Below, piece by piece: positions 1 to 54,656 of a stretch of DNA of 54,656 bases. Source of the stretch: Winogradskyella sp. (GTDB taxonomy: Bacteria > Bacteroidota > Bacteroidia > Flavobacteriales > Flavobacteriaceae); contig JASBSA010000064.1 in assembly GCA_030149175.1 (NCBI GenBank), positions 1-54,656 on the forward strand, read 5' to 3'. Within the stretch, counting starts at the first letter, position 1, and the number at the start of each line of letters is the position of its first letter. Made by a program: the position numbers and the translations under genes. The notes beneath the pieces were generated by a model. That model saw only the letters and a program-made list of their open reading frames with translations, was not told the origin of the DNA and did no database searches.

Positions 1-40
1 CACTTAAACAACTTAAAGGCATTAAAATTAGGGCAAAAAT

Positions 41-63
41 AAAGCCTGCTCATTGAGCAGGCT
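41..63. terminator. Rho-independent terminator of the HU gene
   Basis: AAGCCTGCTCA-T-TGAGCAGGCTT dyad just downstream of the HU stop; on the minus strand it is followed by a T-rich run (TATTTTTG). Confidence 0.75.
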
Positions 64-86
64 TAATATTTTAAGAAAAAAATGTC

Positions 87-359
87 TTAGTTTACAGCGT
101 TACTTAAGTCAGAACCTGCCTTAAACTTCACTACATTTTTAGCTTTAATCTTGATAGTTTTACCAGTTTGAGGGTTTCTTCCGTCTCTAGCAGCTCTTCT
201 AGAAACTGACCAAGATCCAAATCCTACCAAAGAAACTCTGTTTCCTTTTTGTAAAGATCCTTCGATATCAATTAATAAAGAATCTAATGCTTTTTTTGCA
301 GCTGCTTTAGTAATTCCAGCATTCTCTGCCATACCATTGATTAAATCTGTTTTGTTCAT
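87..359 (-). CDS. hup: HU family DNA-binding protein
   Basis: MNKTDLINGMAENAGITKAAAKKALDSL...GFGSWSVSRRAARDGRNPQTGKTIKIKAKNVVKFKAG is a classic HU/IHF fold signature. Confidence 0.95.
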   Translation of the reverse strand: MNKTDLINGMAENAGITKAAAKKALDSLLIDIEGSLQKGNRVSLVGFGSWSVSRRAARDGRNPQTGKTIKIKAKNVVKFKAGSDLSNAVN

Positions 360-556
360 AAATTTTAAATTTAAATTGTTAAATATTCAGTTTTTAAAAA
401 AATGTTTTTTAAAAATCCGTACACAAATTTATCAGTAATATTAAGCCACGCAAGTAATAGCAAGGGAAATCGGCGATTTTGTTAATAAATCATGCTATTT
501 GTTAATAAAGCACTGCATTTTATCGGATTTTTCACTATCTCAATGATAACAAGGCT

Positions 557-1516
557 TTACAGAAGTTTTGCGTTTTTCGAGAATTCAAAACCATTTAGAA
601 GAGATTTTATATCCATTTTTCGCTTACCAGGTAACTGCATTTCTTTAACTTTTACGTAACCTCCTTGGCATGAAACTTTTAGTTCTGTTTTATCAGAAAA
701 AATTAATCCTGCTTCAAAATTATGAGTTTCATATTCTTTTTCTACACCATAAAGTTTAATGGATAATAGTTCATCTTCATTGTTATTCAGAAAACACCAG
801 GCTGTTGGAAAAGGATTTAAGCCTCTTATCTTGTTGTATATGGCATCTAAATCTGCATTCCAATCTATTTTACAGTTATCACGATTAAGTTTATAAGCTG
901 TTTTTAAGTCGCCTGATTTTGGTTGAATGGTAGTTATTACATCTCCCTCTTCAATTAGTTTTACGGTTTTCAGTACCAGATCACTTCCTGTGGTCATCAG
1001 TTCGTCATGCAGTTCTCCAACAGTTGCGCTTTCGCTTATATTAGTTTCTTCACTTAGTATAATGGCACCTGTATCAATTTTTTCATCAATAAAAAAGGTG
1101 GTGACTCCGGTTTTCTTTTCGCCATTTATAATGGCCCAATGTATAGGTGCTGCACCTCTGTATTGTGGTAATAAAGATGCGTGTAGGTTAAATGTACCAT
1201 ATTCTGGCATTTGCCAGACAACTTTAGGTAACATTCTAAATGCAACAATAATTTGCAAGTTGGCATTAAGCGCTTTTAATTCTTCAATAAAAGATTCAGC
1301 CTTAAGGTTTGTAGGTTGCAGTACATTAAGGTTGTGCTCTAATGCAAATTCTTTTACAGCAGACCCTTTCAATTTCTGACCACGACCAGCTTTACGATCT
1401 GGAGCTGTTATAACACCAACAACAGTGTAATTGTTGTCTATTAGCGCTTTTAAAGTGGCTACAGCAAAGTCTGGTGTTCCCATAAAAACAATTCGTAAGT
1501 CGCGTTTTTCTGTCAT
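557..1516 (-). CDS. fmt: Methionyl-tRNA formyltransferase
   Basis: IVFMGTPDFAVATLKAL, HASLLPQYRGAAPIHWAIINGEKKTGVT, LNPFPTAW motifs. Confidence 0.97.
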   Translation of the reverse strand: MTEKRDLRIVFMGTPDFAVATLKALIDNNYTVVGVITAPDRKAGRGQKLKGSAVKEFALEHNLNVLQPTNLKAESFIEELKALNANLQIIVAFRMLPKVVWQMPEYGTFNLHASLLPQYRGAAPIHWAIINGEKKTGVTTFFIDEKIDTGAIILSEETNISESATVGELHDELMTTGSDLVLKTVKLIEEGDVITTIQPKSGDLKTAYKLNRDNCKIDWNADLDAIYNKIRGLNPFPTAWCFLNNNEDELLSIKLYGVEKEYETHNFEAGLIFSDKTELKVSCQGGYVKVKEMQLPGKRKMDIKSLLNGFEFSKNAKLL

Positions 1517-3408
1517 AGTATTTTGTAGGTGTTTGCGTCTGTAATTTTAATTTTTCTAGTTTCGATTAGTGCTTTAAGAGATGCTATTAGTTCGCTCTCA
1601 GCACAGCTAACGATGAGTAATAATTGTCGCGAAGATAAATTTTCTTGCTCTAATGCTTTTAGGATTTTATCAGCAACATTGTCATTTGTTTTAGTTTGTG
1701 GATTTGTTGTTTTTTGAAGACAAACTGAACACAAACCGCAATCTTCTTTTGTTTTTTCGCCAAAGTAAGCAAGCAATTGTCTGTTTTTACAAATCGTATC
1801 GTTATTTACATAGTTTATAACTGCTTCAACTTGTTGATGCTTTAGTTGGTGTTGTTGCTCTATAGTTTTTATTATAGGGTTTATTGTGATACTATCTTCA
1901 CGAGGCTTTAAGAACGTAATTTCAGAATCTGTATTTGCCATTTCTAAGCTAATGACTTCATCCTTTTCTAGTTGCTTTAGCTGCTCAATAACTTTTTTCT
2001 CTGGCATGCTGGTTTTTTCAATAACTAAATTTAAGTTTACTTTAGTTTCATAATCAAAAATACCACCGTAGGTACGAAGCAATACTTTTACTAGTGTATT
2101 TAATTCTAAATGACGTTCTAAGTATTGAAATAATGGATTATTAGGAATTAAAAACTGAATCTTAGTCCTAAAGTTAAAATGTTGCGTTAAGGCGATAATT
2201 GAGTTTCTATCTAAAAGAGTTAGAGTGTTATAAGTAATACTTGGATTTAGTTTATAAGTAGCACAAAATGTTTTAAAATCGAATTGAAATGTGCTGTTTT
2301 CTCCTTCTCCGTATGCAATTTGAAAATAGCTACACAACTTCTTGTAAATAGTTTTTACGTAATCTGAAGACGGTAAAGTACTTAAAAACTGACTTTTTAA
2401 ATGATCTTCATCTATATTTTGTTTTAAGATAACAGCGTTTGCTAATTTACCATCTCTCCCAGCTCTCCCAGCTTCTTGATAATAACTTTCTATACTTTCT
2501 GGTAAATTAAAATGAATTACGTTTTTTACATTAGATTTATCAATGCCCATGCCAAAGGCTGTTGTAGCGACCATGATAAGTTTTTGCTCACTAAGCCATT
2601 GCTGTAATCTTTCATTTTTTTCTTTATTGGTAATGCCTCCATGGTAAAAGGTAGATGAAAAACCTTGAGCCTCTATGTAATTACTAATGTCTTTTGTAGC
2701 GCGTCTGTTCCTAACATATACAATAGAACTTCCTTGGTTTTTGCTTATGATATGCTTTAACTGAAATAATTTATCTTCAGTTTGAACAACTTGATAAGCA
2801 ATATTTTTTCTTGTAAAAGAAGCTTTGTAAACTTTTGAGGCTACAAAATCTAAGTTTTCAATAATATCATCTATAATAGTGTACTTAGCAGATGCTGTTA
2901 GTGCTATACAATTTACCTGTGGGTGAAGTTGTCTTAATATTGAAATATTTTTATAAGCTGGTCTAAAATCATTTCCCCATTGACTAATACAGTGTGCTTC
3001 ATCTACAGCTATAAGGTTTACTTGCATAAGCTGTAAGCGTTCCTGTACCAATGGTTGTTGTAAACGCTCAGGAGAAAGATAGAGAAACTTATAATTACCA
3101 TAAATACAATTGTCTAATTGTATATCTAAGTCTTTGTAAGACATACCAGAGGTTAACGCTATTGCTTTAATTCCTCTTTGTTTTAGTGTATTAATCTGGT
3201 CTTTCATTAAGGCAATAAGTGGAGAAACCACAACACAAATACCTTCTTTCATAAGAGCAGGAACCTGGAAACAGATTGATTTTCCACCACCAGTTGGCAA
3301 CAAGGCAAAGGTATCTTCGTTTGCTAAAACCGAATTAATGATGTCTTCTTGTAAAGGTCTAAAAGACATATAACTCCAGTAACGTTCTAAAACTTCAATA
3401 GGATGCAT
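1513..3408 (-). CDS. recQ: RecQ family ATP-dependent DNA helicase
   Basis: LPTGGGKSICFQVPAL (Walker A), DEAHCISQWGNDFRP, QEAGRAGRDG; C-terminal Cys-rich zinc region CGLCSVC. Overlaps fmt start by 4 nt. Confidence 0.95.
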   Translation of the reverse strand: MHPIEVLERYWSYMSFRPLQEDIINSVLANEDTFALLPTGGGKSICFQVPALMKEGICVVVSPLIALMKDQINTLKQRGIKAIALTSGMSYKDLDIQLDNCIYGNYKFLYLSPERLQQPLVQERLQLMQVNLIAVDEAHCISQWGNDFRPAYKNISILRQLHPQVNCIALTASAKYTIIDDIIENLDFVASKVYKASFTRKNIAYQVVQTEDKLFQLKHIISKNQGSSIVYVRNRRATKDISNYIEAQGFSSTFYHGGITNKEKNERLQQWLSEQKLIMVATTAFGMGIDKSNVKNVIHFNLPESIESYYQEAGRAGRDGKLANAVILKQNIDEDHLKSQFLSTLPSSDYVKTIYKKLCSYFQIAYGEGENSTFQFDFKTFCATYKLNPSITYNTLTLLDRNSIIALTQHFNFRTKIQFLIPNNPLFQYLERHLELNTLVKVLLRTYGGIFDYETKVNLNLVIEKTSMPEKKVIEQLKQLEKDEVISLEMANTDSEITFLKPREDSITINPIIKTIEQQHQLKHQQVEAVINYVNNDTICKNRQLLAYFGEKTKEDCGLCSVCLQKTTNPQTKTNDNVADKILKALEQENLSSRQLLLIVSCAESELIASLKALIETRKIKITDANTYKIL

Positions 3409-3410
3409 TA

Positions 3411-3998
3411 CTACAAATTTAAGACCTCTAGAATAAAATCAGTTCTTTTTTCTATAGTTTCAAAAGGGACATCAATTAATTGATACCCAAATTTCATGTA
3501 AGTCTTTAATAAATGATGGTGAATTTCTATGGCTTGCTCAAAATTTTCATAACGTTCGCTATCACTAGTAAAAATTTCTTGCCATGGAGCTAATACAAAA
3601 ACATAATTGTAACGGTTGTTTACAGATGCATCCTTAAAATACTGAGGGTATTTGTCACCTATATAATCCATATAAGCCAAAATGTCTGGTATGCCTCTAT
3701 CTAAAAAAACGGTATTGACAGTTTCCTTAGAAGCGTTGTTATATTGCCTTAAACGCCCTTCTAAAAGCTTTTCACTAAAGAGAAGAGGCTCTGTTAAAAA
3801 AAGCTGTTCTATACCATCTTTCCTTGCTTGTAGTGTGACTTCTCTAGATATTTCATCATAGCATAAGAAACCACGAGTTTTAAGATCATTTATTATTGAT
3901 GATTTTCCGGTACCAGGACCACCTGTGATTACGATTTTCTTAGGACTCAAATTGGCAGTATTTTTGCAGTAAAAATCGTGATAATATATTAAAACCAA
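3411..3998 (-). CDS. AAA/NadR-like P-loop ATPase
   Basis: KKIVITGGPGTGKSSIINDL Walker A; DRGIPDILAYMDYIG. The ORF start may be too long: a TTG codon precedes SPKKIVITGGPG. Confidence 0.8.
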   Translation of the reverse strand: MVLIYYHDFYCKNTANLSPKKIVITGGPGTGKSSIINDLKTRGFLCYDEISREVTLQARKDGIEQLFLTEPLLFSEKLLEGRLRQYNNASKETVNTVFLDRGIPDILAYMDYIGDKYPQYFKDASVNNRYNYVFVLAPWQEIFTSDSERYENFEQAIEIHHHLLKTYMKFGYQLIDVPFETIEKRTDFILEVLNL

Positions 3999-4015
3999 AA
4001 ATGCAAAGTAAGATG

Positions 4016-4023
4016 TATCTTTG
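4016..4023 (+). promoter_or_regulatory. Bacteroidetes-type -7 element (TATCTTTG)
   Basis: TAnnTTTG consensus 13 nt upstream of the DUF493 ORF start. Confidence 0.55.
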
Positions 4024-4035
4024 CGTTTATAAAAA

Positions 4036-4335
4036 ATGATAATGGATAAGAATAAAAAATCAGAAGAGTTTTATAAAAAACTTAAGGCACAGTTGCACGA
4101 TACAGCCCTTTGGCCAACAGAATACTTATATAAATTTATAGTCATTTCTGAAACTTCAAAAATTGAGGAAGTAAAGGCTTTATTCAATCATACTGGTGCG
4201 GTAATTAATACAAGACCGTCTAAGAACGGTAAATACACAAGCGTTTCTGTAAATGTTAGAATGAAAAACCCTGATGCTGTCATTGCCAAATATAAGGAAG
4301 TCGGTGAAAAGGTTGAAGGTGTAATTTCCCTTTAA
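4036..4335 (+). CDS. DUF493 family protein
   Basis: Small protein with WPTEYLYKFIV...SKNGKYTSVSVNVRMKNPDAVIAKYKEV, DUF493-like. Confidence 0.8.
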   Translation: MIMDKNKKSEEFYKKLKAQLHDTALWPTEYLYKFIVISETSKIEEVKALFNHTGAVINTRPSKNGKYTSVSVNVRMKNPDAVIAKYKEVGEKVEGVISL

Positions 4336-4423
4336 AATTTATTCTAAGCTAGCTATTTTTTTGTACTTTGCGACAAAACCTAGAAACTACGGGTTTTAAA
4401 ATAATTTACTACACATTCATATT

Positions 4424-5065
4424 TTGATAGATACTTTAGAATACAACACAGAACGCGAACATTTAATTATACCAGAGTATGGTCGTCATCTTCAGAAGAT
4501 GATTAATTATGCCAAATCACGCGAAACAAAAGAAGAACGAAACAAACTAGCAAAAGCCATTATTTCTGTAATGGGAAATCTGCAGCCTCATTTAAGAGAT
4601 GTACCAGATTTTCAGCATAAGTTATGGGATCAGTTATTTATTATGTCTGATTTTGAATTAGATGCAGATTCTCCATATCCTAAGCCATCTCGTGAAGAAT
4701 TAACTGCAGGGCCAGAGCCTTTAAAATACCCTCAAAACCACCCTAAATATCGATTTTATGGCAATAACATAAAAACGATGATAGATGTCGCTTGTACATG
4801 GGAAAAAGGCGAAATGAAAGAAGCACTGATCTACACTATAGCAAACCACATGAAAAAGTGTTACCTCAATTGGAACAAAGATAGTGTAGAGGATAACGTT
4901 ATTTTTGATCATTTGTTTGAATTGTCTAACGGAAAAATAAACCTTAAGAATAGTGAAGAAGACCTCAGTGATTCTTCAAGTTTAATGCGTACAAAGTCTA
5001 AGTATAGCAATAAGGGAGGCAAAAAGTCAAAAAAGAAATATTCTAACAATCGTAAACGTTACTAA
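4424..5065 (+). CDS. DUF4290 domain-containing protein (apparent TTG start)
   Basis: LEYNTEREHLIIPEYGRHLQKMINYAKS...EERNKLAKAIISVMGNLQPHLRD; start codon in sequence is TTG at 4424-4426. Confidence 0.85.
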   Translation: MIDTLEYNTEREHLIIPEYGRHLQKMINYAKSRETKEERNKLAKAIISVMGNLQPHLRDVPDFQHKLWDQLFIMSDFELDADSPYPKPSREELTAGPEPLKYPQNHPKYRFYGNNIKTMIDVACTWEKGEMKEALIYTIANHMKKCYLNWNKDSVEDNVIFDHLFELSNGKINLKNSEEDLSDSSSLMRTKSKYSNKGGKKSKKKYSNNRKRY

Positions 5066-5071
5066 TAACGA

Positions 5072-6388
5072 ATGGGTACATTTAAAATCGAAGGCGGACA
5101 CCAACTAAAAGGTTCAATAAAACCTCAAGGTGCCAAAAACGAAGCCTTGCAAATACTTTGTGCAGTTTTGCTAACTCCAGAGACTGTTACTATCAATAAT
5201 ATTCCAGATATCATTGATGTGAACAAGCTAATTGCTTTATTAGGAAAACTGGGAGTTAAGATCAAAAAACTAGGACAAGGATCTTACAGTTTTAAGGCTG
5301 ATGAAGTTAACCTACAATACCTAGAATCGGCAGAGTTTAAAGAAGATGGAAAAGGGTTAAGAGGTTCTATTATGATTGTAGGGCCATTGTTAGGTCGTTT
5401 CGGCAAGGGCTATATTCCTAAGCCAGGCGGAGATAAAATAGGTCGTCGTCGTTTAGATACTCATTTTGAAGGGTTCATTAATCTTGGTGCCAAATTTAGG
5501 TACAACAGAGAAGATTATTTCTATGGTGTAGAAGCAGAAGAGTTAAAAGGAACTTATATGCTTTTGGATGAGGCCTCCGTAACAGGTACTGCAAATATTG
5601 TTATGGCAGCGGTTTTGGCCAAAGGCCAAACAACCATCTATAATGCTGCTTGTGAACCTTACTTGCAACAGCTATGTAAAATGCTAAATAGAATGGGAGC
5701 TAAAATCTCTGGTATTGGTTCTAATATGCTCATTATTGATGGTGTTGAAAGCTTAGGTGGTACAGAGCACAAAATGCTACCAGATATGATTGAAATAGGT
5801 AGTTGGATTGGTTTAGCAGCAATGACAAAAAGTGAATTGACCATAGAAGATGTTAGCTGGGATGATTTAGGTCAAATACCAACAGTTTTCAGAAAGTTAG
5901 GCATAACTGTAGAACAGCAAGGGGACGATATTCATATTCCTGCACACAAGGATGGCTATCAAATTCAGAATTTTATAGATGGCTCTATCCTTACAATTGC
6001 AGATGCTCCTTGGCCTGGTTTTACTCCAGATTTATTAAGTATTGTTTTGGTTATTGCAACACAAGCTAGAGGTGAAGTTTTAATTCATCAAAAAATGTTT
6101 GAAAGTCGCTTGTTCTTTGTTGATAAGTTGATTGATATGGGAGCAAAAATTATCCTTTGCGATCCACACAGAGCAACAGTTATTGGGCATGATTTTAAGT
6201 CACAACTAAAAGCAACAACAATGACCTCACCAGATATTAGAGCTGGTATTTCATTATTAATTGCGGCATTATCAGCAAAAGGAACATCTACAATTCATAA
6301 CATTGAACAGATAGATAGAGGTTATGAGGATATCGATGAACGTCTCAGGGCAATTGGTGCCAAGATAGAACGTGTTCCTGGTAATTAG
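5072..6388 (+). CDS. murA: UDP-N-acetylglucosamine 1-carboxyvinyltransferase
   Basis: GGHQLKGSIKPQGAKNEALQILCAVLLTPE...RLDTHFEGFINLGA...ISLLIAALSAKG...IEQIDRGYEDIDERL. Confidence 0.97.
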   Translation: MGTFKIEGGHQLKGSIKPQGAKNEALQILCAVLLTPETVTINNIPDIIDVNKLIALLGKLGVKIKKLGQGSYSFKADEVNLQYLESAEFKEDGKGLRGSIMIVGPLLGRFGKGYIPKPGGDKIGRRRLDTHFEGFINLGAKFRYNREDYFYGVEAEELKGTYMLLDEASVTGTANIVMAAVLAKGQTTIYNAACEPYLQQLCKMLNRMGAKISGIGSNMLIIDGVESLGGTEHKMLPDMIEIGSWIGLAAMTKSELTIEDVSWDDLGQIPTVFRKLGITVEQQGDDIHIPAHKDGYQIQNFIDGSILTIADAPWPGFTPDLLSIVLVIATQARGEVLIHQKMFESRLFFVDKLIDMGAKIILCDPHRATVIGHDFKSQLKATTMTSPDIRAGISLLIAALSAKGTSTIHNIEQIDRGYEDIDERLRAIGAKIERVPGN

Positions 6389-6412
6389 AAAACTACACAA
6401 CAAAAATAAAGA

Positions 6413-6442
6413 AAGCTTCAAATACTAATTTGAAGCTTTTTT
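6413..6442 (+). terminator. murA Rho-independent terminator
   Basis: AAGCTTCAAAT-ACT-AATTTGAAGCTT followed by TTTT. Confidence 0.75.
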
Positions 6443-6451
6443 AATAAAACT

Positions 6452-6476
6452 AAACCCTGAATAAACTTCAGGGTTT
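6452..6476. terminator. Second (possibly bidirectional) terminator hairpin
   Basis: AAACCCTGAA-TAAAC-TTCAGGGTTT between convergent murA and photolyase genes. Confidence 0.65.
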
Positions 6477-6570
6477 AAAAATTGTTTATTGAAATGGTTA
6501 TTTCAGTTAAGACATGTGTCTTATTTTTTGTAACGTATTTGTTATGAAATTATTGCATAGACCTTGAAAT

Positions 6571-7875
6571 TTAATTCAAAGCAGCTTTATAAGTAGCTAA
6601 ACAACGCTCTCTTGCTTCTTTATGATCTACCATTGGTTTAGGGTACGTTAATTCTTGATATTCCGGAACCCATTCTTTTATATATTGATAATCTTTGTCA
6701 AACTTTTTTATTTGAGACGTTGGGTTAAAGATTCTAAAATAAGGAGCAGCATCGACACCAGAACCAGCAACCCACTGCCAATTACCAACGTTGCTTGCCA
6801 TTTCATAATCGTGTAACTTTTCTGCAAAATAGGCTTCGCCCCAACGCCAATCAATCAAAAGGTGTTTACACAAAAAACTACCAACTAACATTCTAACTCG
6901 GTTGTGCATAAAACCGGTTTTGTTGAGTTGCCTCATACCTGCGTCAACCAATGGGTAGCCGGTTTTTCCGTCACACCATTTCTTAAACTCTTGTTCATTG
7001 TTACGCCATTCAATTCTGTCGTATTTAGATTTAAAGGCCTTGTCTTTGGTATGCGGAAAATGCCACAAGATTTGCATAAAAAATTCGCGCCAAATCAATT
7101 CTTGCCAAAAAATCTCGTTGTCTTCGTTTATAGCTTTCTTAACCATTTTTCTTATACTAACAGTTCCGAAGCGTAAATGAGGGCCTAAGCGTGATGTAGC
7201 GTCCTTAGCAGGAAAATTTCGAGTAGCTTCATATTCCTGAATTAAAGTAGGAGTAACCTCATAAGGTACAATGACTTGATTGGATTTCTCAAAACCAATA
7301 TCAGACAAGCTTAAATTAGGCAACCTAGTGTGCTCAAAAAGATTATTCAAAAAAGAATTAGTATAATATATTTTTAAATCTATGGTTTTGAACTTTTCTT
7401 TCCAGGTTCGCATGTACGGAGTGTACACAACATAAGGATCTCCGTCTTTTTTCACAACCTCGTCTTTTTCAAAAATTACTTGATCCTTGAAAGTCTTAAA
7501 TTCAATTTTTTGTGATTCTAAATACGATTGCACCGCTTCATCACGTTCTTTAGCATAGGGCTCATAATCGTGATTGGTATAAACTGTATTAATCTTAAAA
7601 TCTTTAGTGAGTTGCTTGTAGATTTCAATAGGTTTTCCGTGATATATGGCAATACTACTATTATGATGGTCTTGTAGTTCTTGCCTCATATTTTGTAAAG
7701 TGTCGTGTATAAAGGTTACTCGTGCATCATTTTTTGGTAAACTGTCCAAGATTTGAGAGTCAAAAATGAAAATAGGTAAAACAGGATGATCACTTTTTAG
7801 TGCTTCATAAAATCCTACATTGTCATCTAATCTCAAGTCTCTGCGAAACCAAAATATATTTACTGTTTTGCTCAT
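6571..7875 (-). CDS. phrB: Deoxyribodipyrimidine photolyase (class I type)
   Basis: NIFWFRRDLRLDDNVGFYEAL...LIWREFFMQILWHFP...GMRQLNKTGFMHNRVRMLVGSFLCKHLLIDWRWGE...NVGNWQWVAGSGVDAAPYFRIFNP. Confidence 0.95.
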   Translation of the reverse strand: MSKTVNIFWFRRDLRLDDNVGFYEALKSDHPVLPIFIFDSQILDSLPKNDARVTFIHDTLQNMRQELQDHHNSSIAIYHGKPIEIYKQLTKDFKINTVYTNHDYEPYAKERDEAVQSYLESQKIEFKTFKDQVIFEKDEVVKKDGDPYVVYTPYMRTWKEKFKTIDLKIYYTNSFLNNLFEHTRLPNLSLSDIGFEKSNQVIVPYEVTPTLIQEYEATRNFPAKDATSRLGPHLRFGTVSIRKMVKKAINEDNEIFWQELIWREFFMQILWHFPHTKDKAFKSKYDRIEWRNNEQEFKKWCDGKTGYPLVDAGMRQLNKTGFMHNRVRMLVGSFLCKHLLIDWRWGEAYFAEKLHDYEMASNVGNWQWVAGSGVDAAPYFRIFNPTSQIKKFDKDYQYIKEWVPEYQELTYPKPMVDHKEARERCLATYKAALN

Positions 7876-7876
7876 A

Positions 7877-8338
7877 CTAATATTTTCCGAAAAGCTCTTC
7901 CAACTTTTTAGTTCTGTAATTAAAGATTTCTTCTAGTTTTGGTTTTACCAAAATAGGATGCACCATTTGCCCCAAGATTCCCATAGGTATCTTATAATCT
8001 ACAATATCCTCCATTTCTACGCCACCATCGATTGGTTTGATAAAATGCTTATGGTGCCACAAAGCGTAAGGCCCAAAACGCTGTTCGTCTACAAAGTATT
8101 CTTTATCCTTAACATGTGTTATTTCTGTAACCCATTTGGTTTTAATACCTAATACTGGTGTTACGATATACTGAATGATTTGGCCTGGAAACATTGGCCT
8201 ATCTGCGCCTGAAAGTATGTTAAAACCCATATAATCTGGTGTGATTGTTTTTAAGTTTTTAGGGCTTGATAAAAATTCCCAAGCTTCGTCAACAGATATA
8301 GGTAAATTTTGTTTTTTGTGGAGTGTATATATCTTCAT
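7877..8338 (-). CDS. SRPBCC family (START-like) protein
   Basis: HKKQNLPISVDEAWEFLSSPKNLKTITPDYMGF...PGQIIQYIVTPVLGIKTKWVTEITHV. Confidence 0.85.
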   Translation of the reverse strand: MKIYTLHKKQNLPISVDEAWEFLSSPKNLKTITPDYMGFNILSGADRPMFPGQIIQYIVTPVLGIKTKWVTEITHVKDKEYFVDEQRFGPYALWHHKHFIKPIDGGVEMEDIVDYKIPMGILGQMVHPILVKPKLEEIFNYRTKKLEELFGKY

Positions 8339-8358
8339 TTTGAGTGTTTAACAAATTA

Positions 8359-8823
8359 TTAGTTGTATACAACAACATATGCATTGAGCGATGTTGCAAT
8401 ACAGAGCCAAATTATATAAGGTAGTAAGAGGTACTTTGCGTATTTTAACCTATCACTTCTAAAGGTGATAAAAAAGTATAAAATTACTAGTAAAAGTAGA
8501 CTGATAATTGCCAATCCGAGAACTGTGAAATGCTGGTTGAAGAATACCCAATTCCAGCCGACATTCAAAATCACTTGAAATCCGTATATCGTCCAAAGGA
8601 ACTTGGATTTACGATCACTAAATAATTCTGCTAAATACCACGAGAAGCAAAGCATAATGAATGCCCAAGCTACGCCAAACACCCATCCAGGTGGTGTCCA
8701 TGGAGCTTTATTTAAACCCAAATACCAATCTGATGTTGGACCATTATTCATTAGCCAACTTCCTAAGGCTAAGCCACCAAAATTGATAACTAAAAATAGG
8801 ATGAAATAGGTAACCTTGTTCAA
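8359..8823 (-). CDS. tspO: TspO/MBR family protein
   Basis: WYLGLNKAPWTPPGWVFGVAWAFIMLCFSWYL...NVGWNWVFF, TspO/MBR signature. Confidence 0.93.
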   Translation of the reverse strand: MNKVTYFILFLVINFGGLALGSWLMNNGPTSDWYLGLNKAPWTPPGWVFGVAWAFIMLCFSWYLAELFSDRKSKFLWTIYGFQVILNVGWNWVFFNQHFTVLGLAIISLLLLVILYFFITFRSDRLKYAKYLLLPYIIWLCIATSLNAYVVVYN

Positions 8824-8830
8824 TGCTAAA

Positions 8831-8995
8831 TTATTTAAGCGATTCTAATTGTTCTAAAACTTTTTGAGCTTCAGCATATTTTAGATCACTAGCAGCTCTG
8901 TTAGTAGTGGATAACTTATGCCAATCAGCCATAAGTTTTTCATACTGTTTTTGTAATTTTTCTTTTTCTGAACTTTTTTTAAATAATCCGAACAT
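8831..8995 (-). CDS. Small Lacal_2735-like protein, 54 aa (missing from the ORF track)
   Basis: Manual translation: MFGLFKKSSEKEKLQKQYEKLMADWHKLSTTNRAASDLKYAEAQKVLEQLESLK*; tightly packed between tspO and gpx on the same strand. Confidence 0.8.
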   Translation of the reverse strand: MFGLFKKSSEKEKLQKQYEKLMADWHKLSTTNRAASDLKYAEAQKVLEQLESLK

Positions 8996-9000
8996 AGCAT

Positions 9001-9549
9001 TTATTTTAAATGTTTGGTAATTCTGGAATTCATTGGCTTAGTGATAGGGTAGAAGTAATCTACAAACTCACCATGTTCGTCTATAAGATATTTCTGAAAA
9101 TTCCATTTTACTTTAGAATTTTGCACTCCATTTAATTTTTTTGAAGTTAGCCACTCGTATAGCGGATGCTGTTGTTCGCCCTTTACTTTAATTTTTTCAG
9201 TCATTAAAAAAGAAACTCCATAGTTAACTTGGCAAAACTCCTCAATCTCATTGGCATTACCTGGTTCTTGACCACCAAACTGATTACAGGGAATACCTAT
9301 AACTACCAAATTATCTTTGTAAGATTCCGAAAGCTCTTGTAGTTCTCTATATTGAGGAGTAAAGCCACATTTAGAAGCCACATTAACAAAAAGAATTTTC
9401 TTTCCTTTGAATTCTGATAAATCTAAGGGTTTGCCTTGTAAACTATTTATTTTGATATTGTACAAAGAAGGTTTTACTTTTTTTACGTTGGCTTTATCTG
9501 TTGTTACAGTTCTTGCTGGTGGTGCTACAAAAGCTTTTATTCGATTCAT
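9001..9549 (-). CDS. Glutathione peroxidase family protein
   Basis: KKILFVNVASKCGFTPQYRELQELSE...IGIPCNQFGGQEPG...KWNFQKYLIDEHGEFV. Confidence 0.93.
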   Translation of the reverse strand: MNRIKAFVAPPARTVTTDKANVKKVKPSLYNIKINSLQGKPLDLSEFKGKKILFVNVASKCGFTPQYRELQELSESYKDNLVVIGIPCNQFGGQEPGNANEIEEFCQVNYGVSFLMTEKIKVKGEQQHPLYEWLTSKKLNGVQNSKVKWNFQKYLIDEHGEFVDYFYPITKPMNSRITKHLK

Positions 9550-9552
9550 AAT

Positions 9553-10236
9553 TTAAAGTTTAAAACTAACAATACCACAATCCATTTCAAATATTTGGCC
9601 AGACAACGAAGCAGCTTTATCAGACAAAAGAAACGTTGCCATATCAGCAACTTCTTCAGGTTTGAGGTATTTTTTTAGTGGATGACGCTCGTTCATGTTT
9701 TCTATCATTCGTTCGTTACGTAATAACTTTGAGGCTAAATCGGTATCTGTAACTGTTGGTGCAATAGCATTAACCCTTACTGTTGGTGCCAATTCAGCAC
9801 CAAGAGATTTAGTTAAGCCTTCTATTGCAGATTTAGAAGCCGCAACGCTTGCATGAAACGGCATACCTAATTTAGAGGCTACAGTACTAAATAGCACAAC
9901 AGAAGGCTTATTACCATTTTTCAAAACCGAAATGTATTGTTGAATAGTCTTAACGGCACCGAGTACATTAATTTCAAAATCATTCTTAAAGTCTTCTAGA
10001 CTTAAACGATTTATTGGTTTTAGATTAATGCTTCCGGGACAATATACTAAACCATCCGCTGAATCAATTTCGGGTAATTGATCATTAATAACATCGCATT
10101 GATGATGTATTAGGTTTTCATGAGTTTGCTGAGGTTCAGTCCTGCTAATGTTTATTACTCTATTAGAAGAAAGCAAAGATGAGACAATTGCATTGCCAAT
10201 ACCTTTGCTTCCTCCTACAACTATAATGGTTTTCAT
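9553..10236 (-). CDS. SDR family oxidoreductase (YxxxK Tyr replaced by Val)
   Basis: VVGGSKGIGNAIVSSL Rossmann motif; FSTVASKLGMPFHASVAASKSAIEGL with V at the Tyr position. Confidence 0.88.
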   Translation of the reverse strand: MKTIIVVGGSKGIGNAIVSSLLSSNRVINISRTEPQQTHENLIHHQCDVINDQLPEIDSADGLVYCPGSINLKPINRLSLEDFKNDFEINVLGAVKTIQQYISVLKNGNKPSVVLFSTVASKLGMPFHASVAASKSAIEGLTKSLGAELAPTVRVNAIAPTVTDTDLASKLLRNERMIENMNERHPLKKYLKPEEVADMATFLLSDKAASLSGQIFEMDCGIVSFKL

Positions 10237-10240
10237 ATTT

Positions 10241-10468
10241 CTATGCTGCTGTTAATGGACGACCTTTTAATCGTTTCTCAATTTTTTGTTTAATAACCGT
10301 TAAGCGTTTCATGAGATCCATTAGTTTGGCGTCTTTCTTTTTCTTGTAGATTTCGTTGATAGCAAGGATGATTTCTTTTGCTTCTCTAGAAGCTAAAATA
10401 CGCTCGCTTGTTGTTTTGAAAGTATGTTTTCTATTTTCAAATTCTACTGCTTTTTCTAATATATCCAT
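10241..10468 (-). CDS. Conserved small helical protein of unknown function
   Basis: 75 aa, coding-like, 3 nt from the folE stop and 4 nt from the SDR start, same strand. Confidence 0.75.
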   Translation of the reverse strand: MDILEKAVEFENRKHTFKTTSERILASREAKEIILAINEIYKKKKDAKLMDLMKRLTVIKQKIEKRLKGRPLTAA

Positions 10469-10471
10469 AGC

Positions 10472-11164
10472 TTAATTATTTATATAGTTTTGCAATTCAA
10501 CAATTTTTTCTGGTGTGTTAAAAATGCCTCCGTAATAAGTTGTAACCGTAGCCGAAGTATCGTCTTTAACTCCTCTAGATGAAACACAAAGATGTTTGGC
10601 ATCTATAATTACGGCAACATCCTCAGTTTCTAGAACTGTTTTTAGCTCGTTGGCAATCTGTTGTGTTAACCGTTCTTGCACTTGAGGTCTTTTTGCATAA
10701 TACTGCACAATTCTATTCAATTTTGAAAGCCCTATAACTTTTCCAGAAGACTTGTAGGCTACATGGGCTTTTCCTATGATTGGCACAAAGTGGTGTTCGC
10801 AATTAGAGTAGAAGGTGATGTCCTTTTCTACCAGCATTTGATTGTACTGATATTTGTTATCAAACAATGCGACTTTCGGTTTGTTTTTTGGATCTAGACC
10901 AGAAAAGATTTCTTCTACATACATTTTTGCCACACGATCTGGCGTTCCTTTTAAAGAATCGTCATTTAAATCTAAACCAAGTACATCCATTATTTCAGAA
11001 AAAAGTATTGATATACGTTGTTTTTTTTCATCATTAGACATTTCAAAGGCATTTGCCTTCATTGGTGTATCTAAACCAGTAAATAAATGGTCATCTCCAA
11101 TGTCATCTATTGATAATCCATTAAGGTGATGACCATTTTTGTTAGGAATAATTTTCGTTTTCAT
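10472..11164 (-). CDS. folE: GTP cyclohydrolase I
   Basis: GTPDRVAKMYVEEIFSGL...YSNCEHHFVPIIGKAHVAY...VIGLSKLNRIVQYYAKRPQVQERLTQQI...HLCVSSRGV. Confidence 0.96.
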   Translation of the reverse strand: MKTKIIPNKNGHHLNGLSIDDIGDDHLFTGLDTPMKANAFEMSNDEKKQRISILFSEIMDVLGLDLNDDSLKGTPDRVAKMYVEEIFSGLDPKNKPKVALFDNKYQYNQMLVEKDITFYSNCEHHFVPIIGKAHVAYKSSGKVIGLSKLNRIVQYYAKRPQVQERLTQQIANELKTVLETEDVAVIIDAKHLCVSSRGVKDDTSATVTTYYGGIFNTPEKIVELQNYINN

Positions 11165-11219
11165 AGCATCTTTTTAATGTGCTGTATTTAAGTACTCCAA
11201 GCTTAAATCAAAGCACGGG

Positions 11220-11492
11220 TTATCGTTTTGAAATAGAGTTATTTGATATTGTTCGTTGACGAGAGCATTTAAATCTGCCTTTGCCAAAACTTCGTTTTTT
11301 ACTGTGTTTAGTCGCTCGGCCTTGTACGCGTTTTCTCCACATTCTGAAACTACTTGGTTTCATTTCTTTGCGCATCAGTTCTATGACCTCTTGCTCTTTT
11401 AAGCCAAACTGAAAGGTAATGGCTTCAAAAGGCGTTCTATCTTCCCAAGCCATTTCTATTATGCGATCTATTTGTCTGTCATCTAAACTCAT
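11220..11492 (-). CDS. TIGR03643-family small protein
   Basis: DRQIDRIIEMAWEDRTPFEAITFQFGLKEQEVIELMRKEMKPSSFRMWRKRVQGRATKHSKKR; this family is commonly found beside photolyases. Confidence 0.82.
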   Translation of the reverse strand: MSLDDRQIDRIIEMAWEDRTPFEAITFQFGLKEQEVIELMRKEMKPSSFRMWRKRVQGRATKHSKKRSFGKGRFKCSRQRTISNNSISKR

Positions 11493-11920
11493 ATAGTAGT
11501 TGGCATTGAAAATTGTAAATCGTATTTTACTTTTTCGTCTAACAGTTTATCAAAAAAGTTTTTATTCTCTCTGAAGGTTTTACTGTTTCTAAAATGAATG
11601 TAGCGTCCTTGAGCGTGTAAGCTAGAACCATTCACTTTATAAATGACCAGTTGATAATATGGGATAATCCATGTGAAATTTTTCAAACCTTTATTAATCA
11701 TGATTAAAATACCTTTTGGTCGCAGTTCTATATTGGCATAATTAATATCTGAAACTGTATTCATCATGCTTTGCATGTTTGGACTAACTTCATCTATAAT
11801 CATGCGTTTAGACCCTATGCCTCTCATCTTCAATTTTTGTACCAAACCAAAAGGATTACCAACAAGGTCGGCAATAATTTGTTTGTGCTCAGAATTGTGA
11901 TGTGTGGTATTTAAAATCAT
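11489..11920 (-). CDS. Conserved protein of unknown function (start trimmed to Met17 of the ORF-track model)
   Basis: ORF track extends to 11968, but its first 16 codons run through a perfect dyad and likely promoter (11926-11966). MILNTTHHNSEHKQIIADLVGNPFG is a more plausible N-terminus. Confidence 0.7.
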   Translation of the reverse strand: MILNTTHHNSEHKQIIADLVGNPFGLVQKLKMRGIGSKRMIIDEVSPNMQSMMNTVSDINYANIELRPKGILIMINKGLKNFTWIIPYYQLVIYKVNGSSLHAQGRYIHFRNSKTFRENKNFFDKLLDEKVKYDLQFSMPTTI

Positions 11921-11925
11921 ATACG

Positions 11926-11933
11926 TAAAAATA
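11926..11933 (-). promoter_or_regulatory. Candidate -7 element (TATTTTTA) of operon B
   Basis: Minus strand TATTTTTACGT; matches TATCTTTACGT at the equivalent position of operon A. Confidence 0.4.
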
Positions 11934-11938
11934 CAAAT

Positions 11939-11966
11939 GTTTAACTTTTTAAAATAATAGTTAAAC
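11939..11966. promoter_or_regulatory. Operator-like dyad GTTTAACT-N12-AGTTAAAC (copy B)
   Basis: Perfect 8-bp arms with 12-bp spacer; flanks AAAT...AAAA shared with the copy at 20466-20493. Confidence 0.75.
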
Positions 11967-12019
11967 AAAAATTAACAGAGAATTATGAAAGTATATTCTA
12001 GATGTGTGTAGAGTAAACC

Positions 12020-13510
12020 CTAATCGTTCTTTAAAAGCTTGCTTCTGTCTTGTAATGTATGTCGTCTTAATATGCGAAAACTTTCTTTTACTACTTCGGG
12101 ATCTTTTTTCATGTTCCACAGAATTTCGCTTGCGCGTTTTCTGTTTTCTTTAATGTTTATGATAGGTAAGGGATAATCTGTGCCTAGCTTAAAATTGTAA
12201 AGACCTTGTTCTAATTCTGTCATTAAATAGGGCTCATGAATAAAGGGAATATCTAAGCGTGCAAGTTCTGGCACCCATTTTTTTATAAACTCTGCATTTG
12301 GGTCGTGCTTTAATCCATTTAGTGTAGGATTGTAGATTCGTAAGTTATTGATTCCAGTTTCACCAGCTTGCATTTGAAGCTGTGGAAAATGAATACCTGG
12401 TTCAAAATCTAGAAACTGTTGTGATAAGTGTTCTGACGCATTTTGCCAAGGTTGCCATAAAAGATGTGTAAAAAACGATACTAGCATGGCACGCATCCTA
12501 AAATTAACATAACCCGTTTCTATTAGACAACGCATACTGGCATCAACTAGCGGAAAACCGGTTTTACCTTCTTGCCAGGCTTGCTGGTATTGTAACGAAA
12601 TGCTTTTTTTGAGTTTATGATAGCCCTTATTAACACTTTCATTTTCCATGGTATGCTCCATTTCAAACTTTTGTATAAAATGAGCCTGCCAACGTAAGCG
12701 TGATATGAAGCCACCAATATGGCGTTTATCCTTAGCTGTATCTTTTATCTTCTGCGCTTCTTGATAAACCTGGCGAATAGAAATATTGCCCCAGGCAATA
12801 TATGGCGAAAGTCTGCTACAGCTTGTGCGTGATGCCTCTGGTTTTGAAATGTTGAACATATAGTCTTTGTAACGACTCTCAAAAAAAGATTGGGCATATT
12901 TCCAAGCTATAGCACTTCCACCTTTTTGAAATTTTGTTGATTCTGGTGTGCTTAAATCTGTAGTTGTAAGGACACTTTCTAGGGTAGAAATAGCATTTAA
13001 GTCTAATAATTGTTCTGGGTTAGGATTAAATGTTTCAAGCGATTGACTCATGTACACTTCCCAATTTTCTAACCAATTTTCTCTGTTAGTTAATCCACGC
13101 TCTACACCATTGTTTTTACTTTCGTTCCATATAATGAAATTGTTTCTACAATAGCGTTTAAATTCTTTATCTCTATTGTAAGTTGCCAGAATACCAGTTT
13201 CAACATGAGAATATATAGCATCTATTTTATAAAACTCTTGGATGAGATTAAATGCGGTTTGTATATCGCTTGTTACAGTGAGAACTTTAGAGTTATGGTC
13301 TTTTAGTTGCTTATTAATATCTCTTATAGATTCTTTTATAAAGTTAAAATGACGCTCGCTGTAGTGGTTATCATTAAGTAAAAAGTGTTCAAAAACATAA
13401 AGTAATAGAGTAGGTTTTTCCGTCTTTAGAGCATTGGCAATAGCTTCATTATCCTGAAGTCTTAAATCGCGTTTTAGCCAAACAACATTGATATGTGGTT
13501 TAGTTGTCAT
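12020..13510 (-). CDS. Cryptochrome/photolyase family protein, divergent FAD-loop clade
   Basis: NVVWLKRDLRLQDNEAIANAL...GFPLVDASMRCLIETGYVNFRMRAMLVSFFTHLLWQPW...FEPGIHFPQLQMQAGETGINNLRIYNP. Confidence 0.93.
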   Translation of the reverse strand: MTTKPHINVVWLKRDLRLQDNEAIANALKTEKPTLLLYVFEHFLLNDNHYSERHFNFIKESIRDINKQLKDHNSKVLTVTSDIQTAFNLIQEFYKIDAIYSHVETGILATYNRDKEFKRYCRNNFIIWNESKNNGVERGLTNRENWLENWEVYMSQSLETFNPNPEQLLDLNAISTLESVLTTTDLSTPESTKFQKGGSAIAWKYAQSFFESRYKDYMFNISKPEASRTSCSRLSPYIAWGNISIRQVYQEAQKIKDTAKDKRHIGGFISRLRWQAHFIQKFEMEHTMENESVNKGYHKLKKSISLQYQQAWQEGKTGFPLVDASMRCLIETGYVNFRMRAMLVSFFTHLLWQPWQNASEHLSQQFLDFEPGIHFPQLQMQAGETGINNLRIYNPTLNGLKHDPNAEFIKKWVPELARLDIPFIHEPYLMTELEQGLYNFKLGTDYPLPIINIKENRKRASEILWNMKKDPEVVKESFRILRRHTLQDRSKLLKND

Positions 13511-14985
13511 TTTAAATTATCAAGAAATTTTTCGGCATTTTTAAAATGGTTTTCTAGAGTATCTTTTTTCATTCGGTCTAGGTTACCTAGTAACATTCCT
13601 AGTCTTGGATTGCTCTCAAAAAAATTACGATGCTTATCCATAAACCTCCAAAATAGTCCATCCCAAGTATCTTGCCAATCTCCTTTAGAATAATTACTCA
13701 TTTTCATAATATAGTTGCTGCTACTTATATAAGGTTTGGTAGACATTAAGCCACCATCTGCAAACAGACTCATGCCATACACGTTGGGTACCATAACCCA
13801 ATCGTAGGCATCAATGAATAATTCCATAAACCATTTGTAAACGTCATCAGGATCAAACTCGCAAAGCACCATAAAATTTCCTAGAATCATCAAACGTTCT
13901 ATATGGTGCGCATAAGCGGTTTTGTTAACTTTCTTAATAACATCATCTACAGGTTTTATTCCAGTAGAACCATCATAAAATGATTTTGGTATTTTTCGTT
14001 TGAAGTCCCAGAAATTCTTGGTACGCTCTTCTGTACCTTTTACTTGGTAAACACCTCTGATAAATTCTCGCCAACCTAAAATTTGTCGTACAAATCCTTC
14101 TGTAGAATTTATTGGCACATCATTGAGTTTAGCATAATCTATAGCATTTTCAATCACCTCAGAAGGGTTTAGCAAACCAATATTGATTAATGGCGATAAC
14201 AAACTATGATTTAAAAAATGCTCTTCTTTTACAATTGCATCTTCATAAACTCCAAACTCATGAAAGCGATAGTCGAAAAATTGTTGTAACCATTGCTCTG
14301 CAGATTCAAAATCGATTGGGTAAGTTAAGAAGTCATTTAGCTCTCCGTAATGATTACCAAAGTGTTCTTCTACATAGTTTTCGGCTTCTTTGTGATATTT
14401 TGATTTATCAGGAAATTGAATATTTGGTGGTGTTTTGTCTTTAGGGTATTTCTTTCGGTTTTCAGAATCGTAAGTCCATTTTCCACCTTCTGGTTCTTTT
14501 GAAACCATTAAAATATCTCGTTTTTTTCGTTGTTCTTTATAAAATGAGGTTTGAAAAAATTTCTTTTTTGATGGTTTAAAGAATGAGCTGAGATCTTTTT
14601 TTGTATTGATAAACAGTGGACTTTCGTACCATTCAATTGTAATGTCTTTTGAAGTTGATTTAATGTGCTTTTCTAACCAGTTGTCAGTTGGATCTATAAT
14701 GTGAAGTGTTTTGCTACCTTCCGCAATTAATTTTGGAATCAACTTACGTACATCACATAAATCTGAAGTCGCTTCAATATAATTTATTGTTTTGCCTTTT
14801 GATGCTAAATAATCTTCATAGGATTTCATGGAAGCTCTGTGAAACGCTATCTTCTGTTTATGAAATTTATAGTGTTTAAAGAATAGATATTCCTCAATAA
14901 GGTAGATATCTGCATCAATATTTAGAATTGGAGAATTCTGAAATAATTGATGAGGGAAAAGTAGTATGTGTTCGGTTTTTCTCAT
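13507..14985 (-). CDS. FeS-BCP/(6-4)-photolyase-like cryptochrome family protein without FeS Cys ligands
   Basis: MRKTEHILLFPHQLF...ILGWREFIRGVYQ...DAYDWVMVPNVYGMSLFADGGLMSTKPYISSSNYIMKMSNY. Start trimmed to Met37 of the ORF-track model (14985), which removes the overlap with the CRY-DASH gene. Confidence 0.9.
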   Translation of the reverse strand: MRKTEHILLFPHQLFQNSPILNIDADIYLIEEYLFFKHYKFHKQKIAFHRASMKSYEDYLASKGKTINYIEATSDLCDVRKLIPKLIAEGSKTLHIIDPTDNWLEKHIKSTSKDITIEWYESPLFINTKKDLSSFFKPSKKKFFQTSFYKEQRKKRDILMVSKEPEGGKWTYDSENRKKYPKDKTPPNIQFPDKSKYHKEAENYVEEHFGNHYGELNDFLTYPIDFESAEQWLQQFFDYRFHEFGVYEDAIVKEEHFLNHSLLSPLINIGLLNPSEVIENAIDYAKLNDVPINSTEGFVRQILGWREFIRGVYQVKGTEERTKNFWDFKRKIPKSFYDGSTGIKPVDDVIKKVNKTAYAHHIERLMILGNFMVLCEFDPDDVYKWFMELFIDAYDWVMVPNVYGMSLFADGGLMSTKPYISSSNYIMKMSNYSKGDWQDTWDGLFWRFMDKHRNFFESNPRLGMLLGNLDRMKKDTLENHFKNAEKFLDNLK

Positions 14986-14986
14986 G

Positions 14987-16291
14987 TTAAAACAAACTTG
15001 GTTGTAACCAAAGCTTTCTAAATTTTCTATTGCTATCATAACGTTCAGCTTGAAGCTGTACATTAAACTTTCGATCTCTTGGGTCATTACCAACTCCAGC
15101 TACATACATCCAGTTACCATAATTGCTATGTACATCATAGTCGAGTAGGAGCGACTCAAAATAAGCAGCACCAATACGCCAATCTAGTTGTAACTCTTTA
15201 GCGAAATAGGACGCGACGTTTTGGCGACCTCGATTGCTCATCCAGCCCGTTTCTTTGAGTTCAATCATGTTGGCATTTACAAAGTCACTTTTAGTGTTTC
15301 CATTAATCCAGTCGTAAATTAATTTTTGGTCAGTTCTCCACTCATAAATTTTATTTAGTATGCCGCCAAGCTTAAAAATTTGATTACCGTGTTTAAGGGA
15401 AATGTATTTGAAATAGTCGCGCCATATTAATTCAAAAATGAGCCAATAGGTTGATTGGTTTTTGTAATGTTCGGTTTCAAATTGTTTAACTTGCCAGTAA
15501 ATAGTACGTGCCGAAATACTTCCATTGGCTAACCAAGGTGAAAATTTTGAGCTGTAATCCTTACCAACTAATCCATTCCGAGTTTTCTTATAAAAACCAA
15601 GCTTTTTTGTGTTGAAGAAATAGTCTTTTAACCGTTGCATAGCTCCAATTTCACCTCCCTTAAATGGAAAGGCGGAATTGGTATGTGTTTCAAAATCTTC
15701 AAAACCCAAATCTGTTAATGTTGGAACCTTGGTTTTGTTTTCAATTCTATTATTTTCAGGCTGCTTCTTGATTGTTGACTCGTGTCTAATATCAATGTAC
15801 TTTTCAAGTTTTTTTCGGAATACCGTAAATACTTGAGGTGTTTGGTGAATCTCAAAGTTGATATCTTCAGGATGATATAAAAACTGATTATAAATGTGAT
15901 GCCAAGACACATTGTTCACCTTTTCTTTTATGGCATTTTCGGTATCAACTTCATCACTTGTCCATTCCTTTTGAAGGTAAATATTACTAACGTTGTAAGT
16001 TTTACAAATTGAGGGAATAATTTTCTCAGGATTCTCATAGAAAACTAATAAGTCTATATTAAGATTTCTGAGTTGAGTTTTTAGATTTTCTACAGTTTCA
16101 ATTAAAAATTTAGCTCTGAATTTTTCGGTTTTTTTGAAACCAAAAGCATCAGTTTCAAATTGTTTTGGATCAAAACAATACACACCAAAAAACGTATTAC
16201 CGTTTTTGGTAGCTTCACTTAATACGGCGTTATCTATGGTTCTAATGTCATTTTTAAACCAAACCAAGTTTTTTATTTTGTCTTTCTGCAT
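14987..16291 (-). CDS. DASH family cryptochrome
   Basis: [20 protein letters not shown]...[76 protein letters not shown]. Confidence 0.96.
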
Positions 16292-16410
16292 TTTTCGCTA
16301 CAATATTTTACGTTATCCCAATCTTTTGCCCATTTTTTGCGCCACGCAAATGGTCGCTCGCAGACAGGACACACTTTTGAAGGTAGGTGTTGTTTTTTAA
16401 TACCTTTCAT
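16273..16410 (-). CDS. DUF2256 domain-containing protein, 45 aa (missing from the ORF track)
   Basis: Manual translation: [45 protein letters not shown]; CxxC...CxxxC zinc-binding pattern typical of DUF2256; overlaps CRY-DASH start by 19 nt. Confidence 0.92.
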
Positions 16411-17828
16411 TTTTTGTTAATCAAGGCGTTAATCATTCCATTAAAAACAAAAGCATGAAAGGGAAGAACCGAGTACCAATACAGTCGTCCCCAAATGCCT
16501 CTTGGTCTAAAAACTGCACGTTGGTAGAGCTGATCTTTTACAATTTTAAACTCTAACCAAGCTTCACCAGGTAGGCGCATTTCGGCAAATAGCAGTAAAC
16601 GTTTTTCGTCTTTATCGGCAAATAATACACGCCAAAAATCGAGGGCATCACCTGGTTCTAAATAGGTGTCATGTGTTCTTCCACGACGTAATCCAACACC
16701 ACCAAAAAGTTTATCAACATAGCCTCTAATTTTCCAAAGCCAGTTAAAACTGTACCAACCATTTCGACCACCAATACTCCAGATTTTATTGAGGGTAAAC
16801 GTTTCGTCTTTTACCGTTCTATGCCTTATATCTTTATAACAACCAAAATGTGGTAATTCAATATATTTAGAGAGTTGCACATTAAATCTGCCACTGCTTA
16901 TGGCATCTTTCCAGCTAGAGACAACAGCATTTTGCTCAATTTTTTGAAAGGCAAGGTTTACAGCAGTTTTATAATCTACAGGTTCTATGCCAATAATGTT
17001 GTTGATGTTGCTAGGTCTGCCAATCACTTCAACTTTCATGCTATCTACCAAAGCAGCAGCCAATTTAAACGACGTTGAGGTTACAAAATACAACCAGTAA
17101 GATGATAATTTTGGCGTTAAAACAGGAAGTGTAACGATACGACGTTTTAGACCTCGGACTTCAGCAAATTGCAATAACATTTCTTTATAGGTAAGCACTT
17201 CTGGACCGAAAATATCGAAGGATTTATTGTACAATTCTTCTTTGCCCAATCCGCCAGACAGAAAACCTAATACATCACGAATGGCAATAGGTTGCGTTTT
17301 TGTTTTTAGCCATCTTGGCGTAATCATAAACGGTAGTTTTTCTACAATATCTCTAATGATTTCGAAAGAGGCACTTCCGCTACCGACTATAATTCCTGCT
17401 CTAAAAGTTGTAAGTGCATAGTGGTCTGACTTTAACGTATTTTCAACTTGTAAGCGCGATTTTAAATGTTTTGAAAGTGAATTATCATTAACAATACCAC
17501 TGAGGTAGATTACTTGTTTACATTGAGTAACATTGACTAAGTTTTTGAAATTCTGGGCACATTGACGTTCCAGGTCTTCAAAATCATCATAGCTGGCAGA
17601 CATGGAATGTATGAGATAGTAGGCGACATCAATGTCATCTGGAATTTTATTAGGTTCTGGATCTAAAAAGTCTAGCTTAATAAATGAGCAAGATGGATGA
17701 TTTTCAATTTCATCTGGAATGCGATTTAAATCACGGACACAACAAATGAGCTCATGCTCATCTTCTAAAAGCTGAAGTGCTAATCTCTTGGCAATATAGC
17801 CTGTTGTACCTGTGATTAAAATTCGCAT
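16407..17828 (-). CDS. NmrA/SDR-type NAD(P)-binding protein with C-terminal DUF2867-like region
   Basis: [33 protein letters not shown]...[37 protein letters not shown]...[22 protein letters not shown]. Confidence 0.9.
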
Positions 17829-18466
17829 TAATCATTTATGTTTTCAAATTCTGGTTTTGGTCTTTGGTATTCTAAACGTGTGTTGGAGTTTGGGACAGCA
17901 TAAGCATCTAAACCATTAATTGTGGCTACTTTTCCTTTTGACAAATTGATGAAGCCGTCCTTTTCTAATAAGCCATCTTTCACATACAGTTTCTTGATTT
18001 TTCCAATCAATAGAATGGTATCATTAGCTTTAATTGGATATTCTTCAACATATTCCAAAGCCAATTGCAATGGACAGTTTTTTACAAAGGGCGCCGAAAA
18101 TTCATTTTTATATTCTTCATCAAGACGGGTAACATCAAACTCAGAAATAGAAGCATCATATTTTGCAGAGGTGTGATGCGCATCTTCAAGAATATTTTGA
18201 TGAATATGATTTAACGTGAAAAAACCAGTTTCCTTTATATTATCATACGTATTTCTGATAACTGTAGTTGGTCTGAGGAAAAAGCCCAATAAAGCAGGAT
18301 TGGAACCAAGGTGTGTCACGGAACTAAAAACGGCTACGTTACTTATACCATCTTTACTTTTTGTGCCAATTAGGTTTGCAGACTTGTAACCAGAACAACT
18401 GTTAATAAGGTTTATTCGGTATAAATGATGCATTTGGTTAATATCATCGTTATCAAATTCTATCAT
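17828..18466 (-). CDS. Flavin reductase family protein
   Basis: FMN-binding split-barrel features: SCSGYKSANLIGTKSKDGISNVAVFSSVTHLGSNPALLGFFLRPTTVIRNTYDNIKETGFFTLN. Confidence 0.88.
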   Translation of the reverse strand: MIEFDNDDINQMHHLYRINLINSCSGYKSANLIGTKSKDGISNVAVFSSVTHLGSNPALLGFFLRPTTVIRNTYDNIKETGFFTLNHIHQNILEDAHHTSAKYDASISEFDVTRLDEEYKNEFSAPFVKNCPLQLALEYVEEYPIKANDTILLIGKIKKLYVKDGLLEKDGFINLSKGKVATINGLDAYAVPNSNTRLEYQRPKPEFENIND

Positions 18467-19777
18467 TTATAGGGTGTTAAAATTGTTGATTTTTATGCCT
18501 TTTGCCTTGAGGTCAAACATTAAATTATAAAGCCCAAAGAATGTTCTATTGATGTAAATAAAATGTTTAGAGCCACGATTACCGTTCATGTTTCTCAATT
18601 CTGTACTCTTAGAATATTTTTGTCCCATTTCAGTAATTTTTCCGAAGAAGTCGGCATCCGAGAAATCGAAAACTTCAGAATGAAATGGCTGTGTAAATAA
18701 GCTTAATAACTCATGGAACATATCCATAAAAAAGATACGCTCATCATCTGTATCATCCATTCTTAAAATTTCAAGTTCAAAAAGTTTGGCTTTGAACGCT
18801 TCAGGATTGTTAATCACTTTTTTATCTGCTAATTCAAAATATGGCTTATAGAATTGCTCTGGAATCGCTTTCATACAACCAAAATCTAACGCGATTAAAT
18901 TTCCATCTTCAGAAATCAAAAAATTACCAGGATGCGGATCGGCATGAACTTTTTTTAATTTGTGAATTTGAAACATGTAAAAGTCCCACAGCGCTTGACC
19001 TATTTGATTGGATAATTCTTGGTCTGTATTATGTTGTGCAAATTCAGAAAGGTGTTCTCCTTTCATATAATCCATAGTAATAATACGTTCCGACGAAAAC
19101 TCTTTGTAATACTCTGGGAATTTAAGATTTGGAATATGACTACAAGCTTCTACAACAGCTCTGCTTTGTTGTAATTCTAAGATGTAATTAGTTTCTTCAA
19201 CCAGTTTGTTTTCAACCTCTTTAAAATATTTATCAGAATCTTTTCCTTTAATATTGAACATTTTAATAGCGATGGGTTTTACCAAGGCTAAATCTGAAGC
19301 AATACTTTCTGCAACTCCAGGATATTGGATTTTCACAGCAAATTTTTTCCCATTCTTCTCTGCAATATGGACTTGCCCAATACTGGCAGCATTTACTGAA
19401 GTTGCATTGAAAGTATCGAATAACTCTTCTGGGTGTTTTCCAAAATATTTTTTAAATGTTTTTATAACTAGAGGTGGAGATAATGGTGGCACAGAAAATT
19501 GCGATAACGAAAATTTTTCTACATAGGCCTGTGGTAAAATGCTTTTTTCCATACTTAGCATTTGAGCGACTTTTAGCGCACTACCTTTAAGCTGTTTTAG
19601 GCTATCGTAAATATCTTCAGCATTATTTTTGTCTAATCTCGACTTAGCTTCATCTTCTGTTTTTGTGATTTTATCACCATAATATTTTAAATAGTTCACA
19701 CCAACCTTTGCACCGGTAGAGACTAATTTGGTAGCCCTAGAAATTTTTGAAACAGGTATTTTGTCTATCGTCTTCAT
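18467..19777 (-). CDS. ABC1/AarF/UbiB-type atypical kinase
   Basis: LKGSALKVAQMLSMEKSILP...ASIGQVHIAEKNGKKFAVKIQYPGV...HADPHPGNFLISEDGNLIALDFG. Confidence 0.94.
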   Translation of the reverse strand: MKTIDKIPVSKISRATKLVSTGAKVGVNYLKYYGDKITKTEDEAKSRLDKNNAEDIYDSLKQLKGSALKVAQMLSMEKSILPQAYVEKFSLSQFSVPPLSPPLVIKTFKKYFGKHPEELFDTFNATSVNAASIGQVHIAEKNGKKFAVKIQYPGVAESIASDLALVKPIAIKMFNIKGKDSDKYFKEVENKLVEETNYILELQQSRAVVEACSHIPNLKFPEYYKEFSSERIITMDYMKGEHLSEFAQHNTDQELSNQIGQALWDFYMFQIHKLKKVHADPHPGNFLISEDGNLIALDFGCMKAIPEQFYKPYFELADKKVINNPEAFKAKLFELEILRMDDTDDERIFFMDMFHELLSLFTQPFHSEVFDFSDADFFGKITEMGQKYSKSTELRNMNGNRGSKHFIYINRTFFGLYNLMFDLKAKGIKINNFNTL

Positions 19778-20433
19778 GCGTTCATTTTAAATTTTTCTTT
19801 GTAAATAAACTTTCCGAAGTCGATAAGGCTTTTTAATGGAGTTGTATCGATGAGATCAAAACTGGTGTTTACTGATTTTTCAATAAAAACATCTGTTTTT
19901 TCAAATGCTTTAGAAGTGTCATCTATCCAGAATTTTATAGTCATTAATAGTTGAATCCAAGCGGATTCTTCGATACTTCGTTTTTGAAGTTTTTCTAATT
20001 TTTCTTCCTTTAGGTCTAGTGTTTTAATATCTAAGGATGAAACGTAATTATTGAAGCTAGATTTTAAACTTGAGAGTGTTTTAAGCGTTTTCAACTTGTT
20101 TTTTTCTTTTCCTAGTGCATAGATTACATAACTTCTATTGGCCGTAAGGACCTCAAAAAATGTAAAATAAAAACTCAAAAGTTTATTGCGAGCGTCAAAG
20201 GATTGGTAGTCCTCGCTTTTTTGCAACACGTCGTGAGTATTATCAAAAAATGCTTTGAAAATACTGTTTTCTATAGCTTCAAAAGAGTTGAAATATTCAT
20301 AGAATTTTTGCTCTTCAAAATTATTTTCTTTTGAAAATGCATATACAGATTTGGGTTGTTGGTTATGCGTTAACACATAATCCATATATAAAGAAATTAA
20401 ATCTGCTTGTTTTATGTTTTTTTTCTTTGCCAT
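19774..20433 (-). CDS. TetR/AcrR-type transcriptional regulator (divergent)
   Basis: N-terminal HTH pattern SVYAFSKENNFEEQKFYEYFNSFEAIENSIFKAFF resembles TetR HTH-YxYF; all-helical C-terminal region. Confidence 0.75.
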   Translation of the reverse strand: MAKKKNIKQADLISLYMDYVLTHNQQPKSVYAFSKENNFEEQKFYEYFNSFEAIENSIFKAFFDNTHDVLQKSEDYQSFDARNKLLSFYFTFFEVLTANRSYVIYALGKEKNKLKTLKTLSSLKSSFNNYVSSLDIKTLDLKEEKLEKLQKRSIEESAWIQLLMTIKFWIDDTSKAFEKTDVFIEKSVNTSFDLIDTTPLKSLIDFGKFIYKEKFKMNA

Positions 20434-20451
20434 TGTAATTGTTTTACAACG

Positions 20452-20459
20452 TAAAGATA
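20452..20459 (-). promoter_or_regulatory. Candidate -7 element (TATCTTTA) of operon A
   Basis: Minus strand TATCTTTACGT upstream of the TetR-like gene; matches operon B TATTTTTACGT. Confidence 0.45.
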
Positions 20460-20465
20460 TTAAAT

Positions 20466-20493
20466 GTTTAACTATTTGTTTTAAAAGTTAAAC
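20466..20493. promoter_or_regulatory. Operator-like dyad GTTTAACT-N12-AGTTAAAC (copy A)
   Basis: Perfect 8-bp inverted repeat with 12-bp spacer, 33 bp upstream of the TetR-like start codon; identical architecture to 11939-11966. Confidence 0.78.
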
Positions 20494-20531
20494 AAAATTT
20501 AACTAAACTTTGAACTGAGCAGATTTAAGAA

Positions 20532-21575
20532 TTAGTGGTTTTTAGGCAAATAGTATTTTTTTCGCAACCAAAAAGCCACTCTAACCAATAAAATTAATGC
20601 AGGAACTTCAACTAAAGGACCAACAACTCCTGCAAATGCTTGTCCAGAATTTAAGCCAAATACAGCAATAGCTACAGCAATAGCCAATTCAAAATTATTG
20701 CCAGCTGCTGTAAAAGCAATGGCAGCATTTTTATCATAAGTAGCTCCCATAGCTTTACTAACATAGAAGCCAATTATAAACATAATGCCGAAGTATATTA
20801 ATAAAGGTATTGCTATAATGAGTATATCCATAGGAATTTCAACAATTAACTCACCTTTAAGGGAAAACATTACTACGATGGTACAAAGCAACGCGATTAA
20901 AGTCAAAGGAGAAATAGTTGGGATAAACTTTTTAGTATACCATTCTTCACCTTTCAATTTCACGAGGATAAGTCGAGATAAAATACCCAATAAAAAAGGA
21001 ATGCCTAGATATATAGCAACACTTTCTGCAATAGTTGCAATTGAGATATCTATAATAGCACCTTCAAAACCAAAATAGGGAGGCAATACTGAGATAAATA
21101 GATAGGCATAAAAGCTGTAACCAAAAACCTGAAAAACACTATTCAGAGCCACTAAGCCAGCTCCGTATTCACTACTGCCTTCTGCTAAATCATTCCAAAC
21201 TAAAACCATCGCAATACAACGTGCCAAGCCAATAAGAATGAGTCCAACCATATATTCTGGATAATCTTGTAAGAAGGTTATAGCTAAAACAAACATTAAA
21301 ATTGGCCCAATAAACCAATTGAGAATCAATGAAATTGAAAGTATTTTTACATCCTTGAATACTTTTGGTAATAAGGCATAGTTCACTTTTGCTAATGGTG
21401 GATACATCATTAAAATGAGTCCGATAGCTATGGGAATGTTTGTAGAACCGCTACTAAAGCTATTGATTAACTCAGGAAAAGAAGGAGCAAAATAACCGAT
21501 ACCAACACCCATAATCATTGCTAAAAATATCCATAAGGTTAGGTAGCTGTCTAAAAAACTCAGTTTCTTTTTCAT
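20532..21575 (-). CDS. acr3: ACR3 family arsenite efflux transporter
   Basis: [18 protein letters not shown]...[17 protein letters not shown]...[37 protein letters not shown]...[18 protein letters not shown]. Confidence 0.95.
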
Positions 21576-21578
21576 TTG

Positions 21579-22193
21579 TTATAGCTTTATTTGGGAGAAA
21601 ATAAACTTCATTTCAGTAGCGATTTGAACACTACGCTCTTCATATTTTTTTGATTGCTGCGGAGTACCATCTGAGATTTTTGGGTCTTCATAAGTAATAG
21701 GAATTCGTTTTTCTGCACCTACAATAAACGGACAACCTTTATCAGCAGAAGAGCAGGTCATGATAGCAGCAAAACCACTTTGAGGGTTAAATGCTGAAGT
21801 AATGGTTTTTGAAAATCCAATGATAGGGTGTTGGTTTTCGCTGTATTTTATACTGTAAATAGAATTTTCTTCTTGAGACAGCGTTTCTACTTTAAATCCT
21901 GAATTAGCCAAGGTTTTTGCAGCTACAGGAAACAAAGCTGTTGCTTCAGTACCTGCAGAATAGCAAAACAAGTTTTCTATCCCAAAATAAGCACCAGTAG
22001 CTTGAGCCCAAGCTTGTGATAAGTGGCTTCTTCTAGAATTATGTGTGCAAATAAAGTTAAGGTTGACGATTTGTTTTGTATCAACTTTAGCCTGAATAAA
22101 CTCAATTAAAGGTTGAAGAATAGTTCTTCTTTCTTCTGAAATTGAAGCCGTATTCAGGCTTTCAATTTTTTCTGCTAATCGGGAATACAGCAT
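21579..22193 (-). CDS. arsC: Arsenate reductase, low-molecular-weight phosphatase type
   Basis: NFICTHNSRRSHLSQAWAQATGAYFG (CX5R-like P-loop) and MTCSSADKGCPFIVGAEKRIPITYEDPK. Confidence 0.85.
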   Translation of the reverse strand: MLYSRLAEKIESLNTASISEERRTILQPLIEFIQAKVDTKQIVNLNFICTHNSRRSHLSQAWAQATGAYFGIENLFCYSAGTEATALFPVAAKTLANSGFKVETLSQEENSIYSIKYSENQHPIIGFSKTITSAFNPQSGFAAIMTCSSADKGCPFIVGAEKRIPITYEDPKISDGTPQQSKKYEERSVQIATEMKFIFSQIKL

Positions 22194-22208
22194 ACTTAAT
22201 TATTGATT

Positions 22209-23099
22209 TTAACAACAGTTACCATCAGGTGAGCAACAAGGCTCATCATTTGTAATGTCTGCTAATTGAAGTTTTGGTTTCTTTTCCTTTTTTCCTGGTT
22301 TTTCAGCATAAACTGTAATGCTGAAAATACCAACACTATCAGAGTTAAACTGTTTAATCATCTCTTCATCTAAATACTTGCTTAAGATATCATCTGGAAT
22401 AGTAATAGGCTTTTCTTTTTGAATATTGATATTTACAAAGCCTTCATCAGAAATGTATTTTAAATAGTCCTCTTTTTGAATAGCGCCAGCTACACAACCA
22501 GCATACATTTCGGCATCTTCTTTTAAAGCTTTAGGTAAATCACCAACTAAGACGATATCTGAAATACTAAAATGACCACCAGGTTTTAAAACTCTGAAAA
22601 TTTCACTGATAACTTTTTGTTTGTTAGGCACTAAGTTAAGTACACAATTACTTACAATGACATCGGCAATATTACCAGAAACAGGCATATTGTCTATATC
22701 ACCTTCTCTAAATTCAACATTGTTGTAGCCAAGTTTTTCAGCATTGATACGTGCTTTTTGTATCATAATAGGTGTAAAGTCAATACCAATAACTTTTCCT
22801 TTGCTACCTGTTTCATGTCTCGCCACAAAACAATCGTTACCAGCACCAGAGCCTAAATCTATAACGGTATCTCCTTTTTGGATTAGTGCGAATTGTGTTG
22901 GTAGTCCACAACCTAAGCCTAAATCGGCATCACTGACATAGCCGTCAGTTTCTGAATAATCATCCATCATAATGTTATAAACTTTATTTGATGGAGTAGT
23001 GGCTCCACAACAAGATGAAGCATTTTCAGCTTTGCCTTGTTCTGCAATTTTTGCGTATCGTTCTTTTACGATGTCTTTAAGTTCTTGTTCAGTTTTCAT
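22209..23099 (-). CDS. arsM: Arsenite S-adenosylmethionine methyltransferase
   Basis: LGLGCGLPTQFALIQKGDTVIDLGSGAGNDCFVARHETGSKGKVIGIDFTPIMIQKAR; N-terminal SSCCG and C-terminal CCSPDGNCC Cys motifs. Confidence 0.94.
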   Translation of the reverse strand: MKTEQELKDIVKERYAKIAEQGKAENASSCCGATTPSNKVYNIMMDDYSETDGYVSDADLGLGCGLPTQFALIQKGDTVIDLGSGAGNDCFVARHETGSKGKVIGIDFTPIMIQKARINAEKLGYNNVEFREGDIDNMPVSGNIADVIVSNCVLNLVPNKQKVISEIFRVLKPGGHFSISDIVLVGDLPKALKEDAEMYAGCVAGAIQKEDYLKYISDEGFVNINIQKEKPITIPDDILSKYLDEEMIKQFNSDSVGIFSITVYAEKPGKKEKKPKLQLADITNDEPCCSPDGNCC

Positions 23100-23136
23100 A
23101 ATTACATGTTTTGTATTGATGTAAAATCAATATGAT

Positions 23137-23466
23137 TTAACAACAATTAGTTTTTTTAGATTCATAATCTAGAAATTGAGAAATAAGATCTTTTGCATTA
23201 GCCCAATTATCTTCATCTATACAATAGCAAACGCTTGTAGGTTCTATATTTCCTTTAATTAGGCCTATGTTTTTTAATTCTCTAAGGTGTTGGGATATTG
23301 TAGCTTGTGCCAAGCCAATTTCGTCCACCAAGTCACCGCAGATACAAGTACTAGAGTTGAAAATATGTTGCAGTATAGCCACTCTTGCAGGATGCGCAAA
23401 AGCCTTAGCTATGCTAGCAATTTGGTTTTGTTCTTCGGTAAAAATCTCAGATTTCGTTAGTCCCAT
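23137..23466 (-). CDS. arsR: ArsR/SmtB family metalloregulator
   Basis: KAFAHPARVAILQHIFNSSTCICGDLVDEIGLAQATISQHLRELKNIGLIKG; C-terminal NCC. Confidence 0.94.
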   Translation of the reverse strand: MGLTKSEIFTEEQNQIASIAKAFAHPARVAILQHIFNSSTCICGDLVDEIGLAQATISQHLRELKNIGLIKGNIEPTSVCYCIDEDNWANAKDLISQFLDYESKKTNCC

Positions 23467-23483
23467 AACTTCACTTAATTATT

Positions 23484-23495
23484 ATATTGCAATAT
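23484..23495. promoter_or_regulatory. Candidate ArsR operator
   Basis: Perfect 12-bp palindrome ATATTGCAATAT 18 bp upstream of the arsR start codon. Confidence 0.5.
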
Positions 23496-23617
23496 TACGA
23501 TTAAATTAGCTATTGATTGTATTTTTTTGTTTTAATTTTTCTTTTTTAGGTATTCGTTAACATACTTGAGGTGTCATATATTGTAATTTTAACAAAACAT
23601 TAATCAACATTTACAAA

Positions 23618-24466
23618 ATGAAAAAACTAGTACTTTTTGCTTTTGCCTTAACCTTAATGTTTACGGTAAGTGCGCAGGTGGAAACACCACAACCAAGTCC
23701 TTTTACTAAGATTGAACAAAAGGTTGGTTTAACAGACGTAACCTTAGAATACTCTCGTCCGAGTATGAAGGGAAGAAAGATTTTTGGAGATTTAGTTCCC
23801 TATGGAAAAGTATGGCGTGCAGGTGCCAATAAAAACACTACCGTTACTTTTAGTGATGATGTTGTTGTTGATGGTACGACTCTAAAGGCAGGTTCTTATG
23901 CAATTTTTATATCTCCCGATAAAGATTCATGGACCGTTTATTTCTACACAGATACTAATAATTGGGGAACACCAGGAAAATGGGATGAGTCTAAAGTTGC
24001 CGCTAAAGTTTCGGCAAAAGTTTATGAAATGCCAATGGATGTTGAAACGTGGACAATAGGTTTTGACGATTTAACTAATAGCTCTGCTAATATCGGTTTC
24101 ATTTGGGAAAAAACATATGCTGCCGTAACTTTTAATGTGCCAACAGAAAAGAAAGTATCGGCATCTATAAAAAATGTCATGTCAGGTCCTAGAGCTAATG
24201 ATTATTATTCAGCTGCTGTATATAGATTATCTGAAGGTAAGGATCTTAAACAAGCCATGATGTGGATTGATAAAGCTGTTGAAATGACTAAGGACGAACC
24301 GCGTTTTTGGTTTTTAAGACAACAATCTTTAATACATGCTGCTAATGGAGATAAAAAAGGAGCTATTGCTGCGGCTAAAGAATCCTTAGCTGGAGCACAG
24401 GCAGCAGGTAATGACGACTATGTTAAAATGAATAAGGATTCTCTCAAAGAATGGGGAGCAATGTAA
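23618..24466 (+). CDS. DUF2911 domain-containing secreted protein
   Basis: Signal peptide; QPSPFTKIEQKVGLTDVTLEYSRPSMKGRKIFGDLVPYGKVWRAGANKNTTVTFSDDV. Confidence 0.9.
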   Translation: MKKLVLFAFALTLMFTVSAQVETPQPSPFTKIEQKVGLTDVTLEYSRPSMKGRKIFGDLVPYGKVWRAGANKNTTVTFSDDVVVDGTTLKAGSYAIFISPDKDSWTVYFYTDTNNWGTPGKWDESKVAAKVSAKVYEMPMDVETWTIGFDDLTNSSANIGFIWEKTYAAVTFNVPTEKKVSASIKNVMSGPRANDYYSAAVYRLSEGKDLKQAMMWIDKAVEMTKDEPRFWFLRQQSLIHAANGDKKGAIAAAKESLAGAQAAGNDDYVKMNKDSLKEWGAM

Positions 24467-24488
24467 AAGACAATAAAAATTTAAACAT

Positions 24489-24519
24489 AAAAAACGCAAC
24501 TCATTGAGTTGCGTTTTTT
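24489..24519. terminator. Bidirectional terminator between convergent genes
   Basis: AAAAAACGCAACTCA-T-TGAGTTGCGTTTTTT between the DUF2911 stop and Gfo/Idh/MocA stop. Confidence 0.85.
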
Positions 24520-25495
24520 ATTTGTAAACTAAACCTATGTGTTTTCTAACTATATCTAAAGTTGAAATAAGTTCATTGCTTTTCTCAAAAGTCATAATGT
24601 TGCTTTCTGTTTTATCTTCTCTTATAAGCTGGTTGAAATGTTCAATTTCGTAACTATAGCCTATAGTTTTATAATCAAATGTTTTAAGATCCTCATTGCC
24701 ATGGTTATCAATAAGAGTTATAGAAGATGGCTCATGAAAGCGACTATTGATTTTTATAACACCATTTTCGCAATAAAAAATAGCTTCTGTTTTAGTTTCT
24801 TCTTTTAGAGAGCTTTTGAGTACTGCTATTGCATTTTTGTAATGAAAAGTCATATCACATTCCGAGTCTGCACCTGTTGCAAAGAATTTAGCTTCTGCTT
24901 CTATACTATCTGGATTACCTAAACTTGAAAGTACTGCAAAAATAGGGTAGATGCCAATATCTAAAAGGCTTCCACCACCTAAAGACTTATTAAACAATCT
25001 CGATATTTCATTATACTCTGGTTTAAAGCCAAAATCAGCTTCAAGCTTTACAATTTCACCAAAGTGCTTTTGCTTAATTAAATCTAATACATATCTAAAA
25101 TGAGGAAGAAATATAGTCCACATCGCTTCCATTAAAAGTGTATTTTTTTCTTTTGAAAGTTGTATCATTTCTTCAACTTCTTCAAGATTCATTGCAAAGG
25201 GTTTTTCACACAGAACAGGAATATTCTGGTTTAGGCAAAGCAATGTATGCTCTTTGTGAAAACTGTGTGGTGTTGCTATGTAAACGGCATCAACTTTATT
25301 GTCTAAAGCCAGTTGTTCATAATTCCCATAAGCTACATCAGCACTAAATGCCACACCAAAATGTTTAGCTTTTTCTAGATTTCGTGAGGCTATGGCATAA
25401 AGTTTAGCATTGGGTACAGTGTGTAAATCTTCCGCAAATTTGGCTGCAATTTTTCCAGCACCAATAATTCCCCAATGTATTGTTTTAGCTTCCAT
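24518..25495 (-). CDS. Gfo/Idh/MocA family oxidoreductase
   Basis: WGIIGAGKIAAKFAEDL...VDAVYIATPHSFHKEHTLLCLNQNIPVLCEKPFAMNLEEVEEM. Confidence 0.95.
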   Translation of the reverse strand: MEAKTIHWGIIGAGKIAAKFAEDLHTVPNAKLYAIASRNLEKAKHFGVAFSADVAYGNYEQLALDNKVDAVYIATPHSFHKEHTLLCLNQNIPVLCEKPFAMNLEEVEEMIQLSKEKNTLLMEAMWTIFLPHFRYVLDLIKQKHFGEIVKLEADFGFKPEYNEISRLFNKSLGGGSLLDIGIYPIFAVLSSLGNPDSIEAEAKFFATGADSECDMTFHYKNAIAVLKSSLKEETKTEAIFYCENGVIKINSRFHEPSSITLIDNHGNEDLKTFDYKTIGYSYEIEHFNQLIREDKTESNIMTFEKSNELISTLDIVRKHIGLVYK

Positions 25496-27302
25496 TACCT
25501 TTATTTTTTATCAATAATGGTTGAATAACATGAGCAATAATGATTACAAGAATACATCCGAATAGATTGAGCCATAAATAAGGCATCCAATCTAAAGCCC
25601 AGCCAATAATTACAATTGCTTGTGTTATAAGTGCAGCCGTAAATACAGCATTTCCTTTAATATCTTTGAAAAAGAATGCCAAAAGGAAAATACCAAGCAC
25701 ATTACCGTAAAATATAGAACCAATAATATTTACTAATTGAATGAGATTCTCTGCCAAATCAGCAAAGCAAGCAATAATAATTGCAATAATTCCCCAGCCT
25801 AATGTAAACCACTTAGTCATGTTGACCATGTGCGTTTCGCCTTTATCTTCTTTGAGATTTCTACCATATAAATCTATGGACGTAATTGTTGCAAGCGCAT
25901 TGATTTCAGAAGCTGTAGAAGACATAGCAGCAGAAAGTATCACGGCCAATAAAAGTCCTATTAATCCTGTTGGTAAATGGTTAAGAATAAACCGAATAAA
26001 CACGTAGTCCCTATCGTTGGTTTGTGTGTCTTTTGCTGAGTCTTTGTAAAGTGCTTTGAGCTCTGCTGACTTTGATTTAAAAACGTCATTTTTTGAATTT
26101 GATCTTAAATTTTCAACTTCTTTTTCAAGCTTAGAGTAGTTGGCTTCATATTCTGGATCAATTGCTTTTTTTATTAAGAATTTAGATTCTAACCTATAGG
26201 TTTTTTCAAGACTATCGATTTGAAATAATTGTGCTCTTAGATTAGGATTATTATCTTTTGCATAGGCTAAGCTTAGCCTATGTTTCTGATTAAAAAGTTC
26301 TACTTGTTTGTCTTGAAGCGCTCTATACTCATTGCCATATTCTGAAGCCAAAACAGTCTCCGTAGATTTATCAATAAAGTTTAAAGGTGAAGGGTTGAAT
26401 TGATAAAATACAAATACCATAACGCCAACCAAAAGAATAAAGAATTGCATGGGTACTTTTAGTAAACCATTAAAGAGTAAGCCCATTTGCATTTCCTTCA
26501 TGCTTTTACCAGAGAGGTAACGTTGCACTTGGCTCTGATCAGTACCAAAGTAAGACAACATTAAGAAAGTGCCTCCAATAATACCTGTCCAAATGGTATA
26601 TCGGTTTTCTAAATCGAAAGAAAAATCCAATACTTGCATCTTGCCAGTAGCACCTGCAATATCAATAGCGTTTACAAAAGAAACCTCTTTGGGAATTAGG
26701 TTAATGATAATTACCAATGCAGCTACCATACCGGCAAAAATGACAAACATTTGCTGTTTCTGGGTTACGGTTACGGCTTTTGTGCCGCCAGAAACGGTGT
26801 AGATGATAACCAAAACTCCAATGATAATATTTAGGGTTACAATATTCCAACCCAAAACAACCGAGAGAATAATGGCAGGAGCAAATATAGTAATACCAGC
26901 AGCTAAGCCACGTTGAATTAAAAAGAGAATTGCTGTGAGCTTCCTGGTTTTTAAGTCAAAACGATTTTCTAAAAATTCGTAGGCTGTATAAACTTTAAGC
27001 CGATGGTAAATAGGGATAAATACCAGGCAGATAATAACCATGGCAATTGGCAAACCAAAATAAAATTGAACAAAACCCATACCATCTGAAAACGCCTGCC
27101 CAGTTGTAGATAAAAATGTTATGGCACTAGCCTGGGTTGCCATAACAGATAAACCGATAGTCCACCATTTGGTCGTATTACCTCCTCTTACATAATCCTG
27201 AACATTTTTACTACCTCGTGTCTTCCACGTACCATAGCCTACAATTATAGCTAAGGTTGCAATTAAAACAGTCCAGTCTATCCAGTCTAAAGTTTGTTGC
27301 AT
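25485..27302 (-). CDS. Sodium:solute symporter (SSS family)
   Basis: DWTVLIATLAIIVGYGTWKTRGSKNVQDYVRGGNTTKWWTIGLSVMATQASAITFLSTTGQAFSDGMGFVQFYFGLPIAM...YFGTDQSQVQRYLSGKS. Confidence 0.94.
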   Translation of the reverse strand: MQQTLDWIDWTVLIATLAIIVGYGTWKTRGSKNVQDYVRGGNTTKWWTIGLSVMATQASAITFLSTTGQAFSDGMGFVQFYFGLPIAMVIICLVFIPIYHRLKVYTAYEFLENRFDLKTRKLTAILFLIQRGLAAGITIFAPAIILSVVLGWNIVTLNIIIGVLVIIYTVSGGTKAVTVTQKQQMFVIFAGMVAALVIIINLIPKEVSFVNAIDIAGATGKMQVLDFSFDLENRYTIWTGIIGGTFLMLSYFGTDQSQVQRYLSGKSMKEMQMGLLFNGLLKVPMQFFILLVGVMVFVFYQFNPSPLNFIDKSTETVLASEYGNEYRALQDKQVELFNQKHRLSLAYAKDNNPNLRAQLFQIDSLEKTYRLESKFLIKKAIDPEYEANYSKLEKEVENLRSNSKNDVFKSKSAELKALYKDSAKDTQTNDRDYVFIRFILNHLPTGLIGLLLAVILSAAMSSTASEINALATITSIDLYGRNLKEDKGETHMVNMTKWFTLGWGIIAIIIACFADLAENLIQLVNIIGSIFYGNVLGIFLLAFFFKDIKGNAVFTAALITQAIVIIGWALDWMPYLWLNLFGCILVIIIAHVIQPLLIKNKGNGS

Positions 27303-27306
27303 TGGC

Positions 27307-27426
27307 TTAAGAGAATTCTGCCGTTATAAAATAAAATAGAATAATATAAAGGGCATTGGCAATTAAAACAATGGTATACATCTTATCCCATTTTTGTTTT
27401 GGTTGTGGTTGGTTTTGGTTGTGCAT
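27307..27426 (-). CDS. Single-TM microprotein, 39 aa (missing from the ORF track)
   Basis: Manual translation: MHNQNQPQPKQKWDKMYTIVLIANALYIILFYFITAEFS*; 4 nt upstream of the symporter start. Confidence 0.65.
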   Translation of the reverse strand: MHNQNQPQPKQKWDKMYTIVLIANALYIILFYFITAEFS

Positions 27427-27497
27427 ATTAATCAGTCGTTGGTTGTTAACTATGGCTGTTTATTCGTTTAAAAGTTTATCCGTGTAATATGTTTTCG

Positions 27498-27938
27498 TTA
27501 CTCAAATATTTTCTGATCATAATCATATTTTGATTCATTTGGAAAATACCCATTTAAATCAGGGAAAACAAGTTGTAAATATTTGAATTCTAAATTCTCA
27601 TAAAATTTAAATGAACTCAACGTATACTCAGTCAATGATTCATTATTAATTTCAATAAAATAGATAGGGAATCTGTTTGTAAAATTGTCTATTTTTTTAT
27701 TCAGAGGCACTTCTTTAAATCTAAATTTCTCAACATAATTATCAATCAATTCGTTTGTAAGACCATTTGGAAGTCCAGAAATAATAAGTTCAGGAATCTT
27801 AAATTTTTTGTAAAGTCCGGTTGAGTATCCAAAAGGTGTAAATCCAGCCTCTTCCATTACATAGGTTGTATGAAATCCGAATTTTTCAATATTGTCATTG
27901 ACCATTTTGAAATATTTCTCTGTCTTGTTCAAATTCAA
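27498..27938 (-). CDS. DUF4262-like protein
   Basis: DNIEKFGFHTTYVMEEAGFTPFGYSTGLYKKFKIPELIISGLPNGLTNELIDNYV. Confidence 0.7.
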   Translation of the reverse strand: MNLNKTEKYFKMVNDNIEKFGFHTTYVMEEAGFTPFGYSTGLYKKFKIPELIISGLPNGLTNELIDNYVEKFRFKEVPLNKKIDNFTNRFPIYFIEINNESLTEYTLSSFKFYENLEFKYLQLVFPDLNGYFPNESKYDYDQKIFE

Positions 27939-30454
27939 TTCTTCAGTGTGTTATTATTCTCTTTTCCAGCGGAGAGTAAGTTGGCAAAAAGACGGTAAGC
28001 GCCAGAAACACCAGCAGGAAACTCCCTAAAAAAGCTCAAGCCCGTATATATGTAGTTACCTTTTCCATATTGTGCTATCAGTAGGCTTCCTTCTTTTGAA
28101 GATTCTCCTTTATCATTCATGGCAAGTAGTGGAGTAAATTCTTCTGACCATTCATTAGGAAAATATAACCCTCGTTCTTGTACCCAACCTTCAAAATCTT
28201 GAGATGTAATTTTATTAGGAAAATTTAAAAGTGGGTGATTGGGCTGAAGGATTGTTACTGAAGCGTTTTCATCAGTTACTCGATCTCTAGAGAGGTCTAA
28301 TTTGTAAGGGGCTATATTTTCTGCTTTAATACCTCTGCTTGTATTGTATTGAACAATCATATTGCCTCCTTCTTTCACATATTCTAGTAAGAATTTTTGT
28401 TTGAATTTTAATTCGTCTAAAATATTGTAGGCTCTAATGCCTATAACCACAGCATCGAAGTTTACTAGGTTTTCCGCTGAGATTTGTTCTGGCTTAATAA
28501 TGGTGACATTGTAGCCAATTTGCCTTAAACTTTCAGGAACTACATCTCCAGCACCTTCAATATATCCTATATTATTACCACGTTTGTCAATATCCAAACG
28601 AACTACTTTGCTTACGCTAGGCATTAATACGGTTTGGTACGGAATGTGGTTGTAGTCTATTTCTATAAGTTCATCAGTGTAATATTCTCCATTGATATTT
28701 ACCATTGGTGAGATAAGACCTTCACTCTGGTTTTTTGGAGGAATTACTGTAAACACTACCTTTTGAACATCACCTTTATTAACAATTTCAATTTTTTGTT
28801 TTTGTGGATATACATTCCAATCATTGGGATATGCCATCTGTACATAACCTTCAATAGCGTCTCTACCAGCCTTTATGGTAACCTCAATCTCTTTTTGCTG
28901 ATCGTTTTCAAAAATGAAAACCTTATCAGAAATACTTGCTGATACTTCTGGTATGACTTCAAAAGGTCTGTATAGCTCGCCTTTATCTGGTTGCGAATAA
29001 CGATAAACTACAGGTTTAGTTATTGTAATTGGTGTACCTTCAATATTCAAGTTAAAATCTACAAAAACAGCCCTTGGCGTTTCGGGTTTGCCAATCCACT
29101 CAGGGTTATCGACATAATACATACCCAATGTACTTTTTTTATTGAGCCAATATGGTGTGGTGTAGTGACTGTTTTTCGGTATTGTAATGCCTTCATTAAA
29201 ATTTAACTTCTGATTTTCTGATAGGTCTAATTTTTTAGAAATAGCATTCTGAAGTGTAGATAATTTGTAAGACACGAGCGTTATGGAAGCAGAGCTTCTA
29301 TTTAGGACTTCAATATCTAAGCCTACTGTGCTTTGTGGTGAAGCATGAGGTGAGTTTGCAGAAACCTCAAGGTATAAACCAGCACAAGCTTCAATTATTA
29401 TTAAAAGCTCTTTGGATTTAACGGTTTTCCAATGCTCGTTTTTTACATTTTGGAGCATTCTGTAGGCTTCTAGTAATTGAGGTAGGTGTGTGGCTGGATT
29501 TTTAAAGTTGAAGTTTTTTTCAACCATATTTAGAATATTGCCAATAGCAGCTCCACCTTCAATTCTATTCCAAGAGGTATCTATTCCGGCAAAAACGGAT
29601 TTGCTATTATCTAACGGTTCGCCTTTTAAATACTCAATGTATTCTTGTTGTGTACCTCGTTGAGATAAACGACCAAAACCTTGGCATAAGTGCTGACTAC
29701 TGGCTAAAGCGGCAACCTCATTATTAGACATACCTTTACTTGGATAATACACACCGATATCAAAATTTAGCATGTTGCTTTTATCGGCTTCTTCAAATTT
29801 TTCTTGGCTTCCGTAAAACCACCATGAGGTATTAAAAAAAATACGTTTGGGCTGCCAAGTTTCTGCATATTGTAATTGCGATGGATATTGAGAAGCATCA
29901 TTGGCCAAATCAAAAGCTTCCATGCTTAGCATTGCCGAAGCTGTATGATGACCATGTGTTCTACCTGGTGTTCTGTGGTCAAAACGGTTAATGATAACAT
30001 CTGGCTTAAAGGTTCTAATGGCCCAAACCACATCGGCAAGTACCAAATCTTTGTTCCAAATGTCTAGGGTTTCATCAGGATGTTTTGAGTAGCCAAAGTC
30101 GTTGGCTCTTGTAAAGCGTTGTTCACCACCGTCTATACGACGCGCAGCCAATAATTCTTGTGTTCTAATAACACCAAGAAGTTCTCTTATTTCTGGTCCT
30201 ATAAGATTTTGCCCACCATCACCTCGTGTTAACGAAAGGTAAGCTGTACGTGCCTTAACTTGGTTAGACATGTAAGAAATTAATCGCGTATTTTCATCAT
30301 CTGGATGCGCTGCAACATATAAAACTGAACCTAAAACATTGAGTTTTTGGACGGCTTCGTAGATTTCTGATGAATTGAATTTTTTGGGTTGTTGGGCTGG
30401 TAAAGAAATTAAACAGCTAAAAATGAATAGAATACAGAGTCTAGTCTGAAACAT
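27935..30454 (-). CDS. PIG-L/LmbE family deacetylase with large C-terminal extension (secreted)
   Basis: Signal peptide; VLYVAAHPDDENTRLISYMSNQVKARTAYLSLTRGDGGQNLIGPEIRELLGVIRTQELLAARRIDGGEQRFTRANDFGYSKHPDE...HGHHTASA. Confidence 0.93.
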   Translation of the reverse strand: MFQTRLCILFIFSCLISLPAQQPKKFNSSEIYEAVQKLNVLGSVLYVAAHPDDENTRLISYMSNQVKARTAYLSLTRGDGGQNLIGPEIRELLGVIRTQELLAARRIDGGEQRFTRANDFGYSKHPDETLDIWNKDLVLADVVWAIRTFKPDVIINRFDHRTPGRTHGHHTASAMLSMEAFDLANDASQYPSQLQYAETWQPKRIFFNTSWWFYGSQEKFEEADKSNMLNFDIGVYYPSKGMSNNEVAALASSQHLCQGFGRLSQRGTQQEYIEYLKGEPLDNSKSVFAGIDTSWNRIEGGAAIGNILNMVEKNFNFKNPATHLPQLLEAYRMLQNVKNEHWKTVKSKELLIIIEACAGLYLEVSANSPHASPQSTVGLDIEVLNRSSASITLVSYKLSTLQNAISKKLDLSENQKLNFNEGITIPKNSHYTTPYWLNKKSTLGMYYVDNPEWIGKPETPRAVFVDFNLNIEGTPITITKPVVYRYSQPDKGELYRPFEVIPEVSASISDKVFIFENDQQKEIEVTIKAGRDAIEGYVQMAYPNDWNVYPQKQKIEIVNKGDVQKVVFTVIPPKNQSEGLISPMVNINGEYYTDELIEIDYNHIPYQTVLMPSVSKVVRLDIDKRGNNIGYIEGAGDVVPESLRQIGYNVTIIKPEQISAENLVNFDAVVIGIRAYNILDELKFKQKFLLEYVKEGGNMIVQYNTSRGIKAENIAPYKLDLSRDRVTDENASVTILQPNHPLLNFPNKITSQDFEGWVQERGLYFPNEWSEEFTPLLAMNDKGESSKEGSLLIAQYGKGNYIYTGLSFFREFPAGVSGAYRLFANLLSAGKENNNTLKN

Positions 30455-30541
30455 GAGGTTATCTAGTTAGTGTGCACTTCAAATATAAAAAAGTAGAATT
30501 TTTTATTCTTGCTTTTAGGTTTTGTTTAACGTTGGGTATTA

Positions 30542-30569
30542 GAGATATGAGATATGAGATATGAGATAT
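30542..30569. repeat. 7-bp tandem repeat (GAGATAT)x4
   Basis: gagatat gagatat gagatat gagatat, followed by degenerate gagaagt gag. Confidence 0.9.
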
Positions 30570-30594
30570 GAGAAGTGAGAAGATTGAAGTGTAA

Positions 30595-31032
30595 CTATGG
30601 TAAGTAATCTCTGTGGATGCTGGTAATAATAATGATAAAGCGTTCCATAAAGAAGCCTACATTCATTAGAATGGAAACTAATAACACAAAATAGATGTTT
30701 TTACCAAGTGGTTTGTAAAAAAGAATAAGAGGAAAAATACAATTAAAGAATAGCATTAACCAATATGCCCAAGCATATGGTCCTGTAGCACGATTAATAA
30801 AAGCATAGTCACCAGAATTTGGTAGTGCAAGAACCAGGAACCAACAAATTATTGTGATTATTGAATAAACAATCATTATCCATCTAATGAAGTTGAAGGC
30901 AGAAGAGTAAATATTTTCTTTACTAGTTAGAATTCGTAGTATTAAAATAAGGACAATAACCAGATATAAATAAGCAATGATGTAATTGCTTAAGAATATT
31001 GGGATTTCAAAAAGTTTATCAGATAAATACAT
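30595..31032 (-). CDS. Small membrane protein resembling the C-terminal part of ActC/NrfD
   Basis: FINRATGPYAWAYWLMLFFNCIFPLILFYKPLGKN...LMNVGFFMERFIIIITSIHRDYLP resembles ActC C-terminal motifs. Confidence 0.65.
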   Translation of the reverse strand: MYLSDKLFEIPIFLSNYIIAYLYLVIVLILILRILTSKENIYSSAFNFIRWIMIVYSIITIICWFLVLALPNSGDYAFINRATGPYAWAYWLMLFFNCIFPLILFYKPLGKNIYFVLLVSILMNVGFFMERFIIIITSIHRDYLP

Positions 31033-31044
31033 CCTTTTGAATAG

Positions 31045-32127
31045 CTACAACCACTTCTTCCTTTTAAAATAATAAAGCATCGCCAAGAATAATACAATCA
31101 TAATTCCCCAAAGTACATGATAACCGTATTTGTAGTGTAGTTCTGGTATGTTTTCGAAATTCATACCATAAATACCTGCAATAAACGTAAGCGGAATAAA
31201 AATGGTGGCGATGATGGTGAGCACTTTCATGACTTCATTCATTTTGTTGCTAATGGTAGTCATGTACATATCCATTAAACTCCAGATCATTTCACGATAG
31301 ATATCGATATTTTCTGACACTTGAATTAAGTGGTCGTAAATGTCTCTGTAAAAGGTGATTGTGCGTTTATAAATTAGTGAATGGTCTCCCTTTTCAATAC
31401 GATTTATAATTTCGCGAAGTGGGAAAATAGCTCGACGTACTTTTAGAATTTCTCGCTTTAGTTGTTGAACTTCTACATTAATGTCTTCTCGTGCATTTCC
31501 CGAGAATAACTCTGTTTCTAGATCTTCAATTTTATTGCCTAAGGTCTCAATAAGGCTAAAGTAATTATCTACAATAGCATCTATTAAGGCATACATTAGG
31601 TAATCTGATTTTAAACCTCTTATCCTACCATTGGATAATCGTAAGCGCTCTCTGATTGACCCAAATACGTCTCCTTCAGATTCTTGAAATGTTAGGACAT
31701 AATTCTTGCCCAGAACAATGCTAACTTGCTCTATGACGATATTTTCTTCATCATCATAATACAACATTTTTAGTACAACAAACAGATAATCTTCGTATTC
31801 ATCAATTTTTGGACGCTGTGAGGTATTTACAATATCTTCCAAAACCAAAGGATGCAAATCGTATTGTTTACCGATATCTTCTATTTTGTCGGTATGCTTT
31901 AATCCATCAACATTTATCCACGTAACAGATTCTGTTTCTTTATAGTTTATCGCATCTTCAATATTGAGTAAAATAGATTCTTCAATATGATCTTTAGTAT
32001 AATCGAAGCATTCGACGTGAAAATCCTTATCAGATTTTTTACCTGTGTATATAAGCGTTCCTGGTACCTGACCAATATGCTTTTTAGATTCTTGGGTACG
32101 TTTTTTTTTAGTTCGTCTTTTAATCAT
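31045..32127 (-). CDS. corA: CorA-type magnesium/cobalt transporter
   Basis: C-terminal IPLTFIAGIYGMNFENIPEL (GMN motif) and two TM helices. Confidence 0.96.
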   Translation of the reverse strand: MIKRRTKKKRTQESKKHIGQVPGTLIYTGKKSDKDFHVECFDYTKDHIEESILLNIEDAINYKETESVTWINVDGLKHTDKIEDIGKQYDLHPLVLEDIVNTSQRPKIDEYEDYLFVVLKMLYYDDEENIVIEQVSIVLGKNYVLTFQESEGDVFGSIRERLRLSNGRIRGLKSDYLMYALIDAIVDNYFSLIETLGNKIEDLETELFSGNAREDINVEVQQLKREILKVRRAIFPLREIINRIEKGDHSLIYKRTITFYRDIYDHLIQVSENIDIYREMIWSLMDMYMTTISNKMNEVMKVLTIIATIFIPLTFIAGIYGMNFENIPELHYKYGYHVLWGIMIVLFLAMLYYFKRKKWL

Positions 32128-32130
32128 GGT

Positions 32131-32664
32131 CTAAAGAATACTGCTATCGTCTAAAGCATCTTTCTCCATTAAAGTTACGGCTTTTTGAAGAATTAAATTG
32201 TTTGGATAGGTAACTAAATCGCCGTTATCCTCTCTAAGGATAAGTTGAAATGCCCTAATATCTTCTATGATAGCTTCTACTGGGTAATCTTTATCGTGAA
32301 TTTTTATTTTATCTCCAACTTTATATGGGAACGAAAAAAACATAATAACACCAGAGGTGACGTTACTTAGGATAGACCAAACGGCAAAAAGAGCAATACC
32401 AATAACGGCAAACACAGATGAAAATACTAATGTAATGTCGCTAGTATCTAGTCCTAAAATGAAGGCTTCTATTAGTATAGCAATGAGAACTAAAGTTACG
32501 GTTACATATCTACCAATAAGACCAGCTCTAGCTTCGGTCGTACCACTTTTTTTTCCAATTTTTTTTACGGATAGAACTATAATTGCCCTAATAATCAATA
32601 GTGTTATTAGCAGGATAGCCGAATAGATAATTTCGGATTTGTAATCGTTAAAGACCTCTATCAT
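32131..32664 (-). CDS. Small-conductance mechanosensitive channel (MscS) family protein
   Basis: IGIALFAVWSILSNVTSGVIMFFSFPYKVGDKIKIHDKDYPVEAIIEDIRAFQLILREDNGDLVTYPNNLILQK. Confidence 0.88.
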   Translation of the reverse strand: MIEVFNDYKSEIIYSAILLITLLIIRAIIVLSVKKIGKKSGTTEARAGLIGRYVTVTLVLIAILIEAFILGLDTSDITLVFSSVFAVIGIALFAVWSILSNVTSGVIMFFSFPYKVGDKIKIHDKDYPVEAIIEDIRAFQLILREDNGDLVTYPNNLILQKAVTLMEKDALDDSSIL

Positions 32665-32705
32665 ATGTAGAAATGATTAGTGTATAAACAAAGGTAACTA
32701 ATATT

Positions 32706-33629
32706 CTATTGCAACTTTAGTGTTGTCCTTAAACTTTCGTCATCATTACTGTTCTTGTTCCAATATGCAGACTTTATGGTTACTAATTTGGTAGCTTTGG
32801 TTGTTAAAGTTTTTGCAGCATTGCCAAAACCACTTTGTATGGTCTCTTCCCAACCCAAGATATCATAAGGAAACTCAGCGTTAAAATTAATTTTTAAAAT
32901 CCTATTTAACTCTGGATAATTTAGAGTGTAGGTTCCATTTTCCATATTTGCAAATGCATTATAGGCCTTAATGTCTTTATGTTTTAATCTCGTAAATTCT
33001 AGGGATGGAACAACCCTAATGTCACCAACTGGTAGCGTTTTTGGGTCAATTCTGAGCTTGGTCCAAAGCTCGTTTTCTGTCCATGATTTTTCTATCTTGA
33101 AGCTTTGATCTGCTTCACCTTGAAAATAAGAGTGCGACGTAATCTCAAACTGACTTCGGTTATTGAGTTGTGTATATACATGACCACACCATTCTTGCAC
33201 TGAAGCTGAGATTTTTATAGCATGCTGATTATTAGCCACAGGATAAAATGTACTTTGCATTATTGAATATGGATAAATACCTGTATTGAATTTTTTAGTG
33301 GCATTGAGCTTTAAAATAGGAATATTGCCATCGTTGTAATTATCGGCTTTAACTTGTGCTTCTGGTAAAAAATCTTCAGTTACGAATACTAAAACAGCGT
33401 TTCCTGAACGCATTTCACCATAACGTGCTTGCTCTAGTTTGTAGGATGTTATTTCGGCTTCACCAGCATACCAATAGTCTTTAAAAGTTTGTGATAGTTT
33501 AGTTTGAGGTTGCTTGGTTTCAATTTCTGGACGTAAATTTTCTGAGATTTCAGAAGAGGTTTCTACCGCTTTTTTACAACTTTGAAATGTAAATAATAAA
33601 ACCGGAAGTATAAAAAGTAACTTTTTCAT
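32706..33629 (-). CDS. Lipoprotein of unknown function
   Basis: Lipobox-like LLFTFQSCKK; 307 aa secreted protein. Confidence 0.75.
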   Translation of the reverse strand: MKKLLFILPVLLFTFQSCKKAVETSSEISENLRPEIETKQPQTKLSQTFKDYWYAGEAEITSYKLEQARYGEMRSGNAVLVFVTEDFLPEAQVKADNYNDGNIPILKLNATKKFNTGIYPYSIMQSTFYPVANNQHAIKISASVQEWCGHVYTQLNNRSQFEITSHSYFQGEADQSFKIEKSWTENELWTKLRIDPKTLPVGDIRVVPSLEFTRLKHKDIKAYNAFANMENGTYTLNYPELNRILKINFNAEFPYDILGWEETIQSGFGNAAKTLTTKATKLVTIKSAYWNKNSNDDESLRTTLKLQ

Positions 33630-33759
33630 AAATCTAAAATTTTGAATAAACTGCTCGTCAGTAATTTAATGATATGGATGGAAATATTTACAGACTAGCT
33701 AAGGTTTCTGCCAACAGACAGTTACCTATTATGTGCTTTATTACAAAGTTACGATTTGA

Positions 33760-34350
33760 CTACCCTTTGGCAATGGTATTTAACGTTTCATAAAGTAAAT
33801 GTGTAGGTAAACCAACTACGTTATTATAAGAGCCTTCAATATTGGTGATTCCAATAGCTCCAATCCATTCTTGTATGCCATAAGCACCGGCTTTATCCAA
33901 TGGTTTGTATGTATTTACATAGTACCAGATTTCATCGTCTGATAATACTTTAAACGTAACTTTGGTCGTGGTGTTTACTACCTTTTGCTGCGTAGTTTGT
34001 GTAAAGCAGATGGACGTCATAACCTCATGGGTTTTGTTGCTCAGCGATGAAATCATGATAAAAGCATCGTCTTTGTCTTTTGGTTTTTCTACAGCTTTAC
34101 CATCTAACCAAACAATGGTATCACTAGTAATTAAAATGTCTTTTTCTTTGAGCTGGTTTTTAAATGCTTGCGCCTTTAATATTGCCAAATAATCGGTGAT
34201 TTCTGTACCTTTTAAATTACCTGGATAAACTTCTTCTACAGGATGAAGACGCACCTCAAAATCTATATTCATAGACTTTAAAAAAGCATGACGTCTTGGT
34301 GATGCGGAAGCTAAAATGATGTTATAATCCTTTAGTTTGTCGTTTAGCAT
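33760..34350 (-). CDS. maf: Maf family nucleotide pyrophosphatase
   Basis: IILASASPRRHAFLKSMNIDFEV...ITSDTIVWLDGKAVEKPKDKDDA...DKAGAYGIQEWIGAIGITNIEGSYNNVVGLP. Confidence 0.95.
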   Translation of the reverse strand: MLNDKLKDYNIILASASPRRHAFLKSMNIDFEVRLHPVEEVYPGNLKGTEITDYLAILKAQAFKNQLKEKDILITSDTIVWLDGKAVEKPKDKDDAFIMISSLSNKTHEVMTSICFTQTTQQKVVNTTTKVTFKVLSDDEIWYYVNTYKPLDKAGAYGIQEWIGAIGITNIEGSYNNVVGLPTHLLYETLNTIAKG

Positions 34351-34351
34351 A

Positions 34352-35278
34352 TTACTTTAAAATAAATGGGTAAAGACTCATAGAAAGCATACCTGTAAGC
34401 ATTACCAACTTAAGAATAAGACTTATATGTTTGTAGTGAGCTGCTTGTTCAGCACTAAAGATTTTTATGGAGATATAAATTAGCGGAGCAACAACAAATA
34501 GTAAAAAATAAGCCACTAAAACTTGTTGTTTATATAAACTCGTGATAATGTAGTATACAACAGCAAACAGTGGTATTAAAGACAGAGCAAAAGCAATTTT
34601 ATTAGCTCTATCTCTTCCTAAAACTATAGGCATGGTTTGCATGCCTACTTTGTGGTCGCCGTTGATGTCTTCAATATCTTTAACAACTTCCCTTACAAGA
34701 TTTATTAAAAAGGCAAAAATGGCATAATCTCTTATGATTTCTAAAAATGGCATGTTGGCTACATTGTTTAAAGACATCATGGAAGGGATTAATTCAAAAA
34801 TACCAACAACTAAAATACTTAATGCTACAACGACGGATACCACAATATTTCCTATTAAAAACATTTGTTTTAGCGCAGTAGAATAGATATATAACAATGC
34901 TGAACTAATAAAAAACACCACAAACAGCGAGGAGTAGTTTATGAGGTGCGATAAGTAGAATCCTAATCCGACACCAATAACATTAAGAAGTATAAAAGAG
35001 GTGTAGCCATTCTTTTCTGAAATATGCTTATTAATGATAACTTTATTGGGTTTATTCACCTTGTCTGTGTCTATATCATAGATGTCATTAATCACATAAC
35101 CTCCAGCAGCAATGCATAGTGTTGCTAAAACCAAAATTGCAAAAGCAAAAGTATTTAAGGTCGTTGTAACACCTTGACTTTCATTAAAAGGAAGTAACAG
35201 AGCATATCTGATTAAAACTTGCACTAGGGCAATCATTACGAGGTTTTTCCAACGGATTAGATTAAGATAATGAATCAT
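34352..35278 (-). CDS. UbiA family prenyltransferase (geranylgeranylglycerol-phosphate geranylgeranyltransferase-like)
   Basis: AAGGYVINDIYDIDTDKVNKPNKVIINKHIS...DIEDINGDHKVGMQTMPIVLG. Confidence 0.92.
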   Translation of the reverse strand: MIHYLNLIRWKNLVMIALVQVLIRYALLLPFNESQGVTTTLNTFAFAILVLATLCIAAGGYVINDIYDIDTDKVNKPNKVIINKHISEKNGYTSFILLNVIGVGLGFYLSHLINYSSLFVVFFISSALLYIYSTALKQMFLIGNIVVSVVVALSILVVGIFELIPSMMSLNNVANMPFLEIIRDYAIFAFLINLVREVVKDIEDINGDHKVGMQTMPIVLGRDRANKIAFALSLIPLFAVVYYIITSLYKQQVLVAYFLLFVVAPLIYISIKIFSAEQAAHYKHISLILKLVMLTGMLSMSLYPFILK

Positions 35279-35287
35279 TTACAAGAA

Positions 35288-35602
35288 TTAATGAGATAGA
35301 ATTTTATCGATTAAATAGTAGGCTACATACACTACAATAGCAAAAATGATAAGGCTTACAACAACGGTTCTCCTAAATAGTTTTCGTTCTTGTTTACGGA
35401 TTTTATTTTTAATTTTTTCTTTATCGGCTTTGCTGAGATCTTTGTGCATAAACTCCATTTCGTAATGAAGATGCGCTTCCAAGTCTAGTTTTTCTTTATA
35501 TACAGAAAAGGGTGTACTCGTTTTTTGATTAAAGGTAGATTGGTTGTTGCCAAACCCTATATAACCAAAACCAGTACTATGTCTTCTGCTTCTACGAGCC
35601 AT
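35288..35602 (-). CDS. Small single-TM protein of unknown function
   Basis: 104 aa, C-terminal TM (VVVSLIIFAIVVYVAYYLI), tightly packed. Confidence 0.7.
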   Translation of the reverse strand: MARRSRRHSTGFGYIGFGNNQSTFNQKTSTPFSVYKEKLDLEAHLHYEMEFMHKDLSKADKEKIKNKIRKQERKLFRRTVVVSLIIFAIVVYVAYYLIDKILSH

Positions 35603-35672
35603 ATTATTTTTCTAAAACTTTATGTAAATATGTTTTAACATTTTTTAAGCCATCTGAAACTGCTTACCGAAA

Positions 35673-36206
35673 TCAATCGTATTTAGCATCAAAATTGCCA
35701 TTCCATTTGTTGTGAACTTTAAGGACTTGTTCAATAACATCTCTAGCTGCCCCTTTTCCGCCATTTTTATGCGAAATATATTTTGAGATAGCTTTAATCT
35801 CTGGAGCAGCATCCTGCGGACAGCATGGTAAACCAACTAGGTTCATAACAGGATAATCAGGAATATCATCTCCCATATACAAAACTTCAGAGCTTTTAAG
35901 GTTGCGCTTTTCTAAATAATCGTTGAGTTGCTCAATTTTATTGTGCGCACCAAGGTAAATGTCTTTTACGCCTAAGCCTTGAAGTCGTTTACGAACACCT
36001 TCATTTGAACCACCAGAAATTACGCAAACATTAAAACCTGCATCAACAGCAGTTTTTAGGGCAAAACCATCTTTAATGCTCATTCTTCGAAGCATTTCAC
36101 CAGAGGTGGTAATGGTGACCGTACCATCGGTAAGTACACCATCTACGTCAAAAATAAAGGTGGTTATATTTATAAGATATTCTTTGTAGCTTTTATCGTT
36201 GTCCAT
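35673..36206 (-). CDS. KdsC-like HAD-IIIA phosphatase
   Basis: FIFDVDGVLTDGTVTITTSGEMLRRMSIKDGFALKTAVDAGFNVCVISGGSNEGVRKRLQGLGVKDIYLGAHNKIEQL...YMGDDIPDYPVM. Confidence 0.94.
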   Translation of the reverse strand: MDNDKSYKEYLINITTFIFDVDGVLTDGTVTITTSGEMLRRMSIKDGFALKTAVDAGFNVCVISGGSNEGVRKRLQGLGVKDIYLGAHNKIEQLNDYLEKRNLKSSEVLYMGDDIPDYPVMNLVGLPCCPQDAAPEIKAISKYISHKNGGKGAARDVIEQVLKVHNKWNGNFDAKYD

Positions 36207-36211
36207 GTGTG

Positions 36212-36772
36212 TTAATCTATGATAATTCTATCATTCAATTTTTTAAATATATCAAAATAATGCTTGTCAGTCCGTAATTCAATAACTAACTCTTTGCTGT
36301 GATTGGAAATTTGATACACTTCACCAGACATTAGCAAAGTTCTTAAAATAGTAGTCAAATCTGAAATAGATATTGATTTCTTTTCTGCTATTAAAACATA
36401 CTTTTTAAAATTGGCTATTTTTTTGAATTTTAAATTGAATATTTTAAAAATAGAATCTTTTAACCTCTTTTTTCTTATTATAAATTCTCCACCTTTAATT
36501 TGGTGTGTTTTCCAAATAGAAGCCACATGTAAATTTTGAGTCTTACTAGAAAATAATAAATTACCAGATGTGAAAGTAGATTTTTTATACTTTAGAATCC
36601 ACTCTCTTGGTGTGTTGATTTTCCCAATTATTGAATAAGACCAAGAATTATACTTACCTTCTATGACACCATCATTTTCCTTCACAAAATTCTCTAAGGT
36701 TAAGCAGAATTCTTTATTAGCTTCGTAAAAAGGAGATGAAAGTTCAGAAGGTGAAGCGTTAGATTCAATCAT
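36212..36772 (-). CDS. Hypothetical protein inserted between HAD phosphatase and DUF2520 genes
   Basis: 186 aa, overlaps the DUF2520 stop by 4 nt (ATGA); no family recognised. Confidence 0.65.
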   Translation of the reverse strand: MIESNASPSELSSPFYEANKEFCLTLENFVKENDGVIEGKYNSWSYSIIGKINTPREWILKYKKSTFTSGNLLFSSKTQNLHVASIWKTHQIKGGEFIIRKKRLKDSIFKIFNLKFKKIANFKKYVLIAEKKSISISDLTTILRTLLMSGEVYQISNHSKELVIELRTDKHYFDIFKKLNDRIIID

Positions 36773-37530
36773 TTATAATTGTGTGTTTTCTTTATAGAAG
36801 CCGTTAAAAGTTCATAAATAGCTTTATGATCTTCGTTTTCTAAGAGTTTTAAATGCCGCTTTATAGTTTTTTTATCATTACGTTTTGCAGGTCCGGTTTG
36901 CGCCATATACGGAGACATATCCTGAACCTTTCTGGCAGTTTCCATAATCAAAGGCTTTAAAATATCAAAGTTAATACTTTTAGCATCACTAATTTCGTGT
37001 GCTATTCTGTACAACTGATTGGTAAAGTTATTCACAAAAACAGCAGATAGGTGTAAGGTTTGGCGTTGCTCGGATGTTATTTTGTATGATGTACAGCCTA
37101 AAGCTTCAGCTAAATCTTTCATAAACTGAAGATTTTCCTTTTCGGTAACTTCAATACAAATAGGAATTTCGCTAAAATCCAACTCTGCATCTTTAGAAAA
37201 AGTTTGCAACGGATAAAACACAGCACGTTGGTTTTTCTTGTCCAAATCATGAATGGAAACACTCCCAGAAGTATGTGCTACCAATCTGTTTTCAAATGGC
37301 AGCGCTCTAGAAAGTGATGCAATACTATCGTCGCTAACAGCCATAATATAGATGTCTGCCTCTTTTAGTTGAGACAAATTATCTGTGGTGTCCACCTCAT
37401 TGGCATAAGATGAAATGTCACTGTACGTACGGTTGTACCACTGTTTAACGGTAACATCCTTAGCGTTTTTAAAGGCTTTATATAAATGAGATGCAACATT
37501 TCCTGCACCCAATATTGTAACAGTTATCAT
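36769..37530 (-). CDS. DUF2520 / Rossmann-like domain protein
   Basis: ITVTILGAGNVASHLYKAFKNA...ADIYIMAVSDDSIASLSRALP...LVAHTSGSVSIHDL. Confidence 0.92.
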   Translation of the reverse strand: MITVTILGAGNVASHLYKAFKNAKDVTVKQWYNRTYSDISSYANEVDTTDNLSQLKEADIYIMAVSDDSIASLSRALPFENRLVAHTSGSVSIHDLDKKNQRAVFYPLQTFSKDAELDFSEIPICIEVTEKENLQFMKDLAEALGCTSYKITSEQRQTLHLSAVFVNNFTNQLYRIAHEISDAKSINFDILKPLIMETARKVQDMSPYMAQTGPAKRNDKKTIKRHLKLLENEDHKAIYELLTASIKKTHNYK

Positions 37531-37575
37531 GCTGTAAAAATAGTAAGATTTAGATTAAAAGAATAACTTTGAGGT

Positions 37576-37965
37576 ATGAGTAAATCAGATATCAAAACCA
37601 GAGAAGATATTTACCGCTTAGTATCAGAATTTTATGCTAAAGTTAGAAAAGATAAAGTGCTAGGTCCATTCTTCAATGAGACTATAAAAGATTGGGATGC
37701 ACATCTAGAGCATCTTACCACGTTTTGGGAATCTAGCTTGTTTTTAAAAACAAGATATTATGGCAATCCGTTAGAAGCACATGTAAAGGTTGACGCCAAA
37801 CACAATCACAGTATTACAGAATTACATTTTGGTCTTTGGTTAAATCTTTGGCATCAAACTATAGATGAACTGTTTGAAGGTGATTATGCTGAAAACGCCA
37901 AACGAAGAGCTCGTAAAATGGGTACATTTCTTTATCTAAAAATATTTGAGGCCAGAAACAAATAA
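37576..37965 (+). CDS. Group III truncated hemoglobin
   Basis: VSEFYAKVRKDKVLGPFFNETIKDWDAHLEHLTTFWESSLF...NPLEAHVKVDAKHNHSITELHFGLWLNLWHQTID. Confidence 0.92.
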   Translation: MSKSDIKTREDIYRLVSEFYAKVRKDKVLGPFFNETIKDWDAHLEHLTTFWESSLFLKTRYYGNPLEAHVKVDAKHNHSITELHFGLWLNLWHQTIDELFEGDYAENAKRRARKMGTFLYLKIFEARNK

Positions 37966-38019
37966 CCCTTAGCTTCTTGTTAACTTTGCTAGTTTCAATT
38001 TTAATCAAACCTTATCAAA

Positions 38020-38469
38020 ATGAAGCTATTAAAAGAATTTAAGGAGTTTGCAGTAAAAGGTAATATGATGGATATGGCCATCGGTATTATCATTGGTGCT
38101 GCGTTTAACAAAGTCATAGACGTTCTAGCAAAACAGGTGTTGTTACCACCTTTGTCTTTATTGTCAGATGGGACAAATTTTCAAGATAAAAAATTAGTTT
38201 TACGAGAAGGAATAACCAATATAGAAGGTGCCATAACCACAAGTGAAGTAGCGATTGAATACGGTGCACTATTCGAGGTATTTTTAGACTTCATTATTAT
38301 TGGGTTTACGGTGTTTATTGTTGTTAAAGCCATGAATAGACTCAGAAATAGAGCGCAAGATACATCAGATGAAACCGTAGCAACACCAAAGGATATAGAA
38401 CTGCTATCAGATTTAAAAATTTTAATAGAAGAACAAAACCGACTGTTAAAGTCCCAAGTTTCAAGATAA
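38020..38469 (+). CDS. mscL: Large-conductance mechanosensitive channel
   Basis: KEFKEFAVKGNMMDMAIGIIIGAAFNKVIDVLAKQVLLPPL...IEYGALFEVFLDFIIIGFTVFIVVKAMNRL. Confidence 0.97.
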   Translation: MKLLKEFKEFAVKGNMMDMAIGIIIGAAFNKVIDVLAKQVLLPPLSLLSDGTNFQDKKLVLREGITNIEGAITTSEVAIEYGALFEVFLDFIIIGFTVFIVVKAMNRLRNRAQDTSDETVATPKDIELLSDLKILIEEQNRLLKSQVSR

Positions 38470-38574
38470 TTGAAAATTAATAAGAGAACTTTAACGCTTT
38501 TTGAACACTGAAACATTAAGCCAAAACAGTAAAAAAGCACTATCTTTGCGCGAGCTTGAAAAGCCTTTAAGACT

Positions 38575-41500
38575 ATGCAAAAGAAAATCGCAAACTTCCT
38601 ATTTTCAACTAAGCTTACAGCTGTTTTATTTATTGTATTTGCCGTAGCCATGGCAGTTGGTACCATTTTAGACAGAAATATGGATACCTCACCAACACCA
38701 TACACAAGAACCCTAATCTATAATGCTTGGTGGTTTGAGACGATTATGGTCTTATTTGTCATAAATTTTATAGGAAATATTTCTAGATATAAATTGCTCA
38801 AAAAAGAAAAATGGTCTATCCTTATTCTGCATGTATCTTGGATACTCATTATAGTAGGTGCGGCAGTAACCAGATATATTGGTTACGAAGGGATGATGGC
38901 AATTAGAGAAGGAGAAACAGAAAGCCAATTTAGATCTCAAAAAACATACATAAGCGGTAGAATTGTTGGTGATTACGAAATTAATGGACAGCTACAGCAG
39001 CGCAACATTATGGAAGAGGTAGATTTTTCACCACGTTTAGACAATGACTTTGAGAGAACTTATGATTATGGTGATCATCAGATAACATTTAAACTCCGAA
39101 AATTCATAAAAGGTGCCGAACAAGATGTTATTCCAGATGCCAATGGTGATAGCTATCTAAAAGTTGTAGAGGCTAGTAATGAGGGCTCTCATAATCATTT
39201 TCTACAAGAAGGTCAAGTGTCTAATATGCATAATGTTCTCATATCCTTAAATAAAGAACAAAAAGGTGCTATTAATATTTACAATACAGATGAAGGCCTG
39301 TTTATTAAATCACCTTTTGAAGGCGAATACATGACCATGGCAACTGGCCAGACGGGTCAATTGGTAAAAGATAGTCTACAACCGCTCGCTTTGCGTTCAC
39401 GGTACGTTATAGGAAATATGCAATTGGTATTCCCCAAACCAGTGGTCAAAGGTGTGTTTGGTATCGTAAAAAAACCAACGATTCTAAAAGGGGATGATGA
39501 TGGAGTAGAACTAGACATTACTGCTAATGGAGAAACAAAAACTATCAATCTTTTAGGTGGAAAAGGGATCTATAATAGAATAGAGGAGATTAATGTTGGA
39601 GGCTTAGATGTCGCTCTGCGTTATGGTTCGCGTTTAGAACAATTGCCTTTTGAAGTAAAACTAAACGACTTCATTGCTGAGAAGTACCCAGGAACAGAAA
39701 AAGCCTATTCGTCTTATGAGAGTCAAGTGACCATCCTTGATAAGGAAAAAGGTGATTTTGATTACCACATCTATATGAACCATATCTTAGATCACAGAGG
39801 TTACAGATTCTTTCAGGCAAGTTTTGATCCAGATGAAAAAGGCACTATACTTTCTGTAAATCACGATCGTTGGGGAACATATATTACCTACACAGGTTAC
39901 ATATTATTGTATTTTGGACTAATGGCTATTTTGTTTGCTAAAAACACAAGGTTTGATGACATTAGAAAACGTCTGGATAAATTGAGCAAAAAGAAAGCAA
40001 AACTAATGACCATGATAGCCTTACTATTAAGTCTATCGGCTTTTACGCAAGAACATGCTGCAGATGACGGTCATAACCATTCAAATAGCATACCTACTAA
40101 AACGAGTTTAGACTCAATTTTAAAGGCCAATGTTGCACCTGTAGAACATACGGATAAGTTTGCAGAAATGGTCATCCAAGATTATGACGGACGTATGAAG
40201 CCAATTCATACCTATGCTTCAGAAATGCTTAGAAAATTAAGTAAGCATGATACGTATGAAGGATTAAACGCAACACAAGTATTTTTATCCATACAAGAAA
40301 GTCCGTTGTTATGGTACAACATACCAGTAATTTATTTAACACCAAGAAAAGCGGATTCTATTAGGGCAATAATAGGCGTAGATAATGATCAGAAATACGT
40401 AAGCTTATTAGATTTTTTTACTGAAGATGGACGAAATAAGTTAGGTCCTTACATAGAGAGTGCATTTAAGGCACAGGTTCCTAATGGATTTCAGAAAGAG
40501 GTCAAAAACACCTACGGAAGATTAACCCTTTTATCTGATGCCATAGAGGGTAGAAATATAAAAATATTCCCAATACCTAATGATGAAAATAATACTTGGA
40601 TATCGTCTTTTGAGTTTAAACAAGGTGGTTACGATGAGGTTATAAAAGACGAATCATACAAGGCATTTGTAAAAAATGGTTTTAGCTATTATTTAATGAC
40701 CTTAAACAATGCCAAACAATCTGGTAATTTTGAAAATGCGGATAAGCTGTTAGGAGATTTCAAAAAAACACAGCAAAAGTATGGAAGTGAAGTCATGCTG
40801 TCTGATGATAAGATAAAAGCGGAAATACTATATAATAAGTATGATGTTTTTAAGAAATTATTCAGTTGGTATCTTTATGCCGCTACCTTACTTTTTATCT
40901 TCATCATCGTTCATATTTTTGACTACAAGAGCAAATGGTTAAAGACAGCTATTAAAATACTTGTAGGTGTTATTTTGTTGTTATTTGTACTTCATACAGG
41001 TGGCTTAATTTGGCGTTGGTACCTATCTGGTCATGCACCATGGAGTGACGCCTATGAGTCTCTCATTTACGTTGCTTGGTCAGTGTCTTTATTCGGGTTG
41101 CTTTTAGGTCGAAAAAGTAATCTTACTATTGCGGCATCAGCTTTTGTAAGTGCTATAATCTTAATGGTAGCACATTGGGCTTGGATGGATCCTGCAATAG
41201 CAAATCTTCAGCCTGTGTTACAAGGTTATTGGTTAATGATTCATGTTTCGGTTATTGTTGCAAGCTATGGTCCTTTTGCCATTGGTATGATATTGGGCGC
41301 TATAGCACTATTACTTATGATACTGACTAATAAAGAAAACAAAGATCGTATTGACATTAATATTAAAGAGATTACCATTATAAATGAAATGGCATTAACG
41401 GTAGGTTTGGTCATGTTAACCATTGGAAATTTCTTAGGAGGTATGTGGGCAAACGAAAGTTGGGGACGTTATTGGGGCTGGGATCCAAAAGAAACATGGG

Positions 41501-41769
41501 CTTTGATTAGTATTATGATTTACGCCTTTGTTATTCACATGCGTTTAGTGCCAGGTTTGCGTGGTCGTTGGATTTACAATTTGATGTCTATTTTAGCTTT
41601 TGGTAGTATTCTAATGACCTATTTCGGTGTAAACTTTTATTTGTCTGGTCTTCATGCCTATGCTAGTGGTGATCAGATATTAAGCTTTCAGTTTATAGCT
41701 ATAACTCTAGCGATTATTGCAGTTTTAGCCTTCTTAGCCTACAGAAAGTATAAAACTTACTACAAATAA
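38575..41769 (+). CDS. ccsBA: Fused ResB-CcsA cytochrome c biogenesis protein
   Basis: N-terminal ResB-like TMs; C-terminal CcsA signature WANESWGRYWGWDPKETWALISIMIYAFVIHMRL. Confidence 0.95.
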   Translation: MQKKIANFLFSTKLTAVLFIVFAVAMAVGTILDRNMDTSPTPYTRTLIYNAWWFETIMVLFVINFIGNISRYKLLKKEKWSILILHVSWILIIVGAAVTRYIGYEGMMAIREGETESQFRSQKTYISGRIVGDYEINGQLQQRNIMEEVDFSPRLDNDFERTYDYGDHQITFKLRKFIKGAEQDVIPDANGDSYLKVVEASNEGSHNHFLQEGQVSNMHNVLISLNKEQKGAINIYNTDEGLFIKSPFEGEYMTMATGQTGQLVKDSLQPLALRSRYVIGNMQLVFPKPVVKGVFGIVKKPTILKGDDDGVELDITANGETKTINLLGGKGIYNRIEEINVGGLDVALRYGSRLEQLPFEVKLNDFIAEKYPGTEKAYSSYESQVTILDKEKGDFDYHIYMNHILDHRGYRFFQASFDPDEKGTILSVNHDRWGTYITYTGYILLYFGLMAILFAKNTRFDDIRKRLDKLSKKKAKLMTMIALLLSLSAFTQEHAADDGHNHSNSIPTKTSLDSILKANVAPVEHTDKFAEMVIQDYDGRMKPIHTYASEMLRKLSKHDTYEGLNATQVFLSIQESPLLWYNIPVIYLTPRKADSIRAIIGVDNDQKYVSLLDFFTEDGRNKLGPYIESAFKAQVPNGFQKEVKNTYGRLTLLSDAIEGRNIKIFPIPNDENNTWISSFEFKQGGYDEVIKDESYKAFVKNGFSYYLMTLNNAKQSGNFENADKLLGDFKKTQQKYGSEVMLSDDKIKAEILYNKYDVFKKLFSWYLYAATLLFIFIIVHIFDYKSKWLKTAIKILVGVILLLFVLHTGGLIWRWYLSGHAPWSDAYESLIYVAWSVSLFGLLLGRKSNLTIAASAFVSAIILMVAHWAWMDPAIANLQPVLQGYWLMIHVSVIVASYGPFAIGMILGAIALLLMILTNKENKDRIDINIKEITIINEMALTVGLVMLTIGNFLGGMWANESWGRYWGWDPKETWALISIMIYAFVIHMRLVPGLRGRWIYNLMSILAFGSILMTYFGVNFYLSGLHAYASGDQILSFQFIAITLAIIAVLAFLAYRKYKTYYK

Positions 41770-41842
41770 TCTATTTTTTTTATTTCAATTAAAAAGACAT
41801 CATAAATTTTCATAACTTGAGGTTATTAAACTAACCCTCAAA

Positions 41843-42031
41843 ATGGACTACTTCAAAAAATTAGGAACAGCAAACGTACTAATGTTAATTTTGTGCGCAG
41901 CTATCATCCTTGTTGCCGAATATTTATTTTTAACTGGAGATCAAATGCATGGTCTATTTGTTGGTCTTTGGGCACCTACCTTATTGGGTGTGATGATCTA
42001 TTTAAAACTCGTGGACAATGGTAGCAAATGA
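41843..42031 (+). CDS. Small two-TM protein of unknown function
   Basis: 62 aa: MDYFKKLGTANVLMLILCAAIILVAEYLFLTGDQMHGLFVGLWAPTLLGVMIYLKLVDNGSK. Confidence 0.75.
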   Translation: MDYFKKLGTANVLMLILCAAIILVAEYLFLTGDQMHGLFVGLWAPTLLGVMIYLKLVDNGSK

Positions 42032-42128
42032 TATCGTACTGTGGTTTTCTATTATTGTAATAGTTTTGGTAGCCATCTGGGCTATCTTAATGATACGCGC
42101 TTATAACAAGGCGAGCAAAAAAAATTAA
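42018..42128 (+). CDS. 36-aa single-TM microprotein overlapping the previous gene (missing from the ORF track)
   Basis: Manual translation: MVANDIVLWFSIIVIVLVAIWAILMIRAYNKASKKN*; overlaps the upstream stop by 14 nt. Confidence 0.7.
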   Translation: MVANDIVLWFSIIVIVLVAIWAILMIRAYNKASKKN

Positions 42129-42190
42129 TACTCTTTAAAAAATCTTTTTTTGAAAAATAATGCGCATATTTGCGCTATTATGATTGCCTA

Positions 42191-42261
42191 ATTTACCCTT
42201 CGGATAAAATCGTCACTACTTCATGTGATGTCAAAACGTTGAACATTCTTGAAAATGTTCA
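42191..42261 (+). promoter_or_regulatory. Structured 5' leader upstream of the MATE gene
   Basis: Three consecutive hairpins: TTTA..CC/GG..TAAA (42192-42208), TCAC/GTGA (42213-42228), TGAACATT-CTTGAA-AATGTTCA (42240-42261). Confidence 0.4.
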
Positions 42262-42292
42262 TCATCATTAATAGTCTATTTTTTAAAGAGTT

Positions 42293-43699
42293 ATGCAATC
42301 GAATAAAGTTTCAATACGTCAATTTTTTAAATATTTAAGAATCGCAATTTCAGGTAAGGAGCAAGAATTTACCTCAGGAAGTATTCGCAAGGCTGTTTTT
42401 CTACTATCAATTCCAATGATTTTAGAAATGCTTATGGAATCTATCTTTGCTATTGTTGATATTTTCTATGTGTCAAAAGTCAGCGTAAATGCTGTAGCCA
42501 CAATAGGATTAACAGAATCCGTAATTACATTGGTTTATGCTGTTGCCATAGGTCTTAGTATGGCAGCAACAGCAATAGTTGCTAGACGAATTGGTGAAAA
42601 GGATAGGGAAGGGGCATCACAAGCCGCAGTACAGGTCATAGGTTTAGGGATTATTGTAGCTGCAGTAATCAGTATCATTGGTGTTTTTTTTCCAAAAGAG
42701 ATTTTACAATTAATGGGAGGTGAACCAGATTTAATTGCTGAGGGTTATGGGTACACTCAAGTGTTACTTGGTGGAAATGTTACCATAATGCTTTTGTTCT
42801 TAATCAATGCTATTTTTAGAGGAGCTGGTGATGCATCTATAGCCATGTGGGCTTTGGTGTTATCCAATGGTTTAAACATCATTTTAGACCCAATTTTTAT
42901 TTTTGGTTTCGGTCCAATACCAGCATTTGGTGTAGAAGGAGCTGCAATCGCTACAACAATTGGTAGAGGTACGGCAGTTATTTTTCAACTTTTGGTGTTG
43001 TTTTATGGTTGGAGTAAAATTAAGGTCGGATTTAAAGACCTAGTACTCCGAGTAGTAGTAATGGTTAATTTAATTAAAGTCTCGCTTGGTGGTATAGGAC
43101 AGTTTTTAATTGGTACATCGTCTTGGGTCTTCTTGATGCGTATTATGAGCGAATTTGGTAGCGAAGTTTTAGCAGGTTATACTATTGCAATACGAGTGAT
43201 GATGTTTACGCTTATGCCAGCTTGGGGAATGAGTAATGCGGCAGCAACTTTAGTTGGACAAAATTTAGGGGCAAACCAACCCAACAGAGCAGAAGCATCT
43301 GTTTGGAAAACTGGAAAATACAGCGCTTATTTTATGGGATTTGTTTCTATCATCTACCTCATTTTTGCACCACAAATTATATCATGGTTTACTCATGATA
43401 CAGAAGTTATGAAAAATGGTGCTTTATGTTTAAGAATCATTGCTGCTGGTTATGTGTTTTATGGTTACGGAATGGTTATAATTAATGCATTCAATGGCGC
43501 AGGTGACACCAAAACACCAACGTGGATTAATTTTATTTGCTTTTGGTTGTTTCAATTACCTTTGGCTTACATTTCAGCATTAGTTTTAGATATTGGGCCT
43601 TTGGGTGTTTTTATGGCTATAACATTGGCTGAAGTCCTTATCACTATTTTAGGACTCATCTGGTTTAAAAAAGGCTATTGGAAAACAACTCAAGTTTAA
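42293..43699 (+). CDS. MATE family efflux transporter
   Basis: RKAVFLLSIPMILEMLMESIFAIVDIFYVSKVSVNAVATIGLTESVITLVYAVAIGLSMAATAIVARRIGEKD; ANQPNRAEASVW. Confidence 0.95.
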   Translation: MQSNKVSIRQFFKYLRIAISGKEQEFTSGSIRKAVFLLSIPMILEMLMESIFAIVDIFYVSKVSVNAVATIGLTESVITLVYAVAIGLSMAATAIVARRIGEKDREGASQAAVQVIGLGIIVAAVISIIGVFFPKEILQLMGGEPDLIAEGYGYTQVLLGGNVTIMLLFLINAIFRGAGDASIAMWALVLSNGLNIILDPIFIFGFGPIPAFGVEGAAIATTIGRGTAVIFQLLVLFYGWSKIKVGFKDLVLRVVVMVNLIKVSLGGIGQFLIGTSSWVFLMRIMSEFGSEVLAGYTIAIRVMMFTLMPAWGMSNAAATLVGQNLGANQPNRAEASVWKTGKYSAYFMGFVSIIYLIFAPQIISWFTHDTEVMKNGALCLRIIAAGYVFYGYGMVIINAFNGAGDTKTPTWINFICFWLFQLPLAYISALVLDIGPLGVFMAITLAEVLITILGLIWFKKGYWKTTQV

Positions 43700-43749
43700 G
43701 ATGGTCTCCTTGTATTTTTTCTTAATTTTAAATCAATAATAAAAAAGCT

Positions 43750-44901
43750 ATGTCAAAAGAAAAATTAGGATTAAACACTATTTGCACTCATGTGGGTGAG
43801 GTAAAGGATGAACAGTTTAAAGGAGCTGTATCTCCAATGTATTTGAGCTCATCTTACGAATTTTTAGATGTTGATGTAAAACGCTATCCACGTTATTTTA
43901 ATACACCAAATCAAGAATATTTGGCGAAGAAAATTGCGGCTTTAGAACATACTGAAGCCGCCTTAATTTTTGGATCTGGTATGGCTGCGATTAGTCATAT
44001 GTTTTTGGCTTTTCTTCAAAAAGGAGACCATTTAGTGGTTCAGAATACCTTGTACGGAGGAACTGTTAACTTTATTAAAGAAGAATTTCCAAAATATGGT
44101 ATAGAATACACCTTTACTAATGGTTACAAAGTTGAAGATTTTGAAGTGGCTATTCAACCTAATACCAAGCTTATTCATATTGAAACACCTTCAAACCCAT
44201 TATTGACTATTACAGATATAAAGGCTATCGCCAAACTTGGTAAAACCAAAAATATCGTAACGTCCATTGATAATACGTTTGCTTCGCCTATAAATCAAAA
44301 TCCGATAGACTTGGGCATTGATATGGTCATGCACTCGGCCACTAAATATTTTGGTGGTCATAGCGATATTTGTGCAGGTGTAGTAGCAAGTTCTCACGAG
44401 CATATTGATAGAATTTGGAATGTAAGTAAGAATTTAGGTGGAAGCTTAAGCGATATGACGGTCTGGATGCTAGAGCGTAGTATGAAAACTTTAGGCTTAC
44501 GTGTAAAAGCACAAACCAAAAATGCCATGAAAATGGCAAAATGGCTAAACAAACACCCAAAAATTGCCAAAGTCTATTATCCTGGTTTAAAATCACATCC
44601 AGAGCATAAGCTCGCAAAATCTCAAATGAAAGGTTTTGGTGCCATGCTATCTTTTGAGTTGTCCACTGATTTAGATTCCAATAAATTTCAAAAATCTCTT
44701 AAACTTATTAAGTCTTCTATGAGTTTGGCAGGAGTAGAAAGTACCATGCTTTCTCCGCATTTAACATCGCATTCCCTTTTAACCCAAGAAGAGCGTGATA
44801 AGGTTGGGATAAGCGATCAACTAATTAGATTCTCTGTAGGTATTGAAGATGTTAAGGATTTAAAACGTGATATTGATAATGCTATAACTGCACTAATGTA
44901 G
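43750..44901 (+). CDS. Cys/Met metabolism PLP-dependent trans-sulfuration-type enzyme
   Basis: LNTICTHVGE...YPRYFNTPNQEYLAKKIAALEHTEAALIFGSGMAAIS...DNTFASPINQNPIDLGIDMVMHSATKYFGGHSD. Confidence 0.93.
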   Translation: MSKEKLGLNTICTHVGEVKDEQFKGAVSPMYLSSSYEFLDVDVKRYPRYFNTPNQEYLAKKIAALEHTEAALIFGSGMAAISHMFLAFLQKGDHLVVQNTLYGGTVNFIKEEFPKYGIEYTFTNGYKVEDFEVAIQPNTKLIHIETPSNPLLTITDIKAIAKLGKTKNIVTSIDNTFASPINQNPIDLGIDMVMHSATKYFGGHSDICAGVVASSHEHIDRIWNVSKNLGGSLSDMTVWMLERSMKTLGLRVKAQTKNAMKMAKWLNKHPKIAKVYYPGLKSHPEHKLAKSQMKGFGAMLSFELSTDLDSNKFQKSLKLIKSSMSLAGVESTMLSPHLTSHSLLTQEERDKVGISDQLIRFSVGIEDVKDLKRDIDNAITALM

Positions 44902-45574
44902 GCTTAGGTTTTCTGGAATCTGTTGTGAAACTTATTCCAACTTGTATTCTGTTCAAATTATTTTTGCGAATATGTTGTTTCAAGTAACCTATTTGTAGCT
45001 TTGAGTGGCTAGTAACGTTAAAACCAAAACCACTATAAAATCTATTTTCATGAAATACCTGATCTTGAAAATTTACAAAAGGTTCTTCCGAAACATTAAT
45101 AAAAATGGTACTACTCAGGTTATATTTCAAACTCAAACGATATCTAAATCTATTTTGAAGTTCATTTCTATCAGTAAAGTCCAAAAAACGCTGCTCAAAC
45201 CTTGCTCTATGTTGAATATGTAGTTTAGACGTTTTTTGACTAATGGTATATTGTTCGTAAACACGATGCTCGTGTATGTTGGGTTGATGGTCAAATTCAA
45301 AAACAGTATCTATATCTAAATAGGCATATGCTAACCCAATCGTTTGATTATTTTTTAAGTGATAGTTTCCGCGTAGGGAAATGTAAGCCAAATTATAATT
45401 TGAAGACGCTTCATAGAAACGTAATTCAGCCCAAGGATTTAAGCTGAAACGTTCGTTTAATCTATGATGACTCCCATAAGTGTACCAAGAACCAAGATGG
45501 TTTTCTGATGGATTTTGTGCTTTGAGGTTGGTTGTAGTTAAGGTTAAAAATACAACCATTATTAGAATTCTCAT
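44882..45574 (-). CDS. DUF2490 domain-containing (outer-membrane beta-barrel-like) protein
   Basis: Signal peptide; LGSWYTYGSHHRLNERFSLNPWAELRFYE...QHRARFEQRFLD...ENRFYSGFGF. Confidence 0.85.
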   Translation of the reverse strand: MRILIMVVFLTLTTTNLKAQNPSENHLGSWYTYGSHHRLNERFSLNPWAELRFYEASSNYNLAYISLRGNYHLKNNQTIGLAYAYLDIDTVFEFDHQPNIHEHRVYEQYTISQKTSKLHIQHRARFEQRFLDFTDRNELQNRFRYRLSLKYNLSSTIFINVSEEPFVNFQDQVFHENRFYSGFGFNVTSHSKLQIGYLKQHIRKNNLNRIQVGISFTTDSRKPKPTLVQL

Positions 45575-45625
45575 GTGATTTAGAATCTATTGGCTTGAGA
45601 ATTAGTATTCAGTTAAAATGAATGA

Positions 45626-45653
45626 AAAAGAGGAGCTCCATGAGAGCTCCTCC
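45626..45653 (-). terminator. pckA Rho-independent terminator
   Basis: Minus strand GGAGGAGCTCTCATGGAGCTCCTCTTTTT downstream of the pckA stop. Confidence 0.8.
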
Positions 45654-45667
45654 TTGTCATGGAATTA

Positions 45668-47305
45668 TTAAACATGGTCGTTTAAATGATGATGCTCATC
45701 AATCAATGGACCTCCTTCTATAATTTGTTCAGAAGCTTCACTTACAAATTTTTCAAAATTCAAGTGGAAAGAGTGTGCTAATTGAATAGCTTTACTAACA
45801 TAAGCTCCTTTTTGTAGCCAAGTATTCATTGGGTCTAACATTTCTGTTGGAACATTAGGAATATATTTTGGCATATATAATCCAAAAATTGGATGTTGTT
45901 CATAGTCTACATTATCTAATTCGCCATTAAGAATAGCAGTAATCATTGCTCTTGTATATTTTAATTTAATACGAGAACCAACTCCGTAAGGTCCGCCACT
46001 CCAACCAGTGTTTAGTAACCAAACATTTACACCAGCCTCTTGCATTTTGCTACTTAGCATTTCGGCATATTTAGTCGGGTGTAATGGCATAAATGGCTCG
46101 CCAAAACAAGCAGAAAATGATGGAACAGGCTCTGTAATACCAGCTTCTGTACCTGCTACTTTTGCAGTGTAACCAGAAATAAAGTGGTATGCAGCCTGAC
46201 CAGGAGTTAACTTAGAAACAGGAGGTAATACACCAAAAGCATCACATGTTAAAAAGAAGATGTTCTTTGGATTGTCTGCATATGATGGTTGCTGAATATT
46301 ATCTATATGGTAAATAGGATAACTTACACGTGTGTTTTGTGTAATGCTGCTGTCCATGTAATCTACCTCGCCATTGTCTTTGAAAACAACATTCTCTAAA
46401 ATAGCACCAGGCTTAATAGCTCTATAGATGTCTGGTTCTTTTTCTTCAGTTAAATCAATCACTTTAGCGTAGCAACCACCTTCAAAATTAAAGATTCTGT
46501 TATCGGCAGTCCAGCCATGCTCATCGTCACCAATTAATTTTCTGTTAGGGTCTGCAGATAGTGTGGTTTTACCAGTTCCTGATAATCCGAAGAAAATTGC
46601 AGTTTCTCCATCTTCTCCAACATTAGCAGAACAGTGCATTGGTAATACGTTTTTGTCAACAGGAAGTATCATGTTTAAAGCAGAGAAAATCCCTTTTTTA
46701 ATTTCGCCTGTGTATGCAGAGCCACCAACTAAAGCTATTTTTTTAGTGAAGTTTAAAATTGAAAAATTACCTTGTCTTAAACTGTATTTTTTAGGTTCTG
46801 GACATTCGTAACCAGGTGCACATAAAACCAACCATTCTTCATTAAAATTTTCAAGTTCTTCTGCTGTTGGTCTTAAAAACATATTGTAAACAAACATATT
46901 AGACCAAGGATATTCTGTTACCGTTCTTACACCCATTTTGTAATTTGGGTCGGCACCAACAAAACCATCTCGTACATAAATTTCTTTACCACTTAGGTAG
47001 TTTTCTATTTCACCTTGTAGATAATCAAAATTTTCTGGTGATATGGCTTTATTTGTTTTTCCCCACCAAACTCTATCTTTAGTGTAATCGTCTTTTACTA
47101 AGAATCTATCTTGAGGTGAGCGTCCTGTAAATTTTCCAGTATTAATGGCTAATGTACAATTTGCAGTTTCTTTTCCCATACCTTTTTCAACGGTAATGGC
47201 CTGTAATTTTTCTGGTGAAAGATTCCAATGTGCTTTGGTGTCTTTCAGTCCGTACTTTGTAAGGTCTCTAGTTTTCATAATCGGATCTTTTAATAATGTT
47301 TCCAT
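45668..47305 (-). CDS. pckA: Phosphoenolpyruvate carboxykinase (ATP)
   Basis: TGRSPQDRFLVKD...LPMHCSANVGEDGETAIFFGLSGTGKTTLSADPNRKLIGDDEHGW. Confidence 0.98.
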   Translation of the reverse strand: METLLKDPIMKTRDLTKYGLKDTKAHWNLSPEKLQAITVEKGMGKETANCTLAINTGKFTGRSPQDRFLVKDDYTKDRVWWGKTNKAISPENFDYLQGEIENYLSGKEIYVRDGFVGADPNYKMGVRTVTEYPWSNMFVYNMFLRPTAEELENFNEEWLVLCAPGYECPEPKKYSLRQGNFSILNFTKKIALVGGSAYTGEIKKGIFSALNMILPVDKNVLPMHCSANVGEDGETAIFFGLSGTGKTTLSADPNRKLIGDDEHGWTADNRIFNFEGGCYAKVIDLTEEKEPDIYRAIKPGAILENVVFKDNGEVDYMDSSITQNTRVSYPIYHIDNIQQPSYADNPKNIFFLTCDAFGVLPPVSKLTPGQAAYHFISGYTAKVAGTEAGITEPVPSFSACFGEPFMPLHPTKYAEMLSSKMQEAGVNVWLLNTGWSGGPYGVGSRIKLKYTRAMITAILNGELDNVDYEQHPIFGLYMPKYIPNVPTEMLDPMNTWLQKGAYVSKAIQLAHSFHLNFEKFVSEASEQIIEGGPLIDEHHHLNDHV

Positions 47306-47317
47306 GAGTTAAAAATT

Positions 47318-49207
47318 TTAAAATGGCCAAATCAATGGCACTAATGTTAATGTTGTAATTAAAAAGAGTAGAAGCAAGGGTGCACCCACTTTTAGGTAAT
47401 CAATAAATTTGTAACCACCAGCAGTCATAACCATAGCGTTAGTGGTAGTTCCAACAGGTGTTAAAAATGCTGTTGAGGCACTTATAGCAACGGCTATCAT
47501 AAACGGTGCAGCAGAAAGATTTAGGGTGTTGGCTGCAATTATGACTATTGGTGCCATTAAGACTGCTGTTGCAGAGTTGTTAATGACTTGGCTAAACGTG
47601 GTTGTTAGTAAAAATACACCAGCTAGTAAAACAATTGGGTGCATATCACCTAAGGCATTTACTAAACCATCTGCGATGAGTTTTGCTGTTCCTGTTTTTT
47701 GAAGTGCTAATCCCATAGGAATCATGGCGGCAATCATAACCACACTTATCCAGCTGATGCCTTTATAGGCCTTTGGTATAGGTACGCAGCCCGTTAACAG
47801 AATTATTCCTGCTGAAATTAATGCGGCAACAGCACCGGGAACAATTTTAAATACCAATAAGCCAATCATAAGCAAAAGTGCAAAAAGTGCTATGTAAGAT
47901 TTATATGTAATGTTTGTGACGGTCTTTGCCATTCCTTCAGGACTACCAATAATGACTAAGTTTTCGTGATAGGTTTTTAATTGTTCTATGTCGCTCCAAA
48001 TACCTCTAATTAAAAAGGCGTCACCTGCTTTAACCACAATTTCTCTATCTGTAAAAGGTTTATTGTTTCTAGAAGCTGCCATGAGTTGAACACCAAACCG
48101 TCTAAAGTATCTACCGATTCTCAATTTTCGTCCTACTAATGTTGAATTTGGGGTCACTATAATTTCGGTCATACCAACCTCTTGGTTAATGAGGTTATTT
48201 CTAAGTTCATCAGCGATTGGCTCTAAGGGTAATAGACCTAATCTAAATTTTATCATTAAAGCATTTATGGCTTCAGTAGTTCCTTTTACGGTAATAATGT
48301 CGTGATATTTAAATTCGGTTTCGTTTGAAGGAAACTCGATGTAAGGTTCGTTACCTTTTAAAACATTTGGGTGACGACGCTTAATGCGAAGGATTGAAAC
48401 ATGATGGTTGTCTTCAAAATTCCATTCTCCTATATGAGTGCCTAGTAAAGGCGACACAGAGCGAACTCTTAGGCGGTAGTAATCTCCTTCAACTTTATAA
48501 GCTTCAATCCATTTATGAAGCGTTGTGCTTATATCAACAGGTTTGTTGTTGGTCTTATTGCTGGGTAATAATTTGTAGCCAATAAATCTAAAATAGAGTA
48601 GTGCGATTAATAAAAGCGGAAGACCAATCAACCCAAATTCAAAGAAAGAAAACCCTTCTAGACCACTTTCTAGCATTGTGTTATTAACAATGATATTTGG
48701 AGGTGTGCCAGTTAAGGTTAATAAGCCACCAGTATTTGAGCCAAAAGCTACAGGCATAAGTAACTTAGAAGGAAGTGTTCCAATGCTCCATGCAGAAGAT
48801 ATCGTTACAGGTAATAAAGTGGCCACAGTACCAGTGTTACTAACCACACCAGAAAGTAAACCAGAGCCTAAAGTTGTGATTAACAATAGTTTTGTAATGC
48901 TCTTACCAGCCATTTTAATAAACTTTTGGCCAGCCAGAGCTGTCCAACCAGTTTGAGATAAGCCTTCTCCTATAATAAAAAGTGCAGCAATCATAATCAC
49001 TGTTGGATTGCTAAAACCGCTTAAAGTTTCTTGCAAGTCTAAAATCCCAAAAAGAAATAGGCTCAGCATTGAAATAAGCGCAATAATATCTGGTGTAAAT
49101 TTTCCCCAAATGAAAAGGACAATTGTAATAATTAAGATGACCAGCATTAAGTTCATAATGATATGCACTTTAAAATCTTGTGTAAAGTTAAAGGCAATGC
49201 AGACCAA
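47318..49207 (-). CDS. SLC13/DASS-type permease with central TrkA_C domains
   Basis: Multi-TM; SNTGTVATLLPVTISSAW, GLLTLTGTPPNIIVNNTM, TrkA_C-like GRKLRIGRYFRRFGVQLMAASRNNKP. Confidence 0.92.
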   Translation of the reverse strand: MVCIAFNFTQDFKVHIIMNLMLVILIITIVLFIWGKFTPDIIALISMLSLFLFGILDLQETLSGFSNPTVIMIAALFIIGEGLSQTGWTALAGQKFIKMAGKSITKLLLITTLGSGLLSGVVSNTGTVATLLPVTISSAWSIGTLPSKLLMPVAFGSNTGGLLTLTGTPPNIIVNNTMLESGLEGFSFFEFGLIGLPLLLIALLYFRFIGYKLLPSNKTNNKPVDISTTLHKWIEAYKVEGDYYRLRVRSVSPLLGTHIGEWNFEDNHHVSILRIKRRHPNVLKGNEPYIEFPSNETEFKYHDIITVKGTTEAINALMIKFRLGLLPLEPIADELRNNLINQEVGMTEIIVTPNSTLVGRKLRIGRYFRRFGVQLMAASRNNKPFTDREIVVKAGDAFLIRGIWSDIEQLKTYHENLVIIGSPEGMAKTVTNITYKSYIALFALLLMIGLLVFKIVPGAVAALISAGIILLTGCVPIPKAYKGISWISVVMIAAMIPMGLALQKTGTAKLIADGLVNALGDMHPIVLLAGVFLLTTTFSQVINNSATAVLMAPIVIIAANTLNLSAAPFMIAVAISASTAFLTPVGTTTNAMVMTAGGYKFIDYLKVGAPLLLLFLITTLTLVPLIWPF

Positions 49208-49294
49208 TATTTATGACTAATGTCATGCTTTTTAGGATTTACGAATTATTCAAGTTTTGGTAGATTATTGAATAACAAATAAAAGAAAATGTAA

Positions 49295-49310
49295 ACGAAA
49301 CCGTTTGCGA
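49295..49310. promoter_or_regulatory. LacI/PurR-type operator-like site
   Basis: Minus strand TCGCAAACGGTTTCGT matches 11 of 12 fixed positions of the PurR-type pattern ANGCAANCGNTTNCNT; 88 bp upstream of the SLC13 start. Confidence 0.5.
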
Positions 49311-49377
49311 AATAGAAAGAAGATGAAATTCTATATCCTTTTTAATATTTTTGACATCAGAGAAAAATGAAAAACAC

Positions 49378-50100
49378 ATGAAATTAGATATTTTAGCCAT
49401 CGGAGCACATCCAGATGATGTAGAATTAGGGTGCGGAGCTACCATTGCAAAAGAGGTGGCAAATGGCAAAAAAGTTGGAATTATAGATTTAACAAGAGGC
49501 GAACTAGGAACAAGGGGAACAGCAGACACAAGAGACGAAGAATCTTTTAATGCAGCGAAGATTCTAAATGTATCTATGCGCACCAATATGGAATTTGCCG
49601 ATGGCTTTTTTGTTAACGATAAAGAACACCAAATAGAGCTTATAAAAGAAATACGAAAGTATAGACCAGAAATTGTGCTATGCAATGCCACAGATGATAG
49701 GCATATAGATCATGCTAAGGGAAGTAAGTTGGTTAGTGATGCTTGTTTTTTGAGTGGATTAAGAAAAATTAACACTAGACATGACGATAGTGATGATTTG
49801 CAAGAACCTTGGAGACCTAAACTAGTATACCATTACATACAGTGGAAAGATTTAGAACCAGACATTGTAGTTGATGTTACGGGTTTTATTGAAAAGAAGA
49901 TGGAAGCGGTTCTGGCATATAAGACACAGTTTTTTGATCCTCATAGTAATGAGCCAGAAACTCCAATTTCTAGTAAAAACTTTACGGATAGCATTATTTA
50001 TAGAGCAAGAAATGCAGGCAGACTTGTGGGTACAGAGTATGGTGAAGGTTTTACGGTAGAGCGCTATCCAGCAGTTGATTCTTTATTTGATTTAAAATAA
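49378..50100 (+). CDS. bshB1: Bacillithiol biosynthesis deacetylase BshB1
   Basis: MKLDILAIGAHPDDVELGCGATIAKEVANGKKVGIIDLTRGELGTRGTADTRDEE...DDRHIDHAKGS; start trimmed to Met10 of the ORF-track model. Confidence 0.95.
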   Translation: MKLDILAIGAHPDDVELGCGATIAKEVANGKKVGIIDLTRGELGTRGTADTRDEESFNAAKILNVSMRTNMEFADGFFVNDKEHQIELIKEIRKYRPEIVLCNATDDRHIDHAKGSKLVSDACFLSGLRKINTRHDDSDDLQEPWRPKLVYHYIQWKDLEPDIVVDVTGFIEKKMEAVLAYKTQFFDPHSNEPETPISSKNFTDSIIYRARNAGRLVGTEYGEGFTVERYPAVDSLFDLK

Positions 50101-50161
50101 GTGAAGAAAACGTTTTGTAGAAAAATGTAAATAATTTACATTTGCAGTCCTAATCAAAAAT

Positions 50162-50236
50162 GGTGGTTGTAGCTCAGTTGGTTAGAGCGCTGGTTTGTGG
50201 TACCAGATGTCGTGGGTTCGAGTCCCATCTTCCACC
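50162..50236 (+). tRNA. tRNA-His (GTG)
   Basis: Anticodon arm CTGGT-TTGTGGT-ACCAG; T arm GTGGG-TTCGAGT-CCCAT; G-1 and C73 typical of tRNA-His. Confidence 0.93.
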
Positions 50237-50243
50237 CAAAAAT

Positions 50244-50274
50244 AAAAAGCCTTTCAGAAATGAAAGGCTTTTTT
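50244..50274 (+). terminator. Rho-independent terminator after tRNA-His
   Basis: GCCTTTC-AGAAAT-GAAAGGC followed by TTTTTT. Confidence 0.85.
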
Positions 50275-50291
50275 GTTTGTCTAAATTACTG

Positions 50292-51872
50292 TTATTCAGT
50301 TGCTTTGTCAACAATTGGTTTACTTTCCCTATTAGCTATTTCCCAGGCTGTATGAAATACTAAGCGAGCTCTGTTTTCTAATAAATCGTATTCAATTTTG
50401 TCTGGTGTGTCACTTGGCTGATGGTAATCATCATGCGTACCATTAAAATAAAATATTACTGGGATGTTATTCTTTGCAAAATTATAATGATCAGATCTGT
50501 AGTAAAAACGGTTTGGGTCGTTATCATCATTAAAAGTATAATCTAATTCTATGTTACAGTATTTTTTATTTACTTCTTCTGAAATGTTGTGTAAATCAGT
50601 ACTCAATTTATCACTTCCTATAAGGTAAACATAGTTTCTGTTACCTTCTTTTCGTTTAGGGTCTGTTCTTCCTATCATATCAATGTTGAGGTTAGCTACA
50701 GTATTTTCTAAAGGAAAAATAGGGTTGTTATCGGTATAATGTCTAGAGCCCAAAAGTCCTTTTTCCTCTCCAGTGACATGTAGAAATAAAATAGAGCGTT
50801 TTGGTCCATGACCTGATTTTTCGGCTATTTTAAAGGCTTCAGCTATTTCTAGTATGGCGATTGTACCAGAACCATCATCGTCGGCACCATTATAAACTTC
50901 ACCATTTTTAATACCTTCATGGTCTAAATGTGCCGAAATCACAAGGATTTCTTCTGGTTTTGTAGACCCTTTGATGTAGGCCACAACGTTTTCGGAAGTT
51001 ATTTCTTCAGATTTATTTTCTATTGCTAAGCTTAAGTTTGTTTTGAGATTCTTTGGTTTTTCATCTTCTAAAATTGATGGATGTAAGGCCTTCGCAAGAT
51101 TTTCATTAATCATTAACATCATCATTTCAGATTCATTACTTTTTAAAGACAGACGACCCGAAGTTCCGCTTTCTGCTTGCCTCTGATAGTAAGGTGCATA
51201 TCTGGTAAACATGTATGAATCTAAAAGAATTAATCCTTTTGCCCCATGCTCTGTGGCTGCGTCTCTTTTACTGGATAAAGATTGACGTCCATTGGTCCAT
51301 TTGGTATCTTCTGCACTTCCTGTTGTTATGTAGTTGCCATCGGCATCCTTTGGCTCACCAGCTTTTGCCAATACTATTTTATTTTTAACGTCAATTTCTT
51401 TATAATCCGAGTAGTTTTCGGCATGAATACCATAGCCTACATATACGATATCTTCTGTAGTAATCTCGGTATTGCCAGAAGCTCTTAATACAATATGATC
51501 TTCAAAACTTTTAAAGTCTTTGCCGTTTACTGAGATTTTCGCTTCAGACACACTTTGTTTTTCTAATGGCACTTTTTGAAAGTAATTATCATCGCCTAAA
51601 GGGGTTGGAATTTCTAAAGATTGGTATTGTGTTTTCAGATATTCAACAGCTAATTTTTGTCCTTTTTCGCCGGTTTCTCTACCTTCAAATTCATCTGAAG
51701 CATATTTGTAGAGCATTTCTTTGAGTTCTTCTTGGGTTATGGTAGAAGCGTATTTGGAGGGGTCTACAACTTTAGCTTCATTTAACTGTATTGTAGAAGC
51801 ATTATTTTTTGAAGTCGTTGCACAATTGGTAATTAAAAGTGCGACAAAAAATACTAATATTAACTGTTTCAT
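50292..51872 (-). CDS. M28 family peptidase with PA-type insert, lipoprotein
   Basis: Lipobox ALLITNCATT; LVISAHLDHEGIKNGEVYNGADDDGSGTIAILEIAEAF...LFLHVTGEEKGLLGSRHY...FYYRSDHYNFAKNNIPVIFYF. Confidence 0.94.
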   Translation of the reverse strand: MKQLILVFFVALLITNCATTSKNNASTIQLNEAKVVDPSKYASTITQEELKEMLYKYASDEFEGRETGEKGQKLAVEYLKTQYQSLEIPTPLGDDNYFQKVPLEKQSVSEAKISVNGKDFKSFEDHIVLRASGNTEITTEDIVYVGYGIHAENYSDYKEIDVKNKIVLAKAGEPKDADGNYITTGSAEDTKWTNGRQSLSSKRDAATEHGAKGLILLDSYMFTRYAPYYQRQAESGTSGRLSLKSNESEMMMLMINENLAKALHPSILEDEKPKNLKTNLSLAIENKSEEITSENVVAYIKGSTKPEEILVISAHLDHEGIKNGEVYNGADDDGSGTIAILEIAEAFKIAEKSGHGPKRSILFLHVTGEEKGLLGSRHYTDNNPIFPLENTVANLNIDMIGRTDPKRKEGNRNYVYLIGSDKLSTDLHNISEEVNKKYCNIELDYTFNDDNDPNRFYYRSDHYNFAKNNIPVIFYFNGTHDDYHQPSDTPDKIEYDLLENRARLVFHTAWEIANRESKPIVDKATE

Positions 51873-51963
51873 TTTTTACATGTTTACTTAAAAAATTTAT
51901 TAAAAGTACGAAAAACGAAATTAGCAATATGCGTTACATTTTTTTCTTTAGGAAAGTTTAACA

Positions 51964-52995
51964 CTAGATAATTTCAGGTTTTAAACGTTCGGGTGAATTA
52001 GCCAAATACCATGCTGTCGCAAAGATTAGCTTTGTGCGTTTTGCCAGTAAAGGATAATTAATTTTTTCTGCTGTATCTGTCGGTTTGGTATAATCTTCAT
52101 GTTCACCATTAAAGAAAAACACTACAGGAATACCTTTTGTAGCAAAGTTGTAATGATCGGATCTGTAATAATAGCGATTAGGGTCATTTGTAGCGTTATA
52201 TTCATAATCTAAATTTAGATTTACAAAGTTGTAGTTGGCTTCTTGTATAATGAAATGAAGCTCAGTACTTATTCGATCTGCTCCTATAACATAAACATAA
52301 TCTTCGTTATCTTTATGTTTATCATCTACACGACCAATCATATCCATGTTTAGAGTGCTTATGGTGTCTTCTAAAGGAAAGATTGGGTTGTTGGTGTAAT
52401 ATCTAGAACCATGTAGCCCTATTTCTTCACCTGTAACATGAAGAAAGACAATACTTCGTTTAGGGCCATTACCATCTTGTACCGCCTTTTTAAAGGCTTC
52501 TGCCATTTCAAAAACCGCAGCTGTTCCGGAACCATTATCATCTGCGCCAGGATAGATTTCACCTTCGATAACACCTTCGTGGTCTGAGTGTGCAGTGATG
52601 TAAATATATTCGTTCGGAAATTCGGAGCCTTCTATGTATGCAATAACATTTTGGGAGTCATTTATATCATCAGGTAGAACTGATTTAGGAACTACTTGAT
52701 AATAGTTTGGGTTGGTTTTTGGTGGTTTTATGCCTAAAGAGTCGTAATAATTTCTGATGTAGTTACATACTTGATTATGACCTTCCTCACCAGTCATACG
52801 ACCATTATATTTTTTTGAAGAGACCTCTGTTACAAAGGTTTTCAGTTCATCAGTAGTAATGGTATTTAAGTATTTTTCTACAACATTTTTATTATCATAC
52901 GATATACTATCTTTTAATTGTTCAATTTTTTCGCTGTGTCTTAAAGTAGCGCAAGAACCCACAAGAATAAGCGCAGAGGCAACCAATACTTTCAT
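51964..52995 (-). CDS. M28 family peptidase, shorter paralog lacking the PA-type insert
   Basis: LVGSCATLRH lipobox; YITAHSDHEGVIEGEIYPGADDNGSGTAAVFEMAEAF...LHVTGEEIGLHGSRYY...YYYRSDHYNFATKGIPVVFFFNGEHEDY. Confidence 0.93.
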   Translation of the reverse strand: MKVLVASALILVGSCATLRHSEKIEQLKDSISYDNKNVVEKYLNTITTDELKTFVTEVSSKKYNGRMTGEEGHNQVCNYIRNYYDSLGIKPPKTNPNYYQVVPKSVLPDDINDSQNVIAYIEGSEFPNEYIYITAHSDHEGVIEGEIYPGADDNGSGTAAVFEMAEAFKKAVQDGNGPKRSIVFLHVTGEEIGLHGSRYYTNNPIFPLEDTISTLNMDMIGRVDDKHKDNEDYVYVIGADRISTELHFIIQEANYNFVNLNLDYEYNATNDPNRYYYRSDHYNFATKGIPVVFFFNGEHEDYTKPTDTAEKINYPLLAKRTKLIFATAWYLANSPERLKPEII

Positions 52996-53151
52996 TTAAC
53001 TAATGCTTATTATAAACTTTATCTTTACCCAAATCTGTCTATTGTTCTCTTGCGAATAACAGGTAAGGTAAACAGATTTGATTGTAACTCTTTGATTTTG
53101 CCAAAAATAAGCTAAAAGTGTGAAATAATTTCTTACAACGTGGGCTAAATT

Positions 53152-53490
53152 TTACAAATCTTCATCAATATCAATATCTTCTAATAGTTCTTTAGAATCT
53201 TCAAGGTTTTCTTCATCGCGTTGCTCTAATTGCTCTGTATCACCAACTTCTGAGGTGTAATAAACACTTTTATAGATTGTTAGGGCTAGAGCAATAATTA
53301 CCAATAAAAAAATATATTGTATGGATTTTGTTTTAGTATTATCTTTTTTAGACATAAAAACAATTAATAAGCCACAAACAAAGGCTACTATAATTGGTAT
53401 TACAGCAAGGTTAGAAAGTGGAGTAACAGCTAAAATAACTGCTAATATAGCTACTACAAAACCTAAAATTATGATTAGTTTCTTTCCCAT
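53152..53490 (-). CDS. Small membrane protein with acidic C-terminal tail
   Basis: Three hydrophobic helices then EVGDTEQLEQRDEENLEDSKELLEDIDIDEDL. Confidence 0.75.
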   Translation of the reverse strand: MGKKLIIILGFVVAILAVILAVTPLSNLAVIPIIVAFVCGLLIVFMSKKDNTKTKSIQYIFLLVIIALALTIYKSVYYTSEVGDTEQLEQRDEENLEDSKELLEDIDIDEDL

Positions 53491-53496
53491 AGGGTT

Positions 53497-54276
53497 TTAG
53501 TATTTTAATCCTGTTGCAGATTTTATTTTTAATTCGCCGTTGCCTACTGGAATTTTAAATTTTGCATAGACAGGTATTTTATTTTTATCGGCTGTTAACC
53601 AAAGTAAGTTTGAGTTTGTTCCTTTAAGTACATCACTACCTTTAATAGATATTGCCAATTTATAACATTCTTTACTTCCAATATTGGTTGAGATTTTTTC
53701 TTTACCGATATATTTCAGAGTAATAGTAGTTTCTTCATTATCAAATAGTACAGTAAAGTTTTGTTGGTCACCAGGACTTGCTTTATGAATGTCTAGACTT
53801 CTTATGTAGTATAATGTGCTTACAATGTCTTTTGTAGATGCATTTATTTTTACGTTTTTATTTTCATCCCAAGTTGAGCCGTCTTTTCTTTTTTTACGCT
53901 TAAGACTCTTTACCAATTTTGTTTTATGGTTGTATTTGTATTGCATGAACTTGTAGTAGCCACCTTCACTAATATCTCTTTTGTATAAATAAGGTGTTAA
54001 CGTCTTTGGGTTGACATAACTTTCGTATAAATCTCTGATTTTAAAAAAATTGTCCCATTTTTTGTAGGTTGCGGCACTACATTTTAAACGCATTAGTATA
54101 CTTTTTGAAGTCTTAACTTTACTAGTCTCCATCTTAACTTCAGCAATATCTGTTAAAATACCAGACATGTTATACGAGGCCGAAAAGACTAATTTCTCAC
54201 CAAAAGCTATTGTTTCATTTTGGGCAAATGAATACAGTCCGCAAAAAAGTGTAAAAACAAAGAAATATTTTTTCAT
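53497..54276 (-). CDS. DUF3108 domain-containing protein
   Basis: Signal peptide; FGEKLVFSASYNMSGILTDIAEVKMETSKV...YLYKRDISEGGYYKFMQYKYNHKTK. Confidence 0.88.
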   Translation of the reverse strand: MKKYFFVFTLFCGLYSFAQNETIAFGEKLVFSASYNMSGILTDIAEVKMETSKVKTSKSILMRLKCSAATYKKWDNFFKIRDLYESYVNPKTLTPYLYKRDISEGGYYKFMQYKYNHKTKLVKSLKRKKRKDGSTWDENKNVKINASTKDIVSTLYYIRSLDIHKASPGDQQNFTVLFDNEETTITLKYIGKEKISTNIGSKECYKLAISIKGSDVLKGTNSNLLWLTADKNKIPVYAKFKIPVGNGELKIKSATGLKY

Positions 54277-54447
54277 TAAGATTAGTTTATGATAATAACG
54301 ATATACCTAGCATATATTGTGCCGAAAATACAATGCATTATTTAATGTTACTAATTTTATTTAAAAATGACTTAGAAACATTTTGGAAAAAACTAAGAAA
54401 AAATCTTTGGCTACATCAAAAAGGGTTTTATATTTGCATCCGCAATT

Positions 54448-54532
54448 GGAGAAATGGCAGAGTGGTCGAATGCGGCAGTCTTGAAAACTGTTGAGGGTCA
54501 CACCTCCGGGGGTTCGAATCCCTCTTTCTCCG
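54448..54532 (+). tRNA. tRNA-Ser (TGA)
   Basis: Acceptor GGAGAAA/TTTCTCC; anticodon loop CTTGAAA (TGA); long variable arm GAGGGTCACACCTC; T arm GGGGGTTCGAATCCCTC. Confidence 0.95.
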
Positions 54533-54540
54533 CAAAAGAA

Positions 54541-54566
54541 CCCGAAACGAAAGTTTCGGGTTTTTT
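54541..54566 (+). terminator. Rho-independent terminator after tRNA-Ser
   Basis: CCCGAAAC-GAAA-GTTTCGGG-TTTTTT. Confidence 0.88.
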
Positions 54567-54596
54567 GTTTATAGCATATCTTTGCAAAAAAAGAAA

Positions 54597-54656
54597 ATGT
54601 CTATACTCGAAAAACTGAAGTGGCGTTATGCCACAAAAAAATTTGACACTTCAAAA
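54597..54656 (+). CDS. Nitroreductase-family NAD(P)H-dependent oxidoreductase (5' partial, runs off window)
   Basis: MSILEKLKWRYATKKFDTSK matches the N-terminal RYATKKFD motif of NfsB-like enzymes; preceded by a TAtcTTTGC -7 element. Confidence 0.75.
   Translation, partial: MSILEKLKWRYATKKFDTSK

Follow-up and report, generated by a model that had tools for sequence, protein, structure and literature searches.

In the stretch of Winogradskyella sp. DNA analysed here (54,656 nucleotides, the window), two identical dyads lie in front of the two halves of an island of photolyase, folE and redox genes, which raises the question of which protein reads them and in response to which signal. Comparative sequence data support the conservation of this operator, its position, the identity of its reader and its inverted symmetry, and they indicate that a B12-type light sensor of the MerR family, encoded elsewhere in the genome, most likely docks at the dyads.

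Both dyads have the sequence that the initial annotation had read by eye (Table 1). That it saw no other full copy by eye is borne out by a scan of the 2.53 Mb, 75%-complete assembly, in which these two are the only exact copies, against about 0.0035-0.004 expected by chance from base composition. The remaining matches all carry three mismatches, and those in the own genome, such as one preceding a repeat-family gene (G000:C39:50220), are at chance level and are not claimed as sites. Across 249 genomes, dyads with at most one mismatch number 190, versus 114 for a reversed-pattern control, which is a modest enrichment over a background of about 0.5 such matches per genome. As these genome-wide counts are only modestly above the control they were not used, and the evidence considered below is that of position.

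Table 1. Features of the photolyase island and of the candidate regulator (window positions, except for the MerR-family protein)
Feature	Position	Strand	Remarks
Dyad operator 1, GTTTAACT-N12-AGTTAAAC	20466..20493	-	exact match; fronts TetR-like/ABC1/photolyase operon
Dyad operator 2	11939..11966	-	exact match; fronts hyp143-DUF2805-folE operon
Third half-site GTTAA, dyad 1	20499..20503	-	10 bp upstream of left arm
Third half-site GTTAA, dyad 2	11972..11976	-	10 bp upstream of left arm
-7 element TATCTTTA	20452..20459	-	6 bp after dyad 1; 6-bp spacing in 56/65 relatives
-7 element TATTTTTA	11926..11933	-	5 bp after dyad 2; 5-6 bp spacing in 47/48 relatives
TetR-like protein	19774..20433	-	TetR_C_23 (PF17931), weak COQ9 similarity; first gene behind dyad 1
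ABC1/UbiB-type atypical kinase	18467..19777	-	PF03109
Flavin reductase-like protein	17828..18466	-	PF01613
SDR + DUF2867 protein	16407..17828	-	PF11066, PF01370
DASH-type cryptochrome/photolyase	14987..16291	-	TIGR02765 above cut-off
DPRP photolyase-related protein	13507..15093	-	PF04244; start probably overcalled
Photolyase/cryptochrome family protein	12020..13510	-	PF03441, PF00875
hyp143, conserved 143-aa protein	11489..11920	-	first gene of second operon; orthologs behind dyad; no family match in Pfam or NCBIfam
DUF2805/TIGR03643 protein	11220..11492	-	family match
FolE, GTP cyclohydrolase I	10472..11164	-	PF01227
Rest of second half: 75-aa protein, SDR, glutathione peroxidase, TspO, SRPBCC-like protein, photolyase	6571..10468	-	
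MerR-family protein with CarH/LitR-like B12-binding domain	G000:C157:283-1185		adjoins crtI; on contig C157, apart from island

The arms can be written as GTTTAAC-N14-GTTAAAC and are 21 bp apart, that is, two helical turns. Their G and C positions are the most conserved columns. The additional GTTAA half-site, previously placed about 10 bp away, has its start at precisely 10 bp upstream of the left arm; it is found at this same offset in 53 of 101 TetR-like promoter sites and in 38 of 68 hyp143 promoter sites of relatives. The common minus-strand TAT(T/C)TTTACGT was likewise located, at 11933-11923 and 20459-20449. Across Flavobacteriaceae, the 3' arm of the dyad ends 5-6 bp ahead of the -7 box TAnnTTT at both island promoters, and a canonical -33 TTG was looked for in both of them without a clear one being found.

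The photolyase island is syntenic across Flavobacteriaceae, with the dyad at the same two promoters, so that the proposal of a site common to two operons, with arms and spacing kept in orthologous islands, holds beyond this genome. Allowing three mismatches, the dyad is present at 45/55 TetR-like promoters and 25/28 hyp143 promoters, versus about 0.3% of shuffles; in named genomes these figures are 65/78 and 48/61. Its occurrence follows that of a particular protein, since the TetR-like promoter carries it in 38 of the 41 genomes with a MerR protein of the RIWEKRY type and in none of the five that lack such a protein (Fisher p=4e-5, uncorrected for phylogeny). The dyad is also found at the junction of merR and crtI in 26 of 48 loci of the RIWEKRY type, some of which were picked through the dyad search itself. 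There it straddles the -7 box (24 of the 26 cases have TAnnTTTG at dyad position 15), a placement shifted by 20 bp from that at the island promoters. In the own genome the two genes share 1 bp and have no intervening dyad, and crtI is therefore not an independent target there.

That a MerR protein of the CarH/LitR type might read the dyad had been suggested from the window alone, and this candidate gains strength both from the tracking described above and from the recognition helix of the protein. The winged-helix domain PF13411 and the four-helix bundle B12-binding_2 (PF02607) were matched in 25/25 proteins, and the helix reads RIWEKRY or RKWE(T/S)RY in most proteins, with RIWEQRY and RIWERRY as single cases. 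The Wx9EH motif and the lower-ligand motif ExHxxG (D/ExHx2G; E191, H193 and G196 invariant in A1) are present in 40/40, and the SxT/V-like part of the classic B12 motif in most of the 40, while its GG end was found in none of them. The Rossmann-domain model PF02310 matches only 6/25, the protein of the own genome not being among them. The protein profile matches CarH (5c8d, E 7e-21), the best match of the predicted structure is the CarH-DNA complex (5c8e, E 8e-14), and the predicted C-terminal fold still aligns with the cobalamin domain of CarH, the matched chains including full-length CarH with cobalamin. A cobalamin adenosyltransferase was not found in the own 75%-complete assembly; the congener G158 and two named Winogradskyella genomes do have one.

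The arms of the own genome are nearly palindromic, so their orientation is ambiguous when they are considered in isolation, and it is a variant clade that clarifies how they may be read. Where the helix is RKWE(T/S)RY instead of RIWEKRY, the arms are GTCTAA/TTAGAC, in variant dyads located at merR-crtI, merR-fasciclin, folE and ABC1; these arms were forecast beforehand for two Cellulophaga genomes and then encountered in both. The covariation of helix and arms derives from what is essentially a single branch of the tree. In the variant operators, both arms show the T-to-C change in mirrored form, and matches to a direct arrangement are only scattered, which argues that the operator is read as an inverted repeat. 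The direct-repeat reading of the CarH/LitR type, for which the initial annotation had left room, is disfavoured by this mirrored change, which also contradicts the 11-bp direct repeats of CarH as a layout of the dyad.

It could be argued that the dyad is instead an autoregulatory operator of the TetR-like protein, which would repress its own operon together with the second half of the island, as TetR proteins typically have palindromic operators beside their own gene. The TetR-like gene is the first behind dyad 1, its product has a TetR-type fold and a weak FadR-like HTH similarity, and it had been put forward earlier as a possible reader. However, dyad matches persist in five near-complete genomes devoid of any PF17931 protein (G072, G130, G144, G019 and G249), at crtI where they were read directly, and in TetR_C_23-free genomes this crtI-promoter dyad sits directly behind the gene for the MerR protein with the B12-binding domain. 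Conversely, the TetR-like orthologs of the five MerR-free genomes lack the dyad, and the arm sequence follows the MerR helix. Similarity to COQ9, though weak, is seen in 29/35 of the orthologs, and the ABC1 kinase gene adjoins the TetR-like gene in 40/40 loci of relatives fetched whole, so that the TetR-like protein may not bind DNA at all. Autoregulation is thus a very unlikely explanation, and the protein is most likely a target and not the reader of the dyad, judging from these comparisons. Less credible still, to the point of being negligible, is that the dyad has no specific reader and merely forms part of the DNA structure or the promoter (an AT-rich bend or a UP-like element), or that it is a product of chance; its arms are indeed AT-rich and near matches do occur as background, but conservation is highest in the G/C columns, the arms covary with the recognition helix, and the dyad is lost where the MerR protein is absent.

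Other alternatives accept the MerR protein as the reader and modify its function. Classical MerR proteins are able to activate transcription from a position between the promoter elements, and the lack of a clear -33 TTG at either island promoter would suit a protein that activates in the light rather than repressing in the dark. We regard such activation as improbable, since occlusion is the easiest explanation for a crtI dyad that straddles the -7 box, 20 bp away from the island placement, and since CarH and PmlR2, both of them characterised, act as repressors (PMC8156234, PMC9758184). To a similar degree it is doubtful that the MerR protein does not sense light by means of B12 but responds to another input, such as redox state or, in the manner of class II LitR, a partner photoreceptor. 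The divergence of the Rossmann half, in which PF02310 misses 19/25 proteins and GG is absent, would favour such an input, but Wx9EH and ExHxxG are intact throughout and the predicted C-terminal fold matches the cobalamin domain of CarH.

The model that we consider probable, with good confidence, is that a CarH/LitR-like MerR protein binds both dyads, represses the island in the dark and releases it in the light. We infer B12 binding, dark repression and light release from the precedent of CarH and LitR: CarH represses in the dark (PMC8156234), and class II LitR of Pseudomonas governs a light-induced phrB/folE/cryB/SDR regulon (PMC9758184). The operator would consist of the GTTTAAC inverted-repeat arms and the upstream GTTAA, directly upstream of the -7 box at both island promoters. 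As long as it is dark, the MerR protein with its cobalamin would sit on it and exclude RNA polymerase; in the light, the cobalamin bond would be broken and the MerR would leave the operator, allowing both halves of the photolyase/folE/redox island to be transcribed. In relatives, the crtI gene of carotenoid synthesis and genes for fasciclin-domain proteins would join the light-released set.

If this is true, very abundant marine bacteria switch on their photolyase island through a vitamin-B12 photoreceptor, and UV repair would depend on light and B12 supply simultaneously. An even chance may be given to the broader reading that these proteins form a separate flavobacterial lineage of B12-type light-sensing repressors acting on true inverted repeats, with arms on one helix face (10 + 21 bp), in which a single sensor ties UV-damage repair, pterin synthesis, the pair of TetR/COQ9-like protein and ABC1 kinase, carotenoids and fasciclin surface proteins to light and to the supply of vitamin B12, and in which the exchange of one helix residue (Ile to Lys) has converted all the operators of one clade to GTCTAAC arms. 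The claim that a B12 photoreceptor switches on the island is directly testable, since it names the operator, its reader, the targets and a natural switch in specificity.

Several known systems can be compared with this one. The TetR_C_23/COQ9-like proteins are represented by the gene beside dyad 1, which belongs to PF17931 and is probably not the dyad reader. CarA/CarH of Myxococcus xanthus belong to the same MerR/B12 family, and their operator was originally taken to consist of interrupted inverted repeats located upstream of and overlapping the -35, although direct repeats are preferred in later work (PMC9304148); the Trp of Wx9EH is missing from CarA but occurs here in 40/40. CarH of Thermus thermophilus and Bacillus megaterium (class I LitR, an AdoCbl photoreceptor repressor) shares with the candidate the MerR domain, B12-binding_2 with Wx9EH, ExHxxG, the predicted fold, a carotenoid gene target and an operator that overlaps promoter elements. 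It differs in that its B12 motif includes GG, and the putative targets here include the whole photolyase/folE island. The CarH operator consists of tandem 11-bp direct repeats nnnnTnnACAn (PMC9304148), whereas here it would be the inverted GTTTAAC-N14-GTTAAAC plus GTTAA; the putative docking sites thus differ in layout from those of the well-studied B12 light sensors, which raises the question of how a CarH-like oligomer binds a geometry unlike that of the solved CarH-DNA complex. No operator of a Bacteroidota CarH was found in the literature searched, which is not proof of absence. Class II LitR (PplR/PmlR) of Pseudomonas responds via a short LOV photoreceptor and has retained just the helical part of the B12 domain (PMC9758184), without the lower-ligand motif whose histidine is kept here in 40/40, and the arms GTTTAAC/GTTAAAC do not conform to its operator TGTACA-N12-TGTACA (PMC9758184), or T(G/A)TACA-N12-TGTA(C/T)A in degenerate form. 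It is nevertheless a LitR-type MerR repressor of the same kind of regulon, which comprises photolyase, cryptochrome, FolE and SDR genes, and it acts through two half-sites that are, as in the dyads described here, about two helical turns apart.

The 28-bp dyad, consisting of two 8-bp arms separated by 12 bp, is present in two exact copies precisely where the initial annotation had placed them, and the common -7-like TAT(T/C)TTTACGT described for both and the additional GTTAA half-site are likewise there. It had noted no further full dyad by eye, and the rest of the genome (2.53 Mb, 75% complete) gives only matches with three or more mismatches; from base composition, about 0.0035 exact copies are expected. 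Behind each dyad begins one half of the photolyase island, as listed in the table.

Dyads and associated features (G, genome, G000 being that of the window; C, contig; L, locus)
Feature	Position	Strand	Description
Dyad 1	window 20466-20493	-	followed by TetR-like, ABC1 kinase, flavin reductase, DUF2867, DASH cryptochrome, DPRP, photolyase
Dyad 2	window 11939-11966	-	followed by hyp143 (143-aa protein), DUF2805, FolE, 75-aa protein, SDR, glutathione peroxidase, TspO, SRPBCC-like, photolyase
TetR-like gene	window 19774-20433	-	
TetR-like gene with ABC1/UbiB kinase	window 18467-20433		
DASH and DPRP reading-frame overlap	window 14987-15093		107 bp
ars-like operon	window 20532-23466	as island	ArsR, ArsM-like methyltransferase, phosphatase/ArsC-like, ACR3; ends 38 bp ahead of dyad 1
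merR of G000	C157:283-1185		1-bp overlap with crtI
merR promoter	L076:230-282 and relatives		TAnnTTTG runs directly into one GTTTAA half-site
3-mismatch dyad	L162:2721-2748 (G000:C39)		with TATATTTG in crtI-like register, ahead of repeat-family exported protein
75-aa gene beside folE, duplicated	L137:4421-5023, L138:10592-11197		several relatives
Fasciclin-domain lipoprotein genes	L174:6462, L175:4658, L180:2040, L279, L280, L287, L288		repeatedly behind dyad or GTCTAAC variant; several divergent from merR
Large exported protein gene (IEGFEFTNGHES...)	L170:1809, L171:1946, L172:566, L178:1992		near pyrE, behind 1-mismatch dyad, four genomes

For DPRP, the assigned TTG start probably lies too far upstream, and the 3-mismatch dyad may be a chance match. 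The 75-aa protein matches no recognised family except, weakly, Rsd/AlgQ.

Among 250 genomes from the family the dyad is found repeatedly, frequently as two copies some 8.5 kb from each other. TetR-like or hyp143 orthologs mostly follow about 30 bp downstream, in orthologous islands whose gene order is kept. With up to three mismatches it is found at 45/55 TetR-like and 25/28 hyp143 promoters, against about 0.3% of shuffled promoters. A second set of 80 loci, mostly from named genomes and with many Winogradskyella, probably the window's genus, has it at 65 of 78 and 48 of 61, respectively, 5-6 bp from TAnnTTT. Among the columns, those for G and C in the arms are the most informative; the spacer is simply rich in A and T. 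At 53/101 TetR-like and 38/68 hyp143 sites there is a third half-site, GTTAA, whose start lies exactly 10 bp upstream of the left arm, which puts the half-site starts at -10, 0 and +21, with spacings of roughly one and two turns of the helix. Genome-wide matches with at most one mismatch exceed the control modestly (190 versus 114), and the case for the dyad therefore depends on its position.

In several relatives the same dyad separates crtI, a carotenoid synthesis gene, from a gene that encodes a MerR protein containing a B12-binding domain; in 24 of 26 such junctions the -7 box TAnnTTTG begins at dyad position 15, so that the dyad straddles the promoter. Sequence comparison supports this MerR protein as the reader: among genomes with the TetR-like gene, the dyad occurs in 38/41 that encode a RIWEKRY-type MerR and in 0/5 without MerR (p=4e-5, uncorrected for relatedness). 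The TetR-like protein, one of the readers first suggested, has a TetR fold, and all its orthologs contain TetR_C_23 (PF17931). It is nevertheless dispensable for the dyad, since five near-complete genomes devoid of TetR_C_23 proteins retain matches, read directly at crtI in G072, G130 and G144 and lying about 40-50 bp past merR in G019 and G249.

ABC1/UbiB is the constant neighbour of the TetR-like gene, always directly behind it even without the rest of the island, and weak COQ9 matches occur among its orthologs (29/35 for TIGR02396, 17/35 for PF08511). In the ubiquinone synthesis of other organisms, COQ9 and COQ8/UbiB work jointly; by that precedent the TetR-like protein may, as a lead only, be the kinase's lipid-binding partner, and the two may amount to a COQ9/COQ8-like pair in bacteria that use menaquinone.

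The MerR protein resembles CarH both in profile searches (5c8d, E 7e-21) and as an AlphaFold2 model (pLDDT 87.6), whose best match is DNA-bound CarH (5c8e, E 8e-14). Wx9EH and ExHxxG are found in 40/40 homologs, all lacking the GG of the B12 motif; PF13411 and PF02607 match 25/25, and PF02310 6/25, the G000 protein not among them. Cobalamin adenosyltransferase was found in the congener G158 and two named Winogradskyella genomes, and not in the 75% complete G000 assembly. Weak autoregulation of merR through the single half-site in its promoter is possible.

The recognition helix covaries with the arms. RKWE(T/S)RY (RK) as the sole MerR helix accompanies C at arm position 3 (GTCTAA...TTAGAC), in both arms in G038, in at least one in G066 and G231, and also in G040, while Cellulophaga fucicola and C. 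omnivescoria carry the symmetric GTCTAAT...GTTAGAC. RK had been predicted beforehand for both Cellulophaga and RIWEKRY (RI) for genomes with GTTTAAC arms, and both Cellulophaga and the readable controls agreed (a Lacinutrix control was left out). In RK genomes, exact or near-exact variant dyads occupy the merR-crtI interval (two in G185) or the one from merR to fasciclin genes (G204, G223, G032, G014), or lie ahead of the folE operon (G066) or ABC1 (G169). The variant precedes merR in 9/14 RK and 0/48 RI loci, some of the 14 having been picked up through the variant pattern itself. In the tree, RK proteins form a single clade, whose sister, G025, has RIWERRY and GTTTAAC arms, so that the covariation amounts to one evolutionary switch rather than many. 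A direct-repeat reading of the arms, which had been left room for, is disfavoured: the T-to-C change is mirrored in both arms, as in an inverted repeat, and variant arms in direct orientation gave just eight scattered matches. The large exported protein gene near pyrE is possibly an additional target.

The operator, its inverted symmetry and its placement relative to the -7 box are thus supported at the sequence level. By analogy with CarH (PMC8156234, PMC9304148) and with Pseudomonas class II LitR (PMC9758184), the MerR protein would bind cobalamin, repress in the dark by occluding the promoter and be released in the light. The position of the dyad against the -7 box differs by 20 bp between the promoters of the island and those of crtI, which makes activation by the MerR protein less likely than occlusion. 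The literature searched, with subscription papers mostly outside its scope, gave no account of a CarH operator in Bacteroidota. Control of carotenoid and photolyase genes by LitR/CarH is already known from other phyla, and the phrB/folE/cryB/SDR regulon repressed by Pseudomonas class II LitR resembles the target set of the island (PMC9758184); what is new is the inverted-repeat operator, the arm-helix code, and the flavobacterial target set with its wide conservation.
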